Origin: Anniella stebbinsi
Taxonomy: Eukaryota; Chordata; Lepidosauria; Squamata; Anniellidae
Length of the DNA stretch: 64,000 bases
Assembly (NCBI GenBank): GCA_029215795.1
Contig: JARDYH010000001.1
Location: 404,277,154-404,341,153, forward strand
Direction: 5' to 3'
The notes beneath the pieces were generated by a model. It did not search any database. It saw only the letters and a list, made by a program, of their open reading frames with translations, and was not told the origin of the DNA. This document shows, one piece after another, positions 1 to 64,000 of this stretch (its first letter is position 1; each line of letters begins with the position of its first letter). The translations under genes and the position numbers were made by a program.

Positions 1-611
1 TCTTGGGAGAGAGCCCCCAAAGCAGACGTATCAGAGGATCTCACAGAGATATTTGGCTTGGGTTTTATTTAAACCTTGGTTGTGGACATGGTTTTATTCT
101 CAAACTTGACCGGCAGGCGGCATCCTGGAGGCATGGACTACCTCAGCATTGGGTTGGTGTGATGGAATTCAGAAAATCATTCTGGTTTGGCAACAAACAG
201 AAAGCATGCCTTATGTAACTCGTTAAAAGTGTGTTGCACTGTTTATGTACTCTGAATTGAAACCGCACATGAAGAAGCATGATGGAATCAGGGTGCCCGA
301 GTGGGATCATCTGGACCATTGAGTGTGTAAGAGGCTGAAAACAAGCATTCAAGTCACACCGGTCTCTTCTTAAGGATGGATGACCAGAGTGGGGGGGAGC
401 AGCGGGGGGAGGGAGAGAATGATGCTCTTTTGCTTCGTCATGCTGCTGACTCAGCTTTGCTGATGGTCTTGAGCCAGCCAGATCTGCAGAGTTTTCTGTA
501 CCAAAATAGAAAAGGAGAGTTGGTGGAGATGCTTAATTAGATTGCATGTAGTAGGGCTAGGTTGGGAAGGCTTACAGTTTCAGGGAAATAATGGGCAGGT
601 CTAATGGAACT
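1..611. other. No gene or clear repeat recognised
   Basis: Short open frames only, on both strands, without protein-like composition or splice context. Nothing recognisable. Confidence 0.5.
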
Positions 612-832
612 GAGAGCTAGGGTGGTGTAGTGGTTAGAATATTGGATGGGGACTCAGGAGATCCAGGTTCTACTCCCCACTTGGCCATGAAGCACATTGG
701 GAAACTTTGAACCAGTCACTGACTGTCAGCTTAACCTTCCTCACAAGGTTGTTGTAAGGATATTAAGGGCAGGAGGAGGACCATGTAAGCCACCTTGGGG
801 GGAAAAGATGGGATATAAATGTAATGATAACT
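612..832 (+). repeat. tRNA-derived SINE (Sauria-type)
   Basis: Begins with a tRNA-like pol III promoter: A box around GTGTAGTGGTTA and B box GGTTCTACTCC. The body has the usual squamate SINE wording (AACCAGTCACTGACTGTCAGC, then CCTCACAAGGTTGTTGTAAG) and ends GGGATATAAATGTAATGATAA. The family label rests on memory of squamate SINEs. A 3' fragment of similar type is at 20370-20450. Confidence 0.65.
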
Positions 833-1150
833 TGAAAGGTTGTCATGCAGAGGAGGGTGAGGATCTCTTCTCAATCATCCCAGAGTGCAGGACACGGAAT
901 AATGGGCTCAAGTGACAGGAAGCCAGATTCCGTCTCGACATCAGGAAAAACGTCCTGCCTGTTAGAGCAGTACAACAATGGAACCAATGACCTAGGGAGG
1001 TCGTGGGATCTCCCACATTAGAGGCCTTCAAGAGGCAGCTGGACAGCCATCTGTCAGGTATGCTTTGAGGTGGATTCCTGCATTGAGCAGGAGGTTGGAC
1101 TTGATGGCCTTATAGGCCCCTTCCAACTCTGCTATACTATGATTCTATGA
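833..1150 (+). mobile_element. CR1 LINE, 3' end fragment
   Basis: Colinear with the copies at 19560-20190 and 5163-5850. It shares CCCAGAGTGCAGGACACGGA, the TGGACTTGATGGCCTTATAG block and the terminal GATTCTATGA that marks CR1 3' ends. It is 5'-truncated, as usual for CR1. Confidence 0.85.
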
Positions 1151-1155
1151 GAATG

Positions 1156-1160
<5 letters not shown>

Positions 1161-1193
<33 letters not shown>

Positions 1194-1242
1194 GTGCACA
1201 GGGGCCATCTCACAATTCCCAGTAGTGTGTGTGTGTGTGTGT
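1161..1242. repeat. Microsatellites (AAT)n and (GT)n
   Basis: About ten AAT units at 1161-1192, directly after the CR1 end, then about nine GT units at 1225-1242. Confidence 0.9.
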
Positions 1243-2898
1243 TTTGCAAACCTTTGAAGTGCTGGTGACTTCCTGCCTGCCCACTTCTGAGCCGCATCAC
1301 TCATGCTTAAGTACAGCTCTGCGCTGGAGATCAAACTGCTGCTTTGCCCCTAAATAAGTAATTATCTTTGAATCGGAGAGCTAATGTGCTTTCTGCTGCT
1401 TCCTTTCACCAGTCCACTTTCGGCAGGATTCAGGGCAAAGCACTTATCTGGAGTGCTGTGCTGTTGAGTATTGCAAGGGTCATCTCTGAGCCCACCTTTT
1501 AAAAGGCTCCCTGTGCTCCACAGAGGTGTGTTTCGTGTGTGGCCTGGCTTCCAGGTCAGTTCCCCCCATCTTTCGGAAGAGCTGAGTAGGAAGAGAGGCT
1601 TACAGTTAAGGCCACTTCATGGAAAGGATGGGGGGGATGGAAACTGGAACTTTTATCATGGCATAAAACAGCCCATTGGTGATCCCCATGACCCCCCCCC
1701 CCCACACACACACACTCTCGAACAGAGGCTGAAGCACCTAGGTCAGGAGAGCACAATCCTGGCCCATGGTGCATCCTTGGTTTGGCTTCAAAATCCCACT
1801 CCCTGGAGAATATCCCTGAACATTAGCCATCTGACGCTCCAGGCTCCTCCTCAACTGGGAGGGGGAATGTGTCAGGATTGGGCCCAGCATCTCTGCAGAA
1901 GCCTTTAAAGTGGCTGTGAGAATGGAATGAGAATCTGGTGAGGAAAGATGTGAAAAATTGGGGGAGGAATCAGAGATTTAGGAGGCAAAGACAAAGAGGA
2001 ACCTGTCCAGGTGAAGGCTAATCAGTTGGAGCAAAGCCCGGCCACAATTTCACCATCAGTGGGAACACAGCAACTCACAGAAGGGGAGGAGGTGGGTGTG
2101 ACAGATGCCAGGATCAGACCTTGTGAAGCAAGGCATTCTACAAGATTAGCCCATCACAAGAGGTCTCTAGGGGAAGATCCTCCCTGGGAAAGCATTTCAG
2201 GTTCTGTCCTGCAGATTGGTGCTGGATTCGCAGCAACCTCTATCCTAACTGTAGTGCATCCATCAAAACGATCTTCAGGTAGTCTCTTTAGTTCTGTGTC
2301 AGTTTAAGCAGGGATGCGCTAGGTTGCCATAGGACAACCAGGCCTGTAACCTGAACTGCTGTTGGACCGATTGATTCGCATGATAAAGGCTATTGGCTTG
2401 GAGATTGACTTCTTTGTTTGATTATAAACACATATTGGGAGGACTTGACAGAATGGCCTGTAGGAGAATCCCCACAGTTGTCTCAGATCAAAGATACCAA
2501 TGGGGATGTGGGGGGAACTGGCCAAATCTTCCTTTATGTGCCTCTCGCCACTCCCTGTGGGGAAGGTGAGAGGTGTGTGGCAGTGGTGCAGTGGGACCGG
2601 GGTTTGCAGGGATGGCGCACTGACACTTTTTTTAATACAGTGATGCTGACATCATTTGCCAACCCCACCTGCCCCAGACTTCCCTGTTCCAGCTGAGATG
2701 AGCTGCAACTCTCACAGCAGCTGGTGCGGGGTGGTGGTGGTGGATGGATTTTGCCAACAACGATCTATTGTTCCCTGTTGTAATGTTAAAAGTATTTAGG
2801 GTGGGTGTGGCCTGTTCTTGAATGGGCAATGAAGCTGGGAAGGCAGCTGCAAAGGAGCCCTTGAAACCTGGAAGCACCCGTTTCTCTCTTCTCTCTTA
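1243..2898. other. Non-coding, mostly unique DNA
   Basis: A homopolymer C/(CA)n tract lies at 1692-1716. A 145-residue open frame at 1471-1908 looks spurious (low complexity, runs of proline and threonine from the C/CA tract). No exon or strong repeat recognised. Confidence 0.5.
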
Positions 2899-3254
2899 GG
2901 CCCCCTCCACAAGGATGCGCTTTTGCGCCCGGTTCGGGGATTATGCGCATTTTCGCGGAGGCGCATTTACGCCTAATCCCTCTGCACGGGAGGCGGCGAG
3001 AAGCGGCGAAGCGCATTAAAAGATGCCCAAAAAGCACTTTACAGGTAGTTAATGCGCATAATCGCTTGTTCACACAGCGAAAATGCGCTTTAACGGCCGG
3101 AGCAAAATAAAAGTCGCTATTTAACGCGCGTTCGAAAATGCGCATTATCGGGGAGATAACGCGCCTGTACGCCCGTTTTGCGCTCCGCTCGTGTGTAGGT
3201 AAAATTTATAATGAGCCTTCAAGGCTCATTAAACGCCCCGTGTGGAGGAGGCCC
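2899..3254 (+). mobile_element. CpG-rich MITE, copy A
   Basis: 356 bp bounded by GGCCCCCTCCACA and, inverted at the far end, GGGCCTCCTCCACA. The interior is crowded with ATGCGCAT/GCGCATT words and is far richer in CpG than its flanks. It matches copies at 20816-21500, 27215-27568 and 30771-31128. There is no transposase frame, so it is a non-autonomous DNA transposon. The superfamily is unclear because no clean target duplication is seen. Confidence 0.8.
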
Positions 3255-3330
3255 TAGCCTCAGTTCCTCAGCTGTAAAATGGGAATAGCAATGATCTACC
3301 TCATAATGGGTTGTTTGAGGACAGAGAGCG
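3255..3330 (+). repeat. MIR/CORE-SINE-like fragment
   Basis: AGCCTCAGTTCCTCAGCTGT then AAAATGGGAATAGCAATGAT and CTACCTCATAATGGGTTGTT. The wording is close to the 3' part of MIR-type SINEs. Short and old. Confidence 0.45.
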
Positions 3331-4689
3331 AAGTGTCCAATAGCACCTTCTGTCCTCCACGCAAATCACCTTAACCCCCATATTTGTATTGTTTACCCAT
3401 TGAGATTTATTAACTCAGGCTTGGAGTGAGCAATGGCACATCAGAAAGGGACGCCTAGTACTCAGCTGTGTCACACCTGATTTATGTAATGTTGGCAGGC
3501 TCTTTGTTCCCATTTCTCTCTCATCACAGAAATCCCTTTTCCTGCATTCTAACAGGGCTGAAATGCTGTGAAGGACAATGCCGTTTGCATGGTTATAAAA
3601 ACACTGAAAGTATCTGCATAATGATTTCCTTCCTGTCAAAACTCGTTACAGCCACATAAACAAATGACTTCTGTCATTTTGGTTGGCTAGATGTACGTTT
3701 TCAGGATTATGATTTCCCTAAATTTCTCTCATTTTTTTTAATTTAATAAATAAATAAACAGGCTGATTTGAAACTCCCCACACACTGCCCTTCAGCAGGG
3801 TATTTAGATAATGTCATCACAAATTACTGTTCCCCCCTCACAGCCCAGATGATAAGACCAAAGGCACTAAAGGAGCTAAATGGGAAAACAAGTTCAGAAG
3901 ATCACGGAAGCCACTTTGCTTGACTTGTAAATAACAAATGTTCATAATAATACACTGAGGAAAGGCAAAGGAGTTATAAACATGTAGGTCACCTGGGGAC
4001 CTTTCACAGGCCCTGATAAACAGATCGCCAAAGAACACAGTATTCAAAAATGTTCAGTTAAAGGAGAGAAAGTAGAATACATGCCATGTGCTTGTGTTGG
4101 CAATTAGGTACGTTCACAAGCATTATGATTTATCCCACTTGATGACCTGCAAGTGTGAAACTGCTGCACAGCATCTATCATGCATCTCATATACGAGGTA
4201 AAAAGAGACACAGCTTCTCTTGAACCCAAGTCCTGCCCATTTTTGGTTTTGCTTTCCTCCCCACTAGCTGAACTGACCTTTTGCTTCCCTCACTGAGGCT
4301 GCCAACATTCCATGACTGACCCTTTCCCCTTGGCAATTAGAATGTTTGCGAACAGTCCGCAACATCACAGCCATTCAGGCAATGGCTTGTTGCAAGTTCG
4401 AACAACCTGGCATACAACAAGTCTTCTAAATCAATAAGTCCTCTTATTGGGTATTTCTGAAACTTAATGCCTTAGGATTTTGCTTAAACAACCAGCACTG
4501 GGCAACGTGTACACAGCTGTGTTCCAAAATTAGTGAATCTGGGTATTTCTGGAAATATGCTAAAAGATAATACATCCTTAAAAGAGCATGCATCTTTCAG
4601 AAGCTAGTTTTCCCCCATCCTTCCTCCAAGGAACTCAAGGTGGTGTACACAATGGCCCTTGAAGTATATCTGCATTAGGAGTGCTGCTT
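3331..4689. other. Non-coding DNA without clear features
   Basis: Mostly unique AT-rich sequence. A short interspersed-repeat fragment (CAAGGAACTCAAGGTGGTGT) lies near 4627. No exon found. Confidence 0.45.
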
Positions 4690-4975
4690 TTTAATTTAGT
4701 CATAAATGATCTGGAGTTAGGGGTGAGCAGGGAGGTGGGCCTAAAAGTTTACTGATGGGCTTAAAATATTTAAGCTGGTTAAAATGGGACCGTGAAGTGT
4801 TCCAAAAGGATCTCTTCAAACAGGGGCCAGGGATGGTCACTGAAATGGCAAATGTGGTTCAATGTAGGTGAAGTCATGCACTCTGGGGCAATACCTCCCC
4901 CCCAAATTCATGTTCTTATTGATGGGGACTCAGCTGGGAGCTATGAACCAGTAAAGTGATCTCAGGGTAGTAGCT
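4690..4975 (+). mobile_element. CR1 LINE fragment (reverse transcriptase region)
   Basis: Decayed CR1 coding DNA: AATGATCTGGAGTTAGGGGT, AAAAGGATCTCTTCAAACAG and ATGGCAAATGTGGTTCAATG correspond to the segment after the YADD motif. No frame is open across it. Confidence 0.65.
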
Positions 4976-5162
4976 CCTGGGATTTTGATTGATGATTGTT
5001 TAAAATTGTTTTATATTTTTGTATATAAGAGATTTTATATCATGTTATTATATTGAATTTTTAGGGGTTTAAACTTGCGCTGTTGGTTGGTATAGAAATG
5101 TAGTAAATGAAACAAAATTTAATAAAGCTGCTGCAAAAGGCAAGGCTGCAGCACTCCAGCAC

Positions 5163-5850
5163 CTCATAGAATCATAGACTGGTAGAGTTGGAAGGGGCCT
5201 CTAAGGCCATCGAGTCCAACCCCCTGTGCAATGCAGGAATCCACCTTAAAGCATCCCTGACAGATGATTGTCCAGCTGCCTCTTGAAGGCCTCTAGTGTG
5301 GGAGAGCCCACAACCTCCCTAGGTCATTGGTTCCATTGTTATACTGCTCTAACAGTCAGGAAGTTTTCTTGATGTCTAGCAGGAATCTGGCTTCCTGTCA
5401 CTTGAGCCCATTATTCCACGTCCTGCACTCTGGGATGATTGAGTCTGGTCCTCCTCTGTGTGACAACCTTTCAAGTATTTGAAGAGTGCTATCATCTCCC
5501 CTCCATCTTCTCTTCTCCAGGCTAAACATGCCCAGTTCTTTCAGTCTCTCCTCATAGACCTTTGTTTCCAGATCCCTGATCATCCTCGTCACCCTCTCTG
5601 AACTCCCTCCAGCTTGTCTGCATCCTTCTTTAAGTGTGGTGCCCAGAACTGGACGCAATATTCAAGATGAGGTCTAACCAGTGCCGAATAGAGGAGAACC
5701 AGTACCTCGGCCAGTTTGGAAGCTATACTTCTATTAATGCAGCCTAAAATAGCATTTGCTTTTTTTGCAGCCACATCACCCTGTTGGCTCGTATTCAGCT
5801 TGTGATCTTCAACAATTCCAAGATCGTCCATTTCCCTCTGGCACAAACAG
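5163..5850 (-). mobile_element. CR1 LINE, 3' end with C-terminal RT remnant
   Basis: Minus orientation. The 3' end is at 5163 (complement of TCTATGATTCTATGA). On the minus strand an open piece reads [20 protein letters not shown] and HLEYCVQFWAPHLKKDADKL, the conserved CR1 ORF2 C-terminal segment. It is homologous along its length to 19560-20190. Confidence 0.88.
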
Positions 5851-6899
5851 AGTTCCTGCTTTCTTGGTCTTTGTATTGTTATGCGCTCCTGCCTTTCCCA
5901 AGCCATGAGATGATCCAGGGGAAGGAAGATGAGGTTTAGTTTCCTTTGGATGACAGAGCCAGGGAGACTTAGGGTGTCTTTGGTGTCTTGCTTTGGTTGC
6001 AAATGTACAGAGGGAGCATCAATGGAAGCCAGCAGCAGGCGTGCCAATCCCCAGAGAGCAACGGGTGGAATCCCCTGCCTCTCACATGCCTGCTCTCCCT
6101 TCTCTCCGCTTCATGATTCCCCTTCCCCAAACTCAAATACAATCGGCCCAGCATTGCTCCGAGACCCCACTCCTGCAGGTGAAACATCCACACCAATGAG
6201 CATGTGCTTCAACATTTGTCAGATAAAAACGGGGGTTCACTTGTCACATAGCCCCTATTCCCATACCAAGGCCGCAAGCGCCCTTCCCCGATCCATTTGT
6301 AGAGTGGCCACATATGCACCTGCAAAAAAGAGGACACCTGTTACCAAGAAAGAAGACTTCAAGCAGCCATATTCAAAATGTAAATCCTTCCCATCCAAAA
6401 AATTGGCCCTGATGAAAAGCCATTTGGCAAGATTTCTAGTGAGAAACGTGTTAGGTTTTTTAATTTGTTTTAGAGTTTCCAATAAACACTGCCCTTGGAA
6501 ACACTCAGTGTTATCAATAATGCAGTACAGAAAGCATTCTGGTTACATTGAAGGATCAGGCCAAACCCATCAAAGCCAAGATTTAAACAACTTCCTTGCT
6601 ACCATGGGATTTAAAGACCACTGACCCATCCTAATTATGCCATGATGGCCAAGGAAAGAGTGTCCCTTGGGCCGGCAATGTCATTGGGTAGTGTTAGGGC
6701 CGGCCCTACCATTAGGCAGAGGCCACTTCAGGCAGCTGATGCGATGGGGACCAGAGTGGAGCAAACTGAATGTGCTATGTGACCTGGCCTTTACCATCAC
6801 CACCACCATCACCTCCAACAAGCAAGGCTGCTGCGCTCAGGTGCAGTGGAGGATACGGCTCCATCACCAGTGGTGCAGCTAGGGCTGGACTTTGGACAC

Positions 6900-7165
6900 A
6901 AAACTCAGAGCTCCCTTGGACATAACTTCTAGGTGGCACTGTGTTATAGCAGAATAGCGCAAATGCACAAGAGGAAATCGTGCTTTCTTTTACTTTCCAA
7001 TGAAATGCAACACTTTTCCAGCTCTAAAAAAATCACAGAAAGTGCTGGTTAAACACAGAAGCAAAACAGGAGAATCAAGATGTCATCTAAAGAACCTGTA
7101 AACAACGATGAGTAGGGAATGGTGAACATTCAATAAATCAATTGTGTAGACAAGCCCTATATATT
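6900..7165 (-). mobile_element. Non-autonomous DNA element, shared with 22955-23232
   Basis: The reverse complement aligns colinearly to 22955-23232. Shared blocks include CATTCCCTACT, GTTCTTTAGATGACATC, AACCAGCACTTT and TTTTTTTAGAGC. An end resembling TTGTGTAGA is seen at both. A possible further fragment lies at 10660-10790. No coding capacity; superfamily unknown. Confidence 0.55.
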
Positions 7166-7695
7166 ACATTATTCATACTGTTCTAAAAACCATGCTTAAG
7201 TGGGCCACGTTTATTCTGAAGGAAAAGCAGCCATGCAAGGCCTCAATCCAGAATGCATTTCCAGTCTGCATCGGGAGCCTGTGCTGGTTTCTCTGAAAGT
7301 GCTGTCAAACAAGGCCAAAACAGACATTACATTAAAGCTGTTTCTAGCAGCAACATATTTTTGTCATTTTACTGTAAAGTAGGCACAGGGGCCCTGATCT
7401 GGGTCTTAAAAGCCTCCCTACCCCCATACTATGGTTCCAATTCAAATTGTGTCTCCTATGCTTACTATAAACCATTTTTTAAAAGATGCAGCTACTAGAT
7501 ACATATTAAAAGCAATGTCTGTTGTGTCTCACAGTGCCAAGGACATCATATTAATTTTGAAGGATAAATTTAAGCAGCATATACTGTTCCTTTCCAGAAC
7601 TAGCCCAGTGGTTTTTTTTAAACATTTCTGCAGTAAGGCTCCCTCTTCAAGCATGGCCCTCCCTCATCACCCTGAGTTTGACGTGCGATGTGTCC

Positions 7696-7893
7696 TTGCG
7701 GTGGCTCAGTGGCAGAGAACACGCTTTGCCTGTAGAAAATCTGGGGTTAATTTCCAGCATCCAATTAAAAGGATCATTGGGCAAGCGATAGGAAAAGGCC
7801 CTTCTCTGCTCGAGACCTGTCAGCCAGTGCAAACCATGCTGGCATAGATGCCTAGTCTTACCTGGTACAAGAAGGCACCTTCCTATGGCCGTA
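7696..7893 (+). repeat. tRNA-derived SINE, second family
   Basis: tRNA-like head (GTGGCTCAGTGGCAGAGAAC), then AATTAAAAGGATCATTGGGC and a 3' end with AGAAGGCACCTTCCTATG. It belongs with copies at 34811-35001, 37500-37650 and 40377-40567 (+) and at 15166-15240, 35560-35632 and 62265-62402 (-). Confidence 0.7.
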
Positions 7894-8019
7894 GCTGCAA
7901 GGGGGAAGTTGTTGCTGATTACGCTTCAGAAATGATCACCTGCATTATCACATGGATATTCTGTTATCACAGCATGCATTTCAGCCGCCTCCCTCAGTTG
8001 TGCTGCCTACAACTCCTGT

Positions 8020-8100
8020 CACCTCCAGCCACCTAGGCTGGCTGAGGATGATGGGAATTGTAGTGCAACACATTTTGAGGGCACCATCTTGGGAAAGTGT
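8020..8100. repeat. Foldback repeat, ACTACAACTCCCATCA family
   Basis: GGATGATGGGAATTGTAGTG and neighbouring bases. This is one of a family of short foldback repeats in the window; others are near 8645-8740, 14755-14850, 23612-23706, 29738-29850, 39992-40107 and 60005-60045. The better copies pair a CAACTCCCA block with its complement across a short spacer. Confidence 0.55.
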
Positions 8101-9189
8101 GGTGTATATATTAAGTAAAAAAGAGAGGGGATGTTGCTTCTCTTGGGGTTTTGAAAGCTCTACTCTTCCACAATAGCTCCACTCCTCTCTCTTTTGTGGT
8201 TTTATTTCTCAACTTTAATCCATATAAATGTTTCATAATGGTTCGGTACTCTCTTGTCTGTCATCTTACTTCCAAGTTTTTAATTGATAGTCTCTCTGCG
8301 AGACTTTTAACAGATGGACACCCACCATCCTCTTCTCTCCGCACCTCCCATGTTATGCTGGCAATTTCATAGTTCACCTCCCTTGTCTTTCTGCTGATGG
8401 AAGTTGGAACTTGATTTACTTCCACAGGGAAAAATTAACATGGTTTCAAGAAAGAGACAGCCACGTGTTTCTGCAGTGTGTCCTTTTCTTGCAGAGCTTG
8501 GCCTTTGAAATGCATTCGTTATTAGGGCAAGTGCTATAAGTCAAGTCAGCAAGAAATCCGGCAGTATGGAGCACTGAGGTTCAGGATTCCAACCATCCCA
8601 CTGCATGACTGGGAGAACCATTGAACTCCACCCTTCAAATGGATTACTCCAACATCCCTAGTTGGACTACAACTCCCATCACCCCAACAGCCATGCTGAG
8701 TGAGGATGCTGGTAGTTGTAGACCAACCCATGAAGAGGGTGCCAGGCATGGAAAGCGTTTGCCTCACAGATTGCAGGATCCTTTCCACCACCTCTCCAGC
8801 CCGCAGCCTCGTGATGCATGCACTACCATTCTTAAAGCCTCTCCCAGTGGGGTAGTCCCAGTGTACTTGCTGACATTATGCTTGGATAACTGATGGGTTT
8901 TATTTTGGAAGCTCACAGCTCTTGAGATGTTTGGTGATGTCCTTCCAAAGTTACTGGGGCAGTTCATAGCAGAAGACAGGCTGGGTCTCAGCTGGGCACC
9001 CTTGCTGCTGCTTGCTATCTGCAGAGGGCTTCAGCTTTGCCGGGAGACATCCAAAAGGAGTGGCCTGTTTCTTGTCTTACAGCTGCCATTTGGCCTCTTT
9101 ACATTTGATTTACATGCTCCATGAACCATCCAGTTGCAAACACGCAGCTTTGAACCCGTCCTGCTTTTTCTCTTGGTGTCCTGCTTCAT

Positions 9190-10080
9190 CTGGGTCGGAC
9201 CCAGTGGTAGGGGCAAATTAAGGGGCAAATCAAGGAAGAGGCAAATGGTCAAGTGCTGAGGAATCAGCCCAGCAAGAGAGCAGTTCAAGGCCGGAGGAGT
9301 CAGAAGACAGGCAATGGTCAAAGACACAGAGAAACTAGGCAAGAGAATGAGTTCCAAAAGGAAGGCCTGAGGAGCATCCAAAGCCCAAATATGAGTGAGC
9401 AGTCAAACACAAACAGAATCCAAGAAGCAGAGTCAAGCAGGAGTCCAAGGTCAGCAGAACAGAGCAAGCTCAGTGAAACAAGAATTCAAGCACTGGAGCT
9501 GGTAGTAAGATGTTGCTTCCAGCAGCTAGCAAGCTCCATCTGAAAGTTTATATAGCTAGCTTCTGCTGCAGTTCATCACAAACGTCCCAGACATGAAGAG
9601 GGTCTTGTTTGCAACCACACTCTCCTTCTCATGGGAGTCCAGCTGGTCTGCCTCTTGAGACAACAACGCTCTCAGGGGCTGGTGATCAGCTTCTGTTTCA
9701 GAGGCGGCGTTCTCCTCCTCCTCTTGCAGGGATGGACCTGCGGTCATGGGTCTCCTGAAATAGGCTGTTCCTCAACATGTCCATCTGTGGGAACTCTGAT
9801 TATTGCTCAGAAGAGGGTTCCTCCAGCGGGGACAGGACAGTGGGCCTTGCTGAGCTTGGGGAGCCAAGGCAGTGTAAGCCTCTGCAGATTTGGCCCACTT
9901 CCTAGAGGTTCCAACACCTCCCCCCCCCCCCGCACTAAAAGTTCTTCCAAAGAGGATTTGGTATTGGGACTGCTCAGCATATCTCTTCTCTTGCGCCTCA
10001 CCATACATGCAAAACATTGCATTAAGCAAATACCCTTAACTGTATTGCTTGAGGGACCCTCAGTCTGTTATGGCTGACGG
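9190..10080. other. Non-coding, possible old LTR-type repeat
   Basis: Purine-rich, CAAGG/AGTCCAAG-rich DNA followed by TATATAGCTAGC near 9551 and a C-run at 9921-9932. It resembles LTR-derived sequence seen in reptile genomes, but I find no paired LTR, primer-binding site or gag/pol frame. Treat as a guess. Confidence 0.2.
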
Positions 10081-10445
10081 TTGTTGCAGCCTTGAGCCAT
10101 GATCACATGGCAGATGGAGATCATCCCTTTGGGGAGAGAAGGCCCAGAAGTAACAAAGGTAAAAAACATGTATTCTTCTGCATGCTTTCCCTGGAAGCCA
10201 ATGCAAGAGCTTTGCTCCATCATAACCTGAGTTGCTGAGGAATTACTCTTGGAGCTCCAGTCCTCCGAGTTGTACTGAGACTGTAGTGTGTCTGATGAAT
10301 TCCCTCAGCAACGAAGATCCGAGCCTTTAGAGCCTTCAAGATCATAGCCTCTGCCTTGGCACTGTAGCTTGTTTGGATTGCAGCTCCTCTGCGATGTTTG
10401 GCCCAGGGTGCCTTCAGGTTATCCTCCTTCAGGTTATTCCCACCA

Positions 10446-10579
10446 GGCCAGATCTACACCAAGCAGGATATGACACTTTGAAAACGGTTTGAAAACTGTA
10501 TTATGGAGCGTGTCCTGGGCCCCAACAGTTGTCACTTCTGTTATAAACCGTTTTAAAGCAGTAGTGTAGATCCTGCCCC
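10446..10579. mobile_element. Short MITE with inverted ends
   Basis: The left end GGCCAGATCTACACCAAGCA pairs with the right end GTAGTGTAGATCCTGCCCC (inverted match around AGATCTACAC). The interior holds AAACGGTTTGAAAACTG, matched inversely by the AAACCGTTTTAAAG block. About 134 bp, non-coding. Confidence 0.6.
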
Positions 10580-10908
10580 AGAGTGGAATGGCAATACATT
10601 TGTTTAATGCTATTTTAAAGCCATCAAAGGCAATGGTCACCATGGTTTTAATAGATGAGCTTTTCTACACAAGTCTGTTAATCTCTGTATCTCCTTTCAA
10701 CTTTGTCACAGAATTTATTTCCGAGCTCTACACAAAGAGCTGTTCCTTTCTTGCTTTTCTGCTACATAACTTCTAGGTGGTGCTTTTACTGTGTTAACCA
10801 TCTTGAACTTTTTGGAAAGGTGGGCTATTAACATTTAAAATCCATCAATCGGTAATGGGAGATGAAGGGTTTTAAACCTGGGAACGTCTGTGTGCAAAAC
10901 ATGAGCTA

Positions 10909-11170
10909 CTATTTTAAAAAAGATACACTTGATGGGATATGTTGAGTAAAATCGGCACTACTACCCCCAAAATGAGAAGAAGAAAGTAAAACAAAAAGCA
11001 CATTCCATTTTAATTTCCAAATATTTGGCTTACTGTAGCCAAGCAGTTCAGGCTTTAAAAATACCTCTCGTTTAAGATAGGTTATTCTCTCTTTTGCTGC
11101 CAAGTTAATTAAATCTTGGATCCACTGTTCCATCTCTGGATATGAACTGGCCTTCCAGCACTGTAGGATT
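10909..11170 (-). mobile_element. L1-type LINE ORF2 C-terminal remnant
   Basis: On the minus strand a 74-codon piece reads MEQWIQDLINLAAKERITYL, resembling the end of L1/Tx1 ORF2 proteins. Short and decayed; the assignment is tentative. Confidence 0.4.
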
Positions 11171-13040
11171 AAATGTCTGGCCTTGGTTGCTGAGCGTAGA
11201 AAGCACCTTGTATGGTATTTGTTCTGTGCTACATATCTGAAAGTAGATATGTAGGGGGTGGATTAAACCGCATATCTACATCCATGCCAATCTATGTCAA
11301 CTCTTCATTCCAGAAAGGTGAGTTCGCCCTATTGCTCCCGAGTCAAGGAGATGAAGCAAATCCACCCACCCAACTGCAATGCCAACCCTGGTTGGACTGC
11401 GCCAACCCCTGTGCATCAGAACTGGGCTGGAGGCCAGTGCACCCTAAGCGGAATCTTCTGCTGAATTAGATGCAGGCGAAAATCCAACAAAGAGGGCTAA
11501 CCAAGCCTCCAGATTGCTACACCTTCCATTGCAAAGGCCAGATTTGCAGAAGAATCTCTGCATTAAGTGAAGCTGGTTTGGAAACATTTCAAACGGTTTG
11601 GCAGGAATTCCTTGAGCTACTACGAGATTAATAATACCATTCGTTGAGTAAGAAATCCTCCAGTGACAACTGATGTCATGTTTGCACGGTTGGGGGAGGG
11701 AGGGAGTCGCTTTCCCTTCATTTCCCTCCCCCACTTGTTAACATTTTAGCCAGAGGTGCAGGACCTCAGGGGTGCAGTACCATTCTGGCCCTCCAGGAAA
11801 TTGCCACATAGCCACTCCCCCTTTCCCTGGCTCCGCCCCTTTCTCAATCATTTGGTGGTTTCCCAGTTCTTGCCCAGTTTCCCCCCACCCCATTCTAAAG
11901 GGTTGAAATGCATCTCTTGAGGCTTTTAGTTCCTGGCAGGAAAAAAGAGGAAACACATCACTAAGGAAGAGGGCAACAGTTGGATTAAATTTGCAGGTGC
12001 TGATTTAGGTGTATAGGTGCAAATTTGTAGAAATAATTACTATAATTTAAATAGAAAGAAAGCTGTGACCAGGTGACCGGCTTGTCTGCTCTTTCTGCTG
12101 CCCAGGTGCTAACTGTTGATTAGGCAATTCCATGGCCCCTGCTGCTGATCTCTGGACTTAAGTGTCTTTATCTTTAAATCAGAATTGTACTCAGCAGCCC
12201 TTCAAAAAGAGGACTGTCTTTCAGGCACACTTCTCCCCAATAGAGGACAGTGATCTGTAAAGTAGGACATACAGCAACCATCTACTGGAACCCCTACACA
12301 CGCGCACACACGCGCACACACACACACACACACACACACTGTGGTTCTGTGCTGTGCCCATTAGGAACCAGAAAACTTTATTTCCCAGTCCTAACCAATA
12401 GGCTGAAAACTATCTATAAAGCCAAATGGAAATTGAATTCTTGGAAATTTCAGCAAATTCACAGAGGCAGCCAACAAGAGATTTCAAAGGACCCTTGGGA
12501 GGGAGGAAAAATTGATGTTAGTGCAAAAGAAGACATTTTCCTTTGGTGGAAGGCCCACAGTGGATATGATTACAGAGCTGCCATCCCCAAATGGAAGTAC
12601 TGCTGAGACGGATGAAAAAGAACCACACACAGAGGAAGTTTTTTCTGTTTAACAGCAGACAAGGGCTTAGTGCTTTTCTGTGCCGATCTGTATTGAGTAA
12701 GGGAGAAAAAAATGCCAGGAAATAAGGATACAGGAGAGTGACTGCTTTGTTGTCAATTTATATTTGTTTTGCTAGAATTTGTGCTCTTTTCCATTTATCT
12801 CACTTGGTAAAAACTCCCAGCAGTTTTCTTGCTTGTATATCTGCCTTGACTATAATGTTTAACCATGCTGGCATCTTTGGGGACTTGTTTATGCACTTTT
12901 CTATATTATCTGACCCTCTAAGAGGTTCAACCAACTTGATTTTCCCCTTCAACTTCCATTTAATAAATCCCTGCATTTTGGGAAAATCCCACACACACCT
13001 TTTGTAATTATGTGTAACCACATTGTACATCCCAGGTGAT
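11171..13040. other. Non-coding; microsatellite only
   Basis: Includes (CA)n at 12298-12338. Open frames here are short or microsatellite-driven. No exon recognised. Confidence 0.45.
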
Positions 13041-13046
13041 TCTCCA

Positions 13047-13074
13047 CATATATATATATATATATATATATATG
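13047..13074. repeat. (AT)n microsatellite
   Basis: About 13 AT units. Confidence 0.9.
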
Positions 13075-13316
13075 TTGAATGATGGGATTGTAGTTGCTTT
13101 TCCCAAATTATTCAAACACATACATCCCACCACTTTACAGGCTGTTGTAAAGACAGCTGAAAGGATGCGGTGGTGCTTTCAGACACAGGGATCCTTGTGC
13201 TAACCATCAAGAAGGCATTGTGCATCACTTCCATCTTTTTCTGTAATGGATTTTCCATAGTAAAGAGATGGCAAAAGCGGTGGGAAAACACAGGAAGGCA
13301 ATGAGTGGAAGAGAAC

Positions 13317-13385
13317 TTTATTTATTTATTTATTTATTTCATTTATATACTGCCCCATAGCCAAAGCTCTCTGGGTGGTTTAACA
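13317..13385 (-). mobile_element. L2-type LINE 3' tail
   Basis: The complement reads CACCCAGAGAGCTTTGGCTA, then a GGGGCAGTATATAAATG block and (AAATAA)n, the same end as the + copy at 56480-56822. Confidence 0.7.
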
Positions 13386-13571
13386 TTATCTGAATCCAAC
13401 CCCTGTAAAATCCCATGCCATAGAAACCTCATCTGAAAGTACCCTAACTGAAGAGCTTTGAATGCTCATGACCATTATATAGATGCTCAGTATTTTAAGG
13501 TGAGCAAGGCTGTCAATGGCTACTAGTCACAATGGTTATATGTATATTACCACCAGATCCAGAAGCTGGGT

Positions 13572-13740
13572 GCCTCTCTATATCAGTTGGTGGGGGACAC
13601 AAGCAGGAGGGGGCTGTTGCATTCATGTCCTGCTCGTGGGCTTCCCATTTGGGCAGCTAGTTGGCCGTTGTGTGAAAAGAATGCTGGACTAGAAGGGACC
13701 CTTGGCCTGATCCAGAATCAGGGCTCTGCATCTGCTAGGT
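13572..13740 (-). repeat. Interspersed repeat (squamate SINE/LINE-like)
   Basis: The complement contains GCTGGACTAG-type wording (GATCAGGCCAAGGGTCCCTT, then GTCCAGCATTC) and GGGAAGCCCACGAGCAGGAC. A second copy on + at 24405-24515 shares the ATGCTGGATCAAACCAAGGA block. Confidence 0.5.
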
Positions 13741-14117
13741 GTTCCCCAGGCAGTACGATGCCCAGGTTCAGTACCAGCAACTTTGAAGGAGAGAAGCCGT
13801 GTACACTGGAGATTTATGGTGACTTCAGAATTTTGGTTTATTTATAAATATACAAATTGAGTACATTGAAAGAAAACAGTGGACACCACAACCACTTATC
13901 CTGGATCAGATTTCTGAAGAACAAATGCACCCCAAGGATACTTCACTTTTAGCCAACTCCAGTTCTCTATTTGTCCCTGCCTCTCCTGCTAAGTGATCAC
14001 TGTCACCTTCCAAAGTCAGGGAGAGAGTTTCTCATCCATTAGGGGCCTTGAACTAAGGTCCTGATTATCTATCAGGTAAGCTACACAAAATCATGGTCAA
14101 GATAGCCGAACTCAGAA

Positions 14118-14141
14118 CAGCAGCAGCAGCAGCAGCAGCAA
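14118..14141. repeat. (CAG)n microsatellite
   Basis: About eight CAG units, non-coding. Confidence 0.9.
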
Positions 14142-15804
14142 GAGAATCTTAACATCCTAACTCTCAAGGTTGTTGAAAGAGATGAGTGATATAAAACAAA
14201 AGGCGCAAGAAGCCGACTGTTCACAGCCAAAGGAGAAGGATGTAAACATTTTCATCCATCCCACAAACTGAATGAACTACTTTTGTATGAAACTGAAGTT
14301 CGTTTAAGATGGGGAGGGTTCTTCTGTCACAGAAAATGCTCCTCCTCTTCTGCCGGCTCTCTGATGAGCTTGCAGACTGCTGCTACGTGCTGATGGAGGG
14401 AAGAATAAGATCCCCGTCCAGAGACACAGGGCTGAGCTAGCTCCTTGTGACTGAGAAACTTTGATTTGTTAGCCAGGTGGTAAATCTGAGTCAGGCTGTG
14501 CACAGAGCAACTTCTGAAAAGAAAAGGAGAGAGAGAGAGAGAATAAGACAAAGAGAAGAGTAAGCAAGAGATACAGGGCAGACAAAGGGTATGTAAGGTG
14601 ACCATGGGAACAGCTGGAAGAAAGCAGCTTAACAGTGCATCCTGTGCATGTCTACTCAGAAGTAAGTCCTATTAAGTTCAATGCTCTGCTTATGGGTTTC
14701 TCAGAGGCATCCTGCTGCCCACTGTTGGAAACAGGGTGTTGGGGCAGGGCAGGCCAGGGGTGGGTAAACTGCACCCATCTAGATGTTGTTGGACTTCAAC
14801 TCCCATCAGGCCCAGCCAACACGGCCAATGATCAGAGATGATGGGGAGTTATGCCCCAGCAAGATCTGAGGGGAAGGGGCACTACAGTTGCCCACCCTTT
14901 GGCTAGGCAGACTGATGCAGTACTGCTCTTACTCCCCTGAAATCTCTGCTACGCACCTCAGACTGCCATGTCACCACCCAGGAGATCTGGTCCCCAGCAT
15001 TTTGCCATCCCCCCCTCACCATTCAAAGTGCAAGCAAGGAGCCTGAGCCTCGAACTCCCAGGTCCCCAGGAGCTTCCCCATCCAGCAACATCTGGAGGGC
15101 TACACTGATGGGCTCCTACAATGACTCTCCACTGAGCAATAGGCCTTCTCCAACCATTACAAACGTAGGAAGCTACTTTACACCAAGTGGCCCCATTGGT
15201 CCATCTCACTCAGTATCATCTCTGGCAACCTATTGGGGGGCATGAGCAAGTTTGGCCATTTGATAAACTCTCCTGGGCACCACCACAAAATGGCTGCCAC
15301 GGGACACGTGGCTAATCACAAATGACACATTACCTGTCCAAAAGACTGAGGTCTGAGCCACAACACACTAAACAACTCCTTTGAAACAACAATTTTCAGT
15401 ACCAACCAAAACCTATTTCACAGCTGTTGGTAATTAAACAAAAAACCCAGGAGGGACTAGAGAACTCTGGTGGGGGCCACCAAGAAAGGATGTCGGCTGG
15501 GGTGCACTGGTGCCCAGCACCCCGTTGCTGACCCGGGCCGACACTCGCTGGCAGCAGCGTTCCAGGGCTTCGGAACAACCTCACACTGCTTGTACGCGAC
15601 CACGGAGCTGTGAACCTGACGCGGGGGCACCCTGAGGAGTTCCTTGCTGGCTTCTCTTCCAGGCTTGCAGCTCACGTTGCGTCGGTGATATGGGAGCTAT
15701 GATGTGTCATGTAGGAGCCTGCTGAAACTGGGGTGGTGGTCTTTGCTTGATGCCCCCCTGACTCCTCCCAGCCCTGCCTGGATAAGAATCCTTTGGCCTA
15801 AAGT

Positions 15805-16119
15805 TAGGGTGGCCATACGGAAAGGAGGACAGGGCTCCTGTATCTTTAACAGTTGTTTAGAAGAGGGAATTTCAGCAGGTGTCATTTGGATGCATGCAGC
15901 ACTTGGTAAAATTCCCTCTTCATCACAACCGTGAAATCTGCAGGAGCCCTGCTTGGTGTGAGCAGATACAAAAGAGAGCAGGGCTCCTGCAGCTTTCATA
16001 TTTGTTATGAAGAGGGGCTTTCATTTGTGCTGCATGCATACAAATGACACCTGCTGAAATCCCCTTTTCTATGCAACCGTTAAAGATACATGAGTCCTCC
16101 TTTTCCTATGGTCACCCTA
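15805..16119. mobile_element. Foldback hAT-like MITE upstream of CHRNB4
   Basis: Starts TAGGGTGGCCATACGGAAAG and ends as the inverse of TAGGGTGACCATAGGAAAAG. Inside, GGAATTTCAGCAGGTGTCAT on the left is mirrored by ATGACACCTGCTGAAATCCC on the right, so most of the 315 bp can fold into one hairpin. Same family as 21021-21340. Flanking 8-mers do not match clearly. Confidence 0.8.
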
Positions 16120-16329
16120 CTCCCCAGCCCCTTCCCATCTGACAGCTGCCTTCCAGCTATGCTCTTTTCCTTGCTCGGATGCATCCGGTTAATGAGGCAG
16201 CAGCCTGTCCAAATGCAACCAAGTCACATGGATGATTTGCCCATCTGTGGCATATGGGCTCACTGGTCCATCGACAGGACGGCTCCGTTCTTTTGTCACG
16301 GATTCGCACACGAGGAGAGGCCGCGTCCT

Positions 16330-16551
16330 CCACATCTTCTCTTTAAACAGCTGCAAAGGGGGAGGGATCTCCCAGGGAAGTTGATGGGTCCTATCGCCTC
16401 TCTGTTCCCTTACAGGCGCCCTCAATGCCTGCCAAGCTCTGTTTTGCTTCAATTTCCCACGCTTGTCCCTCCCAGACAGCTGAGCCCCATCTCCGGCAGC
16501 GCTTCCCTCCCTCCTAAGAACGGCAATTCGCCTGCTTTTTTGATAACTGCC
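16330..16551 (+). promoter_or_regulatory. CHRNB4: Likely CHRNB4 5' UTR / proximal promoter
   Basis: A moderately GC-rich, pyrimidine-rich stretch directly before the ATG (CCCTCCC and CCCTCCCTCC boxes near 16470 and 16505), compatible with the Sp1-type CT/CA boxes known for mammalian CHRNB4. No TATA box is obvious. The transcription start cannot be placed from sequence. Confidence 0.3.
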
Positions 16552-16606
16552 ATGAAGAATACAAACCGGCTTATTTTCTTTGCTCTGCTTTCCTTTTATA
16601 TTAACG
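16552..16606 (+). CDS. CHRNB4: CHRNB4 exon 1 (signal peptide)
   Basis: Encodes [18 protein letters not shown] plus the first base of a Gly codon. It is a short hydrophobic leader. The length, 55 nt ending in phase 1, is that of neuronal nAChR first exons. The donor is GTGAGT at 16607. It is chosen because phase and length join exactly to the acceptor at 19406. Confidence 0.85.
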
Positions 16607-18195
16607 GTGAGTGGCCTTTTCCCCCTTTCCACTATAGTTGTAAAGAAGGAGGATGGTAGCTTTGAAATCTCAAGAAAGGCATTTTTTAAAAAAGTCTCTA
16701 ACTTCCAGTCAGGATTCTTCCTTTTTTAAGGGGAAAAAAAAGAATAAATGCATGAAAGTGGAAACAACATTGATGTTATGTTTGATTTCTATAGTATTAG
16801 CAAGACCAGCATGTTGGCACCTTAACCAAATCGGTGCCAAACCAGGACGTCAAATGAATGACCGTCAGTCGGTCATTAAAAGCAGAGGAGAGATGTCAAG
16901 AGGGAGTGTTAATGTTGAAGAGGTTTTCAGTTGCTTTATTGACATTACAGAAATGAGACCCTCTAGGTATGGCTAAACCTTTCATTTGGAGAAGCAAGAT
17001 TCAATTAATATATATTTTTAAAAGTGATTAAAACAGGCACACGGATGAGAAAATTCATCAAAGCACTGATGGCCCTCCTTTGCTTGATTTTCCTAATATC
17101 TTAATACAGAGTATTTGAGATAGTATTAGTTCAGCAGTGTTGTTCGATAACCCTGTCTACAGCCTCCTTGAACTCCCAGTTTAATTCTTAATTTAATTTA
17201 AGTTGTCCTAAATTCAGATGCTCCAGTTTAACTAAGCTGTACATCTCGCCACCCTTCCTAAAAAAAGAAACATAGCTCTCCTTTTGCGCTATTATTCAAG
17301 ATGTAATTCATTGATGAAATGTTTTCACTGACACTTAAAAAAGACTTTTTGGTGTTAAAATATAATTGCCATTTGGGGAGGGAGGCCAAGGGCCGAGGGG
17401 GGCTGAATAGATAAAACGAGAAACTCCACTTTTGACTTGAAGAAGTCTTTCTCTCTGTCTTCTGTTACGTTTTTGTATGTTTAATTTTGGGGGACATGCA
17501 AGACAGTTTTTTAAAAAGAGCACTTGCTTAACTCAGATGCTACTGTGATATTATATTGCTGGAGTGCAGTAGAGCGTAGAACTTATTTAGGCAACATGAA
17601 TAAATCATGTTCTATAGAGCATTCTGAGAAGTAATAACTATAGCATTCAATAATTTAAGAGGCCCAAGCATCCTACATTTCAGATTTCCTCTCTGTTGTT
17701 TGCTGACATTAGAGACAGCAAAACAGGAACTATACAAGGGCTGCTAGTGAGGTGCTTGGTTGTTAGAACTGGGGATCATATGAATCTCCCCTGGGAGCCC
17801 CCAGATGCGCTGGAACAGAACTTGCATCACTCACAGCCAGCATGATATCAATGGTCAGATTAAAAGTGGTCAGATCATTTGGAGGACTGTGACATGGACC
17901 AGTCTTTGAACGGTAGAAGGCAGAGAAGAAGGACTTCCATTTCGTTTTGTGATATTGCTGAGCTTGTGCATCTCTTTGCCAATTTCACTGCAAAGAAATC
18001 AATCCTAAAGTGACCATAGTATTCTTAAAGTGCTCAAGGGCTGCAGTTGGTAAACACTAATAGCTAGCTCTGCCTCAGGATGTCTTTTGGATCATTAGAT
18101 ATTAACATTGGCTGTGGAACGTAAATTGCTGCAGGGGGAAAAAAACAGCTGCAGGAGAAATGTGTCCTAAATTACATATCTCTTGGTGACATGTG

Positions 18196-18244
<49 letters not shown>

Positions 18245-21200
18245 TTCTCAGCTTGGGCACAAGGGTGGCAAAAACAAACCAATCACACCTATTCAGAAGG
18301 AAAATAAACCATCACCATTGGGGTTTAGCAATGATTTGTAAACTGACATGCTGAAAATGATAAAACCCGGTGAATCTGGTTGTTTTGCTCTCAATATGTG
18401 ATGTGGTCACTTCTTAATTTAATAAAGAAGAAATGGCCCTTAACACTGATTCAGGGAGCAGATGAAAGTTGGACACTGCGGAGGCTCTGATCTAATATCC
18501 AGATTTCCAAGCCAACGTGTTGCTGACATCTAGTGGCACATCCCCCTTTCCACAAAAGGAGGGCAAAATAGTATTTGAAACTGGGATGGGATGGATAGTT
18601 GATAAACAGCCTGACTTGAAGGCTGTTTTCACATATGGAGGAGAGGTGGATGGTGAGAGGGTTAAGCGGCCGGGGGCAGACTTGGAGCAGAGAAGAAGCA
18701 GGCAGGACAAGAGTTAAGCCGTTAGTGGAACATTTGAAGCAGAGAAACCGTGGGCAGGGAGAGCGTTAAGCGGCTGGAAAAGCATTTGGAAGAGAGAAGA
18801 GGTAGGAGGGGAGAGGGTTAAGCAGCTTCAAATGTCAGCACCTGTTCCTCTGTTACTCCCAAACCTAATATTCCAAAGCCCACCAAACTTTGTCACATGT
18901 ATTTTCACGCAAGATGTTATTTCCCCCTTAGTCTATTATATTGCTCTTGTTGGTGTTAGCATGACACAACAAGCTATGGTAAGCTGGGTGCCATGCAAAA
19001 ATGGGGTCTCTTGGTGCCCATCACAAAGCCACAGCTCCTGCAGGTCAATGAAGCTATGGTGAACCATTTCAACATGCGAACTGGCTCTATGGGGGAGATA
19101 TGGTCCTGAGAGTTTCCTAAGAGGACCCAATACAGCCTCTCCACAGATGCTGAACACACTGGGGGCCCTGCAGGGCCTTTAGATGCTGCAGTGTCAGAGT
19201 CTTCAAATGAAGAATCAGCCCAGCCCCATCTCACCAGCATTGGGGCTGACAAAAGAATGGTGGGCCAGCGTTCTATACAACCACTGGTCTGCAAGCAGGG
19301 ATTGTGACGATTTCCAGTTGTACATTTATGTCCTCCGTCTCATTAAAGTAATGGGAATAAAGAGAGGTGCCGCCATTTTGTGACCCCCTCTTTCCTGTCT
19401 TACAGGAAGTGACACAGCCGACGCTGAAGAGAGGTTAATGAACCACCTCCTGAACATTTCACGGTATAATAAGTTAATTCGCCCAGCCTTCAACTCCTCA
19501 CAGCTGGTGGTTATAGAGGTGCAAGTGGTCTTGTCCCAGCTCATCAATGTGGTGAGTTTGAATGACCACAAGCTGAATATGAGCCAACAGTGTGAGGTGG
19601 CTGCAAAAAAAGCAAATGCTATTTTGGGCTGCATTGATAAAAGTATAGCTTCCAAATTGCATGATGTACTATTCGGCACTGGTTAGGCCTCGCTTTGAGT
19701 ATTGCATCCAGTTTTGGGCACCACACTTCAAGAAGGATGCAGACAAGCTGGAGGGGGTTCAGAGCAGGGCAGTGAGGATGATCAGGGGTCTGGAAACAAA
19801 ACCCTATGAAGAGAGATTGAAAGAACTGGGCATGTTTAGCCTGGAGAAGAGATGACTGAGGGGAGACATGATAGTACTCTTCAAATACTTGAAAGGTTGT
19901 CACACAGAGGAGGGCTAGGATCTCTTCTCAATCAACCCAGAGTGCAGGACGCAGAATAACGGGCTCAAGTGAGAGGAAGCCAGATTCCGTCTGGACATCG
20001 GGAAAAACTTCCTGACTGTTAGAACAGTACGACAATGGAACCAATTACCTAGGGAGGTCGTGGGCTCTCCCACATTAGAGACATTCAAGAGGCAGGAATG
20101 CTTTAAGGTGGATTCCTGCATTAAGCAGGGGGTTGAACTCGATGGCCTTAGAGGCCCCTTCCAACTCTACGATTCTATGATCCTATGACTCTCTCTTCCT
20201 TGCAGAAATTAAGTCGACAAAGGAATTTAGGGATGCCCATGAATCGTTGCACGAACTTATTATGACTGGTGCAACTGATGAAGAGGCTTCTCTAGTCCCA
20301 TCCCCCCGCCCCCAAAAGCATTTGCCACAAGAAATTGCTGCAACAACAGACCAACATGTCTATGCTTCCTGACAGGGTTGTTGGAAGGTTAAAATGTGTG
20401 TGCGGGGAGAAGACTTTGGAAGAAAAGTGGGGTATAAATGCAATACAGTTGCAATTGGCTTCTAATTTGAAAGGGCTGATGCTTACCTTTCAAGGTAAGG
20501 AGGGGGGTGAAGGAAGTGTGTTGGATCTATCTGACTGAACCCCCCCCCCCCTCAAATTTCTATGATGCTAAATCATAGAAAAGACTGAGAAGGACATGAG
20601 CAATTCAAAATCCATCATGTAATCTAGGAAACAAAGATCAAATACTCTGATAGAGAACACCAGTTTCATTTTATGGAAATAAATATATTCCGACAGTAAG
20701 CGGGGACCAGGCAAATACAGAGCAATGACTGGAAAAGGAAAAGACATCCGTCAATGCTGAGTCTCAAAATGTAAAATGTGAAACTTTGAAATTCCCAGAC
20801 TGCCTGAATCCCTCTGGCTGCCTCTACAAGAGGCATTTAAAGCTCTTTCAAAATGCATTAAAAAAATTACCTCTACAAGAACGGAGCGCAAATTGGGCGC
20901 AGAGGCGCTTTAAACATCCAATTATGCGCATTATCGAATGCGCGTTAAATAGTGAGTTTTATTTTGCTCCGGCCGTTAAAGCGCATTTTGACTATGTGAA
21001 CAAGCGATTCTCCGCATTAATAGGCTGACCATATGAAAAGGAGGACAGGGTTCATGTATCTTTAACAGTTGTATAGAAAAGGGAATTTCAGCTGGTGTCA
21101 TTTGTATGCAATTAGTTCCTGGTGAAATTTCCTCTTCATCACAACAGTTAAAGTTGCAGGGGCCCTGGCTTCTTTTGTATATGGACACTCTAGTATAGTG

Positions 21201-22652
21201 CCTGCAACTTTAACTGTTGTGATGAAGAAGGAATTTCACCAGGAACTAATTGCATACAAATAACTCTGGCTGAAATGCTCTTTTCTCTACAACTGTTAAA
21301 GTTACATGAGCCCTGTCCTCCTTTTCAGATGGTCAGCCTATGCATTAACTACTTGTAAAGCGCATTTGAAACAACTGGTAAGGTCACCCGTTGAGTGCTC
21401 AATTACCTCCTGCATACAAGCATTTACGATAAAGCGCTTCAGCGAATATGCGCATAAACGGCTAACCAGGCGTAAAGCCGAATTCTTGTAAATGAGGCCT
21501 CTGTCAATCCAGGACCCCTAAAATTTTCTTACCTTCCCAGAACCAACCCTTATCTTTCCTCCTTCCTTTGCCACTGGTGCAGTTAAGAAATCTTGGACTT
21601 AAGGGTCTGGACTTAAGAGTCTTCCGCCCTGGCCCCTCACCCGCTCGCCCACCCACCATAGAAAGCCATGTGTATTACTTCAGTTGTGAAGTAGACAATT
21701 GATGCTTCTGTCATCCTGATACATTAGAGCAAAACACCAAATAAATAAAGCAAATGCAAAACCCTGGCAGTTTGTTTTTTTAAAAAAAGATGTCCATGTG
21801 CGGTTTTGCATTTTAAACTCATTAAGTCATCGCACCACCATCATGACTACAGGAAGAAAGTGGGAGTTTGAATTGATGCTAATGCATTGTCTTGGGAAGA
21901 AGCACCATTTTCTTGTAGAAAAGGATAGTTGGTTCTTAAGTAACAACAACAAAAACATCATTAAAAAGGATGTCCGTAACCATGTAACTGCAGTGGTTTT
22001 CCCCTTCTCTCTCTGGGTTTGCAAGGCCCAGACTTCAGCTCAGAGGTCCAGCCGTGGCTCAGCCTTCCCCATTACTTTTCTCTCTTCCCCTCAGGAGTGA
22101 TGAGAAATCAACCTGGCCCTGGACCCTTTTAGGATGAGACTTGTTCATTAATTCCCTGATTTCCATGGCCCTTGCTTTCATTTAAAAGCTTTCCCCTTAC
22201 AGTCTAGCAAAATAGCCTGGAGCCAGGCACAAATTGTGAGCTCAAGAAGCCTCCCTAATCTAATTATTTTTATTTAATGTAGTTTATCTCAAGCCTCATC
22301 TTAAACCATTCAGCCTCTTTTAGTTGTCCTGTAATGCACCTCGGATTATCTGTTTATCTTGTAGTCATCTGAATCAATCCATATAGCAGAATGTCCAATT
22401 CTAGAAACGCTTTCCAACCTGAGCCATTACAAATAAATAAAGCCTGTGTGTGTTCTGTAAGTCATCTCCTTCTTAGGATGATGTTATAGACATGATGACC
22501 ATGCTGTTAAAGACCGCACTGTCTTCATAGTACATTAGGCAAGTCACAGTCATATTTAAAGGTCTGATTCTCATGGGATTTAAAAAGGGCCATCAAAATG
22601 ACCAAGGGGATGGAAGAACTCCTTTACAAGAAACCGTTAGAATATTTGGAGC

Positions 22653-22693
<41 letters not shown>

Positions 22694-23968
22694 GAGGGGA
22701 ACATGTTCAAGTTGCATAAAATGATACATGGTATGGAGGAAGGAGAACTTGTAAGCCTAAAGTCTGCCCACACCTCTTTTAGTCCATGAAAGGTTATGTG
22801 CTATAATAAATCTGTTCACTTCAAAGTGTCACAAGACTATTTGTTGTTGTTGTTGTTGTTGTTGTTGCTTGAAAAAGTCTGGCTGTTTTTCTGAAATCAG
22901 GAATGCCAGTGGAGGGGATGGTATTTTTGCAACCCAATGGGATTTTCTACAAAAGGCATATTATTGCGTGCTCATCATTCCCTACTAATGGTTGTTTATG
23001 AGTTCTTTAGATGACATCATGAGCCTCCAGTTCTAACCAGCACTTTGAGTATTATTATTTTTTTAGAGCAGGGAAAATGTGGCATTTGATTGTGAAAACA
23101 AAAGAAACTGTTGTTTTCCCTTGTGTATTTGTGTTATGTAGAAGGAAATGCTCTTACTGTAGTGTTTGATGAATCTGAAAGTAGATAACAGATTAACAGC
23201 CAATTAACAGCCTTGTGTAGAAAAGCTCACTGAATTGATCCAAATAAGTGTTTTTTCTATTACCACATAGCTGTTCTTTATTTTTCTTTCCCTTTCTTCA
23301 GAATGAGCGCGAACAGATCATGACCACCAACGTCTGGATCAATCAGGTAAGGATCCCATGGATGCCCAATTTCCACTTTGTATATAGTCAAAACTGTACT
23401 CTCAGATTGTTATGATGTCCATATGGACCCATTTTAAAGCTGTCTTTCCAGTTGAATTTTCAGATATTTTCAATAATGTATTTGTTTTTATTTGTTTTAA
23501 TGTTTTATCTATTTTATGATTCTTGTATTTATATTATTTGTTGTTCCCCGCCTCGATCTGGATGGAGAGGCGGATTAGAAATAAAATAAATAAATAAATA
23601 AATAAACCTGGTGCCCTTCAGACGTGTTGAACTACAACTCCCAGAATCCCTGGCTGGGGGCCTCCGGGAGTTGTAGTCCAACACATCTGGAAGGCAACAG
23701 GTTGGGGCAGGCTGTTTTCAAAGCTGCAGGCCTATACCCGATTACCTAGGACTGAGCCCTATTTAACTTAATGGAACTTACGTTTGAGTAGACACATATG
23801 GAATTGCATTGGAACAAATCAGATTGAATCAAACAATTACAGATTTAAATGTGTCTGATGCATTTTGGAATATTTTCTGCCATTGTTGTAGATAACTCTA
23901 TTTGACCTATTTTTAATTTAGATAAATGTACAAAGAACATTTTCTATCATTATATGATATAGATAGAT

Positions 23969-24007
<39 letters not shown>

Positions 24008-27000
24008 AATAACTTACATATTTATACTTGTGTGTATAGATTTCCATTCAAAGTCTAGCTTAGCATTTTATGCAAGAAACAAATGTGGGAAATGAACAAA
24101 GCCATTTAACATCGTGGTTGTGTTCCACGTTTAGGAATGGATTGATTACCGTTTAGCTTGGGAACCTTCAGAGTACGATGGCATAAACAAGTTGAGGATA
24201 CCAGCTAAGAAAGTCTGGCTCCCGGACATTGTGCTGTACAATAAGTAAGTCCATTTGCGCCCCTTCACCTTGTAAAATGGAGTACTATGAACGTAGGGAC
24301 TGACTTAGGGTCAAACCAGGAGTGAGGCATTCATATCCTTAGCTGTGAGGTGGAGGATTCCCATCTCTGTCCCCTGAAAAATAGCTGGAGCCAACAGGAG
24401 ATTTAAGCACCTAAGAAGAGCCATGCTGGATCAAACCAAGGATCTCTCTAGTCCAGCACTTCATTCGCACAGTGGCCAATTCCCTACCTCTGAGTTAAGC
24501 AAAGCTTGTGGAATTGTTGTGTATGTATATATGTATATGCCGTGTTTCTAATAAATATTAAAGGCAGCTTACAATCAAAATAAAACAATACAGAATGATT
24601 AAAATAATGATAACTACTTTGTCATTATTTCCCTCCTTTCCCAACTATCCTCCTTCTACAAATAACTCAGTCAATCAGGAATGTTGTCATAAAAATCATG
24701 ATGCCACAACACCATGTAAGGAATGAGATTTGGCTACATGACTGCATTGCAAAGCCAGTTCACAGCGAGGTCAAGAAAGCATCGCCCTCTCTCTGAATTG
24801 GCTTTCTGGTGTCATCAGATAGCCAGATCTGAATGACTACACAGTATCATCAGAAACCCAACTCAGAGTGAGCGTAGGAGGCATTGCCCTGACTCCAAAT
24901 AGGTATCAGAATGGGAGCTGCACTGCAAACATGTTCAGCCCTTTTTCCAACCCCACCTGAAAACTTACTGAAATATGGAGGCACATTTTATATAGGACAA
25001 AAATGTTCACAATAGGTACCCCAAATGTTTCAGCTTGGCTGTGCTTGACACTTCTCCTTCTGTTTCCTTAATTACATGTATTCCCACTTTCCCTCTGTGG
25101 CAATGTGCAAAGCAAAGCAAGCAACAGTGCAGCTAAGCCTACATTGGGACTACTCCCCCTCCCCACATCAAGGTTAACCCCAATATATGGGGGATCATGC
25201 TATTAGTGCTCAGTTTGGGCTGGCATGAACACTCGAGGCTTATGAGTTCTTTAACGGTCCCAAAAGGCCCCCAAACGTCAGAAGTAATCAGTTATATGTC
25301 AGGTCACAAAAGTAGGCTGACCACGAATATACTTTCAAACCCACAAAGTACTCTGTCTCTGCCATAGCTGTATTTTTCTCTTCTTGGTTTCTTTAGTGCC
25401 GACGGCACGTACGAGGTCTCAGTGTATACGAATGTGATTGTGAAGAACAACGGGAGCATTTTATGGCTGCCTCCGGCCATCTACAAGAGCGCCTGCAAGA
25501 TCGAAGTGAAACATTTCCCCTTTGACCAACAGAACTGCACCTTAAAGTTCCGCTCGTGGACATACGACCACTCCGAAATCGACATGGTTCTGAAAAACCA
25601 CTCGGCTGGCATGGATGACTTTAAGCCCAGTGGCGAATGGGACATTGTGGCTCTCCCTGGGCGGCGAACTGAGAACCCCTTCGACCCGAAATACGTGGAC
25701 GTAACGTATGACTTCATCATTAAGAGGAAGCCCCTCTTCTATACCATCAACCTCATCATCCCTTGTGTGCTCATCACGTCCTTGGCCATCCTGGTGTTCT
25801 ACCTGCCGTCGGACTGCGGGGAAAAGATGACGTTGTGCATTTCCGTCCTGCTTGCTTTGACTGTGTTCTTGCTGCTGATCTCAAAAATTGTCCCCCCAAC
25901 ATCCCTCGACGTCCCGCTGATTGGAAAGTACCTCATGTTCACCATGATCCTGGTGACCTTCTCGATCGTCACCAGCGTCTGTGTGCTGAACGTCCACCAC
26001 AGATCTCCCAGCACTCATGTCATGCCGCCCTGGGTGAAGGTGGTCTTCCTTCAGAGACTGCCCCGCTTCCTGTTCATGAGGCGCCCTGAGAACAACTCAG
26101 CCAGGCAAAGGCTGCACAACCAGAAGAGGAATAAGACCGGGACGACTTGCCCCGATTCGGCCAACCTCTACAAGGGTTCCACCTACTTTGTGAACACAGC
26201 CTCGGCCAAAAAGTATGACCTGAACCTGGCAGATAATTCCGATCACTGCGGCAGCCATCAAGACGTCCGGCTGCGGTCATCAGCGAAGTTTTCCCCCGAG
26301 GTCCAAGAAGCTATTGATGGCGTCACTTTCATAGCGGAGCACATGAGAGGCGAGGACAGCAGTGAGAGTGTAGGTTTGTCCCTGGAAATCTGAGGTGCTT
26401 CTTCTCTTGTGAAGAAGAGAAATACATTTCTGTTCTCACAGCCATTTCAAAGTCATGGTAATTCATTTGTGTAGTTCCAAGATCGCTGTCATCATTTTAT
26501 TTGTTTTATCTGTTGTGACATTTATATCCCACCATTTTTTCCGTCAAGGAACTAAAGGCACCGTACACGCCCCCCCTTCTCTCCATTTTATCCTCACAAT
26601 GATCCTGTGAGGTAGGACAGGCTGACAGTCCATGCCTGGCCCAAACTTGCTCAGTGGGGGGCAGGCATAAAGGCAAAGGGGGTTGGGCTAAAGGCAGAAG
26701 GGTACAAAAATAAATCAAATGAACAAAACAGCCCAGCCTATTGTAGCGTGAAGGTCTTCCTGCCTGTCACTGCGCCTTGGGGGGAGGCATTTTGATCTTT
26801 TAGAATGGGGGGGGGAACTGTACAAGAGTGGGAAACCGCCCAAGAATTGACTGTTAGGGGAAAGGGGTTTGGGAGCTGGACGGACACCCGAGGCAGGCTG
26901 TATGTGGCCCCTGGGCCTTAGATGTCCAACTCCTGCACTAAAAAAAAAATCTCACACTTGACTGCCATTCTATGCACATTGTTACATGGGAGCGAACTCC

Positions 27001-27883
27001 ATTGAGCTCAGTGGCACTTATGTCTGGCTGTGTAAGTTCAGCTGTAAAACACACCAAGCTTAAACAAAAGCTGTCATTGCTCCTGCTCTGAAAAATGGCC
27101 CGGAGCCCAGCTCCGCTGTGTTTTGATCTGGCAGGGCTCTTCTTTTGTCCTTCTGGGACTGTCTCTGGAAAATAGGGTCCCTTGCGATGTGTGGAGAAGG
27201 CACTGCTCCTCTCAGCTACCTCCACAAGAGAGGTTTAATGCTCTTTGAAGGCTCATTATAAATTTTACCTCCACACCAGCGGAGCGCAAAACGGGCGTAG
27301 AGGCGCGTTATCTCCCGGATTATGCGCATTATCGAATGCGCGTTAAATAGCGACTTTTATTTTGCTCCGGCCGTTAAAGCGCATTTTCGCAGTGTGAACA
27401 AGCGATTATGCACGTTAACTTCTTGTAAAGCGCTTTTTGGACATCAATTAATGCGCTTCGCCGCCTCTCGCCGCCTCCCGTGCAGAGGGATTAGGAGTAA
27501 ATGCGCGTCAGCGATAATGCGCATAATCCCCGAACCGGGCGCAAAAGCGCATCCTTGTGGAGGGGGCCTCGGACTTTAAACCCTCAGGTAGCATCCCTGG
27601 TCATTCCTTTGCTTCCATTTCAAATGAACTAAGAAAATATGAGTTCTGTAAAAGCCATCAAGGAAGGGTCATTAAGAAATCAGGGCAGGCCAGTAGAACG
27701 AGAGGGAGAAATATGCAATTGGTTCTTTATTACATGCATTTCATTTGTTTATTCTTGCAGGTCGTTGAGGACTGGAAATACGTTGCCATGGTAGTGGACA
27801 GGCTGTTTCTCTGGATATTTGTCTTCGTTTGCATTCTGGGCACTGTTGGGCTATTCATACAGCCGCTTGTTCAAAACCACTAG
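16552..27883 (+). CDS. CHRNB4: Neuronal nicotinic acetylcholine receptor subunit beta-4, six exons
   Basis: Exons are 16552-16606, 19406-19551, 23302-23346, 24135-24244, 25397-26369 and 27761-27883. All have GT/AG borders and the joined frame is open for 483 residues (human about 498). The product is the non-alpha subunit of the pentameric acetylcholine-gated cation channel of autonomic ganglia, pairing with alpha3 and optionally alpha5. Visible parts are a signal peptide (about 1-20), a Cys-loop C152-C166 with 13 residues between and an NCT glycosylation site, M1 about 231-256, M2 260-284, M3 291-317, a variable cytoplasmic loop, and M4 about 457-477. Loop C ([15 protein letters not shown]) has no adjacent cysteine pair, as expected of a beta subunit, and the M2-M3 stretch [18 protein letters not shown] is beta4-like. 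The C-terminal tail after M4 (about QPLVQNH) is shorter than in mammals. CHRNA3 follows on the same strand 5.9 kb downstream. Identity is very secure; start and exon 1 are slightly less so. Confidence 0.96.
18193..18243. repeat. (GATA)n microsatellite in CHRNB4 intron 1
   Basis: About twelve GATA units. Confidence 0.92.
18661..18830. repeat. 52-bp minisatellite in CHRNB4 intron 1
   Basis: GTTAAGC recurs at 18661, 18713, 18765 and 18817, exactly 52 bases apart. Each unit continues with a CGGC-like word, a GGA(A/G)CA-type block and a purine-rich AGAGAAG stretch. Three full units and a partial fourth, diverged from one another. Confidence 0.8.
19406..19551 (+). CDS. CHRNB4: CHRNB4 exon 2
   Basis: 146 nt after a TACAG acceptor. 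It encodes the mature N-terminus ([20 protein letters not shown] and on to SQLINV), the first helix and beta strand of the extracellular domain. NIS is a potential N-glycosylation site. The donor is GTGAGTTTG; a CR1 LINE copy begins within about ten bases of it. Confidence 0.95.
19560..20195 (+). mobile_element. CR1 LINE 3' fragment starting beside CHRNB4 exon 2
   Basis: Starts with ATGACCACAAGCTGAATATG, about nine bases into intron 2, and runs to TCTACGATTCTATGA. It carries [20 protein letters not shown] and [20 protein letters not shown] in broken frames. It is colinear with 5163-5850. The 5' truncation point coincides with the splice donor region. Confidence 0.88.
20370..20450 (+). repeat. 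SINE 3' fragment
   Basis: GACAGGGTTGTTGGAAGGTT through GTGGGGTATAAATGCAAT matches the 3' half of the SINE at 612-832. Confidence 0.5.
20816..21500 (-). mobile_element. CpG-rich MITE, copy B, split by a nested element
   Basis: Left part 20816-21020 and right part 21341-21500 together make one inverted copy of the 2899-3254 family. The most diverged copy, with many CpGs decayed, it is broken by a hAT-like foldback element at 21021-21340. Confidence 0.75.
21021..21340. mobile_element. Foldback hAT-like MITE nested in copy B
   Basis: Starts TAGGCTGACCATATGAAAAG and ends as the inverse of TAGGCTGACCATCTGAAAAG; the two halves are inverted copies over about 150 bases. It is flanked by CGCATTAA (21013-21020) and TGCATTAA (21341-21348), an 8-bp target duplication with one mismatch, which points to the hAT superfamily. 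Confidence 0.85.
22652..22691. repeat. (GA)n microsatellite
   Basis: About 20 GA units in CHRNB4 intron 2. A (TTG)n tract follows at 22842-22867. Confidence 0.9.
22955..23232 (+). mobile_element. Non-autonomous DNA element before CHRNB4 exon 3
   Basis: Homologous in inverse orientation to 6900-7165. Ends about 70 bases before the exon 3 acceptor. No coding capacity. Confidence 0.55.
23302..23346 (+). CDS. CHRNB4: CHRNB4 exon 3 (45 nt)
   Basis: Encodes [15 protein letters not shown], a near-invariant beta-strand segment containing the complementary-face tryptophan (loop D). It has a pyrimidine-rich acceptor and a GTAAGG donor. The phase 0/0 length of 45 nt matches the family. Confidence 0.97.
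23480..23606 (+). mobile_element. L2-type LINE 3' end in CHRNB4 intron 3
   Basis: TTGTTGTTCCCCGCCTCGAT then CTGGATGGAGAGGCGGATTA and (AAAT)n. The same 3' end, inverted, terminates the RT-bearing element at 51536. Confidence 0.75.
23612..23706. repeat. Foldback repeat (ACTACAACTCCCA family), good copy
   Basis: CAGACGTGTTGAACTACAAC on the left pairs with GTTGTAGTCCAACACATCTG on the right; the arms extend to CCTGGTGCC and GGCAACAGG. About 35-bp arms. Confidence 0.75.
23975..24003. repeat. (GA)n microsatellite
   Basis: About 14 GA units in CHRNB4 intron 3. Confidence 0.88.
24135..24244 (+). CDS. CHRNB4: CHRNB4 exon 4
   Basis: 110 nt encoding [20 protein letters not shown] through the loop A motif [10 protein letters not shown]. 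It ends in phase 2 inside the last Asn codon, with donor GTAAGT. Confidence 0.97.
25397..26369 (+). CDS. CHRNB4: CHRNB4 exon 5 (Cys-loop, M1-M3, cytoplasmic loop)
   Basis: 973 nt. It starts with the TGCC that completes the AAT Asn codon and encodes the rest of the extracellular domain, the Cys-loop, M1 to M3 and most of the intracellular loop, ending ...RGEDSSES. The donor is GTAGGT. Read-through would meet a TGA seven codons on. The window is GC-richer than its surroundings, as expected for exon sequence. Confidence 0.98.
26508..26640. repeat. Interspersed repeat fragment in CHRNB4 intron 5
   Basis: TTTATATCCCACCATTTTTT, a TATCCTCACAATGATCCTGT block and GTGAGGTAGGACAGGCTGAC are wording common in squamate SINE/LINE 3' ends. 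Family not fixed. Confidence 0.45.
27215..27568 (-). mobile_element. CpG-rich MITE, copy C, in CHRNB4 intron 5
   Basis: Inverse orientation of the 2899-3254 family, well preserved from GCTCATTATAAATTTTACCT to CATCCTTGTGGAGGGGGCC. Its right edge is 193 bases before CHRNB4 exon 6. Confidence 0.82.
27761..27883 (+). CDS. CHRNB4: CHRNB4 exon 6 (M4) and stop
   Basis: Acceptor TTCTTGCAG, then [18 protein letters not shown], the M4 helix and a short tail ending in TAG at 27881-27883. Exon sizes and phase agree with exon 5. Confidence 0.96.
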
Positions 27884-28900
27884 CCTGTTGTGAGCCCTTA
27901 AGCTAGCGGAATCCTACACTGACGACAGCTTAATCATGGATTGGGCCGGATTCTGCTTTGAGTTCCACAAGTGTAATTTCAAAGTCCAGTGATTTATGCA
28001 GATTTTTTCCCTGGGGGTGGGGGTGGGGGAAGAACCCCATATGACATCTTTACTTGATTTACTTGATTTCTTTAACATGCATTTATATCCACCCTTATCC
28101 TGGACTCTCATGGCGAGTGACATGGCGAGCAACAAATAATGATATAAATTTAATAGTCTGCTTTTTAACTCCAGTCACCAGACAGATTCTTCTCTTACTT
28201 GGCTTCCCCGTTATGGCCAGAGCTAGGACTCTGGCCCACCTCCAGGGCTCCATCTGCCAAGCACCTATGGAGAAAATGCCTTCTCTCTATGCACCCTTTT
28301 AAGCTGGAACTTGTTGAACTGTTCAACTGTTTTGTTTATTTGGCCTTTTCAGCAAAATACATAATTTACGGGGGGGTCGTTAAGTTCATTCAAACATTTG
28401 TCTTCAGCTGGTTGTTTGAAATCCAAAACTGGGTCATGATGGGTCAGCCCAAAGGTGGGTCGTGCGAACAATATGACTGTGAAGTCCATTTGTATTTTTA
28501 AGCTTTTGGTTTTTTTTAAAGGAAGGGGAAGGAGTGCAGTACTATTTAGGTGTGACTCTGAACGTGCATGGGGGATTGGGATTGCTCCCCCCGCCCTGCA
28601 AAACATACATACGTGTGTTTGGCATAATATTTGAAAGAGCCTCTGCACATTAAAGTCCAGAACAATGTCAACCTCAGCATAAGAGCATACAAATTGTACG
28701 TGCCTAGGTTGTGTATGCATGACTGAGTACCCTTTCATAGGCAGTGTTATAGACCTAGTTTGGACATAATGCTTGACCATAGTTTAGCATTACAAGAATG
28801 AGCATAAGCGCTCCTTGGGCTTGTATGTTCCCTTCGTCTCTCTCTCACTCCAGTGCGGCAGCAAGAGGAGTTTGGAGGCTTTCACGCCTGACAAATTGAT

Positions 28901-28958
28901 TAATCTTAACTATGGCTTGTTGAAACAAGCCAACTTCAAACCATAGTTAAGATTAACT
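28901..28958. repeat. Hairpin inside a probable Harbinger-type MITE
   Basis: TTAATCTTAACTATGG is repeated in inverse as CCATAGTTAAGATTAA. It sits in a wider stretch (about 28750-28985) whose wording (TTTGGACATAATGCTTGACC, CATGGTTAATC) resembles Harbinger-derived MITEs. Outer ends are not clean. Confidence 0.5.
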
Positions 28959-28985
28959 GTACTTTAAGAGGAAACCATGGTTAAT

Positions 28986-29903
28986 CTAAAATGGAAATGG
29001 AAGCTTCCAATCTCCTCCTCACGGCCATGGCAGAAGGTCCCGTTCTTGCCATCCATGCCACACAGGTCAATACCTGCCTTAACAGGAGGAGTCCTGTGGG
29101 TCAGGGATCTGGCTAGCAGAGGAGTTGTCCAGCGGAGAGACTAGAGCAAGAAAGGTGTGGCTTCAGCCAGCGCCAGGCTCCAACTGAGCCACTTGAGAAG
29201 GGGTGCTGAGGCCCCACCCCATCCTGGCTCATCATTAAGGCCCTGATCCAGAGCACAGTTCCTCCTCATGAGCAGGACTCAGGGATATTTGACATGCTGT
29301 CAGACAGGCACTGCGCCTCCAGGTTTGGCCTTACCTCCAGAGGGGCTGCTGCGGTCCGGGGGTGATCCTGGTGGGCCTGGAGAAAGGGGGTGGGAGCAAT
29401 CCAGGTGCTTTGGTTCATCTTATGCCACAGCTTCCTCTGACCCTCATGTCCACCAGGACCAATGAAGGGTCCTCCTCCAAGGTCTGATCAAGTTCTAAGG
29501 TGATCCTGCAAGGAAGATGGTGGGATATGACACGGAGGAGGAGGAGGAGCACAAAGGAGAGGAGGAGCATACAAGCCCCATCCTCTCTGCAGCCCATCCT
29601 TGTAATACATGATTTTGCATTACTGGTGAACCAGGCCATTGGCTTCTTCAGACATGATGGTGAACATGTATAGTGGGCAGCATCTGTGGGCACTTTCCTC
29701 TTCTACATGCCTTCAGAGTCATGTCTAAGCCAAGGGCAGCTTTCCCCAACCTGATGCCCTTCCCGGGTGTTGGCCATGCTGGCTAGGGATGATGGGAATT
29801 GCAGTCCAATCAATTTGGAGAGCACCATGTTGGAGAAGGCTGTCCTAGAGTAAACCATTAATATTGAGGAGGGATGGAAAGAAATAAGGAAAACGTGGGA
29901 GGC

Positions 29904-29945
<42 letters not shown>

Positions 29946-30770
29946 TTAAAAAGGAAAGTGGACACAACACAGTTTGGGGCGGGATCCAGGTCTGAAAAGA
30001 TTGCAACTATTGCATTAAAATGCTTTATTTTTGGTCTTTTATAGAAATGGGATGAAGTATGTATGTAACGTGCTGACTTTGATCTGAGTGCACAAGGACT
30101 ACCTATTAAAAAGTAGTTTTTTACTTAAACACTTCCTTTATTTCACACGTTAAGTCCCCTGTTGCTCCAGTATTTGTTTTACACCTGATTCATATCCACT
30201 TGTGTTGTTTTAGCAGAAAAGCAATTGCTCAAGGTCAATCACAAAGAGAAACATGCATATGCCCCTGCTGTCATCATACTACAGTTACACACTCCTGACT
30301 TTCCCGAAGGGGTGAGAGGTGGCTGTTAATCGCTATATCCAATTTTGGTTTCATCACAGCACTGAGATCTGAGATCTACACACAGAGTGGGATGGTGGTG
30401 ATTTTTGAAATGCAGGTGCTCATCACGACAGTCCCCATAGCCATATCCCCAGGAGAGTCCAACAACGCAGGCAGCTGTGTGGACCCATAGCGACACACCC
30501 CTTCCAGGAGTTCTCATTTGCTAGGGACTGGTCTTTTCTAAGACAGTTGGGTCTGAAGTGCCCAACAGGGGACAATACATTTTTGCTGGTGAAATTCATC
30601 CCCCCCCCTTCCCACCCACCGGCTACTGTGAGGATTGTAGCTCCACTCAGAGGGATCAGGGAAGTCAAAAGGGGGCCGGGGTGGCCAATGACATCACTGT
30701 CCCTGCTCATAAAGATGTGTCTGCGAGGCCTGGCTCCACTACACCCCTGGAAACACAGAGAAGCTGAATC
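28986..30770. other. Intergenic CHRNB4-CHRNA3, no gene
   Basis: Contains a foldback repeat (29738-29850) and (TA)n at 29906-29942. No exon or clear conserved element visible. The known mammalian enhancer between these genes could not be recognised. Confidence 0.4.
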
Positions 30771-31128
30771 GGGCCCCCTCCACAAGGATGCGCTTTTGCG
30801 CCCGGTTCGGGGATTATGCGCATTATCGCGGAGGCGCATTTACGCCTAATCCCTCTGCACGGGAGGCGGCGAGAGGCGGCGAAGCGCATTAATTGATGTC
30901 CAAAAAGCGCTTTACAAGAAGTTAACGCGCATAATCGCTTGTTCACACCGCGAAAATGCGCTTTAACGGCCGGAGCAAAATAAAAGTCGCTATTTAACGC
31001 GCATTCGAAAATGCGCATTATCGGGGAGATAACGCGCCTGTACGCCCGTTTTGCGCTCCGCTGGTGTGGAGGTAAAATTTATAATGAGCCTTCAAGGCTC
31101 ATTAAACGTCTCGTGTGGAGGAGGCCCC
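30771..31128 (+). mobile_element. CpG-rich MITE, copy D
   Basis: 358 bp, same orientation as copy A and nearly identical over long stretches (for example GAAAATGCGCTTTAACGGCC). Ends are GGGCCCCCTCCAC and the inverse of GGGGCCTCCTCCAC. Confidence 0.85.
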
Positions 31129-31639
31129 AGTCAGTGCTTTGCCTCTGTCTCATCTATAGATGACCTTAGAAAGAAACTCCTCCTAGCCCACACCCATCCA
31201 CCCCTTGCAGTGCATTGGGATAACTATGTCAAATATCGCTGACAAAGAATGGAGTGTTAGAAGTCAGGAACAGAATGGAAGAGGGGATGGCGAATGTGTG
31301 AGCCTCCAGCTGTTGGATTATAAGACCATCTTTCCTGGTTCTTGGGAATTGGAGTGCAACAACCTCTGGAGGACCACAGATTCTCCATGCCAGGATCAGA
31401 ATGTTAACAAGCAAGGGAGGGCATCTGCATGAAGAGCCCACGTGCAAAACTGCAGGTCTTTTAACCAAAATGGCTATCGGCCAGCTAAAGTCTGGGGTTG
31501 CCACAGACCCCCTCTAGCCCAGGACATCACACTGAGCTGCAGAGGTGCTGTCAACATCCCTTAAAACCCAGAGCAATGGTGGGGATGAGCTCCAGCTCTG
31601 AGCTGGACAGCCCTGTCTTAAGGGTCGTCCCTGAGCACT

Positions 31640-32560
31640 GGAAAAACTTGAAGCTAACAATTTATAATTTTTTGCAATAACATGTTCGTCATTCGTACGC
31701 AATACCATTTCAAATTCTGACTTTGTTCAAAATCCCATGTTTTCTTATCTACTTTAAACCTTTCAGACATTTGTAAATATGCAAACCATTGACATACATA
31801 GACTTCGTTCTGCAACTCATCTCTTGACTTTAGTTTGTATTCACCTGCTTTAGTTCTAATATATCCCTATATGTCAACCAATTGTACCTACTTGTAATTT
31901 CTCTTCTATAATGTGCCTCCTGTGCTGATATCCATACAGGTATTTTTGGATAGAACCTAGGTTTATATGTATTCCATATTCTCAAGATGGCACGTTGTAC
32001 ATAGTGGTTATTAAATTCTACATTGACCTTAACTTTATCATACCACAAATATCCATGCCATCCGTATCTCAACTCATGTCCTTCTAATTCCAGTAACCTT
32101 TTATTTTTCAACAAAATCCACTCTGTCATCCATACCAGACAACAGGCAGAAAAATATAGTTTTAAGTCTCGTAAACCTACACCTCCTCTTTCCTTTGATT
32201 GTTGTAATATTTTATATTTCACTCTTGGCTTTTTTGCTTTCCATACAAATTTAGCTATATCTTTCTGCCATTGTTTAAATGGTAACTCCAATGTCACAAT
32301 AGGTATTGTCTGGAACAAAAACATAATTCTTGGTAAAACATTCATCTTGATCATAGCTATTCTTCCCAACAGTGACAATTGAACCTTGTCCCACCTTGCG
32401 AAATCCTTTTTAATCTCATCCCACACCTTGACATAATTATTATGAAACAGCATACAATTCCTATTTCTTAGGGTAATACCCAGGTATTTTACATTTTTCT
32501 ATTTTAAAACCTGTTTTTCTGTCTGTTTTATTTGCTCTTGAAAATTCATATTTTTTGTTA
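31640..32560 (-). pseudogene. L1 LINE ORF2 C-terminal fragment
   Basis: The minus strand has a 207-codon open piece (32453-31830) with the L1 ORF2 signature after the reverse transcriptase: LLGRIAMIKMNVLPRIMFLF, then KDIAKFVWKAKKPRVKYKIL and a GGVGLRDLKLYFSACCLVW block. It is 5'- and 3'-truncated, with no RT or endonuclease domain left. Related to Tx1/L1-clade elements of reptiles. It lies between CHRNB4 and CHRNA3, antisense to both. Confidence 0.85.
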
Positions 32561-33585
32561 ACATCTTTCTCCTGAGCCTTTCTCTGAGGGTATCTCCAAA
32601 CCTTTCACTGAGCCTCAGAAGATGTCAAAATGCAGCAAGAAGGCCCACTGCTATTTTCCAAGCCTTTCCTTGATTCTCAAATGTTTTTTAAATGCATTCA
32701 CCACTGGAGAACTAGTGAGTGTATTTATGGAGCTCTGGCTGTGAATCAGATCATATTGTGATAGCAGGAACGTTTCCGCCATTGTGTGTGGCCACCAGCT
32801 GCCACTGCAAAAATCCCCTCTGCTGTCCAATAGTTTAAAATGGTATAATAATATGCAAATAACAATAAGAGCAAATTATTAAAACAGTCAAAAGTGCATG
32901 TGGCCTTTAGATGGCTGATTTGGAGCAGTTGTGATGAGACAGGCTACCTTGCTGGCTTCTCCTTCTCATCCTCCTCTGTGAGGGGTGGGGAGGCCTTGTG
33001 GCAAACTCATTTGGCAAGAAAATGTGGAACGGGACCCCTGTGGCTGCTTGCTTGGCTCCTGGCTCTGACCGGCTGAAGAGGACCACCCCAGGTTCCAAGC
33101 TTCAGCCTTCAGCCCATGACCCAGATCCTGCTTTCTTGCCCTTTCTGCTTCTGTCCTGCCCATTAAATGGAAATCCATAACCCTAAAGGACCTGTGGCAG
33201 ATCATTCACTAATGGTGTCCGATTCTCCGCCCTGCTGCTGAGAACTGCTTCCTTTCAAGGGCCACCTGAAATCCAGCGGCTCCCATGGGGCGATGTCCGT
33301 TCCATGTGCAATTCAATTATCCCATCTTCATTAAGTTGGGAAAAGAGCGCTTGCTGGCACCGGGTTTGGAAGAAGGATCTGATCCTGCCCATGTCACCAG
33401 CAACAAGAGCTCTTTGCTTTATCAGATTACCATCTTCGCTTATGCATCAGTGAACAGCCCTTTTCCTCCTTTGCCTTTGCAACAGTGGCTGGGGAGCAAT
33501 TCGTGCCTACGGTAGCTAGCTACACCTCTTTGGCAGACAATTCCCATCTGTTGCCGTGGACAGCCAGGAAAGGGGCAGGGCTGTA

Positions 33586-33587
<2 letters not shown>

Positions 33588-33624
<37 letters not shown>

Positions 33625-33627
33625 ACA
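33588..33627. repeat. (CA)n microsatellite upstream of CHRNA3
   Basis: About 19 CA units with one interruption, roughly 160-200 bases before the CHRNA3 start codon. Confidence 0.9.
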
Positions 33628-33787
33628 GATTCCTAGTACAGAACCATGGTCCAGAGTCCTTCTGACTACCCATTGATGGCATCCATCAGAAGCTAGGCTG
33701 TCCCTTTGCAAGTCTCTGCCTGTAGAATGCTGCCAGCTGACTGTCTCTCCGGCAGGCTCTGTGGATGACTGACAAATTCATAGCAAA

Positions 33788-33842
33788 ATGAGTAGGACTC
33801 AGAAGCTGCTTCTGGTTGTTGCTATTTCCTTCTACCTTGAAG
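33788..33842 (+). CDS. CHRNA3: CHRNA3 exon 1 (signal peptide)
   Basis: 55 nt encoding [18 protein letters not shown] plus one base of Gly. It is a hydrophobic leader much shorter than the human one. The donor is GTGAGT. Phase 1 matches the exon 2 acceptor at 37932. Confidence 0.85.
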
Positions 33843-36800
33843 GTGAGTGAGCCTTCTTCTTGCTTTTGGAGGATAAGGGAGACGGTGGGCGGCAGTCACA
33901 GGAGATAACTCCTACTGGTCTCAGTTTTGTGTAGAACTGAAGCTGGGCTCTGTGGATGTCTCTAGCAGCATGCCATAACATTTTGGTGATTGTGCAGGGT
34001 TGTTTTTATTTTATTTTGCTTTGTTTTAATTTATCCTTTCTAAAGCAAAGAGCTGGTTTGGAATGCTAAATAGTTCTCATAATTTTCCAGGAATTGATCA
34101 AGAAAGGGTAGGAAAATGTCTATCCGTGTTTAAAAACTGCAATTCTTGCAGAGTCCAGAAAGAGCAAATTTCATGGAATAAGTGCACCTGATCTCTGCTA
34201 AACCTGGAATTTCAAGGTGTTTGTTATGGCAGCTGATAAGTTAATATAATTCCAAGCCGATGTGGGTTGGCGGTGGAGTGGGTGGGGGATGAGCCTAACA
34301 GGGAAACAGGCCAAGAAAGGAGAGGGGGCTAGGAAGAGGAGTGAAGAGCAAATACGCTGAGAATGAAAAATAGAAATATTTTATGCCAAGGAAGCCGTTC
34401 AGTACAAATTTAAACAAAAGCTATTAACAAAAAGATCTATAAGCTGAAGCCCCAAGCTGTTGGGTTTTAAAATAAAAAAAAATCTTATGCATTCTCAACT
34501 TCTGAAGACTGATTGCTAAATGTAAAAGCTACTGAGAATAAATATACTTGTGATATTTTTTGATACATCAGTTTTGGGGACAAATTGATTTCCCCCTTTT
34601 CCTTATGGAGTGAATCTTTATCCGCCCAAATGCAGTGTATGCTTTAACGTTTTCCTGTTATGTAATACAGAAGAGCTGCTGGCTCTGGAGAACTGCTACA
34701 GGTTCTCATAAAGTGCAAAACGTTGAGTCAAAATGCTACATGTGGGAAGACTAAACAATACTTAAGGTACTGAAAGCGAAGTTCCTAGGAAAACAACCCA
34801 GTCCTGACACAGGGGCTGTAGTTCAGGGGCAAAGATCCCCTGCTTTGCATGCAGAAGGTCCAGCATCTCCAGGGATGGCTGGGAAAAAAAACTCCTGCCT
34901 GAAACCCTGGAGAACCATGGCTGCCAGCCTGTGTTGACAATTCTGGGCTAGATGGACTAATGCTCGGACTCGGTTTAAAGCAACTTCCTGTGTTTCTATG
35001 GCACAAATCTCCACGTCAGTCACACATTGAATGTGCAAAGATGTACAATGCAATTGCACTGTATTGTCAGATACACAATGAAACTGCACATGGTTGGAGG
35101 ACCATAATCAATGGACAAATGTGAGTTCAGAGTCTACCCTACATTGCAAAGGATGTTGAGAGTCTGACTGTCTCTCCTGCCACCCACCCCCACCTCACCC
35201 CACATGGCACCAGTTTAGTAAGAGAGATGAAAAATGCACTTCCAATCTAGCCCCAAATGGTAGCAACCTCAAGCATATAACCACCACTTGTTGCAGCTTG
35301 AGGCCCTCTACTTAAGACTGGGTTTTATACTGGGGAGTTTATTTAAGGGGGTGTTATCTGGGAGGGGGAATCTGTTGCCATTTATACCCGTGGCATGCAG
35401 CCGCAGTAAAAACAACAACAACAACAACCCAAAGTGTTTAAAAAATGTCAATAAAAATAAAGTTTAAAGAACGGCTGTAAAGAACAACAAAACTGGATTA
35501 GATCATGTAACACAATTCTCAACAACAACTTAGTGGTGTGCAAATATTGCAAAATGATAGGAACATAAGGAGCTGCCCTGACCGGGTCATTGGGTCTCAA
35601 GTTTGGTCCATCTAGCTCAGTATTGTTCACACCAGCCTTCACCCACTTGATGTGTGGATTACAGTTCCCACCATGCCAGCTGCCCACTAGTGGTCTGGGA
35701 CTAGTGAAGTGCAAGACCACTTCAGTTTCCACACCAGACCTTTTCAGCTCCCACTTTTTGGAAGAAGCAGCCTTCATGCTCCCCCCACCAAAGGCCTGAG
35801 CTCCCCCTGACCAGTCCTCCCTCCCCCTCCCCCACCCCCACCCCTGGGACCCAAGGGGCTGCTCTCTTCTTACAGGACAATCAGGCACATCCGGTTCCAG
35901 GGAGCTCATACTCTTCTTCCCTCGGTCGAACCCAGTGTCTGTCAGCGCCATCTTTACTTCACCATAGATAGAAAAATGCCAAATATATATTTTTATTTTT
36001 CTTCCCTCTGTGGCCTTAATAGAAAACTTTAAAATGGGACTTTAGAGCTGGGCAAATGTGCATCCTGAGACCACTCCTCTCTTCTCTTCTCTTCTCTTAT
36101 GATTAAACATGCTTTTCTTAAGTATATTTCTTCCATTTAAGACCTTTCAGAGCCCAGGTTACTACACGATCTTCGTCTCAAGTTTCTCACTTTGTTGTGT
36201 GTGGGGGGGCACCACAAAATAATGTGTGTTTATACACAGTGGCTCAATTCGGACGACACGATAGTCAATGGTGGGGTAATAATCAACTTTACAATTGTTC
36301 AACTAGGGGGTACTCCCCACACAACATGGTAATAAATAATCAACTGTGGTGTGGATTAGGATCAGCGCTGAGTTGACTATGGCAGCATTTGGATGACACA
36401 ATAGTCAAAACAACTGACGATTGTTTCCCCCACACCAGTTGTTTATTGTGTCGTCCGAATTGAGCCAGTGTGTGTGCATGGATGAACTGTCTTAACCACA
36501 GAAATTCAGCAGTATTTCAGCGGGGAAATGATACATCTTTTAAAAAGTAGCAGTCATCCTTATTGAGTTTATGAATGGTTAATGGACAGTTATCTGGTTG
36601 AGAAAATGCACCTACGATTAACAAGTACAACAGCTATTTTGATGGCATATCAATCATCTTCCTTTCTTTCATTACATTTCTATACTGCCCAATAGCAGAA
36701 GGTCTCTGGAAGGTTCTCAGCAATTAAAGCCATAAAAACACTCACGCACATGCACAGACACACACACACACACATGCATGCACTCCTTGCAGTGCTTTTG

Positions 36801-38538
36801 AAGAACGATGTCAAATACGGCTGATAAAGAATGGAGCTTTGTGTCTTCAGTCAATGTAATTCTTTTTTTTTAAGGTGATATGTTACATCCTGGCATGGTT
36901 TTTAATAAAATTTGACTAAAAACACAACAAAGCCCAGTAACAAGCCCCTACTCTGGAGAAGGAGAAGCACGTTGCAAGCATGAACACTAGACATGGACTA
37001 GTTGAAAGGCGTCCCAAAAGTCTTGGTCCCACACGCCCTGGAAGATCAATTAGCCGGCGCAGCGCAATGCAGGGGCGCTCCTTTCCCTGTCCTAGCCTAT
37101 TTTGTAGCAGCAGCAGCAGCTAATGTAAAAATGATTCATTTCCCCCATCTGCATTTCCCATGATTTCATTTAGCAAGGGAAGAAAAGGAAGCACACACAG
37201 AAACAGCTGCCCAATTCACTGCATTTAAACGTATGCCACATCTTGTACCTTTCTTCAGTTGCCACATGGACATTAAAGAAATTAAATTGGGTCCCTCTCT
37301 GCATCTGACTAATGAACCCCAAACTACCTCTCCTTAGTTTAATTTTCTGTCTGCCTCCTGTGCCTGCAGAGAAGAAGGGGGCAGGGGTTGAGAAGAGACC
37401 CTACTGGCTAAAGGCAGCTGCAGAACAATAATGGCCTGTTATTTAATTTCCCAAGCAAACTGATTGTTGTGGACAAGAAACAGCTTCCCTGGCAGGGCAA
37501 TGGGAAGGAGCAGAGCACAGTGATACACGACGTGGTTTGCATAGAAAAGGTTGCAGATCCAGTTCCCGACATCTCCACAGGGAGGAAGGCCAGTCTGAAA
37601 CCTGGAGAGCTGCTGCCAGTCAGTGTGGACAATACTGGGTTAGATCAGGGATGGGTAGAATGAAACCTGCTTGTTCACCTGCATTTCACTCTGGTTCAAT
37701 GGCAATGGTGAGGAGGAGGAGGAGGAGGAGGAGGAGGAGACGCCACGGCGGCTTCCGTGCTCCCTGGCTCTCTGCCTGCTAAGCAAGCAATGGGCAACCA
37801 TGATGCAAAACAGGATGAGCAAGCAGACTCACTGAGGGTGGGGCTCATGGATGGTGCCTCACCCAAAGGCCCTCCAAAACCTGGAGCTGGCACTGTGTTT
37901 GTGTGTGTTTCCTCACTCTGCCCTCTTTTAGGCTGCCATTGTTCCGAAGATGAGCACCGGCTGTACGATGACTTATTTGCGAATTACAACAATATCGTCA
38001 GGCCTGTGGAGAATGTGTCCGACCCAGTCATGATTTGGTTTGAGGTGTCCCTCTCACAGCTGGTAAAGGTGGTGAGTAGATTAGAGGCTGCCTTTGGTGC
38101 AAGTCTGCTTGTGAAATGCCTGTTTGTGTCTGGTTGTCTGCAAGCTCTCGAAATCAAACATTCTGGGATCTGGGTGACGTCTGAAACAAAATCCTTTGGA
38201 TCAGAGAGTGCAGCCAAGGACGCTCCACAGGTGGAGCCTGTCCGGTTTCAGGTGGGCCTGTTTTCTAAAAAAGATGGCTTTGCGGGATGGAGCCTGGGGC
38301 AAAAGCAGCGGGGAGGAGGGTGTGTGTGTGAACTGGCCTGAAATCTGCTTGGGCCAGTTTTTTCCTGATTGCTTAACAACCCTACATTTAGACCCAAGGT
38401 AGCTCCTCTCCTCCCCCCAATCCTCCCTCCAAATTAATAAAAGGCTTTGAACTCTGCTATGATTTTCTTTCCCCAGGATGAAGTGAACCAGATAATGGAG
38501 ACCAATTTATGGCTGCAACATGTAAGTATCCCCCTGAT

Positions 38539-38616
<78 letters not shown>

Positions 38617-41600
38617 AACTCTCAAAGTTTTTTTTAAAATCGTAAGTTTTTTTTAATTTTATATGGGTATATATGGAGTGAGGTGGGGAGGAACTATGAA
38701 GGAAAGCTCTAGGTGGAAAAGAGATTTCAAATTCCTAGTAGCAAGGATGCTTCACCTTCTCTCTCTCTCTTATCCCCATCCTGCCCAATGGAAACCCCCA
38801 AAGCCACAGCCTGGATGATGCCAGGCATAAGGAAGAGCCACTAACTGGAAGAACGTTTCACTTTTGGGGCACTTCTGACACCCAGTGGCCATTTGCCTTC
38901 TTAGCAAATCACCAATGCTGGGGATTCAAGGAAATCCATGGACACTGTAGAGAGATCTTACAGATCTTGGAGATCTCCTCACTGGGATGCCCTCCCATTT
39001 CTTTCACCCCCCCACAGCCATCTCAAGGTCAAACAGGTTTTTGGAAGAATAGAAAAATCTGCAAAACCTATTTGGCCAAAGAGGGATGAGCATATGCAGC
39101 TGTTTAAAAGAAGTGAGGCTTGTACAGTCTGGCAAGTGTATCAGATGCATTTATTTCTCTGGGCCCAGAATAGGGTGGCCCAAGAGATTGGCTGGTAAGA
39201 ATAACAAACAGAGGTGCAAGGCTTATTATTGGGTCAAGAACAGTGGAGCAGCAGCAGCAGGGGCTGTGTGTCTGTGCTTTGAAAGATACTGCCCTGAGTT
39301 TGCATTTTCTTTATTTTTAAGGCTCCTTGGTGGATCTTATAATTTTTTTAGCCTATACTTTTAATACATGTTATTTACATTGCCTTTTGCTATTTTTATT
39401 GTAAGCTCCCCTGAGAAGTTATTTGAGGGACAGGGCATATGTTTAAACAAACTAGCTAACCTGTGTGGTGCTGGAGATCCCGCTTGGCAAAAGCTTGCTG
39501 AAATATCATTCTCTGCAACGCATAAGGCGCGTGTTCCAGCTGACGTTTCTGCATTAAGACAGGAAAAGATTATGTTTCCAAAATGTTAAATGTCGTCGCA
39601 AAGGTAAGACTACATCCCAACACAGCCCAGCAATTTTCCAGCCCCACACCAGGTACAAGTTGGCAACTGAAGAAAGGATGGATTCAGTACATGCTAGAAA
39701 TGTGTGCATAGTGAGAAAAGGTCTACTTATTAGGCAGTTTGCATGATACTTTAAACACACTAGTTTTTCTCTTAATTTTTCTTTGATTAGATCTGGAATG
39801 ATTACAAACTCAAGTGGAATCCCGACAAGTATGGGGGCATTCAGTGTATCCGAGTACCATCACGAAAGATCTGGAAACCAGACATTGTTCTATATAACAA
39901 GTAAGATAACAATATCTGATCTAGTCATGATACAATTTCCATTACCTGCAAGTACATGTCCTCTTTAAAAGGTGCAGTAACCAGCTTTCCTCAGCCTGGT
40001 GTTTTGGACTGCAACTCCCAGCATTCCTGACCACTGGCCATGCTGGCTGGGGCTGGTGGGAATCGTAGTCCAACACATCTGGAAGGCACCAGGTTGGGGA
40101 TGGCTGATCTACTCTACATAGCTGTGCCTCTCCAAGGTTTCAGGCAGATGTTGTCCACCCTCGTTACCAGAGACCTGAGTCTGTCAATATGCAAACCACA
40201 TGATCCAACCCAGAGGCACAGTAGAAAGGAATAATACCACATGCCACCGATTATACTGCTTCTTCAGGAAATGGAATGCTTCCTTGGTCTTTATTGTGAC
40301 ATGCATGGTTTTGATTCATTTTCAAAGTATTTGATCAAATTCCCCACCCCACCCCCAGCACATTTTACCCTAAGGAGGGGGCATGGCTCAGTGACAGAGC
40401 ACCTGCTTTGCATGCAGAGGCCCCAGGTTCGATCCCTGGCACCTTCAGGTGAATCTGGAAAACCTCCTGCCTAAAACCCTGGAGAGCCATCGCAGCCAGT
40501 TAGTGTGGACCATACTGGGCTAGATGGATCAAGGGCCTGTCTCAGCATTAGGTAACTCCCTGTGTAGCCTGCAATATTATGCATGTTTAGGCAGAAACAA
40601 GTTGCATTTTGTCTAACAGGGCTTATTCCATAGTAATTATGTTTAAGATTGCAGCGTTAATGTGGCTTAAACATTATAGTCAACAGTAAATTGCAAATCT
40701 TTGCTTGGAAATTATATTTAGGGGAATACATGCAAATAAGATCTGATGACCCAATAACATACAATTCCCTTATTTTCTTTTTAGTTCTTTAAATGTAGAG
40801 GCACTGTTATGTTAACATACTAATTTTTGCAATATTTGAAAAATACAATGTATGTGTGTGTGTGTTTATGCACATGCCATATTTGCACACACACATACAA
40901 GCTGCTCAACCTGCCCTACTGTGAGGCCATAAGGATTATTTGGCCAAAGGCTCAGCATGACGAGGTCATTGTTGTTTTTACAGTGCTGTCGGGAACTTCC
41001 AGGTGGATGACAAAACCAAGGCATTGCTGAATTATACTGGAAATGTCACTTGGATGCCACCGGCTATATTTAAGAGTGCATGTAAAATAGACGTGACCTA
41101 CTTCCCATTTGATTACCAAAACTGCACCATGAAATTTGGCTCCTGGTCCTACGACAAATCAAAGATCGACTTAATCCCCATTGGCTCTACTATGAACCTC
41201 AAGGACTACTGGGAAAGTGGAGAGTGGGACATCATTAAGGCACCAGGCTATAGGCACGACGAGAGGTACGGTTGCTGCGAGGACATTTTCACAGACATCA
41301 CCTATTCCCTTTACATCAGGCGGCTGCCCTTGTTTTACACCATCAACATGATCATCCCATGCCTCCTGATCTCTTTCTTAACCATCTTGGTCTTTTACCT
41401 CCCTTCAGACTGTGGGGAGAAAGTAACGCTGTGCATCTCGGTCCTTCTATCTTTAACCGTTTTCCTCCTGGTGATAACGGAGACCATTCCTTCCACCTCC
41501 CTGGTGATCCCGCTGATTGGGGAATACCTCCTCTTCACCATGATTTTTGTCACTCTCTCTATAGTCATCACCGTCTTTGTGCTCAATGTGCACTACAGAA

Positions 41601-44600
41601 CCCCCAGGACCCACACCATGCCTGAGTGGGTGAAAACCATCTTCCTAAACTTTCTCCCAAGGATCATGTTTATGACCAGGCCGGCCAGCGAAGAAAACAA
41701 CGATGACGATGACGATAGCCAGAAGCCAAAGTCGCCTTACCGTGCAGAGCTCTCCCACTTAAACTGCCTCAGTGCTCCAGAAACCAGATGCCGCAAAGAC
41801 GGCTTCCTGTGTCAAGATGCAATGTGCAGCTATTGCGAGCATCAACATATAAAATACATCAAAGTGAACAGCAACCTGACACAGAGCTCAAGTTCCGAAT
41901 CCGTAGATGCTCTGCTTTCATCTTCAGTTATAACGCCGGAAATGAGGGATGCTATCGAGTGTGTTAAATACATTGCAGAAAACATGAGATTGCAGGATAA
42001 AGCCAAGGAGGTATGAGGAAGTTTTGTTAATTTAAGTTAATTTAAGTATATGCAGCATAGTTGACGTTGTGAGGCCTGGTGCTGAACGAGGTAGAAAACC
42101 TGTGCCTGGAGTGTAGGATCAGACCATTTGTCCCCCTGGCCCAATATTGCCTGTTTTGACTGCCAAGGGCTGTCCCAGCACTTGCCATCTGAGCCTTTGA
42201 GGAGATGCAACAGAGTTGTTCAGGGGGACATAGTGCTGCCAATGCCCTCCCCCGTTTCCTCATCCCCTTCCTGCTGGCCATGTCCTCCATTTCCTCCAAT
42301 GCCATTTTCCTTGCCTGCCTCCCCAAAGTTTCCCCAGGGGGCAGCAGTAATTTGAATGGCAGCAAGGCCAGCACCCAGCTCCGCACCTGCCACCTATCAT
42401 CTTAGCAATGCCGAACATGTCAACGTTGAGCATTGCATTCTGGATAATCTAAGATGGTGGTCCTTCTTAGGGAGTTCCACAGATATTGTGTCAGTGTTGT
42501 GAAGGCTCTGTCCTGAAGAGCTTCCTGCCAGACTTCAGAGGGTAAAAGTATACAGAGCAAGCCTCCAAGGAAGATCTGAACATGCAAACTACCCAGAGAA
42601 TTTTTTAAAAAATATATTTTTTAAAAAAACTAGGTACAAATGGGAGAAGCGGCCCTTTAAGATGCTGGAAAGTCATTTACAACCTGAGCATGACACAAAA
42701 AACAGCCATCAAAATCTTTCCAGAACCAACATTTATTGGGGTGTAGTATGTAATTGTATGCAGCATGACCAACTGAGAATGTTCTGTTTGTTTTCTTTGT
42801 GCACAATTCAAGAACAGAGTTGGGTGTTCAAATCAGATTGCAGATTCAATACAAATAATTAATAATGAAGTACTCCAAGACATCACAAGACTTCCAGGAC
42901 ATTTAGGACATGTGTATAAGGTCTTTGTTTTTGAATAGTTATTCTGGACTAACAGACTAAAGGTCAATTAACAGAGCAATCTTACACGTGTCCGCAGAAG
43001 TGAGTCCTACTATGTTCACTGGTGAAACATACTCTTAGAAGGTGTTCTGTGGGACAGAACACAACTGTATTCTGGAATCTTCATTCCTTTAAGATGCAAG
43101 CTGGGTTCCTAGCAGTACATAGAAACTCTACCCATGAAAATATTCTCCTACATTTTAAGATAACATTTCAAATATTTTTCCATTAAACCTCTGAATACAT
43201 ATTCAATATATCTGTAAGTTCCTTCTTCCAGTCCAGGCTCCTGTGCACCCATGGAGCTTTCTGAAAGGATCTTCCCAAGTATTTTCAGTGTTGGGGTAAG
43301 CTTTGTACACAGTGAGGGCGCATGTGGATAGAGATCCCTGCCTACAGTTTTTGCTTATGGGCTGCAGACCTCATGCCCTCTTATTGTATTTAGCCATAGG
43401 CCATCACAATAAAACACTGACCTTGCCTAAGAATGGTAGGACCTAATTCTGTCAGGATTAGTATATTGTGACTTTCCCCTTCAAATACCAGGAAAGGGTG
43501 TTTCTGGAATTTCAATGTTAATATATACTACTAGAGGATTTTATTTTTTTCTTGGAGGGTGTTAAGTTTCAAATAACCTTTCACAGAAGGGTTGGTCAAG
43601 AGATATGGGGATACACAGAATCAGTTTTGAGTCCTCATATGTATCTGGTGCACATGTATGCACACTGATGTTCAATGAGCATATTCATCAAGAAAATATC
43701 CCCCCAAAGGGGGTCTCACAACTTCTGCATACTCACAGAAACACTTGAATCATCCCAGTAGTACCAAACATTAGAGCAGAAGATAGACACCTCCTTTCCC
43801 TTCTACTATTCAAAACAACAGCGACCTGCAGTTTTGAACTTAGCATCTGAGAATACTGCCACTGCTTTGAAATCACATAATGAGAAAAGAGCCACCATAA
43901 CAAGAAACCTTACAGAAGGCAAGCTCAAAAAGCTTAACAGGAATATACAAGATAAAAGTCATAGATTTCTTTGGATTTCAGCATTCATGAACAGTTTAAA
44001 TAGTTTTGTTTTAATGGGATGCTGTTTTGAGTGCCATTAGGCAGTTTGCAGTTTAAATCTGAAATAATTAGTGGAGAGGTTAGTGGAAGAGCAGTTTAAC
44101 TATATCCTTGCACTACAACCTACTAATCATGTCTGTTAACCTAATAATATTGATAAAGTAAACAACATACAGATTGTACCGGCTTTGATGCCATTGCACA
44201 GGGTTTCAAAAAAATAGGGGAGAATGAGAAGGGTGTATATGAATGAGGGAAGGTGCATATTTGCACTTCCATGTATGAACCCTAAACAAAAGCACAAGGA
44301 AATTAAGTACATGGGGATAGTGAGGAATGACCATTCACACCCAATTTCCTAATCAGCCTGATGGAAAAGAAGAAACAGTGATCACACACTATTATATCCA
44401 TCCATCCACAGAGATCCATCACAAGGTTGATTTTGTGCTACGTGCAAGGTAAATTGCTGAAACCATTTCTTGTGTCTACAGAAGGCTTATAAAATAGATA
44501 TATCTAAATTTATATAATTTGTCTGCTTTTTTCCAGGCTCAAGATGATTGGAAATATGTTGCCATGGTAATTGACCGCATCTTCCTGTGGATATTCATGC

Positions 44601-44665
44601 TTGTGTGTATTCTGGGGACAGCAGGATTATTTTTGCAACCGTTGTTGGCTGGAGATGAAGTGTAG
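33788..44665 (+). CDS. CHRNA3: Neuronal nicotinic acetylcholine receptor subunit alpha-3, six exons
   Basis: Exons are 33788-33842, 37932-38071, 38477-38521, 39791-39900, 40984-42010 and 44537-44665, together 501 residues (human about 505). The product is the agonist-binding subunit of ganglionic nAChRs. Visible parts are a leader (about 1-20), Cys-loop C150-C164 with NCT, loop A around Y115, loop B W171, the loop C vicinal pair C214-C215 that defines alpha subunits, M1 about 231-257, M2 261-286, M3 about 290-319 and M4 about 473-494. The cytoplasmic loop holds an acidic run (NNDDDDDS) and the Cys-rich [12 protein letters not shown] segment typical of alpha3. Oddities: the loop C tyrosine after the Cys pair is Phe (F219), and the mature N-terminus begins near GCHCSE with two extra cysteines. 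The ligand-binding tyrosine before the pair (Y212) is kept. It lies between CHRNB4 and CHRNA5 as in other amniotes. Confidence 0.97.
34811..35001 (+). repeat. tRNA-derived SINE, second family
   Basis: Head GGGGCTGTAGTTCAGGGGC, CTGCTTTGCATGCAGAAGGT, then TGGGCTAGATGGACTAATGC and an end at CTTCCTGTGTTTCTATGG. In CHRNA3 intron 1. Confidence 0.75.
35560..35632 (-). repeat. tRNA-derived SINE, 3' fragment
   Basis: The complement of TTGGTCCATCTAGCTCAGTA and the preceding AGGAACATAAGGAGCTGCC block is the 3' part of the second SINE family. Confidence 0.6.
36241..36466. mobile_element. PIF/Harbinger-like MITE in CHRNA3 intron 1
   Basis: 226 bp. Left end GGCTCAATTCGGACGACACG, right end the inverse of GGCTCAATTCGGACGACACA. 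The element is flanked on both sides by AGT (36238-36240 and 36467-36469), a 3-bp duplication as Harbinger elements make. No coding capacity. Confidence 0.8.
37500..37652 (+). repeat. tRNA-derived SINE, decayed copy
   Basis: GTGGTTTGCATAGAAAAGGT, then GTGTGGACAATACTGGGTTA. It ends about 280 bases before CHRNA3 exon 2. Confidence 0.55.
37709..37740. repeat. (GAG)n microsatellite
   Basis: About ten GAG units, 190 bases before CHRNA3 exon 2. Confidence 0.9.
37932..38071 (+). CDS. CHRNA3: CHRNA3 exon 2
   Basis: 140 nt after CTTTTAG. It encodes [20 protein letters not shown] through [23 protein letters not shown] is a glycosylation sequon. The donor is GTGAGT at 38072. Confidence 0.95.
38477..38521 (+). 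CDS. CHRNA3: CHRNA3 exon 3 (45 nt)
   Basis: Encodes [15 protein letters not shown] between CCCCAG and GTAAGT. A compound microsatellite starts about 17 bases into the following intron. Confidence 0.97.
38539..38614. repeat. Compound microsatellite (TA)n(GA)n(GACA)n(CA)n beside CHRNA3 exon 3
   Basis: Starts about 17 bases after the exon 3 donor; four motifs in a row over about 75 bases. Confidence 0.92.
39791..39900 (+). CDS. CHRNA3: CHRNA3 exon 4
   Basis: 110 nt encoding [20 protein letters not shown] through [12 protein letters not shown] (loop A). The acceptor is TTTGATTAG and the donor GTAAGA. Confidence 0.97.
39992..40107. repeat. Foldback repeat (ACTACAACTCCCA family)
   Basis: Left GGACTGCAACTCCCAGCATT, right GTAGTCCAACACATCTGGAA, with outer CAGCCTGGTG and CACCAGGTTGG. 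In CHRNA3 intron 4, starting about 90 bases after exon 4. Confidence 0.65.
40377..40567 (+). repeat. tRNA-derived SINE with intact A and B boxes
   Basis: The head GGGGCATGGCTCAGTGACAG includes an A box, and the B box GGTTCGATCCC is perfect. The 3' part (CCATACTGGGCTAGATGGAT) identifies the second SINE family. Best-preserved pol III promoter in the window. Confidence 0.82.
40984..42010 (+). CDS. CHRNA3: CHRNA3 exon 5 (Cys-loop, loop C, M1-M3)
   Basis: 1027 nt from the TGCTGTC that completes Asn117 to GCCAAGGAG, followed by the donor GTATGA. It includes loop B, loop C ([14 protein letters not shown]), M1-M3 and the long cytoplasmic loop ending in the amphipathic [14 protein letters not shown] helix. 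Confidence 0.98.
42011..44536. other. CHRNA3: CHRNA3 intron 5
   Basis: 2.5 kb, mostly unique AT-rich DNA. One short CAGAAGTGAGTCCTAC-type interspersed fragment near 42995. No other exon. Confidence 0.5.
44537..44665 (+). CDS. CHRNA3: CHRNA3 exon 6 (M4) and stop
   Basis: After TTTTTTCCAG, encodes [18 protein letters not shown], the M4 helix and the tail [10 protein letters not shown], ending with TAG at 44663-44665. Confidence 0.97.
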
Positions 44666-47600
44666 ATGATACTACCTTGTAAAAAGCTATTTCTTGTTTG
44701 CTGTCCAGACATCTTAAATGCTCTCTCTTTATCTTAAAGTACTTGTTTCTGCAACTTTGTGTAGTGAAATAAGGCTATTTAAACATTAATTAGGCTAGTT
44801 TCAGCCACCTTCCATATAAATGTGAAAACAACTGAGCGTTGGATAAATTATTTTGAAGTACTGAATGAAACAGAAGAATTTTAATTTCTAGGAAGACTGC
44901 CAATTTACTCATTTTCTTTCAGAAGTGAATTTAAAATTTCATTATCTATGTTTAAATGGTTTGTAATGCGTGGCAATTAGGTTGAACCTGAAAGCAACAC
45001 AGATTTACACTACTGAAAAGTTTGTTCTATTGTCACAACCAACCAAAGATGTTGCAGTAGTAAGCAATGACAGTCAGTGCAACAACTCCAATAGTATCAT
45101 AACATTAAGATGGTGTTGTACTGTTTATAGTGCAGCAAGATGAGTTATAGAAAGGACATGATAGGAATTAGTCAATTGCCCAGCATCTGAAAAACTTTTC
45201 CGCTACCATAGACATGAAATGTATTGGACTCGGAACAATAATAAAAGCCAACATTTCGTAGCAATTTATTGGAACAAGTTTGTATCTGGCAGACATCTTA
45301 GCAGGCAAGGTTTACAACACAGGGCACTATTCAAATGATGCCAGCCAAAAGCTCTTGTATGTGTTATCAAAAATATTCTGACCTAAGCCTTCCACAGAAA
45401 TACCATCACCAGTGGAATGGAAACGGGCATGATGTGTTACTGGCCTGCTTTGGAATACTTCCAACAAAATGTTCATTGGTTATGTGGCTAGTGAATATTT
45501 TATAAAGAGAACATGAGGAATAGACATGGGCCATGTACATTTTATTCCATAACTTCCACTTTCACCACTGATGTTGAAAATTCTCAGGGCCTTTCCAATT
45601 TTTTAAAAATCCATGTTTTACTATCAATACTATACTTATCAACCCCATCTTTGCCAGGAGGATATGATGGACTGGGTATGGGGAGAAGAGCTTTGCCCAA
45701 GTAGATCAGCGAACTCATGTTTACTACTTTAAATATATATATATGAGGAAATATGTGCTGGAGAAGGAAGCCGTGCACAGCCTTTGAAGAACTACAATGA
45801 AGCACCAAGAGAAGAATGTAGAATTCAACGTTGTGATGATTGAGTCCTCATGATTAAAAATAATAATTTTGAAAAATGTATTGTTTTAACATTGTCTAGA
45901 AAAGCCCAAGGCATAAGGAGAATAACACCCGAGCAGTATGTCAAACAGGAGCTGCAATTAAAATAATGCAAATAATTTTCAATATGCAGAAGAAGCCTCT
46001 TCCAAATTCATAAACTGCAGTATTCTACTAATTTATAAAGAAAATAAACGAAATTGTTGTTGCTAAAATCTCTGTATTTTATTATCCTCCTTGTGGCAGG
46101 AATTGTCAAGATAAGACATCCTGAGTAAATCAAAGAAGCAAAGACACAACATGAGGATCAATTAAAAATCACTAGTAGTATAACTAGTAGTATTTAGTGC
46201 AATGGATTTCTTCCGGCCAGTGTAACACAGCTGTACTATTGCTACAGCCAGGCAGGCACAAGACAAACATGAATGGGATGTATACGTTGAAATTTAAAGA
46301 AGTGTCATGCAGTGAGATCTGAAAGGAAAGAACACCTTAATTTGGCTAGAAGCAGATTTGATAGGGTTGACTAGATGTGCACAAAGAACTGCCCTATCAA
46401 CATTGTTACACTGTAGAAAGGGTGAGTAACCACAGGGGCTCCTCTTAGTATCCTGAGAATCTCAATGTTCAAAATGAAAAAAAGTGTATTTAAACTCTTC
46501 TTTGTTGCAGAAATATTACAGTTTGGTCCTCAATGTTGCACAAACTGCTTAAAACTCTAACCTATCACCCATTAGGAAAATAGGATATCTGAAATATCCT
46601 AAACCAAAACAAAGGTTTCTACGATTAATATGCAAGTAGCTCATTAGTAGAGCAGCTGCTCTTGCACGCACAAGGTTCCAGGTTCCTATAATTTAAACAT
46701 AGAAGAAACAATAGACTAAACAGGAGAAGACTATGCATTTATTTGTATCGTTTAGACTTAATTCCAGTAGGGAATGGGGGACTAAGTGGCTGTGCTTAAG
46801 TGGTTGTGGGGGACTGATTCAAGGAAAAAGAGAGTTTTAGAAGGGATGTGAAGGAAGTAAGACAAGTGGGAGGAAACACTTCAAAGAGTTTGCAGAACTA
46901 TTTATCTGCTTGGTGCACTGCAGCAGTCAAGAAACAAATGAAAAGTCAGCACATATTAGGAATAATCTAGAAAACAGAAAAAAGACTGGTACAACATGAA
47001 TCCACCGTGCAGCCTTATAAAAATGCTGTATGGCGAGCTTCCCATCTCAAAGAAGCTGAACAAAATGAAATGGGAACACAGAACCTCTAAGAACAAATGA
47101 TCTCAGTAATTTATATTTAAAAAGCAAATGAATTACTATTGAATGACAAAGAAATGACAAAGTGTATAAAATTATAAGCGGTAGAGGGAAATAATTAAGA
47201 ATGGCTAATTAAGCCAGTTTGTTGCTTTGTAAAAATGCATTATACAATTGGAATATTTCAAGTCAAAGACATCTTTTCAGACTTTACTAATAAAAGACAA
47301 GCATTAAATGCAAGGTTTACTTTATTATCATTAATAAAAATCAAAGTTCATTAATATAGCTGGCAAACTTTAAAATCATTTACAAAAAACCTTTAAAGTT
47401 AAAATTGGATCTTCCCAGATATTTTTTTTAAAACTCCTCTACTCATAAGATAGAACCCACCAATGTCCAAGTACGTTATCTTATACCAACCAAAAGCATG
47501 ATCTTTTTAATTACTACAATCCATACCTGACATAAGAATTTTCCAACTTTGTACCATCTCTCTAAAGTGCATTTAGTGTTTCAGTATTATGTGTTCTTTT

Positions 47601-49032
47601 GCCACAATGTATGTGCAGGTGTTTGAAAAGACCTCTTTAATTTCAGTATGCTAATGAAAGGCCTGTTTTCTCTACATGTTTTTCTCCACAAAAGCAGTGG
47701 AAGGGTATCCATGCATATTGGGAAATAATGCATGAATCAACATGTCATAGATAGAGTCAGCAACAACTTCCGTATCAAAAACATCTTATAATCACAGATA
47801 TTGCTACTTGATGACTATATACATGATCTGTCAGTTCACATATTTAGTTTCCACACCCCAAAAAATGGGGGTTATTTGGCAGGGGGAAATGTTTTGTATC
47901 AGGCAGCCTGACATTTCCCTGTTTATAACTAATTCAATCTAATAATGAAATATTAACTTGTCTACCTGCATATTTCCCCCTGGGCTTTGCTGAATTGAAG
48001 ATAATGGGAGTTTCCCATCTGAGAACTTGTGGCACTACGACCCACATGCTTCTTTCTCATTTTTGTCTGTACTTAAACAGAAGTAATCATATGTTAGCAA
48101 GAGGTAGATAACCCCCCCCTCAAATTTCATACCTGAAATCAGCTGCAATATAAAGAGGAAGACCTGACAAATACTGAGTCCAGGGCCAACAGCAGGACCA
48201 TGAGATGGTGTGATGTGGTTTGCTGGAAGTGGCACACCATGAGAATTAGTAGATACAGCAGCTAAGGAGTACAAGTCGCGAACTGAACTCATTCTCAAAC
48301 CATATGACAAACATTTCAAGCAAGCCACTGTTCTCTCAGCCCCCATCTGAGGATAATAATGGTGTCATGTCTTATAAGAGCCTTGGAAGGAATTACTGAA
48401 ATGCTCTAATTTTTTTTGTATGCTGCCATAATAATTTTACTGAAGGGCACTCGAAAAAACCATAAAACACAATTTTAAAGTGCCATATTATTATTATTAC
48501 AACATTTGGAATGGCCTTTAATCGCTACACTGCCCCATACACAGGGCAATATCCAACTGTGTCATTCTGATAGTGCAAATGACATTACGCTAATGTAAAC
48601 TAGGTTCCAACCTGTGCACAAGCACAGATTTGTGCTTGTGCAAGCACAGATTGTGCAAGCACAGATTTGCAAGCTTAAAATGTAATAGAAAGATTCATTG
48701 GGCTCTGTTAGCGCAATTTGAGTTTGCAGAATGAGACCTTTGGATACTGCCCATATTCTGCAGGTTGTTTTAGGACACATAAAGGCAGTGATGGCACACT
48801 GGTGAGTTCTGACTGCCAAATAGGAATACAGTGAACTAACACTTGAAGAAAAATATCGTGCATGTGTCCTAAAATGTTCATGCTTAACTACAAGCACAAA
48901 TTCCCCCTCCCAACTCCATCCCCTCAAATATTTCATAATTGGATATGAAAGTGTGCCAAATAATTTCACTGCTATATCTTTGAGATTAATACTCCTAGAA
49001 AGACTGATACAACTTGATCCTCACCTACACAT
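44666..49032. other. Convergent spacer between CHRNA3 and CHRNA5 (3' UTRs)
   Basis: 4.4 kb between the two stop codons on facing strands. AT-rich and notably free of LINE, SINE or MITE copies apart from a weak SINE-head fragment near 46636-46692 and a small direct repeat (GTGCAAGCACAGATT) at 48600-48670. It must hold both 3' UTRs. A complement AATAAA for CHRNA5 is at 47321-47326. Confidence 0.5.
45240..45245 (+). promoter_or_regulatory. Candidate polyadenylation signal for CHRNA3
   Basis: An AATAAA hexamer 575 bases after the CHRNA3 stop in AT-rich, repeat-free DNA. A second one lies at 46043-46048. Which is used cannot be told from sequence. The hexamer is common in AT-rich DNA. Confidence 0.35.
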
Positions 49033-49194
49033 TTATTTATTAACACTTCCATTATGGACTGGTACTATTATGCTTGCCCATTTATGAATTACAGGAATAA
49101 ATAGTGCCAGTGATCCAATAATTGAAACCAGAAGGAATGTCCACAAGAACACACGATCAAGCACCTGAGCTATAAATTTCCAGTCCTCAACAAC
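49033..49194 (-). CDS. CHRNA5: CHRNA5 exon 6 (M4) and stop
   Basis: After CTCTCTTCAG, encodes [20 protein letters not shown], the M4 helix and the 17-residue tail ending HNGSVNK, with TAA at 49033-49035. The long post-M4 tail is characteristic of alpha5. Confidence 0.97.
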
Positions 49195-51535
49195 CTGAAG
49201 AGAGAAGGAAAAATAAGTTAGTTCCCTTTTTTAAATACACTTCAGCACAATACCTATAGTTATTATTAACAAGACACAAGCTGCACTGCCTCTATTAGTT
49301 CAGAAAAAAAAAGCAAATTCTGGAGGAAAGGCTTTCAGCTGTCACTGCTCATACATTTCAAAGAGTTAGAAATAGCTTCCTTTATTGTGCGCTTTTTTAA
49401 AATGCTGCATAGTCAAGACATGACCATACACTAACAAAGAATATCATCAGGGCTGTATGTGCTTTTTAAAGATGTTAAAATTCCCAGCCTGCGACTGGGG
49501 AGGAGAAGGGAAGCACAAACTGGCTTTGGTCATCACCCATGGGACATAGGGCCACTGGGAGGCTGCACCTCCTGCTTCTCAGGAATAACTTCAAGCCAAG
49601 GGGGAGGCCCCATCTGGCCCATCGCTTGGTTAAAGGGACAAGAGCCATCAACTGTTATTCAAGGAAGAACACTGGCAAAGAGAGATCAGCCTGACCCGAA
49701 GTGCATTTAAATGCCTGTTTATAGCTCGCCGCTTCATTTTGGCCTTGCAAAACTGATCTTTGGGAGGCCATAACTGTCTGAAAAGCAGGATGCAGTAAAT
49801 GCAAAAAGAACAAGAAGCCCTCAAAACACCCTGAAATACAATACTGCACCCAGAACAATGCATTTTAGTATAAAATATAAAATCTTTACAGAAACCAAAA
49901 CAGTCCAATGGCCGTCTGAGTATACCCACCGAGAATGGAATACTGACAAGGGGACCCTCTGGAATCCAGAGGGGGTGGGGGAAGAAGAGAGTTGCTGAAA
50001 TCCTGAACAGGGTGGATGCCACACTGCAACATTTTGTTATAGGTTCCACTTACAGTACATCTGTGTCTTAAATGAAAAAATAATAATCCAAGAGCATCAC
50101 AAATGAAATATGGAAAACCTGTTACTGGTAACATTAAACCAATGGGTATAAATAGTGTACACTTTAACTTATTTACACAGAAGCAAGTCAACTGCCATTT
50201 CTGAAGCCTATGTAAATAACAGTCAGATTCTTTCCATTTTGGCTTGCTTACAAAGAGAACTGCTACAAAATGATTCTCAAGTAAAGTTGTATGACTATTT
50301 CTAGCAGAGATTGTGACATCTGACAATGTTGCTTGAAACAAACAAATCAGGATTTTACTTAATACTCTACTGCACACTTTGTGTGCTGCCATTCCAGACT
50401 TGCAGCTTCAACCATGGAATACAACTTGACTAATACACACACCTCACGTACTTGGTTCTCCTTGACAATGTGCCTCGTAATGTATCGGATAGAATTTAAA
50501 GCTGCTTCCAAGGTATTCCTAGAGGGCTCAGATCCATTGGGGCTGTTGGCCTCCTCCTTCTGAGTAAAGTACCTATCGACATGGCTTCTCATGCAGAGCA
50601 GTTTGGGAAGTTTGCGAAGAAATATCTTGCGGACCCAAGGTGCCATCGCATTGTGTGTCGATGAAGATCGATGTTGAACATTAATAGCAAAGACAGTGAT
50701 GACAATAGACAGTGTCACAAAAATCATTGTGAACACCAAATACTCGCCAATAAGCGGTATAACTTTAGATGACGAAGGGATGATTTCTTCGATGACAAGA
50801 AGAAAGACAGTTAAAGACACCAGCACTGACGTGCACAGAGAGATTTTCTCACCTTCATAGGATGGAAGATAGAAAACAAGGACAGTCAAGAATGACAAAC
50901 CTATACAGGGAATAATGAGGAACAGGGTATAAAAGAGAGGCAGGCGTCTAATTATAAATGAGTATGTAATAAACGGATACCAGCAACTTCCATCCATTCT
51001 GTTCCCTCTGTTCCCAGTTGCAGTTACTATTTCCCATTCTCCGTTATCAAAGAAGTCCCTCTTATCAACTTCTTCATCTACAAGAATTATATCAACTTGT
51101 GAACCATCGTAAGTCCAGGAGCCGAATTTCATGGTGCAGTTTTGGAGATCAAATGGAAAATATGTGACATCTATAGTACAGGAACTTTTGTAATTTGCTG
51201 GAGGAGTCCAAGCAATAGTACCATCATGTTTCACTACTGTTTTTGTAGAAGTTCCTTCAAAACGGCCATCTGCACTGAAATAATATTCAGTAAAGAGTTT
51301 TATTATGTAACATGTTGCTTTCCATAAATAGCTTACCTCAAAAAGCTTACATTTTATTCAGTTATTTTCACCTTATATTTTATTCAATTGTTTTCAGATG
51401 TTTACTGTCACATTCTGAGCTTTTATGCTAATTTTATACATGTTTAACTTTCTCAAAGTTGTTTTGAAAGTGAATAATATTGCTTAGACATTTTACAATA
51501 GTATAAACATTCCAAACAATGAAAAACTGAGCAAT

Positions 51536-51573
<38 letters not shown>

Positions 51574-54500
51574 TTATAACCCGCCTCTCCCTCCGGATCG
51601 AGGCGGGGAATAACAACAATATAAAACACAAAAATCACAACAGTTAAAAATGTTAAAAAACAAGAAAAAATACATCATTAAAAACATCTTAAAATTCATC
51701 TGGATAGGCCTGCCGGAAGAGAGCAGTCTTCATGACTCTCTTAAACTCATGAAGACTGCTAATTTGTCTAATCTCCTCTGGCAGACCACTCCATAGTCTG
51801 GGAGAGATGGAAGAGAAGGTCCTCTGGGTAACACTCGTCAGCCTAGTTCTGGCTGACTTGAGTAAGTTCTTCCCAGAGGACCTAAGTGTGCGGGGCGGAT
51901 TGTACGGGAGAAGGCGATCCCGTAGGTAACCTGGACCCAAACCATGTAGGGCTTTAAAGGTAATAACCAACACTTTATACTTCACCCGGAAACTGATTGG
52001 CAGCCAATGAAGCGATTTTAAAACTGGTGTAATGTGATCACCCCTAGGTGTACCGGTGACCAACCTGGCTGCCATATTTTGAACAAGTTGAAGTTTCCGG
52101 ACTAGGCACAAAGGTAGCCCTATGTACAGCGCCTTGCAGAAGTCAAGCCTCGAAGTTACCAGCATGTGCACTACCGTCTTTAGGTCTTCCAACTCTAGGA
52201 AGGGGCGCAGCTGGCGTATCAGCCGAAGCTGATAGTAGGCACTCCTGGCCATCATATCAATCTGAGCTGCCATTTGGAACAACGGATCCAGGAGTACCCC
52301 CAAGCTGCGAACACAATCTTTCAGGGGGGGGTGTAACCCCATCCAGAACTGGTTGACACACCTCCAGACCCAGGTTGGGGCCTTTGACAGCAAGCACCTC
52401 CGTCTTGTCTGGATTCAGCTTCAGTTTGTTTTTCCTCATCCAGCCCATTACCGCCTCCAAGCATTCATTCAGAGGAGACACACTATCCTTAGCTGACGAT
52501 GTTGTCGAAGGCATAGAGAAATATATTTGGGTGTCATCAGCATATTGATAGCACCCCGCCCCATGCCTCTGGATGATCTCTCCCAGCGGTTTCATGTAAA
52601 TGTTAAAAAGCATTGGGGAAAGGATGGCACCTTGTGGTACACCACATAGCAACTCCTTTTTTGAAGAGCAGCTATCTCCAAGCATCACCATCTGGAACCT
52701 GCCCGAGAGATAGGATCGGAACCACTGAAGCACAGTGCCCCCGATTCCCAATTCCCCCAGGCGCTCCAGAAGGATACCATGGTCAATGGTATCGAAAGCC
52801 GCTGAGAGGTCCAGGAGTACCAGCAGGGACACACTCCCCCTGTCAATACTAAGGCATAGATCATCCACTAAGGCGACCAAAGCGGTCTGAACTCCGTATC
52901 CTGGCCTGAAGCCGGTTTGAAATGGGTCTAGAAAATCAGTGTCATCCAAGACTGCCTGGAGTTGGAAGGCAACTGTCCTCTCGATCACCTTGCCCAAAAA
53001 TGGAAGATTTGATACTGGCCTGTAGTTATTAAAGTCCAGGGGATCCAGGGAGGGCTTTTTTAGAAGCGGCCTTACCACCGCCTCTTTTAAACATGATGGA
53101 AAACTCCCCTCCCTGAGAGATGCATTAATGATATGTTGTAAATGTGATCTAACTGCATCTCCTCCCTGGACGACCAGCCAAGAAGGGCAGGGATCGAGAG
53201 GGCAAGTCATCCTCCTCACACATCCAAGTACCTTGTCCACATCCTCGGTACTCACCAACTGAAACTGATCAAGTGTAATCCTACTCACGGAGTCGCTGGA
53301 CACGCCACTGTCAGCCTCTGCTATAACAATGGCATCTAAGTCGGCTCTTATCCGAGAGATTTTATCTGAGAAATGATAGTTAAAGGCATCACAGCGAACT
53401 ACCGAAGGCTCTAAAATCGGATTCAGGGGAGAAGGTGCCTGGGTTAGACCCCTCACCACCCTGAACAGTTCCGCTGGACGTGAATTCGCAGACACAATGC
53501 GCACAGAGAAGAAAGCTTTCTTCGCTGCATGTATTGCCACCCCATAGGAACGAAGATGTTCTCTATGTTGTGTCTTGTCGGATATAAGTCGCGTTTTCCG
53601 CCATCAGCGCTCCAGTCGTCGTCCTTTCCGCTTCAACTCCCTTAGCATATTCTTCATATTGAACAGATAAATTCCTTAGCAGTTGGACCTAATAAACAAG
53701 TAAAAGCATGCTCCTGGTGGTTCCACATAGACCTATGGCCCAATTAAGAGTCCACCAAGAGAAGAGCCTTTAGTGTGGAGGCTCCCTTCCTATGGAATTT
53801 TCTGCCTCAGGAGGTCAGGCAGGCACCAACGTTGTGCTGCTTCCAACACCTCCTGAAAGCAGTTCTGCTTCAGGAAGCGTTTCTTAAATGACTAGCTGTG
53901 GTCTTTATTGGTATTTTGTTTTAAAATGCTTACTTGTCATATAAAACAATATCTGGAATCCATATTGAATCTGAAGGGACACGAATAGATGTTATTCCAG
54001 CGTAGTCTTTAGGGTCCCATTTCAATTTTACATCAACCCATTCCTACATAAAAAGAACAGTTTTTCTTTTTAAAAAGAAAGTTCATTCTAATTTATGAAC
54101 AACTAACTTGAAACAGCTAGCACAGAAGACAATGTCTAAGATGTCCAATACTATATTAAAGTCACCAACTCCCATAATGGCTTTTACTTAGCAAACAACA
54201 ATACAAACATATTCCTGTGATACAGTCAGAATAGGACACATTTTTTGTTTGCTGTTTCAGATGGAATTTTAACAGATGTCATAAAACTAAAGAGAAACTG
54301 TACAAGAAATTCTTCTACCATTTCAAATTATATAACTAGAATATGTTCTTCTAATTTAAAACAAAAACGATAATAAAAATAATTTGATCCAGGAATCGTT
54401 TTTTGATAACATTTTTATCTCTTTGTGGGATGTAAGTAAGTATCTTTTAATACAAACTGAACATACAATTCAGATACATCAATGTAGTTTGCCTTTTAAT

Positions 54501-57500
54501 TCATAACCAGGCTGAAATCTCTACATTGTATTTCCTTTACAGTGCAAAAATATACATGTCTGCTGAGAAGTAAGAACCATTGAGTTCAATGGGACTTACT
54601 CACAAGTAAATGTGTATAAGATTTCAGCTTTAGCAGAGAAAGATGGGCACTCTCTTAACAGAAAGTTGGTATTGAATAATCCACTTCAGTGATGCAACTG
54701 AGTGGAATGATGCAACATCTTCCCGCAACATTATAAAGTGTTACAGTCAATTTTTTTTACAATACATTGCACTCACCTGCTTCAACCAAACATTTGTTGT
54801 CATCAATTGATTTTTCTCATCCTATTGAAAAACAAGTGTTATATGTATGACATATAATTGTACAAGCCTCTTCCATTTCTGGACCGTGGTTCATAGCAAT
54901 TGTCATATATTCTACAGCTATCATCTGGGACAACTCCAAGTTTGAATGGGATCTTGGCTGTGGTGGGTCTCCCACTACATTAGTGCTCTCCAATGAGCCT
55001 CAGCAAGCTTACCATGAGCACAGCAATGGTAGGGGCTGACATCTTATTTTCTCAAAATGCCCTGGTCAGGGCGTGTTCCAGGGCATTGTAGCAAATCTAT
55101 GTAATGTCTCTAGGCCTCCCTGTGTTGACAGTGCCAGAAAAGGGAGTCCCTCAGCAGGAATCAGTAGTGGGTGATGCTGTTACTCTGGGCCCCTGGCAGG
55201 TGCCTAAGAATGTCAGGTATTGATGCTGGTGCTGGCTGTCTAAATATCCTATCTTGACCAAAGAACAAAGGTCACAGACCATTGACTTTCACACAATGCC
55301 CTCATACTCCCTCCAAGGTGCATGGAGCTCTGGCATCCTTTGCACGTGAAAGAAAAAGTTAGCAGTGTTCTTCAGACCATATGCCTCTGACAATCAACTA
55401 TTTTGTGCAAAAATGTCTATTTAAAAATTAGTTAAGCAAGTGAATTTTCTAACATACCACATCCACCAACTGGGTAATTGCAAGGCCAAATTTCACTTTT
55501 ATTGTATCATTCAAATGTTCCACTGGGCGAACCCATCTTTCATAGTCTTCAAATAAGTATTTAAACAAACGGTCTTCACTTTTAGCAAGAAAAGAAGGTT
55601 CAGATGTACCTGCACAAAAGGCGAAGAGGACAATGTAGTTATATGTTTTTTAAAAAAACATTCTACACTTTCTTATAACTGGCACTTTGAAGATGAAAGC
55701 AAAGACGAAAGCAAGTGGCTGAGAAGGTAGGTATGCTTATCAGGCTCATACATTTGCAAAAGGTGAAAGAGATTTGGCAGAAATGTATGCGTAGTGGAAA
55801 GTGACTATTCTCCTACAGAAATTGTTGCTTCCTCTTTCCTGCTAACTATCTAGGGAATAGCAGGAATGAGGAAGGAACAATTTCTGCTCTCTTCTGAAGA
55901 TTTTGCTCTCAGTTCAATAACATCAAAGTGAAATAGAATCATTTGACCCAAGAATGTACCATGGAGGGGTGGCCAAGCACCCTGGCAACTACCTCTGCCA
56001 CCAGCAGCAGAGAAGTGCACCTGGCACTTGGCTGCCTGCCACTAGATTCAGCTGTGTTTTCTCTCCCAATCCAACAAATTAGCCTGGCTTGGATGGAAGT
56101 GTGCAAATGAAAGTGATAAGATAATGGGAAAGAGGCAAGTTAAGTGACAGTACACACCCAGGAGGCCAAAAAAAAAAAAAAAAAAGATTGCCCAGCCACC
56201 TGAGTTGAGAGAGAATGCGGGGCGGGGTGGGTGGAGAGAGAAAGTTTCTATGAAGCATATTTCAAAGTCTAAGGCTCCTCCTTACCACTTAGTCTTACCA
56301 CTTCACACAGCATTGAATGAAGGGTCTATGGCTCCACTAAGGGCACTCAAATTGGAGCGAAAGTAGGAGCCACACATACTTCATCTGATTGGCAGGTAAA
56401 CATGTAGGCCAACCCCACGGAAAGATATTGTGTTTGAGGTGCTATCGCATGATATGAAAATTCCATGATGTTAGATATGTGAAGCAACAAGAGAGAGGGC
56501 CTTCTCTGTGGTAGCTCCCCAATTGTGGAACGATCTCCCCGACGAGGCCCGCCTGGCGCCAACATTGTTATCTTTTCGGCGCCAGGTCAAGACTTTCCTC
56601 TTCTCTCAGGCATTTGGCAATATCTGAGGAGCCTGGGTTTGTTTTGTTTTGTAGTTTTTTGCAGTGTTGAAGTGGTTTTTAAATGTACAGATTGTGTGTA
56701 TGTTGTATGTTTTTGCTGTTTTAATTTTTGTATATTGTTTTTAATTGTTTTTAATCCTATGTAAACCGCCCAGAGAGCTTCGGCTATGGGGCGGTATACA
56801 AATGTAATAAATAAATAAATAAAAAGTCTCACTCATATATATAAGCCCCTGCTTAATGTGATGGCATGCATATATGAACTAGTGTCATAGCCTGTCTGCC
56901 TCTATTATTCTAGATAAAACCTACAGTTTGTGCTTCTGCATACCTTCCCCTTAAAGCAATGAAATCTCTATCTCCCCAGTAAAAGGTTTTTGATGTATAC
57001 TTGATTTTTAAAATCCCAAGAAATATAGAAAACTAAATTCAACAGTATATTCTATGCATCCCCACCAAAAATGTAACAGTAACACGTGCTTTCCCTGTTG
57101 CCAACTGGGCCATCTACTAAAGTTCTCACAATGTGAATTCTAAACCCTATTATATATTGTGCAAATTCACCCTGATCAGCTGCATCCTGGATGAAGCTGG
57201 TGAGAGCTGGATTCCTCGGTCACACCAATTACAGTATCCAGAGGGTTCCTATCCTATATCTAATACAATAACCACTTGAATTGCCCTCAGCAGCATGAAA
57301 GCTGCATGGTTCTTACTTTTCTTTACTGTATGCAGATTTTGAGCAAGCAGTGTGAAACTGACCAGGTGCTACTTGAGAAAGTTTGGAACAGCAGCAGATA
57401 CAGGTGGCAGCTGACGCAACAAAATTCTGTTACGTTTGGCTCACATGCAAAATTTATCATGGAAGTGTTCAGACAGCTAGAAAACTTTAAAGATGAAAAT

Positions 57501-59759
57501 AGAATTTTGATGTAGACATCAGCATCCTATCAGCAGAAACTACATCTGTTGTGTGGATTTTGCAAGCTTAGCAATGAACTAGCGGGAAATTCAAGTAGTA
57601 CTTGGCCATTTGAGGAATGTAATTGGCTTATATACCAACTGCCTGTTACAGTATTCCTTCCCCTCTGTGCATTGGTGTCCTCAGATTAACAGTTTAACAG
57701 AGCAGAGAAATATTTGCCTCTGAATTATTTGGAAAGTGCTTGACATTTTGTAGACATTAATGTAGGTAAGTGAAATTACTCAAGTTGTGGTTTCGCAAGC
57801 TGTCTGGCAAAGTCACTGGCAATAATAATAATGCTCCAGACAGCCCTCATATAGGAGAGTCCCCATGTGGATTTCACCAGCCATCTGTTAAGAGGAGCAG
57901 AAAGCATGGCTAAGTAAACAGACTGATCCTATACATGGTGACTCAGAAGTCAGCTCCACTAAATTCATAGGGGTTAGTTCCAGGTGCAGACATAAGATTA
58001 CTGCCTAAAAATGGTAAAATGGAAAATTATTAAACTGAAGCAACTGGGTTTTAATCACCGTGCCCAGAAGTCAGAATCATAACAGTCAATGATGGGAGAA
58101 GAGGTACAAAGAGAGCAAGGAAAATATGAAGAATTGCATATAGATCAGAGAAAGACATAGGTGAAAAACAAATAACATGAAAGAAGGGAGAAAAGAAGAA
58201 GTAACGGTAAGAGGTAAAGATAGATGGTTCTAACATGTATTAATTTCATATTCAATTAGTTTGTTTATTCTGTGGATTTATGGATATGAATACAAATGGA
58301 CAATTCATGTAAATAAATATGCAAATTAGGCACAGTCTTCAGGTTCCTAGCAAGTTGCAGATGCAGCCCCTTATGTTGCAGTGTTCTATGTGCAGGAACA
58401 TTTTCATTCTAAATAAAAAGGATCTAAAGACTTTCTGCTAATCTCTGCTTCTGCACTATATCCCCAGGGTTGCAATACTGGTGTTCAAAACCCTCAGTTG
58501 TCCTTCAGATCTGATCTAAGCTATCTTAAATCTCCCCAAGGAAGAAAACATCCCTACAGGATTCCCACTCCTCAATGGAAAAACAGTGTGTTTTAAACTC
58601 TGAAACCCAGCCTCATCCCTTCATAAGTCAGAAACAGTCTTCTGCTCCCTCCGTATCTGCGCAGCCCCACTGCACCAGAGTTAGCCTAGAAAAGATGAAG
58701 CCAGGGATGAACTCTTTGCAAGACAGGGGCGGCGGACAGCATGGTACATGTACAGATGGAGGAAACTCAATAGGAGATGTAATGCCCCCACCCCATCAAA
58801 TAAACATCCTATTTTGTCCATCCTTGGCAAACTGATCCATACTTATGTGTGTATAATGTGGAAATCCTACCAAACCCTGCATTTGAAATGCAGTCACATT
58901 TTTCCTTTCCCTCTCACCAACTAGTAACCAACGTACAGCACAATTCTATGGGTGTTGAACCAGAAGTCAGTCCCACTGTGTTTCATGGCACTGACTCCCA
59001 GGTAACCATGCAGTAGAACTACAGTGTTAACGGCAGAGGCTGTTATCCGATGAACGCTCATACCTAATAAAAAGGTATCACGCGACTGTAATTATTTCTC
59101 TTCTTCTTCTAGTTGCGGACCAACGGAGATGGCTAATTTTGGGAGTGGGGGCGTCACAACTGCAAGGCATATTAACACTGCAATCCTACAACCAGTTACC
59201 TGGGAGTAAAGCCCCACTGAACTCAACGTGACTTCTGAGTAGAGAGCTATAGGGCGGCTCTGCACTCTTAGCCCGGCCCAGGGGGGCTTCCTGGCTTCTT
59301 TCCTCCCCTCCTTCCCAAGGGGCTAACACAAGGTGGGAGCTGTCCGAAGTCCTGGCCTCCATCCCCCAAAACGAGTTCAGCACTTGGATAGCTCGCAACT
59401 GACTTAAAAGTCCCACTGGTTTCAATGGGTCCAACCCAAACAAGGGCTAAACTTCGGCACATCCCTACACACACGATACTTTCTCGTCATAAGTAAATAA
59501 ATAGCAGCCCCTACACGGCTTTAGCCAGAGAGCCCAAGGGCAGCAGGGATTAGAATGCGTTCACACGAGCACCCGGCCCACACCCACACCCCTCTGGGGC
59601 TCCCCCGTTACCCGCATAAGGAGCGCAGCCCGCGCCGCTCTCGGGGCCGGTTCCCCTCAGGAGGGGCGGCAGGAGGAGGAGCAGGAGCCGAAGGCCGGTG
59701 GGCGCGAGCGGCGGCTGCCCTCCCGGGGAAAGGGCGGCTCGACGCCGGGGCTCCGTCAT
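49033..59759 (-). CDS. CHRNA5: Neuronal nicotinic acetylcholine receptor subunit alpha-5, six exons
   Basis: On the minus strand, exons in coding order are 59759-59612, 55609-55458, 54821-54777, 54043-53934, 51274-50443 and 49194-49033, giving 482 residues (human 468, the extra being at the N-terminus). It is an accessory subunit that joins alpha3-beta4 or alpha4-beta2 pentamers and alters calcium permeability and desensitisation. Visible parts are a leader with a poly-Leu core (about 22-34), Cys-loop C184-C198, loop B W205, M1 about 263-289, M2 293-318, M3 322-351, and the conserved cytoplasmic block [15 protein letters not shown]4 lies about 444-465, followed by a long tail ending in HNGSVNK. 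Oddities: only one loop C cysteine remains (S248-C249), and residue 412, which aligns to human D398, is Asn. An in-frame TGA at 59775-59777 fixes the start. It is convergent with CHRNA3. Confidence 0.97.
50443..51274 (-). CDS. CHRNA5: CHRNA5 exon 5 (Cys-loop, loop C, M1-M3)
   Basis: 832 nt from [14 protein letters not shown] to [11 protein letters not shown], followed by the donor GTGTGT. It contains loop C ([14 protein letters not shown]), M1-M3 and the intracellular loop including [11 protein letters not shown]. It is open throughout and closes in frame with exon 6. Confidence 0.98.
51533..53680 (-). mobile_element. L2-clade LINE, 5'-truncated, in CHRNA5 intron 4
   Basis: Minus orientation. 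The 3' end has a CCCGCCTCGATCCGGAGGG-type block and an (AAT)n tail (51536-51575). It contains a long reverse transcriptase frame and C-terminal domain. No endonuclease domain remains. Same sense as the host gene. Confidence 0.85.
51689..53540 (-). pseudogene. L2 LINE reverse transcriptase, one frameshift
   Basis: A 427-codon frame (53540-52257) carries [34 protein letters not shown], the [14 protein letters not shown] motif and the catalytic YADD at codons 333-336 (about 52533-52544). A second frame (52393-51689) continues it with [16 protein letters not shown] and [10 protein letters not shown], the L2-type C-terminal domain. The two are shifted, most simply by a one-base change in the G8 run at 52324-52331. 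Otherwise unusually intact, so this is a fairly young copy. No endonuclease is seen upstream. Confidence 0.88.
53690..53930 (+). mobile_element. L2-type LINE 3' fragment abutting CHRNA5 exon 4
   Basis: Wording such as GGCTCCCTTCCTATGGAATT and CTCAGGAGGTCAGGCAGGCA matches the 3' region also seen at 56490-56620. It runs on + to within a few bases of the exon 4 donor (exon edge 53934). A different subfamily from the RT-bearing element beside it. Confidence 0.55.
53934..54043 (-). CDS. CHRNA5: CHRNA5 exon 4
   Basis: 110 nt encoding [20 protein letters not shown] through [12 protein letters not shown]. Loop A here has Tyr150; I recall Phe in human alpha5. The donor GTAAGC is followed almost at once by LINE-derived DNA. 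Confidence 0.97.
54777..54821 (-). CDS. CHRNA5: CHRNA5 exon 3 (45 nt)
   Basis: Encodes [15 protein letters not shown] between TTTCAATAG and GTGAGT. It is the standard 45-nt family exon. Confidence 0.97.
55458..55609 (-). CDS. CHRNA5: CHRNA5 exon 2
   Basis: 152 nt after TTTTGTGCAG. It encodes [20 protein letters not shown] through [20 protein letters not shown] and QLVDV. NDT is a sequon. The donor is GTATGT. Confidence 0.95.
56169..56187. repeat. Poly(A) tract
   Basis: About 18 consecutive A in CHRNA5 intron 1; no retroposed gene recognised in front of it. Confidence 0.8.
56480..56822 (+). mobile_element. L2-type LINE 3' end in CHRNA5 intron 1
   Basis: GTGGTAGCTCCCCAATTGTG, GAACGATCTCCCCGACGAGG and the terminal AACCGCCCAGAGAGCTTCGG with GGGGCGGTATACAAATG and (AAAT)n. 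Same end as the inverted copy at 13317. Confidence 0.78.
58930..59260. repeat. Two short palindromic interspersed repeats (AAGTCAGTCCCA family)
   Basis: AACCAGAAGTCAGTCCCACT with GACTCCCAGGTAACC (58960-59010) and GTTACCTGGGAGTAAAGCCC with GTGACTTCTGAGTAGAG (59195-59245) are copies of a family scattered here (also near 14640, 23740, 26990, 42990, 54560, 57950, 60430 and 63590). The consensus is a ~70-bp near-palindrome. It lies in CHRNA5 intron 1, just before the CpG island. Confidence 0.5.
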
Positions 59760-59930
59760 GGCTCGGCTCGGTCAGCGCCTCAGAGAACGGGAGCCGCGCG
59801 AGGCGACGAGGGCGACGCCGCCACCTGCAGCACCTCGACGGCTGAGGGGGAGGGGACGAGGAGGCCCCGCCCACTCACCCACAGACGGGAGGAGGGAAAA
59901 GGGCGGGAATCCGACGCGAGCAAGCAACGG
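59530..59930. promoter_or_regulatory. CHRNA5: CpG island over CHRNA5 exon 1 and promoter
   Basis: This stretch is strikingly GC- and CpG-dense (many GCG, CGGCGG and GGGGC runs) compared with the AT-rich flanks. It covers exon 1 and about 170 bases upstream. No TATA box stands out; several GGGCGG/CCGCCC-type Sp1-like boxes are visible (for example near 59665-59740 and 59900). It is the only gene-associated CpG island in the window, so CHRNA5 differs from the two + strand genes. Length and edges are by eye. Confidence 0.75.
59612..59759 (-). CDS. CHRNA5: CHRNA5 exon 1 (signal peptide), inside CpG island
   Basis: 148 nt. It encodes 49 residues plus one base: a basic start ([10 protein letters not shown]), a proline-rich stretch, the hydrophobic core [13 protein letters not shown] and a short linker to Gly50. 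The ATG has GCC upstream (Kozak-like, G at -3) and an in-frame TGA 15 bases before it. The donor is G|GTAACG, weak at +4 to +6, but phase 1 agrees exactly with exon 2. The GC-rich context and leader content match CHRNA5 exon 1 in mammals. Confidence 0.82.
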
Positions 59931-62030
59931 TTCACCCTCCCCCCCACACACACTGCAGAAGTGTCGGACTGCAAGGCCCATCAGCCCCTCTCCCGTGGCG
60001 GTACCGGCTGGGGGATGATGGGAGCTGTAGTCCGACACAGCTGCAAGGCTGCTCTGCAGGACCGCAGAAGCGGTCGAAGAGTCCTCTTGAAGCAGTGAAA
60101 TAGGCGGTGCTGAGGCACTGCAGGCTGCTGAGGGGGAGGCCATTTTGTGAAGGTTTCCTCATGTAGAAAAAGAAAGTGTGAGGGTGGTGGGTGGGAAGCC
60201 CCACAACTCACTAAAAGGAAGAACAAAGAAATTTAGCACAATTGGGGGGACCCCAATCCTGTCAAAAATGCACGAATTCAAGCAAGCAATAGATCAAAGG
60301 GAAAGTAGATGCTGGCCCAGCCGCACTCCCTGCTGCCTCAGTTTTCTGCTTGTAGGGAGGCCTATGTTTAACATAATTGGCTTTATGTGTATCTTTATAA
60401 TGTGATTTAGAATGCAATCCCATGTATTCAGAAGTAAGTCCTTTTGAGTACAGTAGCACTAGGAGTGTGTAGGACTGCAGACAAGGTTTTATTTCATTTT
60501 GAACAGCTTTGTGGTCTAGGAAAGTGAAAGTGGCACATACATTCTTTCAGTAGGGGCACAATCCTATGCATGTTTAGACGGGTGGGGTGAAAAGCCCTAT
60601 ATCGCCCAGCATTTTTGGGTGGGCATTGCGCCCTAAATGTGCAGTCCTTTCCTTGCAATAATATAGTGGCACCATCCATTTTATCACCTCAGAATTCCTA
60701 TACTCTCATTCTGCCACATCCTGCATGTATTGACCATTATCTCCTCATTCGTGCAAGCATGCAGACATTTGCTGTTGGTTTATAATAGAGTGGGACAATA
60801 GAAGTCTCCACGAATAAAATTTTATTTTTTAAAATATATCAGACAGGTAGTAATGTAACATTTCTATGCAGCAACGAAAACATATATTTCTCTGCCTAAT
60901 ACTTTTGAATTTTTTGTGTTGTCCACAAATTATAAAATGGTAAATGAAAACATGCTTACGTGATATTCTTTGTAAATTACCTAGGTGTGCAATACAGGAT
61001 TTTGGTGTGTAAGAAGCCAGGGACCCCAAAGTCAAGAAAACTACTATTAAATGTCAAATATATAAAGTGCCTGCGGTATATTGCAGAGCATTTGAATCAA
61101 TATCACAAGCTAGTGTGTGATTATATGGAGGGAAAAGTATTGTGTAAGCAGCTTCTTCAAAATGCTTTGTCTGCATGCACACAAACGCTGAATGTCTTCT
61201 TTTTTTTAATTATTTTTTTAAAGGAGGATGGATCAAGGGTTTTGAATTACAGGAAGTACATGTTTGGAGATTAGCCACTTAATTATATGCAATATATAAA
61301 ATCATCTCTCTGTACATGGAACAATTAAATGGCTAAATATTTCTATAAGGTATATGCTTCCGCTCAGGTTCGGTTGTGATCTCATGCACTACCTGGGAGT
61401 ATGCACTTGGCATGTCTTACTCTGTATTTACATGCATTGCACTATTTTTTTCCTGCTAACTATCCAAATCCTCACAAAGAATTCTTCAGTTTGCTTCAGT
61501 ATAGTCAGAGGTTCTGGACTCGTAACTATTTTATCTGATCAACACAGTTTAGATTCCCATACAAAGAGGCTGGTGACTCAAGTCAACTACAGCACTGAAA
61601 CAGTTTCTTTGCACCACAAAATCCTTCTTGCACCAGTCGAATTGAATTACATCTATCAACTTCTTTACTCCATTATAAAATTGATATTTATCCCCTGCCC
61701 AATACATACAAACACCATAGTTTCAATCGACATTTAGTTCCGGAGAAAATGGAGGCTCGCTCACCGCTTTGTGGAGTTTTAGTAGATTTTAATAAAGGTA
61801 GCATCTTACCATGGCTTCTGGTATCTAGCCTATAGAGTGCTACCAGATGAGGTTTTATCACGCCATCACTCTGCCTCATTAATAAAATTTCATAGGGGAT
61901 TCAGATGCTGTCATCTTCTACAAACAAGCCTCCTGTGTTTTCTGACCTTTTACTTTTTGGGGGGGGGCAGAAATGTCATTAAGTCCAAATAGCTTCACAG
62001 TGCCTTATAAATTGGTAGCAGTAGAGCCCT
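59931..62030. other. Upstream of CHRNA5, no gene recognised
   Basis: AT-rich spacer after the CpG island. A foldback fragment lies at 60005-60045. Open frames up to 127 codons (61354-61737) lack any recognisable family or splice context. Confidence 0.4.
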
Positions 62031-62264
62031 CCATCTAGAAGCATCCATTCTGACTGGCAGTGGCCCTCTAGGTTCTCTGGCATAAATCCTTCATAAAACA
62101 CCTATTCCATGCCTGGAGATGTCAGGGATTGGGACCTTCTGCATGCGAAACATGTGCTTTAGCACTTAGCATAGTCCCTTCCCAAACAGGAAACTGCTAG
62201 ATGATCAGCTATACTAACTATACAAATAGTGAGTTCAGACTATTTGTACACTAAGCATAGTATT

Positions 62265-62402
62265 GTCTACTCTGGCAGCAATTCTGTAAGATCTCAGGCC
62301 AACATCTTTCCCCTCACCTGCTTCCTGAGATTCTTTTAAATGGGACTGAATCTGGAACCATCTGGATGCAAAGCATATGATCTACCACTAAGCAATGGCT
62401 TC
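62265..62402 (-). repeat. tRNA-derived SINE (second family)
   Basis: The complement of ACCTGCTTCCTGAGATTCTT, the GGATGCAAAGCATATGATCT block and ACCACTAAGCAATGGC matches the head and middle of the family. Another decayed copy lies at 62095-62185. Confidence 0.6.
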
Positions 62403-62837
62403 ACTATGGCCCACATCCAGGAAACTCAGTTGCCATACAATATAGAAAACAGTGTCCTAAATAAAGCCTTCATTTCCATGCCTTCTACCTCACTAGATTT
62501 CTGCTAACCTCTCACAAACTATGGTTTCCAGACTTAGGGAGACTGACCTTTTCTTACACCCTTAGTGAATTCTGTCTCGTGCCTTTGGTTGGGAACATCT
62601 CATTCTCTTCCTCCTATATTCCTACAAATCCTGCTAAAACACAGCTGCCCTAAATAGGAGTACATTACAAGTAGACATAGCTGAATCCTTATAGAAATCA
62701 ATACAAAGCTGAACACCTTTTTGCAAGGTCACCTTCTTGCCATCAACTGAGATGCTGGTGGAATTTAATTACAGTGGTTTCTTTTGATATATATTGGCCA
62801 GTTTGTTATACTGGACAGTTTCACAAACTTTTTGTTT

Positions 62838-62855
62838 TTGCGTGTGTGTGTGTGT
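62838..62855. repeat. (GT)n microsatellite
   Basis: About nine GT units. Confidence 0.8.
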
Positions 62856-63240
62856 ATAATGTATGGTCACCTTTTTGATTGGCACCCACGCTCCAAAGAA
62901 ACTATTTCTTTTAAGTAAAAGTATACCTGCTCTATCAGACTACAGTGGTCTTACTGGCTGGGTATTATGGGAGCTGCAATCCAACTATTTGGGGAATGCT
63001 GTGTCATGTGCCCAAGAGGAGAAACAATGACTCTAACCCTGTTGTCTTTACTCTTTAAAACCCTTCTCCAATCAGGTAGGGATACAAAGGTTCTCCAAGA
63101 ACACTTTACATTGCAGAATGTACAGATGTAGACTTACAAGACAGTCCTCCCATGATATTATATTCTGTCACCTGCATGGCTTTAAGAGTTCAAGGTTTTG
63201 TGCAAAAATGACTTATGAATGTATCATCTAAACCACTAGG

Positions 63241-63297
63241 AATTAACCAAACAAATTAAAACCTTAGATTCTAAGGTTTTAATTTGATTGGTTAATT
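63241..63297. repeat. Near-perfect palindrome, 28-bp arms
   Basis: AATTAACCAAACAAATTAAA plus ACCTTAGA on the left is matched inversely on the right with one mismatch and a single-base spacer. Weaker pairing extends a few bases outward (CACTAG / CTAGTTG). Confidence 0.85.
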
Positions 63298-64000
63298 GCT
63301 AGTTGGAGTTTGGTACAGCCTAACAGAAAAATACTGATTAAAATAGAATGGTTGTTCCTTTGTTCTAATAAAATATCATTTTCTTCAGAGAAGTCTGTGA
63401 AGTTATATTTTTATGGATGAAATGCAAAGAACTTTAAATAATGAATTATGTATAAGATCCTCAAATAAGGATCCAGTTGACAATTTTTTTCTGAGAAGGA
63501 CAAATGATTAAAGCCATTGGAGCAATTAAAAGATGAAAGGAAAAAAACTTACAAATGAAGTTTTAATGGCTATTTAAGGAAGCAATCCTATAATTAACTG
63601 GAGTAAAGCTCATTGAACATAATAGAACTTCCTTCTGACGAGACATGGCTATCTTTTGGGAAATAATTGAAATGCAGTAATTCGGTTATTGGCTTGTAAT
63701 TACAAGAGACACATATATGCCAATAACCTGAAGATAAAATTGTGTGAATCTGCCAAGACTTGGATACAGTTGAATTCCATTAGAAGTGTGCAGAGAACTT
63801 ACTACCTTAGTTTTACTTTATGACTTCCCATTGTTGAGGCCCGAGGATTTGGACAAGGTGCTTGACCAAGTTTGGTTTACCACCTGTGCACTTGATCCTT
63901 GCCCTTCCTGGCATGTTACATCTAATAGAGAGGGGATGTCTGGCTGGGTCCAGGAGGTTGTAAATTCTTCCTTGAGAGTGGGGAGGGCGATACCAACCTC

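Follow-up and report, generated by a model that had tools for sequence, protein, structure and literature searches.

Asparagine at the human D398N position of CHRNA5 in Anniella stebbinsi is probably an inherited squamate state

The CHRNA5 variant D398N (rs16969968) is a leading candidate to explain how the human 15q25 locus influences smoking, and part of the case for it has been built on cross-species conservation: in the passages we draw on, the SNP is called conserved across species (PMC2556340) and the region highly conserved across vertebrates (PMC3178595). What, then, is to be made of a reptile whose CHRNA5 reads Asn at this position? Such an Asn was reported in an initial annotation of the window, the 64,000-nucleotide stretch of Anniella stebbinsi DNA analysed here, and would, as argued there, be a natural instance of the human variant if it were fixed. 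The answer depends on whether the gene and the position are correctly identified, on how far the Asn extends beyond this species, and on what its distribution says about the history and function of the site.

Six exons with AG/GT edges join into an intact, open CHRNA5 of 482 residues on the minus strand of the window. They are given here with the codon in question and the basis of each assignment:

59612..59759, minus strand: CHRNA5 exon 1, coding part (signal peptide); the start codon is our choice
55458..55609, minus strand: CHRNA5 exon 2 (homologue match and splice edges)
54777..54821, minus strand: CHRNA5 exon 3 (homologue match and splice edges)
53934..54043, minus strand: CHRNA5 exon 4 (homologue match and splice edges)
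50443..51274, minus strand: CHRNA5 exon 5, with the end of the extracellular domain, TM1-TM3, the cytoplasmic loop and the start of the amphipathic MA helix (Pfam and joined frame)
50494..50496, minus strand: codon AAT, Asn412 of CHRNA5, orthologous to human Asp398, the rs16969968 / D398N site (codon reading and alignments)
49033..49194, minus strand: CHRNA5 exon 6, with TM4 and the stop codon TAA at 49033-49035 (homologue match and splice edges)

The human CHRNA5 used as query has 468 amino acids, with Asp at 398; in a tblastn search with it, the signal peptide of the window gene found no homologue match. Exon 5 carries the Pfam domains PF02931 (Neur_chan_LBD) and PF02932 (Neur_chan_memb), both above cut-off. 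Among the best 120 of 5103 database matches, rows named alpha-5 resemble the window protein at 91% (Varanus), 90% (Anolis), 89% (Pituophis) and 85% (a grouse), while the top match of those listed, Phrynosoma at 95%, is labelled 'hypothetical protein' followed by a cut-off receptor name. CHRNB4 and CHRNA3 lie on the plus strand and CHRNA5 on the minus strand, so the window holds a CHRNA5-CHRNA3-CHRNB4 cluster with CHRNA5 in opposite orientation; in the human cluster, too, CHRNA5 is on the opposite strand. The vicinal cysteine pair that marks alpha subunits in loop C is absent from the window protein, whose residues 248-249 read Ser-Cys and not Cys-Cys. This weighs little against the identity of the gene, since the pair is missing in most other rows (only 32 of the 110 non-squamate CHRNA5 rows have Cys at 248, Ser being the commonest residue there) and, according to a receptor survey, in some CHRNA5 orthologues (PMC6354393).

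The position, too, is secure. BLASTP aligns the human sequence (residues 27-468) to the window protein with 362 of 442 identities and no gaps, placing N412 opposite D398, and in a MAFFT alignment with 120 database proteins the two residues share one column. Its flanks are near-invariant in the 110 non-squamate rows (A410 in 110, L411 and I414 in 109 each), so the register at 412 is not in doubt. Residue number and codon come out the same in the joined six-exon frame. Misalignment and paralogue confusion at 412 are ruled out by the gapless human alignment, the shared column and the classing of rows by best match, and the orthology of Asn412 with human D398, as first annotated, is confirmed.

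How far does the Asn extend beyond Anniella? We examined 249 proteins, of which 182 best matched an alpha5 reference. The motif could be read in 172 of these, 10 from squamates and 162 from other groups, and reading the residue from an alignment instead gave the same result in all 172. Each database row is a 90% cluster that may stand for several sequences, the residue being read from the row only. Ten alpha5-matching rows were dropped: P0070, a Podarcis isoform terminating before the site; P0109 (Glu) and P0242 (Asp), divergent just past it, and P0245, divergent there; P0222, P0240 and P0247, which have no residue at the site; and P0104, P0153 and P0178, labelled beta3, with Ser, Asn and Asn at the site. 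None of the 10 database squamates is acidic (8 Asn, 1 Thr, 1 Lys), and with the window all 11 squamates covering the site lack the acid. Asn is found in the window, in Phrynosoma and Varanus, in the snakes Pituophis, Crotalus, Thamnophis and Pantherophis, and in rows P0144 and P0148, which are counted as squamates from their tree position inside the group; Anolis sagrei has Thr and the skink Lerista has Lys. Pantherophis, P0144 and P0148 were added from two further searches (best 120 of 153 and best 120 of 314 matches). Elsewhere, 159 of 162 CHRNA5 rows are acidic (127 Asp, 32 Glu), the exceptions being Lys in two entries of the turbot, Scophthalmus maximus, and Gly in P0146. The latter is a CHRNA5 fragment that in our judgement looks mammalian. 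Asp is also present in a tuatara row labelled 'acetylcholine receptor subunit alpha' and classed as alpha5 by best match.

The MAFFT column gives the same picture. Its 122 rows (the best 120 of the 5103 matches, the window and the human sequence) hold 87 Asp, 23 Glu, 6 Asn, 3 Lys, 1 Thr, 1 Ser and 1 gap, and all six Asn belong to squamates: the window, Phrynosoma, Varanus, Pituophis, Crotalus and Thamnophis. When the alpha6 row P0042, the beta3 row P0104 and the human row are left out of the comparison, as in all column counts against 110 other rows, the column is acidic in 0 of 8 squamates and 108 of 110 others. Asn is thus not unique to Anniella, and the idea of a natural reptile instance of the human variant has to be widened: the Asn is orthologous, but it belongs to a state common to all sampled squamates, and what these share is the loss of the acid, to Asn, Thr or Lys, rather than the fixation of Asn alone. 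The accompanying statement that Asp is strongly conserved across vertebrates holds for an acidic residue; Asp itself occupies only 127 of the 162 non-squamate rows, with Glu in 32 and neither in 3. No gecko CHRNA5 was seen by name among the matches listed in three protein searches (best 120 of 5103, of 153 and of 314), and geckos may sit inside a listed cluster; nor was a named dibamid, other early-branching or full-length lacertid row covering the site seen among those matches. To speak of all squamates is therefore to extrapolate beyond the sampled families.

A maximum-likelihood tree of 39 rows and 468 columns, with column 412 left out, joins all 11 squamate rows in a single clade with 100/100 support. 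On this tree, acid versus non-acid requires at least two changes, one in squamates and one in the turbot, and a single loss for squamates is the least number of changes in the sampled rows. Branches among squamates are mostly unresolved: the window falls inside the group without a firm neighbour, and P0144 joins Lerista at weak support (82/65). The tuatara is the sister group of squamates in the accepted species tree, and taxonomy lookups place Lerista in the order Squamata and Sphenodon in the order Sphenodontia, both in Lepidosauria. Our tree does not recover the tuatara in that place, so putting the loss on the squamate stem relies on the accepted species tree. The codons make Asn the economical ancestral residue, since a single base separates it from Asp, and also from Lys and Thr, neither of which is one base away from Asp. 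Most simply, then, the acid, which probably lies where the MA helix of alpha5 begins, would have been replaced on the squamate stem, once the tuatara lineage had branched off, by a one-base change from Asp to Asn, and Asn would later have given way to Thr in Anolis and to Lys in Lerista; Glu or Ala may also have served as intermediates to Lys or Thr. The acid could alternatively have been lost after geckos split off.

The neighbouring genes tell whether the loss affected the whole cluster. Three codons of the plus-strand genes bear on this:

26316..26318, plus strand: CHRNB4 codon GAT (Asp), equivalent of alpha5 398, acid kept (alignment)
26325..26327, plus strand: CHRNB4 codon ACT (Thr), taken as the mouse beta4 S435 position (beta4 and beta2 sequences)
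41957..41959, plus strand: CHRNA3 codon GAG (Glu), equivalent of alpha5 398, acid kept (alignment)

Compared with solved structures, the gene at 40976 (plus strand) best matches an alpha-3 chain. The gene at 25389 (plus strand) matches beta chains; a long beta-2 chain tops the list overall (489 bits over 326 residues), and over about the first 240 residues beta-4 (484) exceeds the shorter beta-2 chains (452 and 449). The correspondence of the CHRNB4 Thr to mouse beta4 S435 is our assumption from beta4 and beta2 sequences. Since alpha3 keeps Glu and beta4 keeps Asp, the acid loss within the cluster is confined to alpha5. We consider it probable, taking these observations together, that the Asn in the window is an inherited squamate state that goes back to a loss of the acid on the squamate stem, restricted within the cluster to alpha5, and that receptors containing it would by analogy resemble those with human N398.

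The strongest alternative is that constraint on the site was relaxed without functional consequence, the partners or the loop having changed so that the position drifts among Asn, Thr and Lys. We regard this as quite possible, if somewhat short of an even chance. It would account for three different residues among only 11 squamates, and the sister paralogue beta3 drifts in a like manner: the 38 rows so classed have 18 Asp, 8 Tyr, 3 Asn, 3 Glu, 2 Phe, 2 Ser and 1 Gly, one row ending before the site, which makes 21 acidic and 16 non-acidic. A 398-type position can thus lose its acid in other lineages. Those of the non-acidic beta3 rows (among them P0183, P0184, P0192 and P0202) that bear names are fish, and the seven beta3 rows that could be named as tetrapods all keep the acid. 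Relaxation has to contend, however, with an acid that 159 of the 162 CHRNA5 rows from outside squamates share, as do the alpha3 and beta4 of the window itself, and with the conservation of most neighbouring helix positions in squamates.

A comparison of nine squamates with 110 other CHRNA5 rows over 446 columns puts the site in proportion. Squamate CHRNA5 is well conserved apart from a few columns: 264 columns are conserved in 95% or more of the other rows, and of these 17 vary in any of the nine squamates and one varies in all. In 35 columns, 90% or more of the non-squamate rows have an acid. Of these, 32 are acidic in every squamate and column 80 in all but one, which leaves 217 and 412 as the only columns where all squamates with a residue have lost it. 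At 217, nine of nine squamates have Val where 104 of 110 others have Glu. All nine have Glu or Asp at 219 (elsewhere mostly Phe, Gln, Tyr or Val) and Glu at 220 (elsewhere mostly His or Asp), so the charge at 217 appears to have moved locally. That a charge can move in this way fits relaxed constraint, as does the number of acids in the 27-column helix segment around 412 of ray-finned fish alpha5: in the tree set it is mostly four, as in many squamates, and so is not fixed. The fish reach their number via another position and, except for the turbot, keep the acid at the 398 site. Squamates have gained no acid in the segment, with three or four against five in 17 of the 18 other tetrapods of the tree set, which speaks against relaxed constraint. 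The residues 217, 219 and 220, all encoded in exon 5, amount to a squamate-specific charge shuffle in the extracellular domain.

The same comparison lends something to the proposal that selection on the squamate stem favoured losing the charge, for example as a way of adjusting how calcium enters at habenular or autonomic synapses: 412 is one of only two complete losses among the 35 acidic columns, and it belongs to a set of nine where each squamate carries a residue rare (<5%) elsewhere. The later replacements by Thr and Lys argue against Asn itself having been favoured, and we think such an adaptive change unlikely. Sequencing error, a rare allele or misalignment in the window could hardly be dismissed from one sequence alone, but is highly improbable, because Asn recurs in the same local context in the separately sequenced Phrynosoma, Varanus, Pituophis, Crotalus, Thamnophis and Pantherophis, and the reading frame is open through all CHRNA5 exons.

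If the Asn is an inherited squamate state, what would it do to the receptor? According to the parts of the literature we draw on, human N398 in alpha4beta2alpha5 receptors expressed in oocytes lowers calcium permeability and increases desensitization with ACh potency unchanged (PMC7744819), and the Asp form gives a twofold greater maximal agonist response than the Asn form (PMC5152594). For alpha3beta4alpha5, whose subunits are those encoded in the window cluster, the differences between Asp and Asn are mixed, several studies finding none (PMC7744819, section 16). By analogy, squamate alpha4beta2alpha5 receptors most likely resemble those with human N398: set against an Asp version, they would be less permeable to calcium and desensitize more, while agonist potency would hardly change. 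We infer such behaviour with more confidence for alpha4beta2 than for alpha3beta4 partners, and the human effect need not carry over, since squamate alpha5 differs elsewhere too. In a predicted model of the Phrynosoma protein, a helix at 387-452 includes the site (394), although the model is poor (mean pLDDT 52.7). It is tempting to go further and suppose that a whole order lives with an alpha5 of the human 'risk' kind, the charge having been lost once on the squamate stem and the receptors having adjusted around the loss, perhaps in beta4 as well, where the position holding Thr in the window is taken to be the one facing alpha5 398 in a published model; this we offer tentatively, as a possibility that we would not ourselves bet on. 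We do not favour a connection with snake toxin resistance, reasoning that the residue is cytoplasmic.

How does the squamate state compare with known cases? The kind of change is familiar from people, where the same subunit, the same position and the same Asp-to-Asn substitution are involved. The human case, however, is a polymorphism, while the squamate one is a difference between species that runs across families, includes Thr and Lys, and is set among other partners and another background. In beta3 (CHRNB3), the sister paralogue of alpha5, several fish rows have lost the same MA-helix acid, some to Asn, but this is another gene and the replacement may also be Tyr, Phe or Ser. The turbot has lost the acid in CHRNA5 itself, but to Lys, in one fish species and as a separate event on the tree. 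The squamate-wide state appears undescribed in the open-access literature searched: a search for CHRNA5 with squamates, lizards and reptiles found no description of the residue at the 398 site. In the relevant part of a vertebrate nicotinic receptor survey, CHRNA5, CHRNA3 and CHRNB4 are reported as not found in lizard, so the lizard is missing from the CHRNA5 comparison there (PMC6354393).

A reptile group without the acid limits the argument from conservation, as the acid is strongly conserved yet not indispensable. What is a risk variant in people looks to be both ordinary and long established in a large group of reptiles, and if this is true, squamates would be a natural experiment on the effects of D398N over long evolutionary time. 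A comparison of squamate with mammalian alpha5 would then be a test of whether the effect of Asp versus Asn depends on background.

Some further features of the window gene deserve mention. Among the squamates aligned, loop C residues 248-249 are Ser-Cys in the window and three snakes, and Cys-Cys in Phrynosoma, Anolis, Varanus, Lerista and Podarcis. Residues 243-245 read NRM in the window and form the glycosylation sequon NRT in the other eight squamates. Residue 352 is Gln in the window; His stands there in 97.5% of other CHRNA5 rows and Gln in none. Finally, intron 4 contains a retrotransposon remnant at 51689-53603 on the minus strand, the orientation of the gene itself, with a reverse transcriptase domain (PF00078, E 1.5e-36) at 52257-53603.
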